DNA of 64,000 bases from Liolophura sinensis (Eukaryota > Mollusca > Polyplacophora > Chitonida > Chitonidae): positions 31,977,385-32,041,384 of the forward strand of contig NC_088295.1 in the NCBI RefSeq assembly GCF_032854445.1. Reading direction: 5' to 3'. The stretch's first letter is position 1; the number at the start of each line of letters is the position of its first letter. A program made the translations under genes and the position numbers. The notes below the pieces were generated by a model. That model saw nothing but the letters and a program-made list of their open reading frames with translations. It had not been told where the DNA came from and searched no databases. Positions 1-64,000 of this stretch are shown here, one piece after another.

Positions 1-1070
1 TGTAATGTGCAACTTGACACAGCTTCAGACTGACTCTTTACTGGCCTGCTACCGATCACAAATTAGCCATCATCGTGAAAGACAAAAATAACACTGATAT
101 TGGCGTGTCAAGGACTCATGCTTGGTGAATTGTGTCAAGGAACAAATCAACAACCTATTATCGCTGCTTTGGTTTATCTCCATATGCTTTCCATTTCCGA
201 TCGACATTTTGCTTAGGAACGCGTTTTGCCCTCAGTTATAAGATAATCGATCATATCGTCTATATTCTTGGGGATATCTGGGATACAATTGTCATAAACT
301 AGAACTTATCGTGAGTTCCGTTCTGAATACTCATTTTATCTTACGGTGTGATATGTCTTTTTTGGGGGTTTTTCTTGGTCCTCTTTAGCTCTGCCACGTT
401 GCGCTAAGATTTGAGTACATCTGCCCAACAAGTGAACGAACACTAGTCATTATTTAAACGAGCTTAACATTCCCGTGAAGAATAGAACAAATGCATTTCC
501 GATATGACCAAAGGTGACGAACATAAAAAAAACAGGCAAGAGACACATCCATCATTATTTGTTCTAATGACTGTTATATTCAAGAAGATTGAGGGAAAAA
601 GTTGTTTGCAAAAGAAAAGTTTCGAGTTTGAAATCTTTTGTCGTTGAAGGTAAAAACAGTCCCGATGTATCATGTGACCTGTCATCTTCTTCACATTACT
701 CTACCAATCACTTGTCTCACCGTGTTATGGAGGCACTGTTTACCCTCTTTCCTTTCGAAATTTCTCAAGTTCACAAACGTTCAGTTCCTCAATTTTCTCC
801 ATGGTTTGTCTACTCTTAAATGACTTTCTGTGTAAATGTGATCCCGCAATTGATACCTAACATTTGTACATATTTGACACGTCACATGATACAGTAGGAC
901 TTTTTTTTATTTTTATCGATAAAAGATTCGGAACTCGAAACTCCCCTATTCTCCTTTAATTAGAAACCTATCCCTCCTATAGTAACTGTGATCTAGGTTG
1001 TGCAGTTGTTGTTTATTCCTGCCTTTCCCATCTGCTTTGGGAGCAAACTGATAAAGTATTATCAATGCAT
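1..1070. other. Non-coding, nothing recognised
   Basis: AT-rich sequence with only short open frames on both strands. I see no recognisable domain, RNA gene or repeat array here. It ends at the left LTR of a retrotransposon. Confidence 0.5.
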
Positions 1071-1275
1071 TGTGCGGTATTTTACTACTGCTAGCAGCCG
1101 GATTAAAAACTTATTAATGAAGTAACACATGCTGTGCTGATTGACCTCACAACATGCCTGCTTTATTACTTGCCACTACAGGATGTGTATCGGTAACATA
1201 TCAAACCAGTACTGGGTTACATATAAATCTTGCTCTCATAGTGTGATCTGAAACTATTAATATGCAGATACTACA
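1071..1275 (-). repeat. 3' LTR of the gypsy relic
   Basis: Shares long matching stretches with 3270-3499, for example the bases around ACATGCTGT..TGATTGACC and GTGTATCGGTAACATAT. It lies downstream of the integrase remnant in element orientation, so it is the 3' LTR. It is about 25 bp shorter than the other copy because of a small internal deletion. Confidence 0.75.
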
Positions 1276-1796
1276 TTCCTCTTTTACGGGTTTGAGATTG
1301 TTACATGTCAAACGTGCATAAATGTCAAGAAATCATGTAGCGGTGCCAATATTGTCAATGTCCTCTGCAATAAGGAGTTCAAGCTTCTGGACCAATACAC
1401 AGAGCTTTAACTTTACTTTAAACTTTAAAGAGCTTAAGTTGGAATATCAGAACAACGTTTCACATGGTTTCAAAGTGCTAAAATAATACTGTTGATATTA
1501 CTGTCAATGCGACAGGGAATATTCCGCACTTTTGTGTCTACACTGAAGCTTAACAGTCCTTCAGGTACAGTTAACAATAAACTAAACTAAATACACACGA
1601 AGGTAGGAGTAGACTTCTCTAAAACCTCATCTGCAAGACTGGAATTATTCTGCCCATTGTGTCTATACTGATCACTTAACAAAGTCCTGCAAATATTAGG
1701 GGCACAGGACTTTCTGGTTGATCCGCGCAAAACAGGGCTGTCGAAGCTGTTGGGATGTTTGAGTCACGACTACTGTCGCAGTCGCTCACAGGGATG

Positions 1797-2177
1797 TCAC
1801 AAATGGGGTCTGTCACAATGCATCTTCTTCAGACGTGATGTGTTGTGCGTGTATTGAGCTTCTGTTGAAGGTGATTGTATGGTTACTTGACTACCGAACT
1901 TTTCCATCACGTCATAAGCGTTTACCTCGTATTGTGATGTTAGTTTGTTTGCCTTCCGTTGACATAACAACACTCGATCGCCCAACTCAACATCCCTGTT
2001 TCTCACATGACGCCTGAAGCACGCATAGTCCTTATTACGGTGTTTGTATTCAGTGTTCTTGCCTCGAAGTGAAGCATTAGAGATTGGTTGGTTCAGTAGC
2101 TCCTGTAATTTGGTGATGATCTTCCTTCCATAAAGTAGCTCTGCTGGGCTAACCCCTGTAAACCAACAAGAAGTCAA
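1797..2177 (-). pseudogene. Integrase C-terminal remnant (Ty3/gypsy)
   Basis: A 126-codon open stretch. It contains SPAELLYGR near the start, a motif typical of the end of the gypsy integrase core, and RNRDVELGDRVLLCQRKANKL further on, matching the small C-terminal domain that often reads GDxVLL in this family. The zinc finger and catalytic DDE part are missing upstream. It lies about 60 bp from the reverse-transcriptase remnant in element order, which shows a large internal deletion. Confidence 0.75.
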
Positions 2178-2238
2178 TCTAAATGTTGCCAGGGTGCATT
2201 CGGCAGCTCTGTGGGGTACACTGGCTCACTGTTTGAGG

Positions 2239-2676
2239 CTACAGTGACCAACTGACATGCTTGACGTACTTTACCCAATAGTTCACGAGTCCAAGGAAAC
2301 TCCTTAATTCAGCCGTGCTCTCATGCTCTCTAGCATCTCTGATAGCTTTAATCTTTTTATCTTTTGTCTCAATACCTCTACATGACCTGTAAAGGTCTGT
2401 GTGTGTTACAAATGTTGTAATGGAACGGAAGTCCTCTGCTAGCTCTATTTGATGAAATCCCCATTTAAGAGCAGGTTTTGTGAAGACTCCAATTTGATTC
2501 ACTGAGTGTTGCATCTGGTTTACGGGAGGTATTGGATAGCGATCCCGTTTGATTGCCTGATTAGTTTGTCTTATATCCACGTATAATCTTATGTCGCCAT
2601 TTTGCGTTGGTACGACAACAATTGATCTAACCCAAGGGGTTGGTCCCCTGTATTTTTTCAGTGATGTCTTCGTCAA
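2239..2676 (-). pseudogene. Reverse transcriptase remnant (Ty3/gypsy)
   Basis: A 145-codon open stretch. Residues 10-90 match the RT fingers/palm start: GPTPWVRSIVVVP, then RLYVDIRQTNQAIKRDRYPIP, then KWGFHQIELAE. After DLYR the sequence jumps to the RT/RNase H connection (IKAIRDAREHESTAELRSFL, then GLVNYWVKYV). The segment between them, which normally holds the catalytic YxDD box, is deleted, so no active enzyme could be made. Confidence 0.85.
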
Positions 2677-2764
2677 TTATTTCTTTCGGTTTAGGTTCTG
2701 CTTTTCACTTGATGCTGTAAGGTATTCGGCGTTGTCGTTGTGCAATTGGGGAGATCTCTGGATC

Positions 2765-3217
2765 TTAATGAATTTTGGCTTGAAATCCCTTTAGCTTTCC
2801 AGACCCTTGCTCCTGAAATTCCAAGTTAGCAGCTTGTTGGGTCAATCGGGACACAAGTTGGTCTTCTGTTTCGGTATCTTTTTGTTTCATTTCACGAAAG
2901 ATGTGTCGCTCATATGGTGCATTCAATGGTGGTAGGAAAAGAGCATCAAGAGTACACGGTGCTTTTTTCAGTACTTGCACGCCACATCTTCTTCACCGTC
3001 CGCCACACCTGGGTCGATCAGTGCTTCAAATACATCCTGGACATCCATACATATGTAAGCGCAATGCTCGCTTCTGACCATCATCTGCTACCCATCTGCT
3101 TGTTAGGTATAGCGCGAATGCACGTTTCCACCGCTTCCATCGTGGACCGATGCTGGTTGCATCCCCAATACAATCAAAGGACGAAATACTTGAAATATCA
3201 CACAAGGCCACCGCCAT
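2765..3217 (-). pseudogene. Gag remnant, two frames
   Basis: Two minus-strand open pieces, 3026-3217 and 2765-2980, follow each other and precede the RT remnant in element order. The second carries FREMKQKDTETEDQLVSRL, resembling the Gag region of metazoan gypsy elements (a stretch of the type FxxRxQxxGETxxxFxxxL). The break between the two pieces is a frameshift or small deletion. Assignment rests mainly on position and this one motif. Confidence 0.6.
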
Positions 3218-3269
3218 CTTGCTGTGAAGATGTTTCCTAACAGTTAATTAGCATTCTCGTCGTCGACTT

Positions 3270-3499
3270 TGTGGTATTTTACTACTGGTAGCAGTCAAAG
3301 TACTACTGAAGTTATTGAAGTAACAAATGAAAAACGATTAATGAAGTAACACATGCTGTCCTGATTGACCTCACAACATGCCTGCTTTATTACTCGCCAT
3401 TACAGGAAGTGTATCGGTAACATATAAAACCACTACTGGGTTACATATAAATCCTCCACTCATAGTATGATCTGAAACTATTCATATGCAGATAATACA
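3270..3499 (-). repeat. 5' LTR of the gypsy relic
   Basis: Direct repeat of 1071-1275, upstream of the Gag remnant in minus-strand order. It contains a short extra segment near 3300-3335 absent from the other copy. Confidence 0.75.
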
Positions 3500-5837
3500 C
3501 ACTGCAAAAGAACAATGGTCAGTTCGGCATGGGGAGTACCGGAATAGATACCCCATGGTGGACACAATTAACAGAAAGTCCGACCAGACAACAACTTTAA
3601 AGCAACCCTATTGTGGACGCAGCTAATAAAAAACTCCACCACACGAAAACTGTAAAGCACACCACCAATTAATATGGACAGTTAACCCTTGTTGTGGCTG
3701 ATGAAAGATTGAAGGCAGGATTGTTGTGGTCCTTGGCGTAAAGTTCCACTGAGGACCACATAGAAATGTCCTGACTTTTATCTCAAAGAATTACTTGCCC
3801 ACAACACTACAGCAGAGAGAGACGACAGGAACTATCCATTTGAAATCTTGACTGGAAATCAATATCCAAAGCACATTCAAAAAGACAGCTGACTGCCTTA
3901 TCACGTACCCGACATTTTGACTCGTCATCAGTTTTTATACATTATACGATCTAATTCATTTTTATGATACAAACAGTGTTTGCTTAAGAGCATTGCAAGC
4001 ACATTCTGCATATTAGACGTCTTTAGACAGGTTCTTTTACTTTTACACTCAGAATCTAACCCAAAACAAAAAATATCGAGTAAATTTTCTTTTTCACGCA
4101 ACTAAATAAAGTCGGCTTGTTTATATCTGCTATTTTAGTCATCATCTTGGGTCGATATCGCCCTTTACCAAGGGAAAATGTTCTTGCAGATATTCAGACT
4201 AAACGTAACGCTTAATAGAACATATTGCACTTCTTAGTGTAATGTTGTCAGTAATTTGAACTCGGACGCCTGTGGCATCTATGTCACATTTCTTTGAAAA
4301 AGCGACGTAAATTTCGTAAAATATATCATCGTGGAAATTCTGTCAAATGTAAACAACGTAACATTCCATCTGTGACTCATGACGTCCCACTCTGGGCTTT
4401 GAACAGAACTAAACACAGGTCCGAAGTCAGCGTGATCTGAGCCAGTGGGCTTACAGGGTAGACTAATTCCATCCCAGTGATCTGGAAGCCATTTGTCAAC
4501 AGACATGTCCTGATTGCTGGGTTCTTTCGTCTGCGTTTGGTTCAGATCTATGATTTCAATTGATTTTTTTTTTACCCGTCTGACGAAGAAGCAAATTAAT
4601 GCTCTCGAAACGTGAATAATGCATTTCCTTGGGAGCTCCTCGAGGTAGAGCAAAGGAAGGGCATGATCAACTCTATATACATAGAACCCAAAGGTTCTGA
4701 TGGATATGGAGTCCATCAGTTTGTATCAAGGACATATAGAAACTATGCTAGCAACCAAACAGTTGTGGAAGCAATGATGACTTCAATGAAGATAAAGCGC
4801 CATAGAAAGATGAACATGGAAATTCCATTTAGTACATATCCAGAGAGCGTGTCCGTTCTGAGTTGGTAAGGTGCACGTATTTCAACCGCTAGGTGAGAGG
4901 AGATGTGAGTTCAATCCATTCGCGGACAGGAATTTCCACGATTCATTGCACTGGAGCCTAGATTGTGATGTTCGCTGTGCAGACACGTGAGAAAGTTCAC
5001 CCGTAATTTGTCAAAGATCGGCTGTTTACTCCAACCTCTCGTCTTTCCTTTACCTATAAAACTTCTCAGATAATGGAAATTCTTGAGCAGAACGATGAAA
5101 ATAATGAAATGAATCAATAAAAAAGGAAATATTCGTGACTGTTCGTATTTCTTCTTCTCAATGATATTTTAATGCAGAAGGCTGACAAGAAAAAAGAAAA
5201 ATACTATAGATCTTCGGGATGTAAGTTATCTATTATCGCATCGAAGAGAAATAACTGTAAGAAATGTCAGAGCGGCAAGAAATCTTGGTACGGCAAGACA
5301 TGCTGGCTCTTCCCGCTATAACTTAACGCAGTGTAAATTTATACAAAGTGTTCTGCAAGTGTCGGCCGAATAAACACTCTGGAAACCCGGAAACAGGTAT
5401 GATAAATACCATCGGGACAAAACCAACGCAGTCTGTCAACCATTTCAAACTGTTCGGAATTAGAAAAAGGTAGAATAAGCAAAAATATTAAATGACAAAA
5501 TAGTCATCTGATCATCTATACCTGTGTTCATCTGACACAATATCTTCTATGTTTGTTTTTGGGTTTTAAGTTTCTTGGTGTCTAATGTAACACATATACA
5601 GATCAAGGATGAATTTTAAGAGAAAAAAGGTGTGAAAGTCCGCAGAAGAAGTGAAAAATGCCATTGCATGCTTAAACTGCACCGATGATCCTGCTGGGCA
5701 ACATCAAAACAAACGAATTATAGCAGGTAACATCACGAGTAAGATGTCACATGTACATGGTTTATAGTTGGGACTATGTTGTCTTTTTCTAAGCAAGTAT
5801 CTTCTAGTTCAAGGACAGCTTAAAATTAACTTCAAAC
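3500..5837. other. Non-coding; unassigned ORFs
   Basis: No recognised gene. A 145-codon minus ORF (4279-4716) and an 85-codon plus ORF (4612-4869) overlap head to head but show no motif I know, and neither has neighbouring splice signals that make a convincing gene model. I treat them as chance frames. Confidence 0.4.
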
Positions 5838-6050
5838 TACATTGCCAGGAGCCTCTCACGAATGCGATCATGCTGACTTCCTCTCCGGCGTAAGTGAGAA
5901 GGTCTACTAGCAACCTGCGCATGGTTGTGGGTCTCCCCGGGGCTCTGCCCGGTTTCCTCCCGCCATAATGCCGGTCTGCCGTCGTATAAGTGAGATATTC
6001 TTGAGTACTGTATAAAACACCACGCGAATAAATAAATAAATAAATAAATC
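5838..6050 (+). mobile_element. tRNA-derived SINE, 5'-truncated
   Basis: Plus-strand copy of the SINE family found many times to the right. It begins inside the tRNA-like head (GGAGCCTCTCAC), runs through the central body (CTCTGCCCGGTTTCC, ATAATGCC) and the 3' domain (GATATTCTTGAGTACTG), and ends in a repeated AATA tail. It is one of very few plus-oriented copies in the window. Confidence 0.8.
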
Positions 6051-6944
6051 AGTTGCATTGAACAGAAATCGTTTTTGATTCAAAACACAAATCGCAACAC
6101 AACATTCAACACAGTATTTGCTCGTGCCACTGAGAATATCGAGCTGAATAAATATTGTATCGGACTCATTGTGTCAGCTTCCGGTGTTAACGCCATGCGT
6201 CAACATGTATCATGAGTTTAGGGGTAGGATGATGAAAATTACAAATTACCCTACTATGAACAGTTATCTTCAGATACAGCTATACTAGTCTGTAAATAAA
6301 TCCGATTTGCTTTCACAGTTTCTGTATATGGAATTTTTGGCCACATATTGTGTACAAGTAATTTTTTCGGCAATAGAGATCCCATGACAAGGCGCCTGGT
6401 GAAGATAAAGGGATCATTTCGAAGTCATTTGTAGAAACCTGGTAGAGATCTTCCACTATCTGGCAGACTTTATCTAATAAAAAGAGCTTACCATTCATCT
6501 TCTGACATTTTTGATGTTATTGTACAAAAGCCAAATTAAGGGTTTGTAAATAAGCAATGTGGTAAGATTACACACTGAATGTAATAACAATCATGGGTCT
6601 GTTTACATACATTTCCACTTTCGTACATTATCCTTTCGTTCGAAGTTCTTAACGATGTTGTGTAAAGTGATATTTTCTAAAGCTTGTGCACATCCATATT
6701 TACGCTCCCGTGCATCCACAAGAAAAGTATTTAGTATTTATCCGAATCGATGTATACTGTCTTGTATCACGGAGAGGTATGACCATCATCATCATTTAGT
6801 ATCACGTGATAAACACGACCTGATAATGTTGATCCCATCTTATATGGTGTTCCATTTCTTCATTCCCGTAATCAGGTGTCAATCAGGTGAACAGATGTAT
6901 AGTGATATGGGCTATGCCACGGCTTTTAATAAATCTAATATCTA

Positions 6945-7215
6945 ATGGGTTCTCCCGGAGGATAACGGGGAAAGGGTTTGCTGTGCGCGACTTTAATGAG
7001 TTCAACCAGTGGGACAACGAGGAGATTGTTTACTGGCCGTGATATAAAATGGGTTTACAGCGCAACTTGAAGGAAAACGAGGAGAGGGCTCTGGTGGTTA
7101 CACCGGGGGGACAACGAAGAGTAGGTTTGCTAGTCTTGGTGTCTAGTCTAATAGAGCCTCCCCGGGGACAACAGGGAAGGGTTCACTTGAGGTGATGACA
7201 AAATGACATCCTCCG
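6945..7215. repeat. Degenerate ~50-60 bp minisatellite
   Basis: Repeated phrases of the form CCGGAGGA-ACGGGGA-AGGG-TTTGCTGGCCGTG-A are spaced about every 50-60 bp, with several variants (GGGACAACGAGGAG, GGGGACAACGAAGAG, GGGGACAACAGGGAAGGG). A matching array lies at 11960-12195, about 5 kb further on. Confidence 0.6.
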
Positions 7216-10200
7216 GAAAACGACTAGAATTTGCGCGTCCAATCTATACATGTAGCTTGTGTTGGCCAGCTACAATTAACATCCTTGGATTTGTCAAGTA
7301 TGACCAGTGGTTTTGTTCAGGCTGTGATCAGATTCTTCCACTAACCAACTCGACAGCTTACGCAAAAGTGAAACTATCTTGAGACCAGCGTTAAACACAA
7401 ATAAAATAAACGAACAAAATAAATGCATGACAAGTTGGGCTTTTCAAGTATTTCAAGCACTTCAGAATCACGTAGCCAAACCTACCCAATCTAATACAGA
7501 TAGTGTTAAGTCTACGTTCATATGTCTGTGCAGTGGTTTTCAGACAATAATTTTGGTTTAATTTTGAGTTACCTTCTTTAATGGAAAACAGACGAAAACA
7601 AAGCTATCAGTGTTATGTGGTCCGAATGAAAACTGATTACGGTACACGAAAGTTTTAATCCATAGCTAGCCTTCTTTATCGTCATGTGTACAGAATTGCA
7701 ACCAAGCGAAAATTGATCTATAACACTGCTAACATTTTACACATGAAAACATATCGTTAATCGTCACAAACACGGCCTACTTTATCCAGTGTTCTTCATG
7801 AATGATTATTCGCCATTAGCCTTGCACTCCAGAGAGGTTTTATCGCCGTTTGGAAAACATCAAGACATTTCATACACACCATTGGTTCTGGCGGATGTTC
7901 TCCGTATAAAACCCTATACAGTTTACAGCTCTCTCGTTCTTGTGAAGGATGAAAAAGACAGACCAGATTTGTCAGAAGGGACTGCTGCTTCCCCAACCCT
8001 TTCTTTATTGAGATGTGCCCTTAAATAATTGATCATTATTGATTTGGGGAACAAATACCTTGAAGATCACATTCTTGACCAGGCCCGGCGGTAGTTTAGA
8101 TTAAACACTGATGCTTGAAACAAAATCGTTCAGGCGTAAGTTAGCAACCATCAACCTAACCTGATTCCTGACCTATTTAACAACTTACGGTAACTTTTCA
8201 TATTTATGGAGAATTTTTTTATTGTTACCATCAAGGGTAAGTTTTAATTACAAAACTGATCCGTTCATCTATGTCGGTTTGCCTCAAAATGAATTAGCTC
8301 TTTCTTATAGATAACAGAACTTAGGTGATATCATAGTCTAACAAAAGCTTTTCGGCACGGCTCTGTGGAAAATATACTTACATATCAAATGAAAAGACTG
8401 GAGGCCTGATACATGTTTTGTCCACTAAGGTCACTATGTGACTTTTAACAAATTTGGTTACATTTGAAACATAAGAACTATTACAATGGAATGAAGACTT
8501 TAAATGCGGGGCTGTATATGTTAGATGAAAATGCCAAAAGGCTGTATTCCAAAGGCTAAGAAGACTACTGATATGAAATATCCTTATTTTTTGGCTGCTT
8601 TTATTTCAAGCGTAATGACTATCTGTTCAGACATTTTTATTACATTTTGACAGTTAACTTAATAGTAAATTAAAAATGAATGCACTATGTAAACAGTCAC
8701 CTGTTCATGCCTGATTAACCATTCTCACACAAAAGAGAGGAATTAGAATGTTCAGTCGGAACCACTCAGATATCATCAAAGTTCAAATCAGATCTGTATG
8801 AAGCCTTTTTATCATTACAACGAGCTTTAACAAGGCTACTCAATCTGTGTCCGAAGTTGCGTGGGTGAGCGCCACGATCTGAGCTTTATGAATGGGCCAC
8901 GGGTCAAACACACATGGAACAGCTTCCAGTCATCTAACCACACGAACTACCAATTATTCGCTGATTTACATGTTATTCTACCACTGTGGTTTGATGTCTC
9001 TTTGAGTGTGTGTTAGACGAATGTTCAGTTTGGGAGAACAACATCCAATGATACTCAGGGGAAATTCCCGCTGGTATAAAACGAAATGCAAACAGAGAAA
9101 AACATTATTTCACTCCCGATGCACTGGAGGCTCTATCATCCCAAAACGAAAACGAAGGACAAAAACTTAAAACCTAATCTCTGTGGTTTTGGTTTTACAA
9201 CGCACGATTTTTCCGCACCAATAAAGAAACATGCTTTTCATGATTACTGAATTACATTTCTGTTTCTAGATTCCCAATGATCAACACCTGAGCATTCCAG
9301 TCCAAAGCGATGTTTTTAATAGTTATTACACAGGGCACATTCAGCTTTAGATAGTAAGCAGTTAAACAGCACCTAACTTCTGTTTTCACTGGGTTATGGC
9401 TGTCACCTACAGGAGAACATATCGGTCATCGAGCGGAGATGAATGTTTGTGGTTTCTAAATGTCAGTATTTTCATAAACCTCTGAGATCAAATATTATCT
9501 ATTTCCCTGATGTTGACGTCGGCATGACGTTAAGACGATCAAGATATTCATCAAAGTTGGTACAGGCCATCAAGTATATGAGATCCTCTCAACAAAACTG
9601 ACCCAACATAATCTAACTCTTCAATTTCATAGTTTGACCTTTAGAGTAATTGGTGATAATTTCACTCTGTGTACTAAAACAAAGCTTGCGATCGTTGTAC
9701 GTTTCCCCTAAAGGCCAGATTTCAGAGTATGAACACTGTCTGAAAATAGAGCTCTTTCATTCGCCTAATTTCGTCTCGTGAGAATTTGCCAAATAACCCA
9801 CTAGCATTGAAATCCTGGTTGTCCACTACACTGTAGTCTGTCATATTCGTGACATTTTATCTAGAGAAATATTAAGAATATTTACGGCTGTTATTGATAA
9901 TTGTCACGCGATATGTGATGTTGTAGGATCTGCTTCTACCGTATGGTTAATCTGTTGATAAAGAAACTGCCGGAAAAATGAAATCATCAAATTTACAATG
10001 TCCGAAACAAATAAGGGAATAATTTGCATGCCAACACACGGGATACGTTTCCATGTAAAAATCGATGTTGTGTGTGTTTTTTTTTTTTTTTTTGTTCATT
10101 GTAAATGTTCTTTGGAGACAACCCTGTTCAAATATAAATTTGATGTTCATCCCTAAGCTGTTAACATATGTGAGTATGGCGGTCAGCGCCACACCACTAC

Positions 10201-11900
10201 CATAGCTTCTATTCATTTTCCCTTCCGCCATTTTGTCACCATGGCAATGTTATTATTCACAGTGTTCACTAACAGGAAATGTTGCAGTAGTAAATCTCCT
10301 TCATGCCGTGTGCGAATTAGCCGTAATGGTACCCAGATGGAATTTTCTTCTTTCGCGCTTGTATACCCCCGTCGTTCACGCCCACATTTGTTTGTACAAT
10401 ACCTGTTACTTTTCCTTGGGGAGATGACTATGATATATCACCGTCATTGTGAGGGCAATTCAGAGGTTACTTCGAGCAGAACCAAGACAACGTTTCATTT
10501 CCCTTCCACAGCCCATTCGGAACGTACAACATAGTCATGTACATATAAAGACACTTTAAAGCTGTAAACTTGTTTAAAACGGCCATCAAGCCAAATTTAA
10601 CAATGAAAATGGCCATGAAGTCAAGTTTAACCATGTAATGAACGGTTAATGAATGTCATTCTGTCCAGTTACTAACTCTAATGGTTACTACGAATTATCC
10701 TTTTAATCCTTATATTCAGCAACAATCAAGCCCAGCAACAAAAAAGAAAATAAATCTAAAGGTTTCAAAACATTTCCCTTGCCGATTAAGCCTACCACAA
10801 TCAAGCACAGGAGACACATTGAAACAATGGATCGTAGCGGTAAGGTCAATGGATAGAAGATGAGTGGTTAGTTAATGTCAGTATGACGGACTACCTAACA
10901 CGTTACTCCTCACAGAACACATATAAAACCTATCGGTCAACACCCAACAGAGAGAAGAGAGTAACAACAAGATCATATATCAAGGACCTTTCGCGGCGCC
11001 GTTGTTTTTACAACCTTGTTTAGGTTTCCATGGAGCTTTGCCAAGTCTTCGCCCTTTGGGTTTTGAAGAAGCAATAAAATGACTAATGAGGTCTCTACAT
11101 TTTGTTTGGGTAACTCGACAGTACAACCAAGTCATAACATCTTAAGGGATCCCGCTGTTTCGGAATGCCACGGCCATTTCAACTGTGGCCTGAAGATTTA
11201 ATCAATCAGGGAGGCCCAACAGACAGAATTTTTCACTTCACTCCACAACTTTGTTGAAAGCCGTGTATCTCTTTCCATTCTTCGCCGATTACATCTAATC
11301 AGGAACAGTCTGTGATCCTTTCGTCAGGTGCTCAGACAATATTGCCTAAAACTAATAAGTAACGTCTTCCTGTCAACCGTGTGAGGTTTACCCATTGATA
11401 TCGCCGTATCTCCCAGCTACGGAGTCATACAAAACCATATTACACATTGCTTACAGACGAGGAGTGAAATTCGACAAACAGAAACAACCTTTCTCCAGTG
11501 TATTTGCGGACGAAACACTAGATCTTATCCACTAAATCAGAATGACATCCACACTCACGCAATGGGGAACTGTGACGTTAACCAAGGATAAAATCTTATT
11601 AGCAAATGCCGAGTTTAGGATTGATAAATTGAACGGTATAGCTCGGAGGTCACGAACAAATCCTGCTTAGAATAAGTGTGCCGTACACAGTATGGTGTGT
11701 AAAGGAAGGAGAGGGGCTTTCTTCCTGTGCAAAGTACAGCCTTTGAAATTGGTAATGAGTTTGGTGTCAACGGCATGACAAGATACATGGTAGGGTCTTG
11801 TGACTATGATAACATACCAGATGGCGATCTTATAAAATCGTCTGGGACTTAAGTAAGAACATAAACCGACAAACAACTACTTGGCTTCTATTTATTTCAC
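6945..11900. repeat. Large non-coding repeat, copy A
   Basis: Blocks in this segment recur in the same order in 11950-16300: the minisatellite (6945 and 11960), the block at 7785 (12310), the block at 8860 (12790), the block at 10100 (13240), the block at 10980 (13845), the block at 11270 (15565) and the block at 11740 (16110). Divergence is substantial. No conserved ORF runs through the blocks. It is either an old tandem duplication or two copies of a large non-autonomous element. Confidence 0.65.
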
Positions 11901-11959
11901 GGTTTAACGGCTCCAGGAATTACTCACATTTACGATGGCGACCTGAACACAGCGCTGAG

Positions 11960-12195
11960 ACGTGACGTCTAACGGATTCACCTCGAGAACAACGTAGAAA
12001 AAGATCACTGGACCATGAACTCTAATGAATTTATCGGGAAAACCATGTGGAGAGGGTTTTCTGGCCGTGGCATTAAATGAGGTCATCCGGAGGACAACGG
12101 GGAGAGGGCTTTTTGGGACGTAACACATGATGAATTCATCCAGGGAGAAGGTTCGCTCGACAATGTCCAATGGGTTCGTCCGGAGGACAATCAGC
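11960..12195. repeat. Degenerate ~50-60 bp minisatellite, second array
   Basis: Units such as TCATCCGGAGGACAACGGGG followed by AGAGGGCTTTTTGGGACG, and TTCGTCCGGAGGACAATC, repeat the phrase seen at 6945-7215. It marks the start of copy B as the first array marks the start of copy A. Confidence 0.6.
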
Positions 12196-12517
12196 TTCTC
12201 AATGGACATGTGTATATCATGACAACTAAAAGCAATTTGATGCATGGAAAGATATTGTTAGCACTCGAAAAAAATCGTCGACAATCACAAATGTGGTTTA
12301 CTTTCCTTATCAAGTGTTCTTCATACATGATTATTCACCATTAGGCTTGCAGTCTGGAGAGGTTTTATCGCCGCTTCAACACATTTCACACACTCCATTA
12401 ATTTTGGCTGAAATCTTCTATGTAAAACACTGTAGAATTTACAGTTCTCTCGTTCTTGTGTAGAATGGAAATGCATTCATCCCATTGGTGTTTTAGCCCA
12501 TATTTAAGAATATATAA

Positions 12518-12600
12518 AGTACACGATGGCGGCCGGCATTATGTAGGAAAAAACAGGGCAGAGCACGGAGGAAACCCACCAGCATCCGCATGCTGCTAAC
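12518..12600 (-). mobile_element. SINE fragment
   Basis: A short, diverged piece of the SINE body on the minus strand: ACGATGGCGGCCGGCATTAT followed by the equivalent of the GGGCAGAGC and GAAACCCAC blocks. Head and tail are missing. Confidence 0.6.
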
Positions 12601-14065
12601 CATTCTCACACAAAGAGGTGAATTTGAACATTCATAGACTTTCAGTAGAAAGTACTTTTTTAACATAAAATTTCAAACCACATATTCCAAAGAAAGCATT
12701 ATGAACAAGACTACTCAGTCTGGTTGCTAGAATAAGTCACTCTTACCAAAAAGGTTTGTATTGTGAAATGAAGTTCCCAACGCAACGAAGATCCGTCAGT
12801 GAGCGTACGGATCACAGCTCAGTGTGTAGGCCTTGGGTCAAACACACACAGGACAGTCCTTCCACTCATCCACTCATAATTAAAGATGTACATATCCCAT
12901 GACACTCGAGGGAAGTGTCTTTGGAATGCATAGATAAACTAACAGAGAACAAATAAATACAGGTAGTTATTTCTTCAAGCGTGACTATTCACGAAAAAGC
13001 ACATGTATCTCCAGATGCCATGTGAATTCTATCATTAAAAAAGGAAAAATAATATACAAAAAAGGTAGAAAAAGTTCAAACCCAAAAAAAGTTTTTTTTG
13101 TATCCAATTTCACCTTTGCTCTTGAATGTCACATCAAAACAGGGGAAACACACCTGCATGATTCATATCTGATTACAGAATTGAGCATTTTCGTTTCTAA
13201 ATTCTCGATTATCAAGGCCTGAGTAAGCAAGAAAAAAAGCCTTGTTTTATTTAACAGAATCCTTCTTCTCTTCTTCGTAAATGTTCTGTACAGACATTCC
13301 TCTCCCTGTATAAATTTGCTGGTCAAGCCTAGGCCTTTAGCTTGATTAGTAATGGTAAGTATGATGGTCAGCGCCGCACCATTACCGCCATATTAGTATA
13401 TGTCCTATTCATTACCACTTCCAGAGGTACCCAGGTGGATTGTTCTTATTTCCCACTCGTATATCCGCGTTGTCGACCTCCACAATTTGTTTATAGTCTA
13501 CCTATTGCTTGTCTTTGTGGAATTAACTAAGATATATGACTGTTTGTTAGACAAAGGAGAGCAGTGCGTAGGTGACTCACAGTAAAACCAAAACGACGTA
13601 TTATTTCCCTGCAACAGCCTTTTCAGAACGTAGAACTTATGTATATATAAGCCCTAGAGAGACTTTGAACCTTTAAACTTTATGAATTTGGCCACCAAGC
13701 CAAACATAATCATGAAATGCTTAATGAATGTCATTCCGCCTAGTTACACCTCTTATAGCTAGATGAAATTATCATTTCCATCTCTAAATTTAGCAGATCT
13801 GAAAATATTTCGTTTTCCACTTCTCCCTGAAATATGTGTTAACCACTGTCAGCGGCGTCTCCCTGGCTTTTTTACAGCCTCGTGCAGGTTTCCATGGGGC
13901 TTTGCCAAGTAATCCCTCATTGGTTTTGTTTGAAGCAATAGAACCGTAACATCCAAGCCGTAACATCTTAAGATATTCCGGCTCACAACATGCATTTCAA
14001 CTGTGGCGTGAAGAAATAATCAGTCAAGAAATCCTAACTCCACAACAACTTTGTCACAACTCTTG

Positions 14066-14140
14066 TGTCCACATAGCCCCTGTGTCCACAGAACCCTAGG
14101 GTCGACAGAACCCCTGGGTCGACAGAGCCTGTTGGTCGGA
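14066..14140. repeat. Short 17-bp tandem repeat
   Basis: About four units alternating GTGTCCACA and GGGTCGACAGAACCCC. It lies between the end of one copy-B block and the 40-bp minisatellite. Confidence 0.6.
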
Positions 14141-14550
14141 GTTATCACTCAGTGGTTGTACACACAGTGACATCTTTGTCCACACGTTTGGTGATATCCA
14201 CGGTATGGAGTGACAAAATGAACCCTAGTATCCATCACGAGCAATGCCATTCAGACAAGCCATACATACAAATACAGTTGTTTTGATTTCCTTACACTTT
14301 CACGTTTATAAGAAAGAGTAAAGCGTTTGACCACTGCCAGATTTTTTTCACCGTATTACCTTGTATTACATGTATATGAAATAATAGCATTTTCAAACGT
14401 TGATACAGCATCTGGGTATTGCATTCCGAGATGTATAATATTTGTTATATCAGACAAAGTATGGGCAACTGGGGTGAAAACGCACCAGGATCGATTAAAT
14501 CCAGGGGTCTCCTGACTATTCGGAACTGAATATACTAACTCAGAATTAGA

Positions 14551-14940
14551 ACTGGTAGATTATCCCGGGGTAGAAAACAGAACACAGTTTACTGGTAGAT
14601 TATCCCGGGGAAGAAAACAGAACACAGATTACTGGTAGATTATCCCGGGGTAGAAAACAGAACACAGATTACTGGTAGATTATCCCGGGGAAGAAAACAG
14701 AACACAGATTACTGGTAGATTATCCCGGGGAAGAAAACAGAACACAGATTACTGGTAGATTATCCCGGGGAAGAAAACAGAACACAGATTACTGGTAGAT
14801 TATCCCGGGGTAGAAAACAGAACACAGATTACTGGTAGATTATCCCGGGGTAGAAAACAGAACCCAGATTACTCGTAGATTATCCCGGGAAAGAAAACAG
14901 AACACAGATTACTGGTAGATTTTCCCGGGGAAGAAACCAG
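14551..14940. repeat. 40-bp minisatellite, ~10 copies
   Basis: Nearly identical 40-bp units beginning ACTGGTAGATTATCCCGGGG, followed by an A/T-variable base, AGAAAACAGAACACAG and ATT. Each unit contains the palindrome CCCGGG. The last two units are the most diverged (TTTCCCGGGG, AAACCAG). No ORF is maintained. Confidence 0.95.
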
Positions 14941-15331
14941 ACCGCAGCGACAAATGGGTTTCATAGAATTTATAGAAATTTAGCTAACGTCCCAATCAGT
15001 TGAGCACCCATTAGTTCCCAGAGTGTAATGACTAAGGGAGAAGTGTCCATTGAACTCGAGATGCTATCTACGTGTAAGAAGGTAGGTGTTGTGTACAAAT
15101 CATCAGTTTCCATTACGAAAAGCCAATCACAGTCCCATTCCACATAGTCAGTGGGACCACAACTGTCCAAGCTAAATTACGCAGGTTTGTTGACAGGGTA
15201 AAATAATTGTTTGTAACCAATAGCAATTAAAAATGGATATGGCAAGTTTCAGGTAAGTAGGTTTGTGGAATACCAGATAGGTTGTCCTTACTTATATCCG
15301 TCTAAAGATGAGCACCGTCATGCAAGTGAAC

Positions 15332-15340
15332 TGTGCGCGC

Positions 15341-15428
<88 letters not shown>
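15332..15428. repeat. Alternating (GC)n(GT)n microsatellite
   Basis: About 97 bp of uninterrupted pyrimidine-purine alternation: about 11 GC steps and then about 37 GT steps. The single variant (GTAT) keeps the alternation. This is the sequence class most able to adopt left-handed Z-DNA. Confidence 0.97.
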
Positions 15429-15431
<3 letters not shown>

Positions 15432-16299
15432 TCTCCGTAGGCCTACTAAATTCCCAAATGCCTAAATTGGTAAATTATGTTCAAAAACTTCAAGTCGTCA
15501 AAGTATACTCTTATCCAGATGATTTGGTTCTCACACCCCATTAGGCTCAGGGCTGGAATTTCCATTTTCCATTTTTGGCCGATTACATCTAATCAGGAAC
15601 AGCCTGTGGTCCCTTCGTGAGGGGTTCAGACAATCTTGCCTAAAACTAGTCAATAATGCATTCCTGTATTTCTGCATTCCCATGTATATCGCTGTATCTC
15701 CCGGTTACAGAACCATACAAAAGCATATTACACATTACTTACTGACGAGGCGTGAAATTTGACAAACAGAGCTGATAGAGGGTCAGCTTTCACTGGCTGG
15801 CCAGCGAAATAATCGATGTTATCCACAATGCCACAATGAATAGGTTAAGTGCAGCGTGACAGCGTGGCAAACTTTCTCTCATAGTGCGTACAAGCAGCTT
15901 ACCATATTGGTTGTTGGCTAGTGGTCATCAACAAAGACAAGATTGTGCAAACGTCTCAACCAGCGTCGTAGAACACTGAGTGCCGGAGTATGCCTATTCA
16001 AGATTGGTACTGAAACCGCACCTTGTGAGCCTGAGATTTGTATCAATATCAAAATATTCAATTAACAGGCAAGAGTCTGTGGCCGGCTTTGATTCTGTGC
16101 AAAACTGATTTCACTCTGCCACTGGAAATGCTAGTAGCTTTGGTGCCTGGGACGTGACAAGATACACAGCAGAGCATTTGTTTGGTGATAACTTACCAGA
16201 GGGCGACCCTATGAAGTCATCTTTGACTTCTTACTGTACATTATGAGACAAAACTTTGTCTCACTTTATGTCATTGTTTAACGCCTTACTAAAGATACT

Positions 16300-17235
16300 G
16301 ATACAAAGTTTTCAAATTTATTGGTAAAGGAGCCGGGGTAAAAGTGCGACCATTGGCAATTTACTGAAAAACTTTCTCACGTGCGACATACAGACGACAC
16401 GCCATTTTCGCGGCAAACCACCCTAAAATTAACAAATGTAACACGACGCAAAATGGTCACGCGATCGCCATTAACCAATTACAGTGGCCAAAGCACCAAG
16501 AACAAAGTGGGTCAAGGGGGCAGTCAAGTGAGAGCATTCGTCAACCATCACACTGTCGTCTCTGCTCAGATTCTACTCTCTAGAATAGGCCTAATATTCA
16601 CGAATTCTTGTGATGACTAAAATTTGCTTAAAGGTCATAATTTTTAATTGTTCATAATTTAAATCCTTTAGTTTAGAAAACTAAAACTTTACTTTTAAAT
16701 TAACGGTAATGTCAAATGTGTTTGTTTTGGAATTAGTCCGTGACTCCAAACAAGGTCTGAATCACCACTTAGATTTCAACACACAATCAACTCCTTACAG
16801 AAGAGAGAGACCATCAAGCAGATCATCATCTGACGTCAAACTCCCATGACCCTACTCCGACAACTTCATACATCCCTAAGTCACCTTCCGAAATCCCATA
16901 CTTCGAAAACATTACATAGTTCAGCCAAGTGTCACATTTTCATATCCAACCAAAATAAACAATCACAAAATAGTTGTGACTATGTAAATCTTTACTTTCG
17001 CTCTGTTTGCTTACAAGCTACGGTACGCAATGATCGACTAGTTTCCGTTCAACATAAACCTTATCCATTTCTTAAATGTTACCCATCCTATCATATACCG
17101 TCTGTGAAAAAGAACCATTGAAATCTTCGCTAAATCACACAGAGAGAGCAGAATTTGGACATTCACATCCATTTCAACCGGAAACACTTGAAACCAGATA
17201 TTTCCCAGAAATAAGGAAATATCAGTGGAAGCAGG
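16300..17235. other. Non-coding; piece shared with 26.4 kb
   Basis: No gene recognised. The stretch 16795-16960 resembles 26400-26560 (GAAGAGAGA-ACCA, then CTACTCC-ACAACT, then CATA-TTC-GC-AAA), so it belongs to the same dispersed repeat family. Confidence 0.45.
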
Positions 17236-17724
17236 CCAACAATTCTATCACTGTGTTAAGATGGGTGCTTCATTTGCTATCCTTATCACTGTGCTTAGTT
17301 TCCCGATTCACGTGCTGTTCTGTCAATGTGGTTAGGTTTCAGATTCACATGTTATTTTCTTACTGTTGTTTGCTTCCCGATTCTAATGCTATTATATCAC
17401 TGGGCTTAGGCTTCTGATTCACACAGTGCTCTGTCAGTGTTTAGATTCCAGATTCACATCTATTCTATCACTGTGTTAAATTTTTTTATTTACGTGCTAT
17501 TCTATCAGTGGGCTTAGATTTGTGATTCACATGCCATTGTATCACTGTGTTTAGCTTTGTGATCCACGTGCTATTCCATCGCTGGGCTTAGGTTTGTGAT
17601 TCACGTGGTATTCTGTCATTGTGTTTAGTTTTGTGATTCACGTGCTGTTCTATCGCTGGGTGTAGGCTTGTGACTCACGTGCTATTCTGTCACTGGGCTT
17701 AGGCTTGTAATCTACATGCTGAAC
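17236..17724. repeat. 37-bp minisatellite with CACGTG
   Basis: About 13 degenerate units of the form GTGATTCACGTGCTATTCTG followed by TCACTGTGTTTAGGTTT. The best-kept units are at 17520-17720. Several carry an intact CACGTG hexamer; in others it is CACATG or TACGTG. Confidence 0.85.
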
Positions 17725-17999
17725 CCTGTTGTTTGAATCTTTAAAAACCTACTGCGGTAAGAACATGAATTGTCTGTCAACTCAATTCAGAGAAAAAAAT
17801 TTGACGGAACTCGCGGTAATCGTGGCAATATTGTTAAATACTTAGGATAAAGGTCTTGATTTGGAAAAGATACATGGTTTATTTCCAGTTTGCCAAGTCA
17901 TGGGGTTGTAACATAAGTTTCTGATTTGCGCCAGTTTCACATTCAAGACAATAGTCATCTTTTATTAATACCCGGTTTTTCATGCAAACCATAACTAAT

Positions 18000-19450
18000 G
18001 AAACATTAAAGTGTAATGAGCGGTTAAGCCACACATGTGTCCCGTTCCTGAAGGTCACAATTTAGGAACTTCTGCGATGACGTGGACATGACGTCAAGCC
18101 ATTCAGAACGCTCATCACTTGGGTATAGAAACAATCAAGTCTCATCAAGCATTTTAGATTCTCCCTTCTATGCTGACCCTACCTTATCCAGACTCTGTAA
18201 TTTCGCAGCATTGATCTTTAGAGCCATTGGCTATAATTTATAATGTGTAAACAACACACACACACACGCACACGCTCCCGGCCACCCACCCATAGTTCAT
18301 CACGTTATTCGCTCAGTTATTATCAGTCTGTCTTATATGTATGTATGTACGCACGTATGTTTTGAGTTTTACGGTCTGTCATATGACGACGTTATAGGTG
18401 TGTGTACATACAGTGTATCTTCTTGTTGCAGGGCGAGTCCGCCAAGGTGCTGCCACCACTAAAGTATCATACCGAAAATACCACACGATACCCAGTCACA
18501 TTATAGACACCAGGCCAAACACTCCTGTTTCTTGCTGTAAACTCTCAGTGCTGAATGCCAGGCGAGGCATCAACAAGTACCATTTTTGAAGTCTTTGACA
18601 TGACCCGACCAGGGCCTTTATCTTGTAAGCTATCATATTTCATATCGTATAGTTGTATAAGTCATTGTAAAAAGAAAAAAATAGCTTCCTTTGAATGTTT
18701 GCTTAAATGCCAGATTTCACAGTAGGAATTATAACTGAAATAGATTCCCTAGCATAAACTTGGTCATGGTTACATTTTATACTGAAACAAAACGTATATT
18801 TCGGGATGTAATTCTTGAAATATACGTTTGGGGGTATAATAAGCATTGCTTTTTTTTTTTTTTTTTGCTTTCGATGTTTATTCATTCACCTGTCGCTGAA
18901 GTGACCAGATAACCGTTTTTTGTCAAAATATAGCTGAATTCGCTGAATTCGAGGTCTTACATTCATTGGAGTTCTTTATGTAAATGTCCATGTGTGCCCA
19001 AATCTGGTCGTCAGTGCTAAGCCATTACCACACGCATATGTATGCTGGTCAGCGTGGTAGGACCTACCATTAGCCTACCGTCGTTGGACTTTCCCATTTC
19101 CTTACCGAGCATAGACAAGAGCGGATATGGAGGGCGAGGTATTTTTCAAAATCTTCACTCACAGGAAATGTAGCCTACATGTGTCTGTAGTAAATCTCCT
19201 TGATGTCACGGTCTCGTCGTGTACAAATTGACCATAATGGAATCAAGATGAAAATTTCACACTCGTTTACCCTTGTCGTCAACGCCTACATTGTGTTTGT
19301 ACTCTACTTATTGCTTGCCCTTAGGAAGTCGACTATGATATATCACTGTCATTGTTACAGAGGGGGTCTATATTAAGTTTATCCGCAGCAAAACCAAGAC
19401 AGAAAAAGTCAGTAGGCTTCCACTAGTCGGAATGTAAAACCTGCATAACA
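18000..19450. repeat. Large non-coding repeat, partial copy C
   Basis: Segments resemble 9400-10560 of copy A: the ATGACGT-AAG region near 18090 (9525), the CTTTAGAG-ATTGG-ATAATTT region near 18220 (9640), and the TATGATATATCAC-GTCATTG region near 19335 (10430). It is interrupted at 18330-18600 by another repeat. Confidence 0.5.
18330..18600 (+). mobile_element. Second SINE-like repeat family
   Basis: Contains TATGTATGTATGTACGCACG, then TTTTACGGTCTGTCATATGA and a body with CTTCTTGTTGCAGGGCGAGT. The start resembles 30899-30945 (TATGTATGCTTGGAGTTTAA then TGTCGTACTTAACAATTT), so these are probably the same family. I recall repeats of this style as common in molluscan genomes; the family name is not known to me. 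Confidence 0.5.
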
Positions 19451-19650
19451 CTCTACATCTACACTCACTGAACAAAGTAACTGTGCACAAATATATTGTT
19501 CTTCGTTCGAATACATACTTTTCTATTACCCGTATATATGTCTTTTATCCACTTATGATCGAACAACCATCTATTATCAATGAGCAGACAAAAAGTAGTC
19601 GTTCAAGTCACGTCGCTAACGTGTTTTCAAGGTCATTGACAGAGGAAGAA

Positions 19651-19968
19651 TCAAAATGTAGGCTGGCAACCTAGGTAACGACGTGCGCGCAACCCAATCT
19701 CCTGCAGACGATTTCCTACAGTTTTGGCGTTTATGCAACGATGGTCTGGGATGATTCGAGCGGTTTCTATGTTTGTAAGCTGTTTCAAACGAATCAACTG
19801 ATCATGTGCAGGAGTCGTTAAATCGTGGACGAAAAATTCCATGGCGTCGGGGCGAGCGCTGTTATGGTCTCCGTGACAATGCATCCGCTTCGCGACATGT
19901 TGCCGCGTTAATCCTGCGGCAAGTATACCAACTGCCAGATGACGTTCCTTTAACGTCAGTCCTGGCAA
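19651..19968 (-). pseudogene. Tc1/mariner transposase N-terminal fragment
   Basis: A 105-codon minus-strand stretch, residues in order: LTLKERHLAVGILAAGLTRQ (first helix-turn-helix), a region with RPDA, then TTPAHDQLIRLKQLT and RIIPDHRCINAKTVGNRLQE (second helix-turn-helix), ending in GLRARRYLG. This layout is typical of the paired DNA-binding part of Tc1-like (IS630 superfamily) transposases. The catalytic DDE/DDD domain is absent downstream, so it is a fragment. The GRPR hinge normally found between the two helix-turn-helices is not intact. Confidence 0.8.
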
Positions 19969-19969
19969 G

Positions 19970-20580
19970 ACACCGCCATGCCTTTAATACTAAATGGGTG
20001 AACGTTTGCAATGGCTCACGTGTGACAATCCAATGACACACAAAACTGGATATCAGAGTCTTTGAATACAATATTCACCACGTGGCAAAAGTGTCACGTT
20101 GTCCATGTCCTTCATGTAACGCTTAATTTATTGTGTGCATGCGTTTTCCGAGTTCGCCCATAACGAATATTAATGTAGGATGTACTTGTAAAATCTTCAC
20201 ACGACCGACATCAAACAGACCTGCCAGGTCTAGCCCTATTGCTTAGAACGAAAGAATAATAGGGTCTGAAAAGTTCTGCAATGTATGTAAATCTTTCCCA
20301 TTTACATGCATACCTTCCTTTAGCTATGGAATGAATAATACATATAAGAGGCATACAATTCAGCCTACGCCGCATGATAGATATGAATTCTTTTTCAGCA
20401 ATGATTGCATACACTAGTTAATTCATAATACCAGGGAGTTCAATATTGAACTGATTCCAAGGCTTGGAATGTATAATGTTGGTGCATCAAATCGGTCCAA
20501 ACATACTTTCCTACATATTATATAATTTAATGTTTATTGATTCTAGTTTATACACACAAATGAATTCAGCTTGGAGCCTG
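19970..20580. other. Non-coding, nothing recognised
   Basis: AT-rich spacer between the Tc1 fragment and the CCAAT cluster; only short frames. Confidence 0.4.
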
Positions 20581-20593
20581 TGAATTAATTCCA

Positions 20594-20708
20594 GCCAATC
20601 AAAGTAGTCATAGTTTAACCAATCAGATAGCCTGGATGCTGTCTAAAACAGCCAGTAGTTTCACAGTATTTTCAGCCAATAATATTTCAGTAGCAGTGTT
20701 GCAGCCAA
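20594..20708. promoter_or_regulatory. Cluster of four CCAAT boxes
   Basis: CCAAT occurs near 20594, 20618, 20675 and 20704, three of them within GCCAAT. The cluster lies about 430 bp upstream of the tyrosine-recombinase remnant and on the same strand. It could be part of that element's promoter, but it may also be a degenerate tandem repeat. No TATA box is obvious. Confidence 0.3.
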
Positions 20709-21118
20709 TAGATCTAGAGTGGCCTGATGGGTCTAGTACAGTTTTCAGAGCACATGGTTCCATCAGCCAGTTGCAGTCTGCATGTGAGGATCCACTTTGT
20801 CTCCTGCACTAAGCATTCCATCGCCACTGCTGCTTATTTGTGGGTTACTGCTGGACTGGCAAACGTAACCTTTTCAATGCCACGAATGCTTTAACTGAAC
20901 AGATCGTTAAGAAAAGATAGATGTAAAACGACGCACATACATGTAATGCCGGTAATGCGCAAGTTGACTTTGTGGCAGGCTACAAAAAATTTTCTTAAGC
21001 TTGACAAACAATACCAAACCAATGTCTATGAGTTACAGGTACTTGCCCGCAGCAACAAATGCGTCTTCGTGCCTTCACCTCCCCTCAAGGATTTGGTCAT
21101 GACTTAAATCGGGCAGTC

Positions 21119-22096
21119 GAGGAAATTTGAAAGGGAGCTATCCGCGACAAAACACATCAAGTCTACAGAGCTGGAATAGACACTTTCCGGCACTTCCTGG
21201 CTGGTTATGGTTTTCGGAGGGGTAGAGGAAGTTTACATCTGATTGACGAAGACAAGCTTGTTTTCTTTGTGACCTATTGCTCTAAAATGTCGAGATTGAA
21301 GTTTTGTACAATCAATGCGTACTTGGCAGGGAAACGTTTTGTTTATATCAGAACAGGTTTTCCTAACCCTATGGTAAACGAGCAGCAGCTGCCTCTATGT
21401 TGTTTGCATATCATACTAAATGGTATTAAAAGACTGCAAAACAGCAACACCAAGACAAGACCACCTATAACCTATCAGGTCCTATGTCAAATGCACACCA
21501 TTGTAGGAAATAGTTCTAGCGGCTTTACTCAATATACTAATCTGTTAATGCAATCTGCAACAGCAGTGGCGTTCATTGGCTTTATGAGATGTGGGGAGCT
21601 AACTGCAAAGGGAGCTGGCTCCAGTCCTAAGTTAAATATCACCTTAGGTGATTTCAGATGGCTGACAAGCACAACACTTGTACAATTCGTCTAAAGATGT
21701 CCAAAACAGACAGATTTCTCGAAGGCACAGAAATTGTTTTTCACAAGTCAGAGGGCATGATCGTTCCAGTTACTGCAGTTTTGCGATCTGAGACAAACAC
21801 AACATGCATGCACACATTCATTCCAGCCACTGTTTCTTATCACTCACACCAGGTCCGTTTTAGCTTTGCTAGGTTTACAAGATGATTTATAATCTAGGCA
21901 CTCATACAGAATAGGAGCAGCCACCAGTTCGGCTCATGCTGGTGTGTAGGGTCATATGATGCAAAAGCTGGGTAGGTGGAAGTCTTCATGTTATATCCGG
22001 AGCGCCGAGTCCGACAAGACAAACGCATTATCTCAAATGTGTGTTCAACTGACACCATGCAAATACGTCAATGATCGTTATCATTTGTCATGTTAG
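21119..22096 (+). pseudogene. Broken tyrosine recombinase (Crypton/DIRS-like)
   Basis: Pieces of one tyrosine (phage-integrase-fold) recombinase lie in order but in changing frames. An N-terminal helical core-binding region (THQVYRAGIDTFRHFLAGYG, about 21155-21215) leads to the catalytic domain: FIGFMRCGELTA with the first arginine near 21585, RLKMSKTD in a +1-shifted frame near 21690, HSYRIGAATSSAHAGV with the H..R box near 21899, and GRWKSSCYIR with the likely nucleophile tyrosine near 22000. There is an in-frame TGA at 21128, a frame change near 21660, a return before 21899 and a TAG just after AHAGV. Enzymes of this type mobilise Crypton, DIRS and Ngaro elements; no reverse transcriptase is seen nearby, which favours a Crypton-type origin. 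Confidence 0.8.
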
Positions 22097-22099
22097 TCA

Positions 22100-23700
22100 T
22101 GTACTCATATTTGCCAGTTTTGATTTAGTACAATTTATTTGTACATTGTCATGTGTGCGTAGTTATTGTTATTAATAATCAATTTATTGCTAATGAATTT
22201 TGCTGAAATTCGTTAGAGAAATATATCTTTTACAAGGCTATAAGGAAGTATATGTCACAGGTAATGTGATATTACCCAGTTCATGCTATGGCAACGATAC
22301 TTGTCTCCTGGACTGCTGTCCAAGAATATTCTATCATGGACGAAGTCTAAGTAATTGCATATTACAAGCGAGTTCCTTAACTGACCTCAATTATGTCAAT
22401 GATCATTATTGTTCGTAGTATTAGTCAGGCATTATTAATCAGTACTTTTTGATACAATGCATATTAACTTGTTTCCCTGTCAAGTATGCATGGACATATT
22501 GAGGCAGTAATGGTCACAGTTTGCTTTCTCTTATGTTGCTTATTCGTCGGAGTATGGTTACGTGAACAGTTTTCACTATAGATCATAATGATGAACTTCA
22601 GATTCTGTACTGAGCATTTTCACAGTTAGGTTCAGTTGTGCTTGCAAATACTCAATTACATTCATATGCAACCAGTTGTATTATTATAATAAAATAAAAT
22701 AAAAAAAGATTTCCTTTCTTGGGGGATCGTTGTCACTTCTCTGCGATTAATCTTGCACCAAATAATATTTCAGCAATATTCTTTACAAGGAAGAAAAATT
22801 TTGTCATTGTTTTTTTGCATTACACTTCGATATACAGTAGTGTGAACGCGCTATTCATATTGTATGATCTTTGAGCTGTCTGAGCAATAACATGGACCAA
22901 GTAATAGCATTTTACAGGTGAACCTCTGTTCACAACTACTAACATAAGTGAACCGCTTTTCACAAGCAAGAGCAGGGACCGCTGTCCTATATACTAACAT
23001 GCGAAAGCGCTGTTCACAGTCATTTACTAACATGGACCGCCGAACAAAGTTGTTCACAAACTCGTTCACAAACTCTTACTCTCATTAGGATGTGGACCTA
23101 CCAAAGTTCACTTATCGGACATGCATTTGTATTCATTTCTCATATCATGATCATTGTTACCTTTTCAGTTTTGCATGCCGGCTCATCTGCATCTCCATGC
23201 CAAAGTATTCAACTATAATAAAGATGCTAAACGTACTTCATTTTTTTTTTTGTATATAATCTATTTTTACAATTCTTAAACATATACGAGTTTGAAATAA
23301 AATATCAGTATTGATATCGTTAATCAATGCTAAAAAATGACCGTTGTTTATTTGATGCAGTTTTGGACCTTTTCAAGTGGAGATTTTGGGATGAACGAAG
23401 TTGTGCCCCAGAACACAATCTGCCTAGTATTTGTATTTTGATACTTCGAACATTTGTTCAAAAGGGTTTTTCGGGTTCACAACCTCCTTCATGGTTAAAA
23501 CTATGACAACTCCATGACAAACTGATGTTAGACCCGTTTTGCCGCTATACAGTGCGATGCTTAACGAGTGTATCAACGTTGTCTATGCTCTGTCTGTCAA
23601 GAAGTCGGGGTTCAAGTCCGGATAGGTGATTACCATGTGTGTGTGCGTTTTTTTTTAATTTTTAGATAAATGCATAATTTTTTAAAGATATCAGATTTAT
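22100..23700. other. Non-coding spacer
   Basis: No gene recognised. 22850-23085 repeats phrases such as ACATGGACCGC, GTTCACA and AACCGC-TTCACA at irregular spacing, a strongly decayed tandem repeat. A single B-box-like GGGTTCAAGTCC lies at about 23606 without a convincing tRNA fold. Confidence 0.4.
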
Positions 23701-23799
23701 TTTCATGTTGATTCGGAAAATGCATATGTTCACAGTCCATACACGGAAACACCTGTTTGTCTGATAACCCTGTTCTCAGTTTGTTGTCAGCCGATGACT

Positions 23800-26030
23800 G
23801 ATAGCGCACACGAAGACATGTCGATGGCGTTCAGTGTGTGGATGACTAAATTCCCACCTTTCCGCCTCACCTCCTTTCGTCGGGTAACAGTTCCAGATGC
23901 ATATCCAGCTTATCCTAGGTCAAGCGATAAAAGGGCAAACTTAACAAGCACTTCTCAGTTCTTTGGCCTGCTATACCTCTGGCAGCTACCACAGCACATA
24001 TAACGCATTTAAACAATAGATCCTGGCTGTCAATAGATAGAAGATAGAAGATTGGGGGGGGGGGGTGTAGCCAGTGTCAGTAAGACTGATCAGAGAGAGA
24101 GAACAGACAGTAACAACAAAGCCATCCATCAGGAGTTTCTACTTCCCCATGAATTACGTGTTATCCACTATCAATGGCGCCTTCTTGGCTTTCACAGGTT
24201 CGTACGTGGAGATTTGCCATTTTTGGAAATTTGCCAGAGGGAAGTAATCAACTTACAGGTACATCTGCACACACATTTGGTGAAAGTATCTCTAAGTTAG
24301 AACCTAGCCATCAGATCTTAACGAAACACATCTTCTGTGTATCACAATCTTGATATACTAGTATCCCTAAACAATCCACTGATGTAACTACTTTTCTCAC
24401 AAGTTATCCTACATCCTTCGTGTGAAGTGACGAAGTCAATTGGAACGTTTGACGAGCAATGTTTTTTTTCTACATTCACGAATTACAAGTTTGACAATTG
24501 AATTAGATGTCCTGCCTACAATATATCGGCTGTTTGCCCAACACCACTGAAAAATGTTGACTTCTTCATTCTTTAATGCTACGAGCATTAATGTTTAAGA
24601 ATTTTTTTAGAACTGGCGTTATAGGTTATTTTGTAAATGACGCCTGCGTGTGATCATCGACTTGGAACGCCCCTTTAGGGTTAACGAGTGATATTACGAG
24701 TGTGGGACTTCACGCTTATATTTATACCATATTTCTAATCTCTGCAAGCAGATGAAACATTTTAAAACCCTTGTCGATTTACACCGATTTATAGGCTAGG
24801 ACACGTATCTGATCACAACCAATTTTGCTTCGAAAATTATTACTATGACACTTAAAAAAATTACACTAGTATGCATTACCATACCTATTCTTAATACCTA
24901 TTCCAACTTTTAATACCTGGTGTCGGAACTGCGTTCCTGTGCCTGTACTGTGCTTATTACACGCACCTTGGACCAAAAACGTTCAACAAATCAGCTAACG
25001 CCCCATTTGTTTACTCAATAATATGCACAGGGTAATGACCACCTAATAAGTATCAGCTGAACTTGAGAAGTTATTTACTCGTCAGAAACAAGCCTTTTGA
25101 GAGTATCGTGGAATTCAGCGTTTATCATTACATGTATATGAAAAGCCAAACACATTTCCATCTTTTGACCATAAGCAGTCACGATCACATTACGTATGTT
25201 TGTACGAGGGCTTCTGTCGAAAGTCTACTAGCCCTTGATAAAAGACATCTCAAGTTCTAAATCAACAATGGCCGGTTCTACTGCTGGATTAGGCCAGGAC
25301 GATTGTGAGTATCTGGCGAGCTGTAGTGGTTTCCTAGCAGTTCTTATCAACCCTTGCTAGCCTGACAGTTGTCATGCGAGTGAAGTACGCTTCAGTAAAA
25401 CACTAATGTTAATTCAACAAACAGCGCGAATACCTTTTCTCTGTCTTTCGTCTGATCTAAATTTCCAAACGCTTCAAATGGCGTCGTGTTCAAAACGTTA
25501 GACACCAAGGCAATAATCTTGCCAAGATGATTTGGTTCTCACACTCCATTAGGCTCTGGGCTGGAATGTCCTCTTTCCATTCTTCGCCGATTACATCTAA
25601 TCAGGAACAGCCTGTGGTCCCTATGTGAGACGCTCAGGCAGTATTGCCTAAAACTGATCAATAAAGCATTCCGGTCAACCGTGCGAGGTTTTACCCATAG
25701 ATATCGCTGTATCTCCCAGCTACAGAGCCATACAAAACCATATTACACATTCCTCACTGACGGGGAGTGAAATTCGACAAGATCGCACAGGCTTTTTCCA
25801 ATATTTTGGCAAGCCAACGCGGTCCGTCTTATCCACAAAACCAGAATGGCATCCAAGATAACGTTGTGGGAACCAGGGGGATTTAAAAAGTGATAGTCTC
25901 GCCACTGGCCGAAGATGAAATAAATCACCATGCATGTTATCAGCACATGCCAATTCCACTTTGATAAATTGAACAGTATAGCCGGGTGTTCAGGGATAAA
26001 ACCTGCTTAGAATACGTGCCCTGCACAGTG
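23800..26030. repeat. Large non-coding repeat, partial copy D
   Basis: 24020-24240 resembles 10840-11050 (GATAGAAGAT-G, AACAGA-AGTAACAACAA, TTTCACAGGTT..GGAG-TTTGCCA) and 25525-25990 resembles 15520-15790 and 11260-11650 (GATGATTTGGTTCTCACAC, GCCGATTACATCTAATCAGG, ATTGCCTAAAACT, TATCGCTGTATCTCCC). The order is the same as in copies A and B. Confidence 0.6.
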
Positions 26031-26911
26031 TGTTGTGTAAGAGACAGTGATTTACCGTATGTCAAAGAATATAACGTCAATTTACTATATGCACTTAGCG
26101 TAAAAGACAAGTTAAAACTGCGCGAGATTTGCTTCCAGTTTCATAAGGTCATAACTGTACTACGGGTTCATAATTTTTTACTTATGGGTAAAATTATGGG
26201 TTTAAATCTTCGGTGCGAATTTATCTCCAAGTCACAAGAGACTTCCTGAAATTGGTTCCAGACATGACATTTAACTCTCGAAACGTAAGTTACTACATAG
26301 ATACACTTTCAATCAACGTCTTTGAGAAAATGGCATCACATTTCAATTTAATACATAGAAATGCTGTATAGTGTTGGCAACCAACAGCACAAAAGATCAA
26401 AAAATCTAGGACCAGATATATACATTGGCATCAGAAGAGAGAAACCACCACGCCTCTACTCCAACAACTCCATTCACTCTTACCATTTTCTTTCAGCTTT
26501 CACACTACAAAACTTTACATAATCCAGCAAAATTAGCATTTTTTCATCTGTATTGCATGGTGAACTAACATCAGTTATCAATAAAAGAAAAGAAGAGTTT
26601 GTATGCTCTTCCCTTCTTTACCAATTTAAACAAGTTCCAACACACAACGATCCTTTTGCTTGTACTATACATAACTTATTTACACAACAAACCAATCCAT
26701 CTGACAAATGGCAGGAAAAAAAAACAAGCCAGCGAAACTCCTTTGCATAGATCAAACGTGATGTGTAATGATAGATTCATAGATTTGATGCTTTGTAAGC
26801 ATTTAGGCCCCAGGCACTTCAGGTATACTTGATAAAACTCAGCACCTATCAAATAAAATGTCTGTGGCCAAGTTGCATACAAAAAGAGGGACAAAGTGTG
26901 TACTGGAGGTC
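26030..26911. other. 3' flank and probable 3' UTR of TUBGCP2
   Basis: The gene's minus-strand transcript must end here, below the stop codon at 26912. I cannot find a clear minus-strand AATAAA close to the stop, so the 3' end is undefined. Small frames in this stretch (for example 26676-26894 minus) are in the UTR and show no homology. Confidence 0.4.
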
Positions 26912-27018
26912 TCAGCCATCCTCGCCACCTTTAGACTGATGAAATCCTGGCACAAGTCGGGCTGAATCTGGCCTCTGTGTGGTGAACGAAGCAGGCCTTG
27001 TACTCGACTGTCCTGAAT
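26912..27018 (-). CDS. TUBGCP2: TUBGCP2 exon 30 (last coding exon)
   Basis: Acceptor CTCCCCAG, entering in phase 1 and completing a GAT codon with exon 29. It encodes the last 35 residues, a Ser/Pro/Thr-rich tail (STRPASFTTQRPDSARLVPG) ending QSKGGEDG and TGA at 26912-26914. The tail is not conserved; the exon is chosen because the frame and acceptor fit exactly. Confidence 0.8.
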
Positions 27019-30000
27019 CTGGGGAGAGCAATTTGGAAATTTACATTACATGTAAACACAAAAACAAAGTGACCTGCTGTATTTTTCCACATTATTACAG
27101 TTGGATTTATTTATTTAACTGACAGGTGTTTTACGCAGTACTCAAGACTATTTCACGTACACGGCGGCGACCAGCATTATGGTGGGAGGAAACCTGGCAG
27201 AGTCCGGGGAAAACCCACGAACCATTACAGTTGGATCTTTCTTTTTAAAATGTACATTTCTTTTCAAGGGATATATGGTACGGGAGGTAGTGTCATTAAA
27301 ACTTCATTGCTTCGCTAGTATCAATGGTATCAGATAAACGTAAGTTTAGTCTAACAGGAAGTATTTCACGGACATTAATGTACAACACGACTGGGCAAGT
27401 TAACTCGACCGAAGGGAAAAGGTTAGATTCACCAACAATTACATTCAGATTTTACCTTACAATACATACATCTGTTCAGATATACATGTCGGTTACTCCT
27501 TGTTTACACTGTACGAACCTATTTCTTTCAAACTGCGACTGACATTTACTCATGGTTTGAATGTTTTATGTGAGAAATATCCATTCCAGCTTCATTTCAA
27601 CCTTGAATTTTACAAAAAAGGAAATATTAAAAGGTCACAGGGAGGCAATGTGAATGAATCTGGATTTTTTTTTTTCATGTGAAAGAAGTCCGCCGCTCTT
27701 CATTTGTTTGATCTTAAGATACCATAGCCCTTGTTAAGTAAAGGTTTGATAATGGTATAGAAGCACCATCCGCGGACCCTGACAGTCTGGTATCATCTTA
27801 GCTCGCTTACATTTAATTTTCACTGGAAATCCCAAAGGAATTAATAGAACTGTTTCGATTAAATAATATGTGAATTTCAGTAAATATAACCAAATCAAAT
27901 ATGCCTTATATACAGAACATTTATGTTATAATCAATAATGCTTGTTAGAATAAGAATCTTGGAGATAAATTAAAATGGTTTTGTTTAATGTATGGCCTCT
28001 ATTTATCCGTCAATAATTACAAATTCCTCATGGGTTATTTGAGGGCTGCGTGCTATATTTTGTCCCTGTTTACTGCTGAGGACTGCTGAAATACTGTCAG
28101 TAAAACCTAGCCTTTGTCAACAGGTAAGTAAAAAGATTAAGTACTTATGAAGACTTAGCAGAACGACTATTTAGTCCTTCTTGCAAGGCACATGGAACCG
28201 CTTTGGGTAACTCTTGAAGTCCCTATAGGCAACAGACCAAAGAAAAGTACAATAACTATACACAAACCATTTTTCACCTTATTTGACACTTTCCTCTGAA
28301 AATTTTATCTTCTTCAGGGTGGTTTAATGGCTCTCTGGATTCTATAGCTGTGACAGCTTTTTTGACTTTATGATTCCTTGGCTTTATGAAATATTATATA
28401 CAGATCCAATAAGTTCTAATGCATCTTGTTTACTGGGTGCAATCTAAGTTTGGAAGCTTAAATGTGTGACTGAGTACACTTTCAAAGGAAGCTACAGTTC
28501 AACTTGGTTTCATCAGTTTGCACTTTTATCCTTGCTTAAGGCTCCTTTATTTAAGGCCACACTTTTGTTTCTACCTTATCACAAACATCAAAGACACTAA
28601 ACTCCTCTGAGGTTTTACAGCTGTCAGTAAATTAATAGTATTGCTGGTGGAGCAGCATAGTGCTGACTGAAGGTTTGCACTCAGGACTATTTCCACCTCA
28701 CAAAGTTCCAATACGCTGCCTAAAACATTATCCTCAGGGTTTTTTTTTTTTGACACGGCAATAATGTTAAGGTGTGAAATATATTGACTGTGACTTGTCT
28801 GGACGATGAAAATCCCTCCTGCCTGGTTGTGGTGCCTTAGTGTCAATAAACCGTTAATGGTGCTTATGTCTTCTACCAATATAACATGCAAGTATGTTTG
28901 TCATATGTGTGAAGTTTTATCTGTACCTTGCCAAAGTCTGGGGTTGTAATATCCAGATTTCCTACCCCAATAAAACTGACTGCCATCTTGTGAGACAATA
29001 ATCATTAAGTAAGGTTTTAACGAAGAATGAAATAAATTAAATAATTATGAAAATATGTACTTGTATCAGAGAGAGACATATCCCTGATGTACATGAATCT
29101 CAGATGACAATCCCTTACATGTATCTGAGAGAGATATACACCTCATGTATCTCTGATGACAACATTTATGATAGTATCAGAGAGATATACACATGAGATA
29201 TCTCTTGATGATCATGGCTTATCTCAGGTATCTCAGAGTGATACACCCGTGATGACCATGGCTTACATGTATCAAAGATAGATACATCTCTGATGCATGT
29301 ACCTCCAATGACAATGGCTTACTTGTATCAGAGAGATATACACCTGATGTATCTCTGATGACAATGGTTTACATTTATGATAGTATCCGAGAGATATATA
29401 CCTGATATATCTCTTGATGATCATGGCTGCCAGGTATCTCAGAGTGATACACCCATGATGACCATGGCTTACATGTATCAAAGATAGATACATCTCTCTG
29501 ATGCATGTATCTCTGATGACAATGGCTTACTTGTATCAGAGAGGGATATACACCTGATGTATCTCTGATGACAATGGTTTACATTTATGATAGTATCCGA
29601 GAGATATATACCTGATATATCTCTTGATGATCCTGGCTGCCAGGTATCTCAGAGTTATACACCCGTGATGACCATGGCTTACATGTATCAAAGATAGATA
29701 CATCTCTGATGCATGTATCTCTGATGACAATGGCTTACTTGTATCAGAGAGGGATATACACCTCCTGTACATCTTGTAAAACTGACTCACCTATACTAGA
29801 AAGAGATGAATCCCTCATGGATCTCTCTAATGACATGGCCTCTAGTTTAGATGTATAAAAGCCATTGAAATCCAACCTGCACAACAGAAAAAAAATAATG
29901 TCAACTACGGATGGTGCAAGAAATATGAATGGAGACAGAATTGCCTGAAGACATTCAATCCATGCAGAGACTGTTTCCTGGCATTTGTGCACTGCATGTA

Positions 30001-33000
30001 TAGTACAAAAAGTCCATTACCTACAACTATGCAACTTCCCCATAGCTAATCTCCACAGCACATTACACGTGTTACATCTTAGGTGGAAACTGCGAACTGA
30101 ATCATGGGAAATCTAACTGTAAACGGCTGCAACAAGAGCTGGTCACACCTTAAAACCAAAACTGAATCATTGCTGCTATGCAGATAATAACCCATTGACC
30201 CTTTCTATATTTCCAAGCAACTGTAAAACAATCACTATCAACGACACCGTTGTCCTTTTACAAAAGTTTCCATTGTCGTAATTTTTAAGGTCTATTTCGA
30301 CACAAATGTGTTTGGAACCCATCAGCAATTTCTCAAACGTTTGCTGCACAATAGAGAAAAAGAAAAATACATAACTGCACTGATATGTCACACACTGTGC
30401 TAGAGATGGAAGAAAAGCGTAAACTGCCATGGAGACTAGCTATAGAAAAGTCACATACTTCTGGGTAATGGACTTCTGATAGTATCTATTCACATCTCAC
30501 TGACTCCCCAACTCACAATACACACGCCTTATTAAAAATATAGTAACTAACAGTCTGTTGCAATACAAAACTGTAATGTGTGAATAAATGAAAAGCAACA
30601 AGAACATAGATAGATGCACTATTCACCTACAAAATCAGATCAAGCTCTTTTACCCAGTACATGTATAACTTTAGGTTTGATCTGCTATAACTTACACTAC
30701 TCACCTGTACAGAATGTTCAAAAGCTTGTGTTCACTACCACAGCTACTAAAGTCCATTATTTTGTCCAGCAGCTCCAGCAATAGCCGAGAGAAGTTGGTA
30801 TCAAAATTTAGGATAGTCCGCTCAAAATTCTCACTTCCAGCCAACTGATCCACATGCTCTGATACAACCTGACGGCACAGAAAACAGTGAGTCAGGAGGT
30901 ATGTATGTATGCTTGGAGTTTAATGTCGTACTTAACAATTTGACTACAAGGGCGACCAGAGAGTAAATCAGCACCTGCATTGGTGAGAGACTCCAGGTTC
31001 ATTGTGCGATGCTGGCAAACTAACCACCTGGGGCACAGAGGCCCCCACATGTAAAATTGAGTCACACTGATATACCCCCCCCCCCTCCGTGCAGCTGTGA
31101 GAAAGTGAGAATATCCAGTAATATATGGTATTTATTTATCTGACTGATGTTTTAACCCCATAATGAACAGTTTCTTTTGCTTAAAGGACGAAGCTTTGGT
31201 TAGTTCAAAGGAAAGCAGAGTGCCTAATATCTGCTGAATTAGGACACATCCGCAGCAGTCACATCTGGCTTCAAACACACTACAAGTGCTTTAATGGTAT
31301 AAAAGGAGCTGACAAACTGCAGGAGGGCCTGATTATCTGATCACATGTGGACCCACAGCACATATAACAGTTGCTAAGACCACGCTTGTAATTTTCAAAT
31401 CATTTTCATCAATGAAGTTTTTGGCTCCATGCTGCTGCTTCCTCTGTTACAGCAGTGTGCCATGCTAGGCAATTACTGGCCCACCTAAAGCTGTTGTACC
31501 TTTCTGGTCATCTTGTTTTTGTCTGGGTCCTGCTTCCTCTCCCTCAGGGTGGGCTCTGCCAGACCCTGAAGTGTGGCCACTCTGGTTAGGTCCCCTCCCT
31601 CCAGTTCCACACTGGTGCTCTGAGTCAGCCGCTGAGAAGACCCAATACATGACCGCCATTAACATAAGGGTAAAACATGAATCCACTGGATATTACAGCA
31701 GCATTTCATTCATATGTCTATAGTTTAATACGCTAAAGTGAGGATTATCTTATACACCTAATAACCCTCTCCATGTAAATTTATTTCAATATTTACTTAT
31801 TTATTTGATTGGTGTTTTACGCCGTACTCTAGAACATTTCACTTATACGATGGCGGCCAGCATTATGGTGGAAGGAAACCGAATAGAGCCTGGATAAAAC
31901 CGCCCTGTGGCCGAAGGGGATCTTAACCTGTACACAAACCGGGATAATACAGTATAACCTCCTTACCAAGATTAAGAAGATATCAAAATCAATGCTCTCA
32001 TTACTGCATCAGATCTTTCCCCTTATTGCCAAGGTGACCATCAAAGCTTCAAAGTGCTTCAGTCACAGTGTTAAGAAAAAGCAACTTTTACAATCTCCTG
32101 AAATTGTGTTTATCCTGAACATAAAAGAAATGTTTACCAACAGAAAATATTTACCAAAGATGTTTATCAAAAGAAAGTGTGTTCCAAACAAAGATTTTTT
32201 TGTCAAAGAAAAATATTGACCACAGAAAGTAGTAAGCACAGAAAATATTGAGCAAAGGAAAACACTTAGCCACTCACCTGAGCACAGTTACAAAAGGTTA
32301 CACAGACCATCATCAGTTTGTGGACAATCTTCAGCAGATCAGGGTTGGTCAGCATGCAGTCCTTGAGACAATTGTTCAGGAAGTCAGTGTGACACTCCAG
32401 AACATCATCCACATTTGTTACCTGTCACACACAACATTAGTTTTGTCCGCTATACAGGAAGATTCAAATGCCAGCGTATTTATCTCAAGCCTCATACGTC
32501 AGAAACTAAATGCAAGTCTTAAAGACTCTACAATATGTCTGACTATTTTCTTCAATATTGCTGAGAAATCAACAGAAGAAGTGAAAATTTATAAAATACC
32601 ATCTACGAAATATTTTGTCCTGAGCCTTGATGTCCAATAAGTTTCTTATTTAGTTTCTATATGAACCAATACCATAACACTGAAAGCTAGAAAAACCTAA
32701 TATTAAATAGCAGACATTATGCAAAGTAATGCTAATTTCACATGCTGATTCATCAGCTGATTTTCCACACCCCTGTGTGTGTATATGTGGTGTTAAATAC
32801 ATGTCTACATGTCTTATACACTCTAAACTACATCTACTTACTTTCTATCAATATGCAAAGACTTAACGCACACTTACTTCATCCAGGTTTGTCTGGAAGA
32901 GATGCCAATTGGGCTCCACCACCTCAAACATCATGTAATACTCAAAGTTCTGGACAAAGTTCAGCATTCTCTGTCGCAGAGCAAACGCTGACGAGTACCA

Positions 33001-36000
33001 TCGTGAAGATCGTAAACTGTACATCTTAGCAGCCTTATTCCCCATCCACACACTATAAAAACACACAACAGGTAAACTGTACATCTTAGCAGCCTTATTC
33101 CCCATCCACACACTACAAAAACACACAACAGGTAAGCTGTACATCTTAGCAGCCTTATTCCCCATCCACACACTACAAAAACACACAACAGGTAAACTGT
33201 ACATCCTAGCAGCCTTATTCCCCATCCACACACTACAAAAACACACAACAGGTAAACTGTACATCTTAGCAACCTTATTCCCCATCCACACACTACAAAA
33301 ACACACAACAGGTAAGCTGTACATCTTAGCAGCCTTATTCCCCATCCACACACAACAAAAACACACAACAGGTAAACTCTACATCTTAGCAGCTTTATTC
33401 CCCATCCACACACTACAAAAACACACAACAGGTAAGCTGTACATCTTAGCAGCCTTATTCCCCATCCACACACTACAAAAACACACAACAGGTAAACTGT
33501 ACATCTTAGCAGCCTTATTCCCCATCCACACACTACAAAAACACACAACAGGTAAGATGTACATCTTAGCAGCCTTATTGCCCATCCACACACTACAAAA
33601 ACACACAACAGGTAAGCTGTACATCTTAGCAGCCTTATTCCCCATCCACACACTACAAAAACACACAACAGGTAAGCTGTGCATCTTAGCAGCCTTATTC
33701 CCCATCCACACACTACAAAAACACACAACAGTTAAACTCTACATCTTAGCAGCCTTATTCCCCATCCACACACTACAAAAACACACAACAGGTAAACTGC
33801 ACATCTTAGCAGCCTTATTCCCCATCCACATGCTACAAAAACACACAACAGGTAAGCTGTACATCTTAGCAGCCTTATTCCCCATCCACACACTACAAAA
33901 ACACACAACAGGTAAGCTGTACATCTTAGCAGCCTTATTCCCCATCCACACACTACAAAAACACACAACAGGTAATAAAATAACCCACCTGATATACCAA
34001 GTTAAAGGCTCAAATAACACGTTGAATTTATAAACGTAATTCATGCATATGACAGCAGTATCAATCTGTAATACATTGGTGGAGTATTGTAGGTGGAGAA
34101 AACTGGAGTGCCCCGCATAAACCACCGACCCACATGTGTCATACACATATGCACACTATTTTGGTGGAAGACAAGTGGTCTTAAATGGAACTGGATCGGC
34201 AAATCCCATAGTTAAACTGATTTATTTGGTTTGTGTTTTACGCATTTCTATAAGGCTCCAGGATCATCGCACTGCTCTCACATACCATAAGCCAACCGAC
34301 CTGAAGACCCCCCCCACTTCCCACCCAACCAACTCACACGCACATACCACCCCCCACCCATCATCCCTCGTCATTTTAAATAACTCCAACATCACGCAAA
34401 TAACCCATGCATATTTATCATTCTGAATGATATATTGCTCCTCTGGCTTTATTTTAGATAAATAACCTGACAAAGAAAGAAATTGAGAATCCCAGGTATA
34501 TTTGCAACACGCTACCCTATAAATTTGTGTTTTGTCATGGGAGTACTGGAGCCTGCGATGCAAACCTACATAATATTAACCTGTGTTTTGTCAAGGGAGA
34601 ACTGGAGTCTGCAATGCAAACCTACATAATATTAACCTGTGTTTTGTCAAGGGAGAACTGGAGCCTGCGATGCAAACCTACATAATATTAACCTGTGTTT
34701 TGTCAAGGGAGAACTGGAGTCTGCAATGCAAACCTACATAATATTAACCTGTGTTTTGTCAAGGGAGAACTGGAGCCTGCGATGCAAACCTACATAATAT
34801 TAACCTGTGTTTTGTCAAGGGAGAACTGGAGTCTGCAATGCAAACCTACATAATACTGTGAAATACTTAATTTTCACGTGAAGCTAATTTTGCATATTTT
34901 CGCGGTCAATAATTTAGCGCAAAAAATAATTCCTGCGAAAAAAATATCCAGTATTGAATCATATACTACAGGTAGTAGTAATAATGAAGTGAAATCTTTG
35001 CCAGGGTGTCTGAAGTTGCGCTAAGAAAGCTTGAAGGGCCACCTAAATTTTTTAACACCAGGGAAGGGAAATTATGCTTTAAATGTAAACAAACACTGGT
35101 GCTAAGGCTTGGTGGGTATAAAACAAAGTGGGAATTTATTAGTCTTTAGTTTGATCAATCTTCTCCATGCCCATTAAGTGAAGAAAAGTAGATACCAGCA
35201 TGTGCTGGCTTCTAATGAATGTCGCTCTGATACACGCTATCCCATTGGCTGTGTCTCTCCTGTGGTCCAATGAGTGAGCTTCTAACAAAGTGTGAAGTGC
35301 GTACAACAAGCTACAGCAATGTTTGTGGTTTCTGACCTGATACAGAGGACGATTAAAACTGAAAACAATGCAAAACTTACCGTCTTGCTTGATAAAGAAT
35401 GAGTGACTGGTGCCAATAATGGTGAATTCATACATTTAGCATTGAACTGCTCAAAAGGTGACAGGTCGACAGGTCACTTTGCCAGGTGTTTTTAAGTGCT
35501 CATCAATGCTTCAAAAAGAAGTGACAACTATTTGCGTACTGCTCACAGTAGGTGCGAAAGTAATCTTCTAACGTAGTGATAATCCATCCCCCATTGCTTT
35601 CATCTCTGATCCCTATAGTGAGGATTAGCCACACCGCAGAAAACAAAGAAGGATTAAAGCCACCCATGATGATACCTGTTTTACGTGCTTGAATAACTTC
35701 GGCCATATTATATCTTGGAAAATGTTAAGATTTTAAGATCTGTTTTTCAGTATTCTCTTAAATATGTGAAAATTAATTCCCGCCATTTTTGGGGAGAAAA
35801 TCCGCAAAAATAAATTTCAGCGAATAATAAGTACTTTACAATATAACCCTGTGTTTTGTCAAGGGAGAACTGAAGTCTGCAATGCAAACCTACACCACAT
35901 AACCCTGTGTTTTGTCATGGGAGAACTGGAGTCTGCAATGCAAACCAACATAATATAACCCTGTGTTTTGTCATGGGAGAACTGGAGTCTGCAATGTAAA

Positions 36001-39000
36001 CCTACATCATATAACCCTGTGTTTTGTCACGGGAGAACTGGAGTCTGCAATGCAAACCTACTTAATATAACCCTGTGTTTTGTCAAGGGAGAACTGGAGT
36101 CTGCAATGCAAACCTACACCACATAACTCTGTGTTTTGTCATGGGAGAACTGAAGTCTGCAATGCAAACCTACACCACATAACCCTGTGTTTTGTCATGG
36201 GAGAACTGGAGTCTGCAATGTAAACCTACATAATATAACCCTATGTTTTGTCACGGGAGAACTGGAGTCTGCAATGTAAACCTACACCACATAACCCTGT
36301 GTTTTGTCACGGGAGAACTGGAGTCTGCAATGCAAACCTACACCACATAACCCTGTGTTTTGTCATGGAAGAACTGGAGTCTGCAATGCAAACCTACATA
36401 ATATAACCCTATGTTTTGTCACGGGAGAACTGGAGTCTGCAATGTAAACCTACATCATATAACCCTGTGTTTTGTCACGGGAGAACTGGAGTCTGCAATG
36501 CAAACCTAAATAATATAACCCTGTGTTGTCATGGGAGAACTGGAGTCTGCAATGCAAACCTAAATAATATAACCCTGTGTTTTGTCAAGAGAGAACTGGA
36601 GTCTGCAATGCAAATCTACATCATATAACCCTGTGTTTTCTCAAGGGAGAACTGGAGTCTGCAATGCAAACCTAAATAATATAACCCTGTGTTTTGTCAA
36701 GAGAGAACTGGAGTCTGCAATGCAAATCTACATAATATAACCCTGTGTTTTCTCAAGGGAGAACTGGAGTCTGCAATGCAAACCTAAATAATATAACCCT
36801 GTGCTTTGTCAAGGGAGAACTGGAGTCTGCAATGCAAACCAACATCATATAACCCTGTGTTTTGTCAAGGGAGAACTGGAGTCTGCAATGCAAACCTACA
36901 TAATATAACCCTGTGTTTTGTCAAGGGAGAACTGGAGTCTGCAATGCAAACCTACATAATATAACCCTGTGTTTTGTCAAGGGAAAACTGGAGTCTGCAA
37001 TGCAAACCTACATAATATAACCCTGTGTTTTGTCAAGGGAAAACTGGAGTCTGCAATGCAAACCTACATGTACATATTAGAACCCTCTGTTTTGTCATGG
37101 GAGAACTGGAGTCTGCAATGCAATCCTACATCATATAACTCTGTGTTTTGTCATGGGAGAACTGGAGCCTGCAATGCAAACCTACATAATATAACCCTGT
37201 GTTTTCTCAAGGGAGAACTGGAGTCTGCAATGCAAACCTAAATAATATAACCCTGTGCTTTGTCAAGGGAGAACTGGAGTCTGCAATGCAAACCAACATC
37301 ATATAACCCTGTGTTTTCTCAAGGGAGAACTGGAGTCTGCAATGCAAACCTACATAATATAACCCTGTGTTTTGTCAAGGGAGAACTGGAGTCTGCAATG
37401 CAAACCTACATAATATAACCCTGTGTTTTGTCAAGGGAAAACTGGAGTCTGCAATGCAAACCTACATAATATAACCCTGTGTTTTGTCAAGGGAAAACTG
37501 GAGTCTGCAATGCAAACCTACATGTACATATTAGAACCCTCTGTTTTGTCATGGGAGAACTGGAGTCTGCAATGCAAACCTACATCATATAACCCTGTGT
37601 TTTATCATGGGAGGACTGGAGTCTGCAATGCAAATCTACATAATATAACCCTGTGTTTTGTCAAGGGAGAACTGGAGTCTGCAATGCAAACCTACATGTA
37701 CATATTAGAACCCTCTGTTTTGTCATGGGAGAACTGGAGTCTGCAATGCAAACCTAACCCTGTGTTTTCTAAAGGGAGAACTGGAGTCTGTAATGCAAAC
37801 CTACATGTACATATTAGAACCCTCTGTTTTGTCATGGGAGAACTGGAGTCTGCAATGCAAACCTACATGTACATATTAGAACCCTCTGTTTTGTCATGGG
37901 AGAACTGGAGTCTGCAATGCAAACCTAACCCTGTGTTTTCTAAAGGGAGAACTGGAGTCTGTAATGCAAACCTACATGTACATATTAGAACCCTCTGTTT
38001 TGTCATGGGAGAACTAGAGTCTGCAATGCAAACCTACATAACATAGTCCTGTGTTTTGTCACGGGAGAACTGGAGTCTGCAATGCAAACATACATAATAT
38101 AACCCTGTGTTTTGTCATGGGAGAACTGGAGTCTGCAATGCAAACCAACATCATATAACCCTGTGTTTTGTCATGGGAGAACTGGAGTCTGCAATGCAAA
38201 CCTACATCATATAACCCTGTGCTTTGTCAAGGGAGAACTGGAGTCTGCAATGCAAACCTACATAATATAACCCTCTGTTTTGTCATGGGAGAACTGGAGT
38301 CCGCGATGCAAACCTACATAATATAACCCTGTGTTTTGTCATGGGAGGACTGGAGTCTGCAATGCAAATCTACATAATATAACCCTGTGTTTTGTCATGG
38401 GAGAACTGGAGTCTGCAATGCAAACCTACATGTACATATTAGAACCCTCTGTTTTGTCATGGGAGAACTGGAGTCTGCAATGCAAACCTACATAATATAA
38501 CCCTGTGCTTTGTCAAGGGAGAACTGGAGTCTGCAATGCAAACCTACATCATATAACCCTGTGTTTTGTCATGGGAGAACTGGAGTCTGCAATGCAAACC
38601 AACATAATATAACCCTGTGTTTTGTCAAGGGAGAACTGGAGTCTGCAATGCAAACCTACATAATATAACCCTGTGTTTTGTCAAGGGAGAACTGGAGTCT
38701 GCAATGCAAACCTACATAATATAACCCTATGTTTTGTCATGGGAGAACTGGAGTCTGCAATGCAAACCTACATAATATAACCCTGTGTTTTGTCATGGGA
38801 GAACTGGAGTCTGCAATGCAAACCTACATAATATAACCCTGTGTTTTGTCATGGGAGAACTGGAGTCTGCAATGCAAACCAACATAATATAACCCTGTGT
38901 TTTGTCATGGGAGAACTGGAGTCTGAAATGTAAACCTACATCATATAACCTTGTGTTTTGTCACGGGAGAACTGGAGTCTGCAATGCAAACCTAAATAAT

Positions 39001-42000
39001 ATAACCCTGTGTTTTCATGGGAGAACTGGAGTCTGCAATGCAAACCTACTTAATATAACCCTGTGTTTTGTCAAGGGAGAACTGGAGTCTGCAATGCAAA
39101 CCTACATAATATAACCCTGTGTTTTGTCAAGGGAGAACTGGAGTCTGCAATGCAAACCTGCATAATATAACCCTCTGTTTTGTCAAAGGAGAACTGGAGT
39201 CTGCAATGCAAACCAACATAATATAACCCTGTGTTTTTGTCATGGGAGAACTGGAGTCTGCAATGCAAACCAACATAATATAACCCTGTGTTTTGTCATG
39301 GGAGAACTGGAGTCTGCAATGCAAACCTACATAATATAACCCTGTGTTTTGTCAAGGGAGAACTGGAGTCTGCAATGCAAACCTGCATAATATAACCCTC
39401 TGTTTTGTCAAAGGAAAACTGGAGTCTGCAATGCAAACCTACACCACATAACCCTGTGTTTTGTCATGGGAGAACTGGAGTCTGCAATGCAAACCTACAT
39501 AATATAACCCTGTGTTTTGTCATGGGAGAACTGGAGTCTGCAATGCAAACCTACATAATATAACCCTGTGTTTTGTCATGGGAGAACTGGAGTCTGCAAT
39601 GCAAACCTGCATAATATAACCCTGTGTTTTGTCATGGGAGAACTGGAGTCTGCAATGCAAACCTGCATAATATAACCCCTGTGTTTTGTCAAGGGAGAAC
39701 TGGAGTCTGCAATGCAAACCTACATAATATAACCCTGTGTTTTGTCATGGGAGAACTGGAGTCTGCAATGCAAACCTACATAATATAACCCTGTGTTTTG
39801 TCATGGGAGAACTGGAGTCTGCAATGCAAACCTACATAATATAACCCTGTGTTTTGTCATGGGAGAACTGGAGTCTGCAATGCAAACCTACATAATATAA
39901 CCCTGTGTTTTGTCATGGGAGAACTGGAGTCTGCAATGCAAACCTACATAATTCCAGGATTAATTAAAGTATTCCCCTTCATCAGAAGAGACCAGCGATT
40001 AAAAACCTGACCTGACTGAACACAATAACAATTCCGCCAATAGCTCATGCCAAGCCAACGAAAGAAAGTTTTTGACGTCAGAAATTATCTAGAATGTATT
40101 AACTGCTTCTGATGAGGAATGGAGTTGTTGACTACATTGTATTAATACCACAAAAAAACAGCCCACATTTCTAATAACTCACCTGACCCACATCTATAAA
40201 ACCATAAGTCACACAAGAGCTATATAGATTACACTTACACTGTATGTTAAGCAAACCTGATAACTATTTCAGAGGTAATATTTATTGTAATGAAACAACT
40301 GAAATAATAAATGGTTGAAAATCTATCAGCCACTGGCTGGTTCCACATAATTAACAGAGTAAAAGTAGACTGTAACTTTGTCAATAAATGATGAAGAGTT
40401 GTGTTGCTATGGGAATTACAATCAACTAAGCCTGTGATTGTTTTTATATTCTTTATATCTGTAAGTAACAGTGGTGGATCAAATGGCATACTTGATTGAT
40501 TGTTCTTCAATACCACACACAGAAATTTTTGACTTCAAAAATGGTGGTGAGTTTTCTGGGTGTAGGAAACATGGACTGATTGATTGACTATGACAAACCT
40601 GATGAACTGATTGTTGTTCAACACCTTTCTCATAAATTTTTCATTGATTTGATGGTAGAAAAATTTACTGAATCATAACCCACATAATCCAACAGCCTTT
40701 TACAGGTCACTGACTAAAATTCCCTGGCTTGGCATTTGTCATACTGTAATTTCAAGGAACACAGACACATAATGTCACGCACATGAACAACAAATCTATC
40801 CAGAAAAAGGGAGGCATGCCACAGATCATCTCTAGCTCACCTTCAAAATGTCAACACCTGCTATTCAAGAAATGATTTACTTCTTCTTAAGGTGTAGGGT
40901 TATTGTCCACATTTAACTAAGAGTAAATGGGTACCTCTGACAACTACGTCACGATTCATGCTGCAGCCTCCAGGCACATGTAAACAACAGAAGGCTATGC
41001 CTAATGGAGTTTCCCGAACACACTCACCCACACAACTGCCTCTCCACATGTTTGCAGTAGAACAGGTGACGGAACAACATCTGATATCTGGTCAAAGCCT
41101 AAAGATAGAGAAATAAAACAAACAAATAAACACAGCAAAAGCTGGAAAATAGTTTATGCACATCCCTTTTACGATAATGGTTTTACCGGTGTTAATTGAA
41201 TATTGATTTTATATATATATATTTTGTTTTTGCAATCATTACATGTACATTATGTGTCACTAACAAGCACCACCCAGCCCTGCCAAACCTACCCTATTCA
41301 ACTACATCTAGAGGAAGCTCAACACAAACCCTTATCCTACATGTACAAAACAACGACAGCTCACCTAAACAGGCTTGCTGCCAGGAGGCTTGATCTACGT
41401 GTAGACATTATCCTAGCTGACCACCACTGATTGTCACATTTATCATCGCATGTTTCACCCGCGACTAAAGTTGTCTGGAATCCCCATCACACAGCTCCAC
41501 ACAGCTCACTTGTCCACACATTTCACAGAGAGCTCTTGCATCCAGCTATTTAGGACGCTATATTTCAATTACAGTATTTTTACCTCAAATTCTGACCTTG
41601 ACCAAGACACTGATTTTGCCTGACTTTAAGAATTGTTTTCCGTATTAAGGCTTGTTTTTGATAAGCAGATATCTGGCTAAATTCTGAAGCAAATATTTTT
41701 TTATTTTACTTTTATTTTTTCATGAGAATTCTTAGAGTAAAAACTCTACCTTTCTGTTCAGGACAAGTGACACAGGCCACTTCACCACATAGTCAAAGGA
41801 AAAGGACTCCAAGCCTGAGAGATGTAAATCTGTCGGGTCAATTCTGTAATCTGAAAGACAGCAAGAGAAACACATCAATTTATATCCATTACATTTATTT
41901 ATTTACTTGATTGGTGTTTGGTGTTTTACACCATACTCAAGAACATTACACTTATACGACAATGGCCAGCATTATGGTGTGAGGAAACCCAAGACCATCC

Positions 42001-45000
42001 CCAAGTTGCTGGTGGATCTTCCTACATACAGCCGGCTGGACTTGATTTCACATTGACCACATCGGTGAGAGGCTCCTAGGTCATTACGCTGCACTAGTGC
42101 GCTAACAAACTGAGCCACGGAGACCCTCCCATTTACTTGGCATTGGACTTAATAGTAAGTAGAGTAATAAATTTCAAAATTTTTATGTCAATAAAACAAA
42201 CAGGAAGCATAAATAAAGTAATGTATGAAGAATTTAAGGCCAAACAGTGACCTAAACGTCTTTATTCATGTGGTTGGAAGTCACAGTTTAGAGAACATAT
42301 ATGATGTTACATTCCAATCTTATGTCACACAAATATTATAACATCATGATTCACTAAAATACCACAGTAAGCTTTTCTGATCTGTCGAGAACGAGTAATC
42401 GGCCAATCATGAGCAGTACTTTTGGTCAACAGGGTGTCCTACACACTGGTTACAAATGTTTGATCTTTCTGTGGTGTCATGACATCACAACTGCTTTCAC
42501 CAGGAATGAAATGGCAAGTAATGTTGTTGCTAGAAGAGGTGGTGTGACATCAGATGTATTTGACACATCCATTTATAGTCAACTTCATCATAACCACCAA
42601 TAAAGTCGCACAGACATTCCTGACTGATTATTCTGGATCTTAAATGTCTAACAATTCTGAACTTAATATTACGGCAGCTAGGAACAAAATCATGTAAAAT
42701 TGATCATAGTATTCCATGACACTGGCTTATAACTCAACATTACCTTTCTCTAGTTTGGTTTCAATTGTAAGAATCTTGAACATCTGAGTTATTAGGTCAT
42801 AAGGCAGCAAGTCAACCCTGTAAAGAAATGAAACAAAAAACTTTATTGCATGAATTTACACGTCATCTTTCTGTGAGTGCAAATATGTGAAGAAATATAT
42901 TTCCACGAAATTAACATATTTCTGATGAGGCTTTTAATATGAAACTAATATCAATCTGACCAATTGACAACCTCTATTAGGTTATCTGATGGATTTTGTT
43001 GTTCACATTACAATATTTTAAGGCCAATATACACAATGACCTGGACATACAGATTAACTGCCACAAGGCATTGAGCTTATTGCTAATTTAATCAGTGTCT
43101 GCCAACACTGGGATGGCCAGTGCCTGAGGAAGGCTTGCACCAGGAAGTGTCTCAGCTGAGAATTTACTTGAGGTCGTCTTTAAAGGGATCCACATTGGCT
43201 GTGCTTGTGCGTAGGGCCAGCTCTAGCAAGCTCTCAAGTCTGGTGGGTAAGATATGTAAACTTTGTCAAGGAAGAATCTGGCTAGTTTTAATCATCAGGT
43301 CATTTGACTGTAAGAAAACTGGGCACAGCAGTATGTGACAAGGGTGAGGCACTATAATACATGATATCCTTCACCTGTCCCTGGAGGGTAACTGGAAATG
43401 GAATTGGCTGCAAGTGGGTCCCTCGCCACATTTAGTGCCTTGATTGCTCATATGACGTGTTGTTTTTATAATTAGCTCAACCTGCGAAAAGGAAATTGCT
43501 TTCACTGAATGTACAGCCCCCCTTACAGCTTCACTACCTGTAGAATAAAACAGCAGAACCAAGATAGGATTGTCCTGAAATAGCTTTAGCACAGTCCCCT
43601 AATTGAATACATGCATACAAAGATACTCTGTATTGAACACTGTGGCCAGTGAATTCAGGGACAATTTTTTCCTGTGAGGATACAAAGATTAGACAATTTA
43701 ATATACGGCAACAAATCTCATCAAACATTCTAAATTCACGCATCTATACCTATATCACACAAAAGATTCCCAAATTTCCCAAGGACTATTCTAGGCTATG
43801 ATAGAATTATACTCCTCAGAGACAAGAATGTTATCCAACTGCAAATAGACTTAAAAAAAAAAAAAACTCAAATCCTCTATCCTGACAGAAAGAATGTTTT
43901 TAGAATTAGAAATGAATTACTAATGGTATTCATTTATAATAGGAAGAGTTTTTGCCTCATTCAAGAAAAACAAAACAATTGGGATCAATTCGAACCAAGA
44001 CAAAGCTCTGACTCCCCAAACATCTCATCACTGCTATGGAATCCCTGGTAATTCACACAAACTCCAGTCTAGAAAAACTGTTTTTTCTGAAGAAAGATTT
44101 CTTCCTTTCCGGCACACCATACTGCAGCATCCTAGGACAGCCATGCAAATGCACTGCATCTGATCAAATTCCTAAGCTGACTGCATCTTTTTCAATCCAT
44201 GCAACAATTCTCCTTAGGGTAGGGGGAGTATTTCATCTGACTGAATGGCTTACCACTTTCATGTTATCTTAAGATTCTGAGCACTGCACTACTAGTCAAG
44301 ATTATTGGTTCACTTGCAAGACAGAACGAGTCCCCATATTTTCTCGTATTAAACAACAGATTTTCTCATAGCCTGCATCAATGCTAAGGTTTTTTCACAC
44401 AGTAATCCTAGGCATTCTGGCTAACCCAATTTTCTCCAAGAACATCTTAGAGTAACACTGTGGCTAAAGACAGCTCATGACTTTCTTATACAGAAACCAC
44501 TAACTCAATCAATCAAATTTATTAATTTATTTGATTATTGATTTATTTATTTATTTGATTGGTGTTTTACGCGGTACTCAAGAATATTTCACTTATACGA
44601 CGGCGGCCATCATTATGGTGGGTGGAAACCGGGCAGAGCCCAGGGGAAACCTATTTGATTATTGTATTACTCTGTACCGAAGAATATTTCACTTATACGA
44701 CGGCGGCCAGCATTATGCTGGGTGGAAAATGGGCAAAGCCCAGGGGAAACCTATTTGATTATTGTATTACTCCGTACTGAAGAATATTTCACTTATACCA
44801 CGACCATGGAGGCCCCTCAAACTGTTTGTTGCTTTCCCACTTCAACAAAATTTCTCAAAGAGTAAGCCCTGCCATGCTCAGTACATGTAGTACAATACAA
44901 AGATTTCTTTGTATTTGAAAACTTTCTAGGTGTGATTTGATTTGGGATTGATTTATTTATGTATTTGATTGATGTTTTACGCCGTACTCAAGAATATTTC

Positions 45001-48000
45001 ACTTCTACGACGGCAACCAGCATTATGGTGGGTGGAAACCAAACAGAGCCGGGGGAAACCCACAACCATCCACAGGCTGCTGACAGACCTTCCCTTGTAT
45101 GTGATTCGTGATTGAACCACGTCATGTATCTACCAATTATAACGCTATAAGTGAAATATTCTTGAGTACGGCATAAAACACCATAAAAAAAAAAAAAAAA
45201 AAAAAAAACCAATTATAACGCAGCCAGAAAATAGGCATTTTGACAAACAGCTCTAGGGCTTAACAATATATGCAAAGGATATCATCAATGTTTTGTTTCA
45301 TTTCCTCCTCTGTCATGTCCATAAACTGAACAATGAAGTCTCCCTTGTCCAGCAGGAAATAGTGTTTGATAGATCTGGAATAAGAAGAATATAACTGAAA
45401 AATCCCACAGCCACTGATCACTCAGATATTTCATTTGATCACAATATCTGATTGGTGTTTTATGCTGTACTCAAATATATTTCACTTATATGTAGGCGAC
45501 CAGCATTATAGTTAAAGAAAACCGGGCAGAGTTTGTGGGAAACACATGACCATCTGCAGGTTACTGGAAGACCTTCCCACGTACACCCAGAGAGGAAGCC
45601 AGCATGTCCCTCACATAGGACATACAGATTTCCTTCTGGAAAGGAAACTGGTACACCTGTACTTGACCCCTGGACTAGCCCATAAAGGCAGATACATGCA
45701 GGTATGTTACTATCACATGAATCATACTGCAAATCACCTACCTGGACAATTTTCTCTGCACATATATTTACATGTATTAACTTGAGCCAGGATTATAGCT
45801 GTACTCAAGAATACTACTCTGTATTCAAACATGGTGTTTCTTATCATCTTACATCTAAAAGAGCTATTTAACCTTAACATAAGATTGGTCCTTATTTCTG
45901 ATATTATTCTTATGTAAATATGTATTCCAAAACTGAGACCGTGTTCGACACAAAAATTCAACCACATAAAAAAAAAAAAAAGGTATCAAAGCCAAGACTA
46001 ATTCTGTACTGAACTTCACTACATGTATCACCAGGAAAAGAAGCCATCAAAAGTCTTCCTCACAAAAATCTGACCCATTTCACACAGCTGAACCCTTAAA
46101 TATATGCAGCATATCGTTAAAATTTTCAATATCTCATTGCATGTGAGGGCAGTACAATTTCAGCCAAGTTCCAGCATCCAACTTCAAATATTTCCTTTTG
46201 TAAAGAACTTTTAAGTTTCAGACTTAAGCCCAAAATGGCTTTACGAAACAGATCCCTGTCCTGCCAATCCCTGCCAGAATAATCAAATTGGGAAGACACA
46301 TGTCGGAAGAGAAACAATTTCTGTCTCACAAAGACAGATGTTCTCATCACCTAGTGTGGCACTGACGGATACCTACCCTATCACAAGTACTCCAGGCCCC
46401 AGGGTCACGAAGGGATCTTAGGTTTAAGTCAGAATGTCAATCATTAAAATTGGTATCTTCCTTTTCATTATTTTAGCCGAAATTTGAAGTACAATAACTT
46501 ACCTACACTCTACCTTGTCAAGCAACATTTTGATCCTGTTTCATAAGAAATAACAAGTGCACTGAAGTTTTAACTAAAGTTTAAGATCGCTTCATGATCC
46601 TGGAGCCTGCCCTACACCTATTCAGCACGTGTTAATAATACCTACATTTGCATACCTGTAACTGTACACGTGCATCTGGGCCTCATTACTTCAAGGGTGC
46701 TTGAACACTCACCTTTTGTACCTCATAATTAGGAAGTCTCTGATCTACATCCTGCTCCTACATGTACTTCAACCTTAACCTAATAACGTGTAATTTGTTA
46801 CCCTTATTAGTGTCACTACATTGTCTCAACCTGCAGAGGGTAATGAAGAAGATTACCATACTCTTTCCATACTTCCAAGATGTACAGCTTGTCTGAAGTT
46901 CATTGATCACGCAACTAGAGATCTATCAATCATTATTTTTCTCTCATGTTCTTATGTCAGTGAACACAGGTGCCTGTTTTTTGACCCAGCATGTCCTTGA
47001 GTGTCTATCCATGTCAGGGATCAGACATGACATAAGATGTAAAGAGAGCAGACTGTGAAATGTCAGACACATAAAACAGCTACATCTATCAGTAACAGAA
47101 AACAGAGTCTCCCTGAGGAAGTCAACCATCAGACGAAGCCAAGTTGGGAGGGCACCTTGATAAGGAAATACAATCTTTGTCTGTTCTGTGAACAAGGGTC
47201 AGAAATCAAACACTAATGGCTCTAAAGGAATACTAACTCCTAATTAAATATACCATCAGACAGATGGCAAGCTATGCGGACTGTCCTGGAAACGAATACA
47301 GAAATGTTTGGATAATGCCTTTAATACCAGTACCACACATTTATAGGTGTACAAGTGCCACTGGGCCCAGTTTCACAAACCTCTCTTAACGTTACGCGCT
47401 CACAACTACCATGACAATGTACTGCCTACAGTTCCGGTCGCTGTGGTAGTTAAGTTAACATAACATTAAGGGTGCTTCGTGAAATAAAACAATAAAAAAT
47501 AAAATAACAACACTGATCACAGAATCAGGTACCTGACATGTTGACTGCCTAGACATGGCAGAAGGAATACTGCTCTTCTACTGGTTGATATTCTAGAGCT
47601 TAACATTAGTACTGGTGGCTCGAGCTTTCAAGCTAAGAATACTGGATCTTTCAGCTTATATTTGTACGTTATATTATTATTATCTTATATTAAAACATTC
47701 GCTCTAATGGAAATAGACGCAGGACAATAGACTGCATCATATGCCTCTAATTTGCGACTGAACTGCTCGTCAACAGTGAGATTTATTTATCTGACTGGTG
47801 TTTTACACCATACTCAAGAATATTTCATTCATACGGGCAGGGCCCTGGGGAAGCCCATGACATCTGCAGGTTGTGGGCAGACCTTCCCACATATGGCTGG
47901 AGAGGATGTCAGCATGAGCTGGACTTGAACTCACGGTGACCACCACTGGTGAGAGGCTCCTGGGTTATCGCGCCGCTCTGGAGTGGTTAACCCCTGAGGA

Positions 48001-51000
48001 ACCCTCAATAGTGATACACAATTGTATCACTGTATGACTGTAACACACAGCAATGCCGATATATGTAAACTCAATTGTGTGACCAATGTACCTAGCTTTG
48101 ACCAGAATGAGACATCACTGGTTGAGCTGTTTTTGGTAGCCATCCTGTGCAAGCAATTATATGGTTTTGGTGGTAGGAACCTTGAACTGAAGGTCAATAA
48201 TATGACAAATGCAAAAGAAACTTCTTATACCATGCTATATAAAGAGTGAAATCAGTGCTTCAATAACAGAAAAAATATGTCAATTTAATTGGATAACACT
48301 TGTTTTCCCACCAACAAGCTTAGCATAGCCCAAAACAATGAAAAGTTGCATATTTAACGTGTCTATATTTCGACAAAATTTTATGTCATATGAAAATGAC
48401 AAATTGAATTTTGTCGGAAAACCCAACTGTCAATTTTGTCGAATTCCTAAACGTCAAATAAGCAACTTCTTAGATTTTTCAGAGTATCCATAATTTTGCA
48501 CTATGTTAAGTGGATAAGTTCCGCATCTGATCAATAAAATGCAGAACTACTGAATTCAAATTTTAAATCATTGAGCATATGATTTTTTTTTTTTTTTTTT
48601 TTGGATTGGTGTTTTACGCCATACTCAAGAATATTTCACTAATACGACGGCAGCCCAGCATTATGGTGGGTGGAAACCGGGCAGAGCCCGGGGGAAACCC
48701 ACGACCATCCGCAGGTTGCTGAAAGACCTTCCCACTTACGGCCGGAGAGGAAGCCAGCATGAGCTGGACTTGAGCTCACAGCGACCGCATTGGTGAGAGG
48801 CTCCTGGGTCATTACGCTGCGCTAGCGCACTAACCGACTGAGCCACGGAGGCCCCTTGAGCATATGAAGTGACTTTTCAAGAGAAATTCATATATTAGGG
48901 GGGAAAAGATTGCATTAAAACGTTAGGGTAGCTTTCTCAACGAATAAAGCAAAATTAACACTATTTAAGGATGATGCAAACTCCCAGACAAACTGTTTCA
49001 CTCTGACACAAGGAAATTTACCGAGCTGGTTATATTAGCCACTCACAAAGGCCAAGTTCATTGAAGACTTTATACAGCCTCCATCCCTGAAAAGGTTAGC
49101 CAGAGGCCACAATAATCAATACTGCAGACCTGGTTAAGACACTAATCAGGGTAAATTCACAGCTCGGCACATGTCATTCATTGTGACTGTCACTAATTAT
49201 TGCCATCAGGAACGATTCCTCGTGATTATGGACTGAGAAAGGAGAGTCTTGGAAATGAATACTTCAGGAATTGCCCTGCCTTAATAAGCTCAACAACCCG
49301 ACAACATCTAAGAGGGTACATATGGAGGAACTTCGACTGAGGGAATTTATATCTTTTGTAAGGAGTGAGGTGAAATGTCAAGAGTGCTAGGAGATCTGAC
49401 CTGCTCACAGATGAACCCAAAGATGGATCTCCAAGGCAACAACATTATTTATATTTAGGCAATATGCAATAAATCAAATTAAGATTAAACTGCATTCATT
49501 TCTTCTGCTGAAAGAGTGAAATTTTTCTAACTACGGCTTGAAAGGCAAAACCAAAGAATCATAACACGAGTACATAGTAAATAAAAAAATTTCAAAAGCA
49601 CATACTTTATCCTGGCAATAAGTTGCTTTTCCTCCATTAACAGCTGAAGCAGTAGCTTGCTTGCATAGTTAAACGCCTTCTCTATCTGGTCAAAGTATTT
49701 TCTGTCTTTCAAAGTGTACTCAATCTCAACTGCGCTTGGGAATTTCACATCACGACCTGACAAACAGACAGCAAAAGCACAAAAACACTTCAATTAAATT
49801 CTCTGACAAACTTCATAGGTTAAATAAATCAGGCACATTATCACTTCAAAATACATAATGAACGGAGTGGTACAACTGCTTAGTAAAGCAAGGGAGAGAA
49901 CTTTACAATAATACTTCAAACAATTTAAAAACTTTGTGGGAGCGAGTAAGTACCATTTAATCCGTTATATTGTCTTACTTGTAATAATAAGAAAGTGTTT
50001 TGGCACATTTAGAATGAAGGTCTTCAGAGGATTAAAAATCGGACTGTGATTTAACCCAGAGGATACATATTACTGGACTTATCATTTACTCAATGCTAAG
50101 CAAACATTTAAGAAGATTGCATCTCCAAAGAAAGTCACAGCCCTAGACCAAATGTATATATTCAGCCTTTAAAAATCTCACAGCCAGTCTAAAAAGCAGA
50201 ACTTTTGATATTTGTGATGTTGTACAATTGAGATATTGGAGTTCAAATTATGCAAAATCAAGCAGATTGGACACTGTTATGTTTTATCCAATAAGTTGTC
50301 ACGGTGGGCTACAAGTGAGACATATTTCCGGTTGCCATAACATGGCGCATCACGTGGCCTCATAAGAATTCCTTATTAGAAGTTGATTTTTACATTTACC
50401 AAGCACATCGGAAAACAATGTGTGTGTTAGGGTCTGGTTTTACCCCACTTCCCTCAATATGTCAGGTTAAAAAAAAAAAAAAAAAATTGCATTAAAACTG
50501 AACTGAATTCCTGATCATGCGTGTACATACCACAGAGTCGTACCACATTCAAATATTTGCCAGTGTTTAGTATTTTATCAGCAACTTGTTCCAAAAATAC
50601 TGGTATCCTTTCCCTGCAGATTGTGTAATGCTGCTCCCAGTACGTGAGGTTGCATTAAGGAAGATATACATTATTTGAGGGGGAAATGTTAAGTACATGA
50701 ATGATCAACACCAACAGATACACAGTTGTAGTCTCTGAAGTTATCATAAAGATGTTCAAGAATAAAGTTTTAATCTATTAATGCTCTTCAATTCCGAAGA
50801 AAACAATGAACCACAATAAATCCTGCTGGTGTTATTGGCTGACGATTAAAATGTATATGCTGAATAGAAAAGGATATGCATCGTTGTATTCCTCCTGAAG
50901 TTTCTCTTTCTGTATGGTCTCATTTTCTTCCACCAAAAACTTAAATAAAGCATAAAGAATTACAGAACATGTCACTAATTCTGATTTCTCTAAACCTGCC

Positions 51001-54000
51001 AACTTTTCTCTTACATTAAAAACTTACACTTCCAAAAGACTCAATGTAAACATGACAACTGTGGTATCGAATGAAAGATGACTGAGTAGTATTTTTTTTT
51101 TTTTTTTGATTGGTGTTTTACGCCGTACTCAAGAATATTTTCACTTATACGACGGCGGTCAGCATTATGGTGGGTGGAACCCACGACCATTCGCAGGTTG
51201 CTGAAAGACCTTCTCACGTACGGCCAGAGAGGAAGCCAGCATCAGCTGGACTTGAACTCACAGCGACCGCATTGGTGAGAGACTCCTGGGTCATTACGCT
51301 GCGCTAGTGCTTTAACCGACTGAGCCACGGAGGCCCCCGACCGAGTAGTGAAGGTCTCATGCAACCTAATATTAAAATCCTTGTCACAACCTACCTCAGA
51401 GTACGGATCTGAAACTATTCCTTTGTAGATCCATTTTTCCAGAATTTCAAAGTATGGAACACAGGCCTGGAATAAAATTAAAATAATATACAGCGAAAAG
51501 TGCACATCAGGCCGAGTGAGTCTAATCATTCCTTCCAATGATGAAAACATACAAATATAAATACTTACAGCCTGAGTGAGGTACAGACAAAGATCTTGGC
51601 CTTTCCCATCACTGAAATGAAAGTTTTGAAGAGGTATATTAACAGAACTTCAGATAATCACATCTAATCAGACCCTCAGCAAACACTGATGTATCACCCC
51701 AGCAAACACTGATGTATCACCCCAGCAAACACTGATGTATCAAGCCCAGCAAAACCCTCATGTATCCCCCCAGCAAACACTGATGTATCAAGCCCAGCAA
51801 AACCCTCATGTATCACCCCAGCAAACACTGATGTATCACCCCAGCAAACACTGATGTATCAAGCCCAGCAAAACCCTCATGTATCGCCCCAGCAAACACT
51901 GATGTATCAAGCCCAGCAAAACCCTCATGTATCCCCCCAGCAAACACTGATGTATCAAGCCCAGCAAAACCCTCATGTATCACCCCAGCAAACACTGATG
52001 TATCACCCCAGCAAACACTGATGTATCAAGCCCAGCAAAACCCTCATGTATCGCCCCAGCAAACACTGATGTATCACCCCAGCAAACACTGATGTATCAA
52101 GCCCAGCAAAACCCTCAAGTATCACCCCAGCAAACACTGGTGTATCAACCCAGCAAAGCCAGATGTATCACCCCAGCAAACACTGATGTATCACCCCAGC
52201 AAACACTGATAATCATCCTAACAAACCCTAATGTATCACCCCAGCAAACCCTGATGTATCACCCCAGCAAACACTGATGTATCACCCCAGCAAACTGATC
52301 AGGGCCTCACTGGTCAAGGGTCTGAGGGCTTCAGCAAACACTGATGTATCACCCTAGCAAACCCTAATGCATCACCCCAGCAAACTCTGATGTATCACCC
52401 CAGCAAACAGCAAACTCACCAGGGCCTCACAGGTCAAGGGCCTGAGGGCTTCAGCAAACACTGATGTATCACCCCAGTAAACACTGATGTATCACCCCAG
52501 CAAACTCATCAGAGCCGCACTGGTCAAGGGCCTGAAGGCTTCAGCAAACGCTGATGTATCACCCCAGCAAACCCTGATGTATCTCCCCAGCAACCACTGA
52601 TGTATCACCCCAGCAAACCCTGATGTATCACCCCAGCAACCACTGGTGTATCAACCCAGCAGACAGTAATGTATCAACCCAGCAAACACTAATGTATCAC
52701 CCCAGCAAACTCATCAGGGCCTCACTGGTAAAGGGCCTGAGGGCTTCAGCAAACACTGATGTATCACCCAGCAAACCCTGATGTATCACCCCAGCTAACA
52801 CTGATGTATCATTCTTTCAAACTCATCAGGACCTCACTGGTCAAGGGCCTGAGGGCTTCAGTAAACACTGATGTATCACCCCAGCAAACCCTGATGTATC
52901 ACCCCAGCAAACACTGATGTATCACCCCAGCAAACAGTGATGTATCAAGCCCAGCAAAACCCTCATGTATCACCCCAGCAAACTTATCAGGGCCTCATTA
53001 GTCAAGGGCCTGGGGGGTTCAGCAAACAACACAATGAATGACTAAGTCAGTGACAACAATCCACAATCACCATTACATTCAGATGTAAACAATTTTCAAC
53101 TGCTAAAACCTTGGGAACTTATAAAACCAAGTTACAAATCATGCATACACTCACCCAATCAAACTTGATGTTTTCTCATGAAGAAGACTTAAAATTGCAC
53201 CTCCAATACACTCTCCCTACAAGAATGCAAATAAAAATAATAAAATACGAAGCCCAAATAATATCTTTAATATTTATTTAATAAGATTTACATAGCCTCA
53301 AGTAATTACAAAATGAAAGAAAAAAAGGGTTTTTTATTTATTATTTATTTGATTTTTACGCCGTACTCAATGATATTTCATTTATACGATGGTGGCCAGC
53401 ATTATGGAGGGAAAAAACCGTGGAGACCCTGGGGGAACACCATGACCATACACAGGTTGCTGGCAGATCTTCCCACGTACAAAACAAAAAAATAAAAACA
53501 GCATTTATTAAGTTGTTACCATAATTTTTCAACCTTTTTGCATTGCAACTGGCCAATCTAAATATGTAGTTTTGTCTCCAAAATCAAGTTGAAAATGTGC
53601 ATAAATGGCACTGAAAGTTGCTGTTTCATAGGCAAAAAGGCTGAGGAATTAGTGTATTAATAGCGAACACATTTCACAGGTGAGTTCGTCACAGAACCTT
53701 ACCCTGTTGACTGAGTTAGCCACAGAGGCCAGAAGACCTAAGGTGTGGAAGGTGGGCTGAAGGTAAAACCATAACTTCTGCAGGACAAATTCTCCTGACA
53801 AGAACAAACCGGCATCATCACAGTAAATACAGGTTCAAATACACTCTTCATCCCTATGACATTCCTACCTTTTCGCGTTTCAGAGGACAGGTACATCATA
53901 TGACTACATAATACACATGCGCCAAGTTACACCACATTACTGAGTACTGCCTCTGATACGGCCGATTCTACAAAGCCATTTCTCAACTTAATTCAAAATT

Positions 54001-57000
54001 GAGACAGAATTTTAGAGTGCCAAGTTTAACTTTCAGTTTAGATATCTAAGCACTATGACGAGAGTTTTCACCCAAGTCAGTAATGGCTTTGTAGAATTAG
54101 TCTGTGGACTAATTCCTAAATCAATACATTCACTACTTAGTTTATTTGTACACTACAAGAACACTTCTGCAGGTTGCTAGTATCATCACAGTTGACACAA
54201 TTCTATGTTAATACTTCTACTACTTGTCAGAATGTTGTGATCACAATCCATCAGACTAAGAACATAAAGACCAATTATGCCCTCACTGACCTTCCTCAGT
54301 TGGCGCTCCAGCTGAGCCACTAGAATAGTGTAGTCCTACAAACAGGGAAAACAATATACGTGTACAGCTACAAATGTCTAAAGTGCAAGGCAGTTAATAT
54401 ACAACTAAAGGACAATCCAGCATGGTAACAGAACAAACCCAAAATTATTGAAAGAATATGTATAGAACATATGTAAGAACACACATAGATTAAATGTAAA
54501 TATTCATTGCACCTGAGCTTTCAGAATCCTGGGAGTTCAAAGGTAGTACTAATGCACTACGTGTACAGTGTAAAGACTGAACAATAACGCAATATTAATT
54601 AGGCCAATAATTAGGTACCACGATCGAAGTGAGGGTCGCAAAAAAATCCCCAGTCAAACATAGCTGTGTCCTTTGTTTTGGTGTTGATAAACAGATCAGC
54701 AGAAACAAAACAGATGAAGAAGCTTACCCGTATAATGGTTCTCATGGCAGCACTTAGAGCATGGCTGACCAACCCATACTCAAACGCAAGACTTCTCTGA
54801 AACAAACAAATCATCTACTCAACTCTGATTTACATGTACTGACAAAACAAACATTCAAAACCCTTATCAGGATGGTTATTAATCTAAAAGAACAGCTTCA
54901 AAAATCCAACCCTGTAATTGAGACACATCAATGACTAAATAAATGAATTTTCCAACATGAAAATGTCCTGTTGTGCAGACATTCTGACTTTCAAGAGTGC
55001 TAGGGACACCATACCTTTGTGCAATAAGTTTGAAACAACCTATTTCAACACAAAAATGCTGGAAATATAGATGGTAAGTTACTGCCAGGAGCTATTCATT
55101 TAATGATTTCATATATTTACCTTCAATAAATCTGACTACAACAGAGTAGTCTGAGCACAGTGGTAAAATTCGGTTCACAAACTCTTTAAGAGATGGATCT
55201 GCAAAATAGTATTAAAATATTAGCTTATAATAACTAGGATGGTAACCAGCACATTGAGCTTTACATCATCATAGCAGATACGTGGTCACATTAAAAGATC
55301 ACAGCTTTTTTTTTGTCCAGCCCCTCAATTTCTTACATATTGCACTCAAAAGGCAATTTACCATATTACACGTACTCAATTATAATGCTAACACACATCC
55401 AGGTTCTAGATATTGTGGAATTATTGTAACACTTTAGTTTAATAAAACTTGGCTCTGATTAAAAGATGATAATCAGCAAGATAAAGTTATAAATATAGTT
55501 CACATAGTTGACTGAAATTTCGAGACTTACAGTGGCACTAGAAAGAGACTTCCGTGCATGATTAAAGTAGACAAAAAAAAAAAAAAAAAAAACGCATGAA
55601 AAGCACCAAAACCAAATTCGTTGTTGCCAGTGTGGTTTCTTATAGTGGATAGCATATATTTGATGCAATAAATTGGATCTCAGCTTATTTTAAGCGTTAA
55701 TCTGATGCATTGTAGAGCAGGGAGCTGAGAATGGCTGCCTGTGTCACAATGCGTACATATTGGGAAGGAAACTACAGTAACATGCCAAGATGATCTGGTA
55801 AGAAAAATGCCTGGGGGACAGTCATTCCTTGAAGTAAAATATTGTGACTTTGCAATATTTTTCCTTAGCAAAGTCAAATTTATTGCGAAATATCTTCCCA
55901 ATATCTGAATGAAAGAGTCTGTTATCAATCAGTGGGTCCAGCTATGTGCGGTAAATACCCTGAAGTAGGTACAGCCAGGAAGGCCAAATGAGGGTGTGCA
56001 GGACCGCTAAAACACAACACTTGTGTCCATAAATAGCCTTGACTGAGCGCCAAATTAAAACAAACATCGGCCCCTTAAACAAGGAACCCAAATGATACTG
56101 TATGGTTGGGGGATTTTTTCTTTCTATTGTCACATTGTTTAAAACGGATGGTACGGGAGAACTCGTAGGTTTTGTGACATTATTCTAGATAACTACAACA
56201 TGGCAAAATGGCGTCACCAAATGAGTGGCTAGGTAATGATGATTTGTTTGCTATTTATTTTGATGATAAGCGATAAATATTTTAAACCTTTCTAGAATGT
56301 ACTTTATTAATTGATTCAACTTCAGTGGCTGACTTTACATTCACTTTAAACATGATCTGAAAATGACAGGGAAAGCACTTAGGGATTTCAGATGAATTTA
56401 TCTGAGAGCTGCTTTTATGTTTCTCCGCACTGTAACGCATAACCTACAAAAAAATCTCAAGATGCTCAAAATTAACTCATGAAAAAAATGCAAGCCAACA
56501 AAGACAATTTTCTTTCAAATACTTCCTATGTCTACGTAACTCCAAAGCACGAAACACAAAAGAAGATACCTACCCAAAGATTGGTCAATTACAAACTCTT
56601 TGGGGGAGTACTTGTCTTTAAGAGGTCTGGCTAAAATATATTTCCCCTCAATGCCCTGGTAAATATAACGTGAAAATAGCATATAAGTACAATCTTATTC
56701 TTGCATGTGCTCATGTATCCTATTGCACAGGTATCTCATTCTCTCTTTGGCTCCATTCAAGGTCGCCTATAATAGTGTACTATGACTGGTCAGTGTGGTA
56801 ACACAAAAGTTGATAAGCAACCAATATGTGGCTCATAAATAGGCCATTCTAATGCTTTATTTCTTTACATTGATTGGAATACTAAAAACTGTTTCAGAAT
56901 TATGAATAAAGAAATAGGGTAGATAAAACAGGGCAGGAATTGGGGTCAGCCCCACTGTCAGTCACATGAAAAACCACCTAATGTAACTTCAAGGCCCAAT

Positions 57001-60000
57001 GTCCTACTGTTTATTTATTTATTTATTTGACTGGTATTTTATGCCGGACTCAAGAATATTCAACTTATACGATGGCGGCCAGCATTATGGTGGATGGAAA
57101 CTGGGCAGAGAGCCCAGGGAAAACCCACCGCAAGAATGTCCTATTGGATTTCACATTAAATTTTAATAACTCTAACACAGGCAATGCCCATTTTCTACAT
57201 ACAACTTCATGCAACTCCTGTTACTTGAATGGATTAAATGGCTGTGGGGAAATGTCCCTTACCTGCATACAATGGAGGACGTCCTCCAGTATTGCCAGTT
57301 CCTGCTGAGGAGCAGGTAAGGTGCCCAGAGCTACCACATTCTGCACAAAATAGGGGTGTTCGGAAGATATACAATGTATTATCACACACATCAAGCCACT
57401 TCATACCAAATGTAACAGAGCATGTCACAGATTATGAAAGCTGGGTTAACCCACATAATATTACTACAAACCACCGTTATGACTCAATAGTTTCAAAACA
57501 TGCAGATATTGACATTATTATGGAATAACTCAACTAAAAAATATGCTTATGGGAATCCAGTTATGTGCATGTATAAAGCTATCTCTCAGCTGTTAAAATG
57601 CTCCTCAATCAAACCACTGTTTTTCTTCAATGTAACATGTTCAATATGTGCATTACCACATTAACAAGTGACACAAAAAATTGAAAATCCCTAACCAATA
57701 AGAATTTTTTATAAAATTATACATTCTACAAAAGGAAGTATTGGAAAACATAGATGTACTTTGCACCATACATGTGAAATGAAAGACACGATAATATCTG
57801 GTTCTAAAGCTGTGTTTGAACACTGAGGCTTGTCACAAATGGGATCATACACACACTTACTTCATCAGCAATGGGGTCAGTGTTGACAATGAAGTCTAAG
57901 GTCAGAGCAGGTCTGTCAAACAACCACTCAGGCTGGACAGGAACGTTCACTACAACACAAGACCAGGATCATATTAAAAGATAAGAAGGTTTCTTTTTCT
58001 GGACTTTTCACATGCTGTACTCTTACAAGCATGAGTATACATATTACTGGTTTATAAAAATCACACACATTCAGTTCTAGATATCGTGGAATTATTAGAA
58101 TACTGTAGTTTTCAAGAAAAGACAACCAAAAATACAATCAGTTATTTAGGAAGAGGGGTGGATGCTATTTGTTTCTGACATGCTTGACATCGCTATAAAT
58201 CAACTTTTGATAAGGCACTCTTATGAGGCAAAGAGGGTTTGGGTGATACAAGTGGAAACAGACGTATCCCCAAGTTACGGAAACAACTCTCCCCTGATTG
58301 GATAAAACCAATAACATGTCAGTGCTTTCAACCGTCTCGATGTATGCATTTGGGGTTATTTTGTAAGTCTGAGATATATACACTTGGTCTATTTATTTAT
58401 TTATTTGATTAGTGCTTTATGCCGTACATTTGGTCTAGTGTCTTTTCCATTAATAAATATGAAATCTAAGGTTAGGGTAGGTACGTCAAACAATCACTCA
58501 GCCTGGACTGTGATGTTCACTACAACACAACATCAAGATGCTAAGTGGACAACATGCCCTTGGCCAGTTCAGATATGCCAGAATACAACTACATGCATAT
58601 ACAGATGCATTCACCCAGTGCTATTTGTTAATTTGACAGTTTAATGAAATTGGCAATGTCTACTTCATATGAAAAGCAATTTGTCAAAATGCCACAATTG
58701 TATCAAACATCTGACCAGTCGACACAACAAATGCACAGTGCATACACAGCTTAAAGGGGTTAGCATGTGCATCATGTTCAAGAGTTTATCTATCCGCTTT
58801 CCTTGATTAAAATATCCAAGAATTATGCATAATTTAATATGATAAGCATCATTAATAAAAATAAAAGGTGTTTATCTGAATATCTTTGACAAATCATGCT
58901 GCAGAGATGTGTTATTAAATATTCTGCCTGTCACTAGTTCATTTGTGAAAATGGGTACAAGCCAATGGGGGTACAAGCCGTACCATTCCTTTTCAACTGT
59001 TTTTCTCGTAATCCTTTCCGTAACAGCTCAGACGATGTTATTGCATCAGTAGATGTTGCCTCTCTTAACAGCATATCTTTGATCTGTAAATTAATAAACA
59101 ATTTAATATTGTCATAGTTATCTGAAGTTAAAAACAAAACACATAAGGCATAACAATCCAATGGAGCTGAAGTTTTTATGTGCAAGTCATAATAATTTAT
59201 TTATCAATTTATTTCATTGGTGTTATACAATAGAATATTACACTTATACAACGGCGGCCAGCATTATGGTGGGGAAAAAACTGGGCAGAGGCCACGATCA
59301 TCTGCTGATTGGTGGCAGACCTTCCCACAAGAGGAAACCAGTATGAGTGAGACGAACTCAGGGCAAATTAAATGGTGAAAGGCTCCTAAATCATCGCGCC
59401 ACGCTGGCGAGCTAACCACCATAGAGGCCCCATAAGCCATGATATCCTATGAGATTAGGAGGTGACGGCAGACAGAGCATTACATAAGACTGCTGGAAGG
59501 CTAGGGGTTACTTTCAAATTCACAACAACTTCAGTGACATTCATATACCTCTGTTAGCTCTTGTTGGGTCATCTTTGTTCCAGGGGCAGGTAACTGTGAT
59601 ATGACTTTACTGTGGGATGTGAGAGTAAGACCAGCATTGTCTGCACGGTCTTTGGCATTTTTTCCCAGGAATTGCTTTGTCTGAAAATTTCACAAAAAGT
59701 CATCTGTAATAAACCCACCCAAATGCCTAATACAACACAATAACAATCTAGTTTACATACCGAAAAATACATTAAAATACAATGCTTTCCTTTTACACAC
59801 TCACTTTGCACACAGGAAAGGCTGTGATTATTCAGCATTCTTTACCTTAACATCTAAAAACACCTCAATATATTGACAAAGTTAAAGAGCTGAACACTTT
59901 ACAACTACATGTAGATACCTTTTTTTCCTCAGATAACTTGGAGAGCAAGAACACCAGAGAGTCCAAGTCCCGAACACTGTCATAACATACAAGGCCAGAT

Positions 60001-62934
60001 ATTTATAAATGCACATGCAAGTGCATGCAATTGAATCTGGGTAGGTTTACCAATAACACATATTATTATTTATACATCAGTGAAATCCCAGTATTTCCTT
60101 CACTGATAAAAATGGTATCTTCACTAGTTAGATATCACTTTTGTTATTACATTTTGCTATTACACTGCTGGAGACCTTGATCCGTGACCCACGGCCGTGC
60201 ACTTCCGCGCAATACATAGTTCGGCAAAAAATAAAAAATAAGGGATAGACATTCTCCATGTGCTTAATTTACCTAAATACCTATATTGCATTAGCATTAA
60301 ACACCTTTGTAGAATGTATAATTACTTACAGACAATTTTTAAAACTGTAAAAAGGTTTTGTGAGCACGGACGTGAACGAAATTGCGGCACGTATGAACAG
60401 AATCAGAAATACGAAGAAGATGGCACAATGCTTATTTTTTTCAAAGATGCAACAGATGTAAATGCCTTTATATTCGTGGGCATAAACTTTCGCGGATTTG
60501 GTAAAAAGACACATTTGCGGGAATCAACTTTTGCAGATCTTAACAGAATTTTTGGACAACTGATCAAACTTCAATACAGAAACATCAAGTAATAAAACAA
60601 CTCAAGCATTCAAGTAACAATGTTATCATTTAAACTTGTTTGTAACTGTAAGATGTGACGAAACTTCTATACATTGAAGACTGTTACTCTTTATAAGACG
60701 AAGCCCTTACCTGCTGTGTGAGCAAATATTCGTGCCACTCACTGCGGGAAACGACCAAGGATTAAATGTGAAATAAATAAATCCCACTGTTTAATTCCCA
60801 TGCATCAGCAGTGTGAGTGAAACTTTGAGTGAACAGTAACAGATTTGAGCAAATTTCTCAGAAGTGCGGAATCCCCCCAAGCGATATCTCAGGCGCGTCC
60901 GAAAGATGATCTGACTGAAAGGCACGTACAGTCGATAAAAAAACAGCCTCTCTCGTCGTATGTATATCGTATCACGTACACACTCCAAGTACAAATTATC
61001 GATTTGTATGTCTGTAACTGCGGCAATAAATCAACAAAAATAACGTTGCACTTTGGCGATACTTAAGACGTAGCTAAGCCTCCTTAAAAGAGATTAACTG
61101 ACGATCAATTAAGCTGAATTTGTAAAAGCCAAAATACATTCTAATTAGGTATTTCTAATTAACGTGTTTGAAAAGTATTAGAACTGTAGTGCTTGTTAAC
61201 GAATTTATAACTGTAACGCATGCTACATTTATAAATTACTTACATGGGTTTTATATTCGATGGCACTTATTTTCACGGAAATGTGTTCGCCGCGAAATCC
61301 ACGAACATTAGTACCACACAAATAAAAAGGCATTTACAGTAAATTGATACGCATTTATATACATGTAGAGAAAATGTCAGGATATAAATAATAAACAGAA
61401 TATTGCACAGTGAAGATTAAATACCACAAATATTGTTCTCGTGAAAGGTAGAAATGATGGGTTATCATTTCCACCTCACACTCAAACAATATTTATGGTA
61501 TTTAACCTTCAGTGTGCAATATCCTCTATATAAATAGATAATGTCTCTGAGTTTTTAACAATGTTATCAATATTAACCTTATTTCCTGTGTATTTGCTCT
61601 GTGCTGAAGTAAGAGAATCAGATAGCATTAATAAAAACAGAGACAAACAGCAAACCACTAACTGTTTGATTGCTTGGGGTTTAACTTTACTTCAAATTTT
61701 ACTTTATAATTATAATCTCACTTCAGTGTCTCACTGAGTCAAGCCAGTCTAAATGATGGCATGTCATCACACCCAGTTACAATATACTGACATTAGACGA
61801 ACCACTACATATCTGGCCTATCCTCTTAGTCTGTTCGAAGCACAAAAGTATGACCAGAAGACTGCCGTCTTAAACGTCTAAGTCGTATGACTTGGCCTGG
61901 GATTGACACCGAGGCCCCTTACAAAAGAATGAAGTCACATATTTACTATTTCTAAACACAGAATGTGTAAAAAAAAAAAAAAAATACACAACTCTCTTAC
62001 TTTTTAGCTTTAAGTTCATCATATTTGGACAAGAACTCAATGGGTGTGCCACTGCACTGTGCTATCTTCCTCTTTGCATGGTGGGCTGATACCTGAGAAA
62101 CAAATGTGTGTTTTAATAACAGCTGATGTAGTTGAACCATCTCTATCTTTTAATCTTAAGAGTTTTCACCCTGATATGTAAACTGATATGCGCTAGTTTA
62201 CAAACTTTATTCAAATTCACATTGGTACATAACATTTCATACTCTCCTTAAAACTAGGCCTGAAGTGAATCAAATAAAGCTAAGGACACATAACACAAAA
62301 AAAAAAAAACCCCCAAAAAACATAACGGTTACCTTAACATGCTGTCCAGCTTGTGTTAAACTAGAACTATCCAAACCTAGCTTCATTTAATTTATTTATT
62401 TGATTAGTGTTTTAAGCCTTAGTCAAGAATATTTCACTTATACAACAGCAGCCGGCATTATGGTGGGAGGAAACCCGGGGGAAACCCACGACCATCTGCA
62501 GGTTGAAAGCTTCATTTGAGAGATGTTTCATCTTAACCTGTGTTGTAATATAAGGAGTTGTATTCTTCAAGAGCATCTCAGTGTACACTTCAGCGCCTAC
62601 TTCATCTGTGGACTTTACTCTGAAATAACACAACCAGGGCAATGCATGAATATGAAGAGTTAAAATATAAGATCCGGCTACATCAACTACTATAACCAAC
62701 AATAAAATTGTAAATTTGTCCCATGTACAGACCTTGTACCAGATTGTCTGCTTTGACACAAATTTGTCATGATGATACCTGAAATCTCATATAAATATTA
62801 TTACTTCTATACCTAAACATCTTTGAAATAAATTGCACACTCTTCAAAACTGTTAAATATGAAAGATTTGCCAATACAAACCCTAGTAAATTCATCAGTT
62901 CGCTGACATGATGGTGGATCTTAAACTCTCCCAT
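26912..62934 (-). CDS. TUBGCP2: Gamma-tubulin complex component 2 (GCP2), 30 coding exons
   Basis: GCP2 pairs with GCP3 to form the gamma-tubulin small complex, the Y-shaped spoke of the gamma-tubulin ring complex that nucleates microtubules at centrosomes and other organising centres. The span is genomic; the coding exons are listed separately. They join to about 2790 coding bases and about 929 residues, slightly longer than the roughly 900 I recall for human. Order: short N-terminal motif region (exons 1-6), N-terminal GCP (Spc97/Spc98) domain binding neighbouring GCPs (about exons 7-19), C-terminal domain contacting gamma-tubulin (about exons 20-28), and a divergent tail ending QSKGGEDG. 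Signature stretches close to vertebrate GCP2 include EKWIYKG, IEKAFNYASK, ALTRYQMLFRH, LRQRMLNFVQN and LDFNGFYT. Oddities: two AT-AC introns, a one-base frame excess at exon 10/11, and a 60-bp array containing extra exon 25 acceptors. Confidence 0.96.
27104..27223 (-). mobile_element. SINE, 3' half, in intron 29
   Basis: Minus-oriented fragment with tail, 3' domain (equivalent of CTTGAGTACTGCGTAAAACA) and body up to the CCCAC block; the tRNA-like head is missing. Confidence 0.8.
29060..29775. repeat. Higher-order tandem repeat in intron 29
   Basis: Built of ~40-bp phrases such as GTATCAGAGAGATATACACC and TGTATCTCTGATGACAATGG. These are organised into a unit of about 203-212 bp that repeats at about 29230, 29433 and 29645, each starting TATCTCAGAGT-ATACACCC. 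It ends only about 15 bp below the exon 29 donor. Confidence 0.85.
29791..29876 (-). CDS. TUBGCP2: TUBGCP2 exon 29
   Basis: Acceptor TTCTGTTGTGCAG, phase 2 entry completing an AGG codon, then LDFNGFYTSKLEAMSLE, the conserved GCP2 C-terminal signature. Donor G|GTGAGTC, phase 1. Residues about 866-895. Confidence 0.95.
30705..30868 (-). CDS. TUBGCP2: TUBGCP2 exon 28
   Basis: Acceptor CCGTCAG, donor CAG|GTGAGTAG. Encodes VVSEHVDQLAG, then FERTILNFDTNFSRLLLEL and the end of the C-terminal domain. Residues about 812-866; leaves in phase 2. Confidence 0.95.
30899..31050 (-). mobile_element. Composite SINE fragment in intron 27
   Basis: The left part (TATGTATGCTTGGAGTTTAA, TCGTACTTAACAATTT) matches the family at 18.3 kb. 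The right part (GGTGAGAGACTCCAGGTTCA to CACAGAGGCCCCC) matches the tRNA-like head of the main SINE family. It appears to be a chimera of two families. Confidence 0.55.
31500..31631 (-). CDS. TUBGCP2: TUBGCP2 exon 27
   Basis: Acceptor GGTCTTCTCAG, donor AAG|GTACAA, phase 0 at both ends. Encodes RLTQSTSVELEGGDLTR, then a charged stretch LRERKQDPDKNKMTRK. It corresponds to the variable loop of GCP2 that begins FTQS in human. Similarity is low over most of its length, but frame and position fit exactly. Residues about 768-811. Confidence 0.85.
31793..31903 (-). mobile_element. SINE, 3' half, in intron 26
   Basis: Minus-oriented tail and 3' domain (TTTGATTGGTGTTTTACGCC on the plus strand, then the ATGGCGGCCAGCATTATGG block); head missing. 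Confidence 0.85.
32278..32421 (-). CDS. TUBGCP2: TUBGCP2 exon 26
   Basis: Acceptor GTGTGACAG, donor CAG|GTGAGTGG, phase 0 at both ends, 48 codons. Encodes VTNVDDVLECHTDFLNNC, then LKDCMLTNPDLLKIVHKLM, strongly conserved in GCP2. Residues about 720-767. Confidence 0.97.
32878..33052 (-). CDS. TUBGCP2: TUBGCP2 exon 25, with an amplified acceptor
   Basis: With the acceptor nearest the exon (TTTTATAG at 33053) it starts in phase 2 and reads VWMGNKAAKMYSLRSS, then FALRQRMLNFVQNFEYYMMF, ending DE before donor GTAAGTG. Residues about 661-719. The first ~36 coding bases and the preceding intron end are repeated 15 more times upstream, so the true start of the exon in transcripts cannot be decided from sequence alone. 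Confidence 0.95.
33016..33970 (-). repeat. 60-bp array carrying exon 25 acceptors
   Basis: Sixteen units. On the minus strand each holds a T-rich tract, TTTTTGTAG and then TGTGTGGATGGGGAATAAGG and the rest of the first ~36 bases of exon 25. Acceptor positions are 33053 (the exon's own) and then every 60 bp from 33113 to 33953. In the unit near 33353 the AG is lost (CAACAAAA instead of CTACAAAA on the plus strand). The unit length is 20 codons and the repeat frame is open as KMYSLPVVCFCSVWMGNKAA, except for TAG codons at 33379-33381 and about 33739-33741. Units are over 95% alike. Confidence 0.97.
34206..34253 (-). mobile_element. SINE 3'-end scrap
   Basis: TTTATTTGGTTTGTGTTTTA followed by CGCATTTCTATAAGG resembles the SINE tail and 3' domain start; no body remains. 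Confidence 0.4.
34505..34855. repeat. 56-bp minisatellite, short left block
   Basis: About six units with GTGTTTTGTCAAGGGAGAAC, TGGAG[T/C]CTGC[A/G]ATGCA, then AACCTACATAATATTAACCT. They alternate regularly between TCTGCAATG and CCTGCGATG types, a two-unit higher order. It was continuous with the large block to the right before the transposon insertion. Confidence 0.95.
34856..35841. mobile_element. TA-flanked inverted-repeat transposon (MITE-like)
   Basis: 986 bp inserted inside the 56-bp array. The ends are inverted: the left begins CTGTGAAATACTTA and the right, reverse-complemented, begins TTGTAAAGTACTTA, with further similar TTTTCGCG-type stretches inside. Both sides are flanked by TA, and removing the element plus one TA restores the array sequence CATAATATAACCC exactly. 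A TA duplication is typical of Tc1/mariner-type insertion. Two minus-strand frames inside (35139-35435 and 35503-35706) do not resemble a transposase, so the element is non-autonomous. Confidence 0.85.
35842..39955. repeat. 56-bp minisatellite, main block (~73 copies)
   Basis: Units of the form ATAACCCTGTGTTTTGTCAT, GGGAGAACTGGAGTCTGCAA, TGCAAACCTACATAAT. Variants mark sub-structure: ACATGTACATATTAGAACCC replaces the unit boundary in about seven places, and a block of about eight units is duplicated with a 454-bp shift (36969 and 37423). It lies wholly in intron 24 of TUBGCP2. Open frames of up to 207 codons here are by-products of the repeat. Confidence 0.98.
41028..41098 (-). CDS. TUBGCP2: TUBGCP2 exon 24
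   Basis: Acceptor CTATCTTTAG, phase 0; encodes ALTRYQMLFRHLFYCKHVER then QLC, nearly identical to vertebrate GCP2. Donor GG|GTGAGTG leaves phase 2. Residues about 638-661. The following intron is about 8 kb and almost entirely repeats. Confidence 0.97.
41750..41850 (-). CDS. TUBGCP2: TUBGCP2 exon 23
   Basis: Acceptor CTTTCAG, donor AAAG|GTAGAG. Encodes YRIDPTDLHLSGLESFSF then DYVVKWPVSLVLNRK, the conserved start of the gamma-tubulin-contacting region. Residues about 604-637. Confidence 0.96.
41893..42128 (-). mobile_element. SINE, near full length, in intron 22
   Basis: Minus-oriented copy from tail through body to tRNA-like head. The head, read on the minus strand, carries an A-box-like GGCTCAGTTTGTTAGCGC and ends near GGGTCTCCGTG. 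Confidence 0.88.
42744..42817 (-). CDS. TUBGCP2: TUBGCP2 exon 22
   Basis: Acceptor TTCTTTACAG, donor AAAG|GTAATG. Encodes VDLLPYDLITQMFKILTIE then TKLEK, matching the DLITQL..IET block of GCP2. Residues about 579-604. Confidence 0.96.
43168..43255 (-). CDS. TUBGCP2: TUBGCP2 exon 21
   Basis: Starts directly after AC at 43256-43257 (AT-AC intron upstream), giving DDILPTRLESLLELALRT across the junction, then STANVDPFKDDLK. Donor CTCAA|GTAAAT. A CAG acceptor 13 bases inside the exon would drop ILPT and break the frame, so the AC acceptor is preferred. Residues about 550-579. Confidence 0.92.
44540..44808 (-). mobile_element. SINE 3' part, tandemly triplicated
   Basis: The tail-proximal segment occurs three times in a row (from about 44555, 44650 and 44755), with boundaries at GAAACCTATTTGATTATTGT. 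The first two copies run to the GGGGAAACC block; the third stops after ACTTATACCACGACCATGG. This looks like unequal exchange or replication slippage after insertion. Confidence 0.85.
44950..45118 (-). mobile_element. SINE, 3' part, in intron 20
   Basis: Minus-oriented tail, 3' domain and body up to the block ACCTTCCCTTGTATG; head lost or replaced. Confidence 0.85.
45145..45208 (+). mobile_element. Inverted SINE 3' end with poly-A
   Basis: CTATAAGTGAAATATTCTTG then AGTACGGCATAAAACACCAT and about 24 A. It is the plus-oriented 3' end of the same SINE, lying 30 bp from the minus-oriented copy, so the two can pair. Confidence 0.85.
45283..45374 (-). CDS. TUBGCP2: TUBGCP2 exon 20
   Basis: Acceptor CTTATTCCAG, phase 2 entry. 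Encodes SIKHYFLLDKGDFIVQFMD then MTEEEMKQNID, matching the IKRYFLMDQGDF block of human GCP2. It ends at G|ATATCCTTT, an AT-AC donor. Residues about 519-550. Confidence 0.95.
45447..45606 (-). mobile_element. SINE, partial, in intron 19
   Basis: Minus-oriented 3' domain and body (CTGATTGGTGTTTTATGCTG to AGAGAGGAAGCCAGCATG); diverged, head missing. Confidence 0.8.
47780..48006 (-). mobile_element. SINE, near full length with body deletion, intron 19
   Basis: Tail, 3' domain, a deletion of the GGCGGCCAGCATTATGG block, then body and a diverged tRNA-like head (GGTGAGAGGCTCCTGGGTTA to CCTGAGGAACCCTC). Confidence 0.85.
48581..48854 (-). mobile_element. SINE, full-length reference copy, intron 19
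   Basis: The best copy in the window. Read on the minus strand: GGGGCCTCCGTGGCTCAGTC then GGTTAGTGCGC (A-box-like TGGCTCAGTCGGTTAG), a B-box-like GTGAGCTCAAGTCC, a conserved body, the 3' domain GAAATATTCTTGAGTATGGC and an A-rich tail. Such a tRNA-type promoter is transcribed by RNA polymerase III and moved by a partner LINE. Confidence 0.92.
49606..49756 (-). CDS. TUBGCP2: TUBGCP2 exon 19
   Basis: Acceptor TTTGTCAG, donor AAA|GTATGTG. Encodes RDVKFPSAVEIEYTLKD, then YFDQIEKAFNYASKLLLQL and MEEKQLIARI, one of the most conserved parts of GCP2. Residues about 469-519. Confidence 0.97.
50531..50643 (-). CDS. TUBGCP2: TUBGCP2 exon 18
   Basis: Begins G|TAC TGG after the AC end of an AT-AC intron. 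Encodes YWEQHYTICRERIPVFLE, then ADKILNTGKYLNVVRLC. Donor TGTG|GTATGT. Residues about 431-469. Confidence 0.95.
50644..50877 (-). other. TUBGCP2: Intron 17: U12-type AT-AC intron
   Basis: 234 bp. The 5' site is GC|ATATCCTTTT, an exact U12 AT-AC donor. The branch-like TTCCTTAAT ends about 10 bases before the 3' end CCTCAC. No GT donor exists near the end of exon 17 and no AG acceptor near the start of exon 18, while this pairing gives YNDAYWEQHY, matching the human YNDKYWDQRY. Confidence 0.93.
50878..50939 (-). CDS. TUBGCP2: TUBGCP2 exon 17
   Basis: Acceptor CTTTATTTAAG, phase 0. Encodes FLVEENETIQKEKLQEEY then ND, matching FMVEE..KERIQEDYND of human GCP2. Ends at an AT-AC donor in phase 2. 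Residues about 411-431. Confidence 0.95.
51092..51338 (-). mobile_element. SINE, full length with body deletion, intron 16
   Basis: Tail, 3' domain, body lacking the GGGCAGAGCCCGGGGGAAA segment, and intact tRNA-like head ending GGGGGCCTCCGTGGCTCAGT on the minus strand. Confidence 0.9.
51395..51466 (-). CDS. TUBGCP2: TUBGCP2 exon 16
   Basis: Acceptor TTTATTCCAG, donor GAG|GTAGGTTG, phase 0 at both ends, 24 codons. Encodes ACVPYFEILEKWIYKG then IVSDPYSE, the hallmark GCP motif PYFEVLEKWIYRG. Residues about 387-410. Confidence 0.98.
51569..51611 (-). CDS. TUBGCP2: TUBGCP2 exon 15 (43 bp)
   Basis: Acceptor TCATTTCAG, donor GCT|GTAAGT. Encodes DGKGQDLCLYLTQA, matching the QELCLYLTKAA block of human GCP2. 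Small but unambiguous. Residues about 372-386. Confidence 0.95.
51665..53030. repeat. 24-bp minisatellite filling intron 14
   Basis: Units of CAGCAAACACTGATGTATCA plus CCCC, with variants CAAGCCCAGCAAAACCCTCA and a longer inserted phrase CTCATCAGGGCCTCACTGGT, CAAGGGCCTGAGGGCTTCAG that recurs about six times. It occupies almost the whole intron between exons 14 and 15. Confidence 0.96.
53155..53216 (-). CDS. TUBGCP2: TUBGCP2 exon 14
   Basis: Acceptor CATTCTTGTAG, donor GG|GTGAGTG. Encodes GECIGGAILSLLHEKTSSL then IG, matching GECLGGSTLSLLHDR of human. Residues about 352-372. Confidence 0.95.
53332..53480 (-). mobile_element. SINE, partial, in intron 13
   Basis: Tail, 3' domain (with GATTTTTACGCCGTACTCAA, a small deletion) and body to ATCTTCCCACGTAC; head missing. 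Confidence 0.82.
53703..53794 (-). CDS. TUBGCP2: TUBGCP2 exon 13
   Basis: Acceptor GTTCTTGTCAG, donor AGG|GTAAGG. Encodes EFVLQKLWFYLQPTFHTL then GLLASVANSVNR, matching LQKLWFYIQP of human. Enters in phase 1. An in-phase alternative acceptor TCCTGCAG at 53778 would start at KLWFY. Residues about 321-351. Confidence 0.92.
54287..54335 (-). CDS. TUBGCP2: TUBGCP2 exon 12 (49 bp)
   Basis: Acceptor CCTGTTTGTAG. Encodes DYTILVAQLERQLRK, matching HLILVSQLEQ of human. Two donors compete: A|GTGAGG (ends 54287, in frame with exon 13) and AAG|GTCAGT (ends 54291, in frame only with the internal exon 13 acceptor). I use the first. Residues about 305-321. Confidence 0.88.
54728..54796 (-). CDS. TUBGCP2: TUBGCP2 exon 11
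   Basis: Acceptor TTTGTTTCAG, donor CGG|GTAAGC. In frame as RSLAFEYGLVSHALSAAM then RTIIR, matching SSFEYGQVNHALAAAMRT of human. The acceptor gives phase 0 while exon 10 as drawn leaves phase 1, so one base is in excess at this junction. Residues about 282-304. Confidence 0.92.
55121..55198 (-). CDS. TUBGCP2: TUBGCP2 exon 10
   Basis: Acceptor CTATTTTGCAG, phase 1. Encodes PSLKEFVNRILPLCSDYS then VVVRFIE, matching ELVHRILPVA..AVTRFIEE of human. The donor GAAG|GTAAAT leaves one extra G relative to exon 11; a single G here would restore the frame. Residues about 256-281. Confidence 0.93.
56574..56655 (-). CDS. TUBGCP2: TUBGCP2 exon 9
   Basis: Acceptor ATATTTACCAG, donor TTGG|GTAGGT. Encodes GIEGKYILARPLKDKYSPK then EFVIDQSL, matching GVDGRYVSAQPL of human. 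Residues about 229-256. Confidence 0.93.
57009..57130 (-). mobile_element. SINE, 3' half, in intron 8
   Basis: Minus-oriented tail, 3' domain (CTGGTATTTTATGCCGGACT) and body to the GAAAACCCACCG block. Confidence 0.85.
57263..57340 (-). CDS. TUBGCP2: TUBGCP2 exon 8
   Basis: Acceptor TTTTGTGCAG, donor CAG|GTAAGGG, phase 0 at both ends, 26 codons. Encodes NVVALGTLPAPQQELAILED then VLHCMQ, matching LPIGTLPLASQESAVVEDLL of human. Residues about 203-228. Confidence 0.95.
57861..57949 (-). CDS. TUBGCP2: TUBGCP2 exon 7
   Basis: Acceptor GTGTTGTAG, donor GAA|GTAAGTG. Encodes NVPVQPEWLFDRPALTLDF then IVNTDPIADE, matching FPAWVYERPALIGDF of human, near the start of the N-terminal GCP domain. Residues about 173-202. 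A decayed copy lies 0.57 kb upstream in transcription order. Confidence 0.94.
58388..58428 (-). mobile_element. SINE tail scrap in intron 6
   Basis: TATTTATTTATTTATTTGAT then TAGTGCTTTATGCCGTAC matches the SINE 3' end; it abuts the exon 7-like copy. Confidence 0.6.
58451..58530 (-). pseudogene. Decayed copy of TUBGCP2 exon 7
   Basis: 80 bases align without gaps to 57881-57960, covering most of exon 7, its acceptor and about 11 intron bases, at roughly three-quarters identity by eye. The acceptor GTTGTAG is kept, but the frame reads NITVQAE and then a TGA where exon 7 has the tryptophan of EWLF. If spliced in, it would end the protein. Confidence 0.8.
58984..59083 (-). CDS. TUBGCP2: TUBGCP2 exon 6
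   Basis: Acceptor GATTTACAG (minus-strand TTTACAG), phase 0. Encodes IKDMLLREATSTDAITSSE then LLRKGLREKQLKRN, corresponding to the LEELRKQL..LKRKMLRDKQNKKN stretch of human GCP2, probably helical. The donor G|GTACGG is weak but frame-consistent. Residues about 140-173. Confidence 0.88.
59195..59430 (-). mobile_element. SINE, near full length, diverged, intron 5
   Basis: Tail, 3' domain, body (CGGCGGCCAGCATTATGGTG) and a diverged tRNA-like head ending ATAGAGGCCCC. Confidence 0.82.
59549..59680 (-). CDS. TUBGCP2: TUBGCP2 exon 5
   Basis: Acceptor AAATTTTCAG, donor GAG|GTATAT, phase 0 at both ends, 44 codons. Encodes TKQFLGKNAKDRADNAGL, a Ser/Thr-rich linker, then KMTQQELTE, matching LQQNAKERAEL..ISMQELEEL of human. 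Residues about 96-139. Confidence 0.92.
59919..59976 (-). CDS. TUBGCP2: TUBGCP2 exon 4
   Basis: Acceptor TTATGACAG, donor AAG|GTATCT. Encodes VRDLDSLVFLLSKLSEEKK, matching RNLDPLVYLLSKLTEDKE of human. Residues about 76-95. Confidence 0.96.
60458..61340. mobile_element. Possible decayed inverted-repeat element in intron 3
   Basis: The left end (TGTAAATGCCTTTATATTCG then a TTCGCGG-containing stretch) and the reverse complement of the right end (TGTAAATGCCTTTTTATTTG then ATTTCGCGG and ACACATTTCC) are similar over about 70 bases. Interior frames, including a 110-codon plus ORF overlapping the left end, show no transposase. Boundaries are approximate. Confidence 0.45.
62001..62092 (-). CDS. TUBGCP2: TUBGCP2 exon 3
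   Basis: Acceptor TTTCTCAG, donor AAAAA|GTAAGAG. Encodes VSAHHAKRKIAQCSGTP then IEFLSKYDELKAK, matching VSAHSAKVKIAEFSRTP of human. Residues about 46-76. Confidence 0.97.
62388..62506 (-). mobile_element. SINE, 3' half, in intron 2
   Basis: Minus-oriented tail, 3' domain and body to CATCTGCAGGTTG; it ends about 30 bp from the exon 2 donor. Confidence 0.85.
62538..62619 (-). CDS. TUBGCP2: TUBGCP2 exon 2
   Basis: Acceptor GTTATTTCAG, donor CAG|GTTAAG. Encodes VKSTDEVGAEVYTEMLLK then NTTPYITTQ, matching GDGAEVYIDLLQKNRTPYVTT of human. Residues about 18-45. Confidence 0.96.
62882..62934 (-). CDS. TUBGCP2: TUBGCP2 exon 1 coding part, start codon
   Basis: ATG at 62934-62932 opens MGEFKIHHHVSELMNLL, matching the human N-terminus MSEFRIHHDVNELLSLL, so this start is secure. 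Donor GG|GTTTGT, phase 2. The 14 bases before the ATG follow a strong acceptor TTTTTTTGCAG (62949), so the exon probably begins at 62948 and a non-coding first exon lies further right. Confidence 0.95.
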
Positions 62935-62948
62935 TGTGAAACTTTAAT

Positions 62949-63600
62949 CTGCAAAAAAAGAAACCAAAAACATGTAAAATATACATTATAAAGATTATAA
63001 CCCTATATCTCTGAAAGAATTGAATGATTGTTATTTTAGTTCAACACCATACTCAATAATTTTCAACTTATATGATTGTGGCCAGTTTTCCGATGTGTCC
63101 GTGATAAACAATCAATTAGTTGTGGGCAGCTAGCACTCAACTTCACAAACGATAACCATACTAATATTATGCAGGGAAGTTGTTAATAATTGGGCGCTGT
63201 CATGGCAGAATTTTTTTTTTTTTCCAATCAGTTGTCAGCAAAGAAAATTCAAGCAAAAAGATAAATGCCCATAGATTTCCCTGTTTTACTCCTGATGAAA
63301 ATTCGACAGAAGGAAGTAATTGAACAACCCTGTGAACTTTAACATGAGCAACTTAAGCTCATCAGCATCATTTGGTTTCTGAATGAAAGTCTGTCGAAAA
63401 TTGAGCATCACACAATCCATCACCCTATACTCACATGTTGTGAGTGTGGTGACAGTTAATTCAGACTGAAAATAGGTTTGTTATATATATGGTCACATCA
63501 AATACTTGGCTTCATTGTGATGATAATTTAGAAAGACCTCTAAACCAGGTTCAACTCGTGCCCTGTCAGTCATGCAGACATACTGAGCATCATACTCAGT
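62949..63600. other. Probable intron in the 5' UTR
   Basis: Between the exon 1 acceptor and the CpG-rich promoter-like stretch. It includes a scrap of SINE 3' end near 63034-63090. A possible minus-strand donor for a leader exon is CAT|GTGAGTAT near 63434. No coding sequence is recognised. Confidence 0.4.
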
Positions 63601-63609
63601 TCAGTTTTC

Positions 63610-63720
63610 TTTTCGCGCGCGTTTCCGTCCATGTATTCACTTGCGATGGGTCACGTGACGGTCAGAGACAGCCAATATTACACTTATTTTCGGCGCGTCT
63701 GCGGGCTTTTTAGCAGCGCT
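63610..63720. promoter_or_regulatory. CpG-rich promoter-like region
   Basis: A cluster of CpG dinucleotides unlike the surrounding AT-rich DNA, with the palindromic E-box GTCACGTGAC (63650-63659) and a CCAAT box (63672-63676). It lies about 0.7 kb upstream of the TUBGCP2 start codon. I infer it is the TUBGCP2 promoter, possibly shared with a plus-strand gene starting to the right. Confidence 0.5.
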
Positions 63721-64000
63721 AACCCAGTAAGGGAGTTGTATTTTAATCACTCTATTTTTCAAGGTTGTCGAATCATCAAAGAAATTATTTTGTTTTAACC
63801 ATGCAAAGAACATATTACATAGGGTATCATGAGATCTCGCGTGGCCCTGGACTTTGACAACATGTAAACACTTGCCCTGTTAGGAAAGCGTTCGACTGTC
63901 AATTTCTTGGCTGGAGTCGTTTTATTGGGTGAAATGGGTTGACTAAAATTGACTGTAAGTATATCACTTATCTTCTCCATGCAAGGAAATTACATCATGG
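63721..64000. other. Right-edge sequence
   Basis: No gene recognised. A plus-strand donor-like GACT|GTAAGTAT at about 63955 could end the first exon of a head-to-head neighbour, but there is no coding evidence within the window. Confidence 0.25.

Follow-up and report, generated by a model that had tools for sequence, protein, structure and literature searches.

The GCP2 locus and its border array

The analysed window, 64,000 nucleotides of the chiton Liolophura sinensis (contig NC_088295.1, positions 31,977,385 to 32,041,384 of the forward strand), carries on its minus strand the gene for gamma-tubulin complex component 2 (GCP2). With human GCP2 as the query, we recognised 25 pieces of this gene, one of which is split into two exons, giving 26 that run from 62934 down to 29813 and among which some exons were probably missed. 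The exon of interest here, the 23rd of the 26 recognised pieces, matches PDB chains of gamma-tubulin complex component 2 (best E 5.6e-21) as well as the Pfam family GCP_C_terminal (E 8.1e-14). A first-pass annotation of this DNA had called it TUBGCP2 exon 25, of which the gene name holds and the number is not confirmed. It is preceded by an 8-kb intron, and because the exon upstream of that intron ends TGTGG/GTGAGT in phase 2, the residue at the junction is Gly, not Ser as had been read earlier; the normal junction reads C-G-VWMGNK. An Rfam scan of the whole window gave 0 matches. The features at this border are as follows.

41028..41098, minus strand: upstream GCP2 exon (ALTRYQMLFRHLFYCKHVERQLC), donor TGTGG/GTGAGT, phase 2 (tblastn match and border reading)
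32878..33052, minus strand: GCP2 exon of 175 bases, its first 36 being the exonic part of the repeat unit (tblastn, PDB, Pfam)
33012..33975, minus strand: tandem array, 60 bp x 16.1, across the intron/exon border (TRF and unit layout)
33053..33054, minus strand: acceptor 1, its AG joined to the exon body, the expected functional site; context TTTTTATAG (unit layout, matrix score)
33113..33294, minus strand: acceptors 2-5 (33113, 33173, 33233, 33293), which would add 20, 40, 60 and 80 amino acids in frame (frame reading)
33353..33354, minus strand: acceptor position 6, AG lost, TTG in place of TAG (unit layout)
33413..33954, minus strand: acceptors 7-16, AG kept, frame running into TAG in units 7 and 13 (frame reading)

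The array has a period of 60, 96% matches, 0% indels and a score of 1774 in the TRF analysis of the window. Read on the minus strand, each unit consists of 24 intron bases, made up of a T-rich tract and TAG, followed by 36 exon bases that repeat the start of the coding exon with few changes. The intron part ends TTTTTGTAG in the units generally, TTTTTATAG in unit 1 and TTTTTGTTG in unit 6, the latter (33353) being the one exception to an AG that is kept by 15 of the 16 acceptors. Unit 1 runs on into the GCP2 exon, so that one end of the array is formed by the authentic border, and a genome search matched the array at a single place. The duplicated 60 bp have TTAC at either end, which is compatible with a duplication at a short direct repeat. 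The earlier description of a 16-unit, 60-bp minisatellite across an intron/exon border of GCP2, with an acceptor, its T-rich tract and about 36 coding bases in each unit and with AG in 15 of 16 acceptors, was borne out on each of these points.

Several other repeats lie in the window. The array-bearing intron holds a second minisatellite with a 56-bp unit and about 79 copies in two blocks (34526-34855 and 35840-39952). Elsewhere, most of an intron separating two GCP2 exons is taken up by a 23/71-bp array (51672-52983), which stops about 60 bases short of the acceptor, and an array with a 210-bp period (29058-29763, on the gene's strand) starts some 30 bases past what looks like the donor of a late GCP2 exon. 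A repeat with a 100-bp period lies at 44552-44802; the reverse complement of its GCCAGCATTATGCTGGGTGGAAA stretch is similar to a dispersed repeat next to the exon of survey locus L020 (see below). When five other open reading frames of the window were compared with Pfam, one weak match was obtained, a reverse-transcriptase-like frame on the minus strand (2242-2676; RVT_1, E 0.00039, below the curated cut-off).

Acceptor strength and candidate branch sites

The acceptors were scored with a weight matrix built from 21 other acceptors of the GCP2 gene, which themselves score from -6.82 to 17.81. Acceptor 1 scored 9.18 and 12 of the 15 others scored 9.95, with unit 12 at 11.37, unit 14 at 3.21 and unit 6, which is without AG, at 3.76, so the acceptors are nearly alike, as the first-pass annotation had held. 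Acceptor 1 is not favoured by sequence alone, and most distal acceptors are slightly better (9.95 vs 9.18). Two stretches, both identified by motif reading, are candidates for the branch site.

33976..34010, minus strand: unique intron sequence bordering unit 16 and containing TTTAAC (A at 34002), a candidate branch point
33085..33091, minus strand: TGCTAAG of exonic origin within unit 2, its A at 33086, candidate branch site

From the A of TTTAAC, a motif plausible as the ancestral branch site, the distance is 49 bases to acceptor 16 and 949 to acceptor 1. From the A of TGCTAAG it is 33 bases to acceptor 1, and the intervening AGs are at most 10 bases from that A. Both branch-point assignments are thus putative, and a rule that takes the first AG after the old branch point would favour acceptor 16, against a reading in which acceptor 1 is used.

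Reading frame and changes among the units

Translation from acceptors 2, 3, 4 and 5 would reach the exon end without a stop, adding 20, 40, 60 and 80 residues as had been claimed. The broader claim that the unit is open in the coding frame stands between acceptor 5 and the exon and fails in units 7 and 13, each of which carries a change of TAC to an in-frame TAG, so that a premature stop is met from every acceptor from 7 to 16.

The units depart from their consensus at 22 of 960 bases, and 8 of these departures fall in column 1, the commonest variable column. The remaining 14 changes were compared with a neutral simulation of the same number. They comprise 3 synonymous changes, 9 that change an amino acid and 2 stops, against neutral means of 3.0 for synonymous changes and 0.68 for stops (P of 2 or more 0.15); the two stops are the identical change and may reflect one event. 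One change was seen at an AG (neutral mean 0.47), and with 11 changes in the exonic part against a mean of 8.5 the exonic part of the unit was not spared. No purifying pattern on the array peptide or on the AGs was found in these 14 changes, which are few and hence make a weak test. Of the two properties looked for in a coding VNTR, a constrained amino-acid sequence was not seen (3 of 14 synonymous at a neutral mean of 3.0, again a weak test on few changes), and an array open in frame was seen from acceptor 5 to the exon only, given the TAG in units 7 and 13. Selection for the peptide or for the AGs thus found no support, as the changes fit neutral drift, with the proviso that there are only 14 of them. 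No selection is needed to account for the kept AGs and the open stretch, which are what is expected of a young array, within the limits of this weak test. The mean pairwise difference between units is 3.9%, or 2.9% without column 1, and this low divergence suggests, if only indirectly, that the array may have undergone recent turnover.

Border arrays at other exons

We surveyed a non-random sample of exon matches from the same genome, namely all 8 matches to GCP_C_terminal (one of them the GCP2 array), the best 30 of 132 to kinesin and the best 30 of 81 to the myosin head, each with 1.5 kb added on either side, giving 68 loci and 221,121 bases, of which some overlap or belong to the same gene. 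TRF placed arrays over a match edge at 6 of the 68 loci, the GCP2 array included. Inspected individually, 4 of the 67 other loci (7 GCP, best 30 of 132 kinesin and best 30 of 81 myosin, a non-random sample) carried true border arrays, 2 at acceptors and 2 at donors.

L021: acceptor of a GCP family exon, 40-bp unit, 3 units among those listed
L029: kinesin acceptor, 64-bp unit, 12 units listed, CAG in 9 of 12
L042: kinesin donor, 73-bp unit, 20 units listed, GT in 19 of 20
L071: myosin donor, 66-bp unit, 7 units listed, GT in all

The authentic border is among the units counted, and the counts are limited to matches of the search pattern. At L021, L042 and L071 that pattern takes in the splice site, wholly or in part, which makes the shares of kept sites there upper values. 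Two further candidates were dropped, L053 with an array wholly inside the intron and L020 with a dispersed repeat beside the exon; a single decayed copy of an acceptor plus about 30 exon bases at L077 was not counted as a border array. Unit lengths of 60 and 66 are codon multiples and those of 40, 64 and 73, from 3 of the 4 other arrays, are not. A codon-multiple unit is therefore no rule for arrays of this kind, and the process that makes them ignores the reading frame.

The 68 loci were also searched, with greater sensitivity, for same-strand copies that cross the edge of an exon match. This search was positive at 7 of 136 edges (the GCP2 array, L020, L029, L042, L053, L071 and L077), missing L021, and at 72 of 408 control points in the flanks. 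Borders were thus matched less often than other positions, and an enrichment of arrays at splice borders was not supported. Across the 68 loci, the GCP2 locus included, tandem arrays with a period of at least 10 make up 16.5% of the flanks (32,578 of 197,200 bases) and 1.2% of the exon matches (204 of 17,121 bases). A general minisatellite process seems to be at work, of which the border arrays would be the tolerated edge. Within the GCP2 gene itself, 52 exon edges were tested, several of them set at the end of a match instead of the true border; edge-crossing copies within 3 kb turned up at 2, those of the array and of the seventh recognised exon.

58459..58539, minus strand: decayed single copy of the acceptor and start of the seventh recognised GCP2 exon, 66/81 identical (81%), 570 bp upstream of the original

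Relation to known systems

The kind of array seen in GCP2 had been taken as not described, which is wrong. The name 'mirages' was given to tandem copies of exon-intron borders in Adh3 of amphioxus; they were also found in its globins BflGb6 and BflGb9, where, according to the accessible text, RT-PCR suggested regular splicing and the copy number of BflGb6 differs between haplotypes (PMC3087553). Amphioxus PGBD5 carries mirages in 60- and 108-bp versions, and its JGI model calls the mirage repeats exon 5 (PMC3902484, accessible text). The GCP2 array has the marks of these elements, as its unit spans a border, the authentic border lies at one end and many units (15/16) have the AG. Going by the portions of the amphioxus reports available to us, both are minisatellite-like copies of borders, at acceptors or donors, many of them with AG or GT, and the 60-bp unit lies within the 10-160 bp reported for mirages. 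The GCP2 array differs in its host, a chiton (Mollusca) and not a cephalochordate, and has 16 copies with 96% matches; in the chiton, border arrays occur also at 4 of the 67 other exon loci sampled. Regular splicing and length instability belong to the amphioxus reports, whereas the GCP2 array is known from sequence alone.

The human CBS 844ins68 insertion is a duplication of the border between intron 7 and exon 8. It resembles the GCP2 array in being a border duplication and, as far as its accessible description goes, differs in being one extra copy, polymorphic in the population, and not 16 units. This 68-bp insertion at intron 7/exon 8 is reported to give mostly wild-type mRNA (PMC1334203, accessible text). 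Human segmental duplications contain variable internal tandem repeats at exon-intron borders that have been linked to new introns (PMC2812944). On the accessible text, these repeats share with the GCP2 array a minisatellite expansion that can fall at exon-intron borders, but they sit in recently duplicated paralogs and the GCP2 array in a conserved gene at one place in the genome. Among molluscs, the TSSK1-like gene of abalone has a minisatellite of variable copy number with a 27-bp unit within intron 3 (PMC6905558); this too is a molluscan gene with an intronic minisatellite, as far as the accessible text goes, whereas the GCP2 array spans a splice border. The accessible text on gastropod hemocyanin genes describes introns and not border arrays (PMC7931591). 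In the literature searched, mostly without subscription papers, no report of a splice-border array in a mollusc was found.

The published Liolophura assembly comprises 632 scaffolds and 609,495,693 bases, the longest scaffold being 96,433,062 (PMC11068029, accessible text), and the species under which it was published, L. japonica, has since been corrected to L. sinensis (PMC12441733). Its repeat annotation, in the accessible part of the paper, assigns 14.04% to unclassified repeats and 0.08% to a class of simple repeats, microsatellites and RNA; the terms 'minisatellite' and 'tandem repeat' are absent from the main text (PMC11068029).

Origin, splicing and alternative explanations

We consider it highly probable that the GCP2 array is a molluscan 'mirage', produced by a pervasive minisatellite process and tolerated because, as we propose, the site joined to the exon body is the one used. 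The array anatomy, the nearly alike acceptors, the neutral-looking changes and the recurrence at other exons are observed and speak for this reading, as do the amphioxus mirages, reported to leave splicing regular, and the mostly wild-type mRNA reported for CBS 844ins68. In this proposal, a local tandem duplication across the splice acceptor would have founded the minisatellite, which then expanded. Expansion would have moved the likely ancestral branch point 949 bases from acceptor 1 and to the front of acceptor 16, and because of this displacement acceptor 1 would now need a branch site within the array, the simplest candidate being the exon-derived TGCTAAG 33 bases upstream. Splicing would take place mostly at acceptor 1, which yields the shortest exon (175 bases) and hence the one preferred under exon definition. 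If acceptors 7-16 were used leakily, transcripts with a premature stop would result, and leaky use of acceptors 2-5 would give minor longer proteins. The array itself would have no selected function.

The first-pass annotation had suggested that the array could act as a dial on protein length; acceptors 2-5 would then be used in some tissues or alleles to give GCP2 isoforms with 20-80 extra residues. The unit length of 60, a codon multiple, the open frame from acceptors 2-5 to the exon end and their sequence scores slightly above that of acceptor 1 speak for such a dial, but the peptide is without a purifying pattern, the changes look neutral and in-frame stops stand in units 7 and 13, so that the suggestion is unsupported and, in our judgement, very improbable. 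It also sits poorly with the 3 of 4 other border arrays whose units are not codon multiples and with the amphioxus mirages, which reportedly leave the mRNA regular (PMC3087553, PMC3902484, accessible text), and an insertion of 20 amino acids in a conserved helical domain would likely be harmful. The array could instead regulate splicing, its decoy acceptors slowing or regulating removal of the 8-kb intron, with retention or stop-containing transcripts, in a manner dependent on copy number. In favour of this idea, AG is kept not only by acceptor 1 but by 14 others, of which 13 score at least 9.95, and acceptors 7-16 lead to premature stops. We nonetheless hold it to be improbable, as the decoys are without sign of selection and like arrays occur in other genes, also at donors. 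The neutral reading behind the mirage proposal is drawn from 14 changes.

Arrays may collapse or inflate in assemblies, and that of amphioxus BflGb6 seems aberrantly assembled in the draft genome (PMC3087553, accessible text), which raises the question of whether the 16 copies are a mis-assembly of fewer. We regard this as extremely improbable, since the PacBio HiFi reads, with a mean of 8,347 bp, far exceed the 964-bp array, if at a coverage of only 14x (PMC11068029, accessible text), several units carry private changes and the array occurs at one genome place only. At the other extreme, splice-border minisatellites might be present at several percent of chiton exons, with the spliceosome normally picking among at least 12 near-identical sites by position alone and with codon-multiple arrays such as that of GCP2 giving a copy-number-variable share of inner-site transcripts, proteins of variable length and a continual source of new exons and introns; we give this wider scenario as a long shot.

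The GCP2 array, most probably a tolerated mirage, is a clean case of a known kind in a new animal branch, and the kind recurs in this genome. It takes splice-border minisatellites outside amphioxus and into a chiton in which they recur at 4 of the 67 sampled other exon loci. Arrays of this kind endanger gene models, as in amphioxus PGBD5, where the JGI model has them as exon 5 (PMC3902484, accessible text). An exon with a row of near-identical splice sites is a natural experiment in spliceosomal choice between equal sites, and the arrays themselves are possible seeds of new introns and exons.
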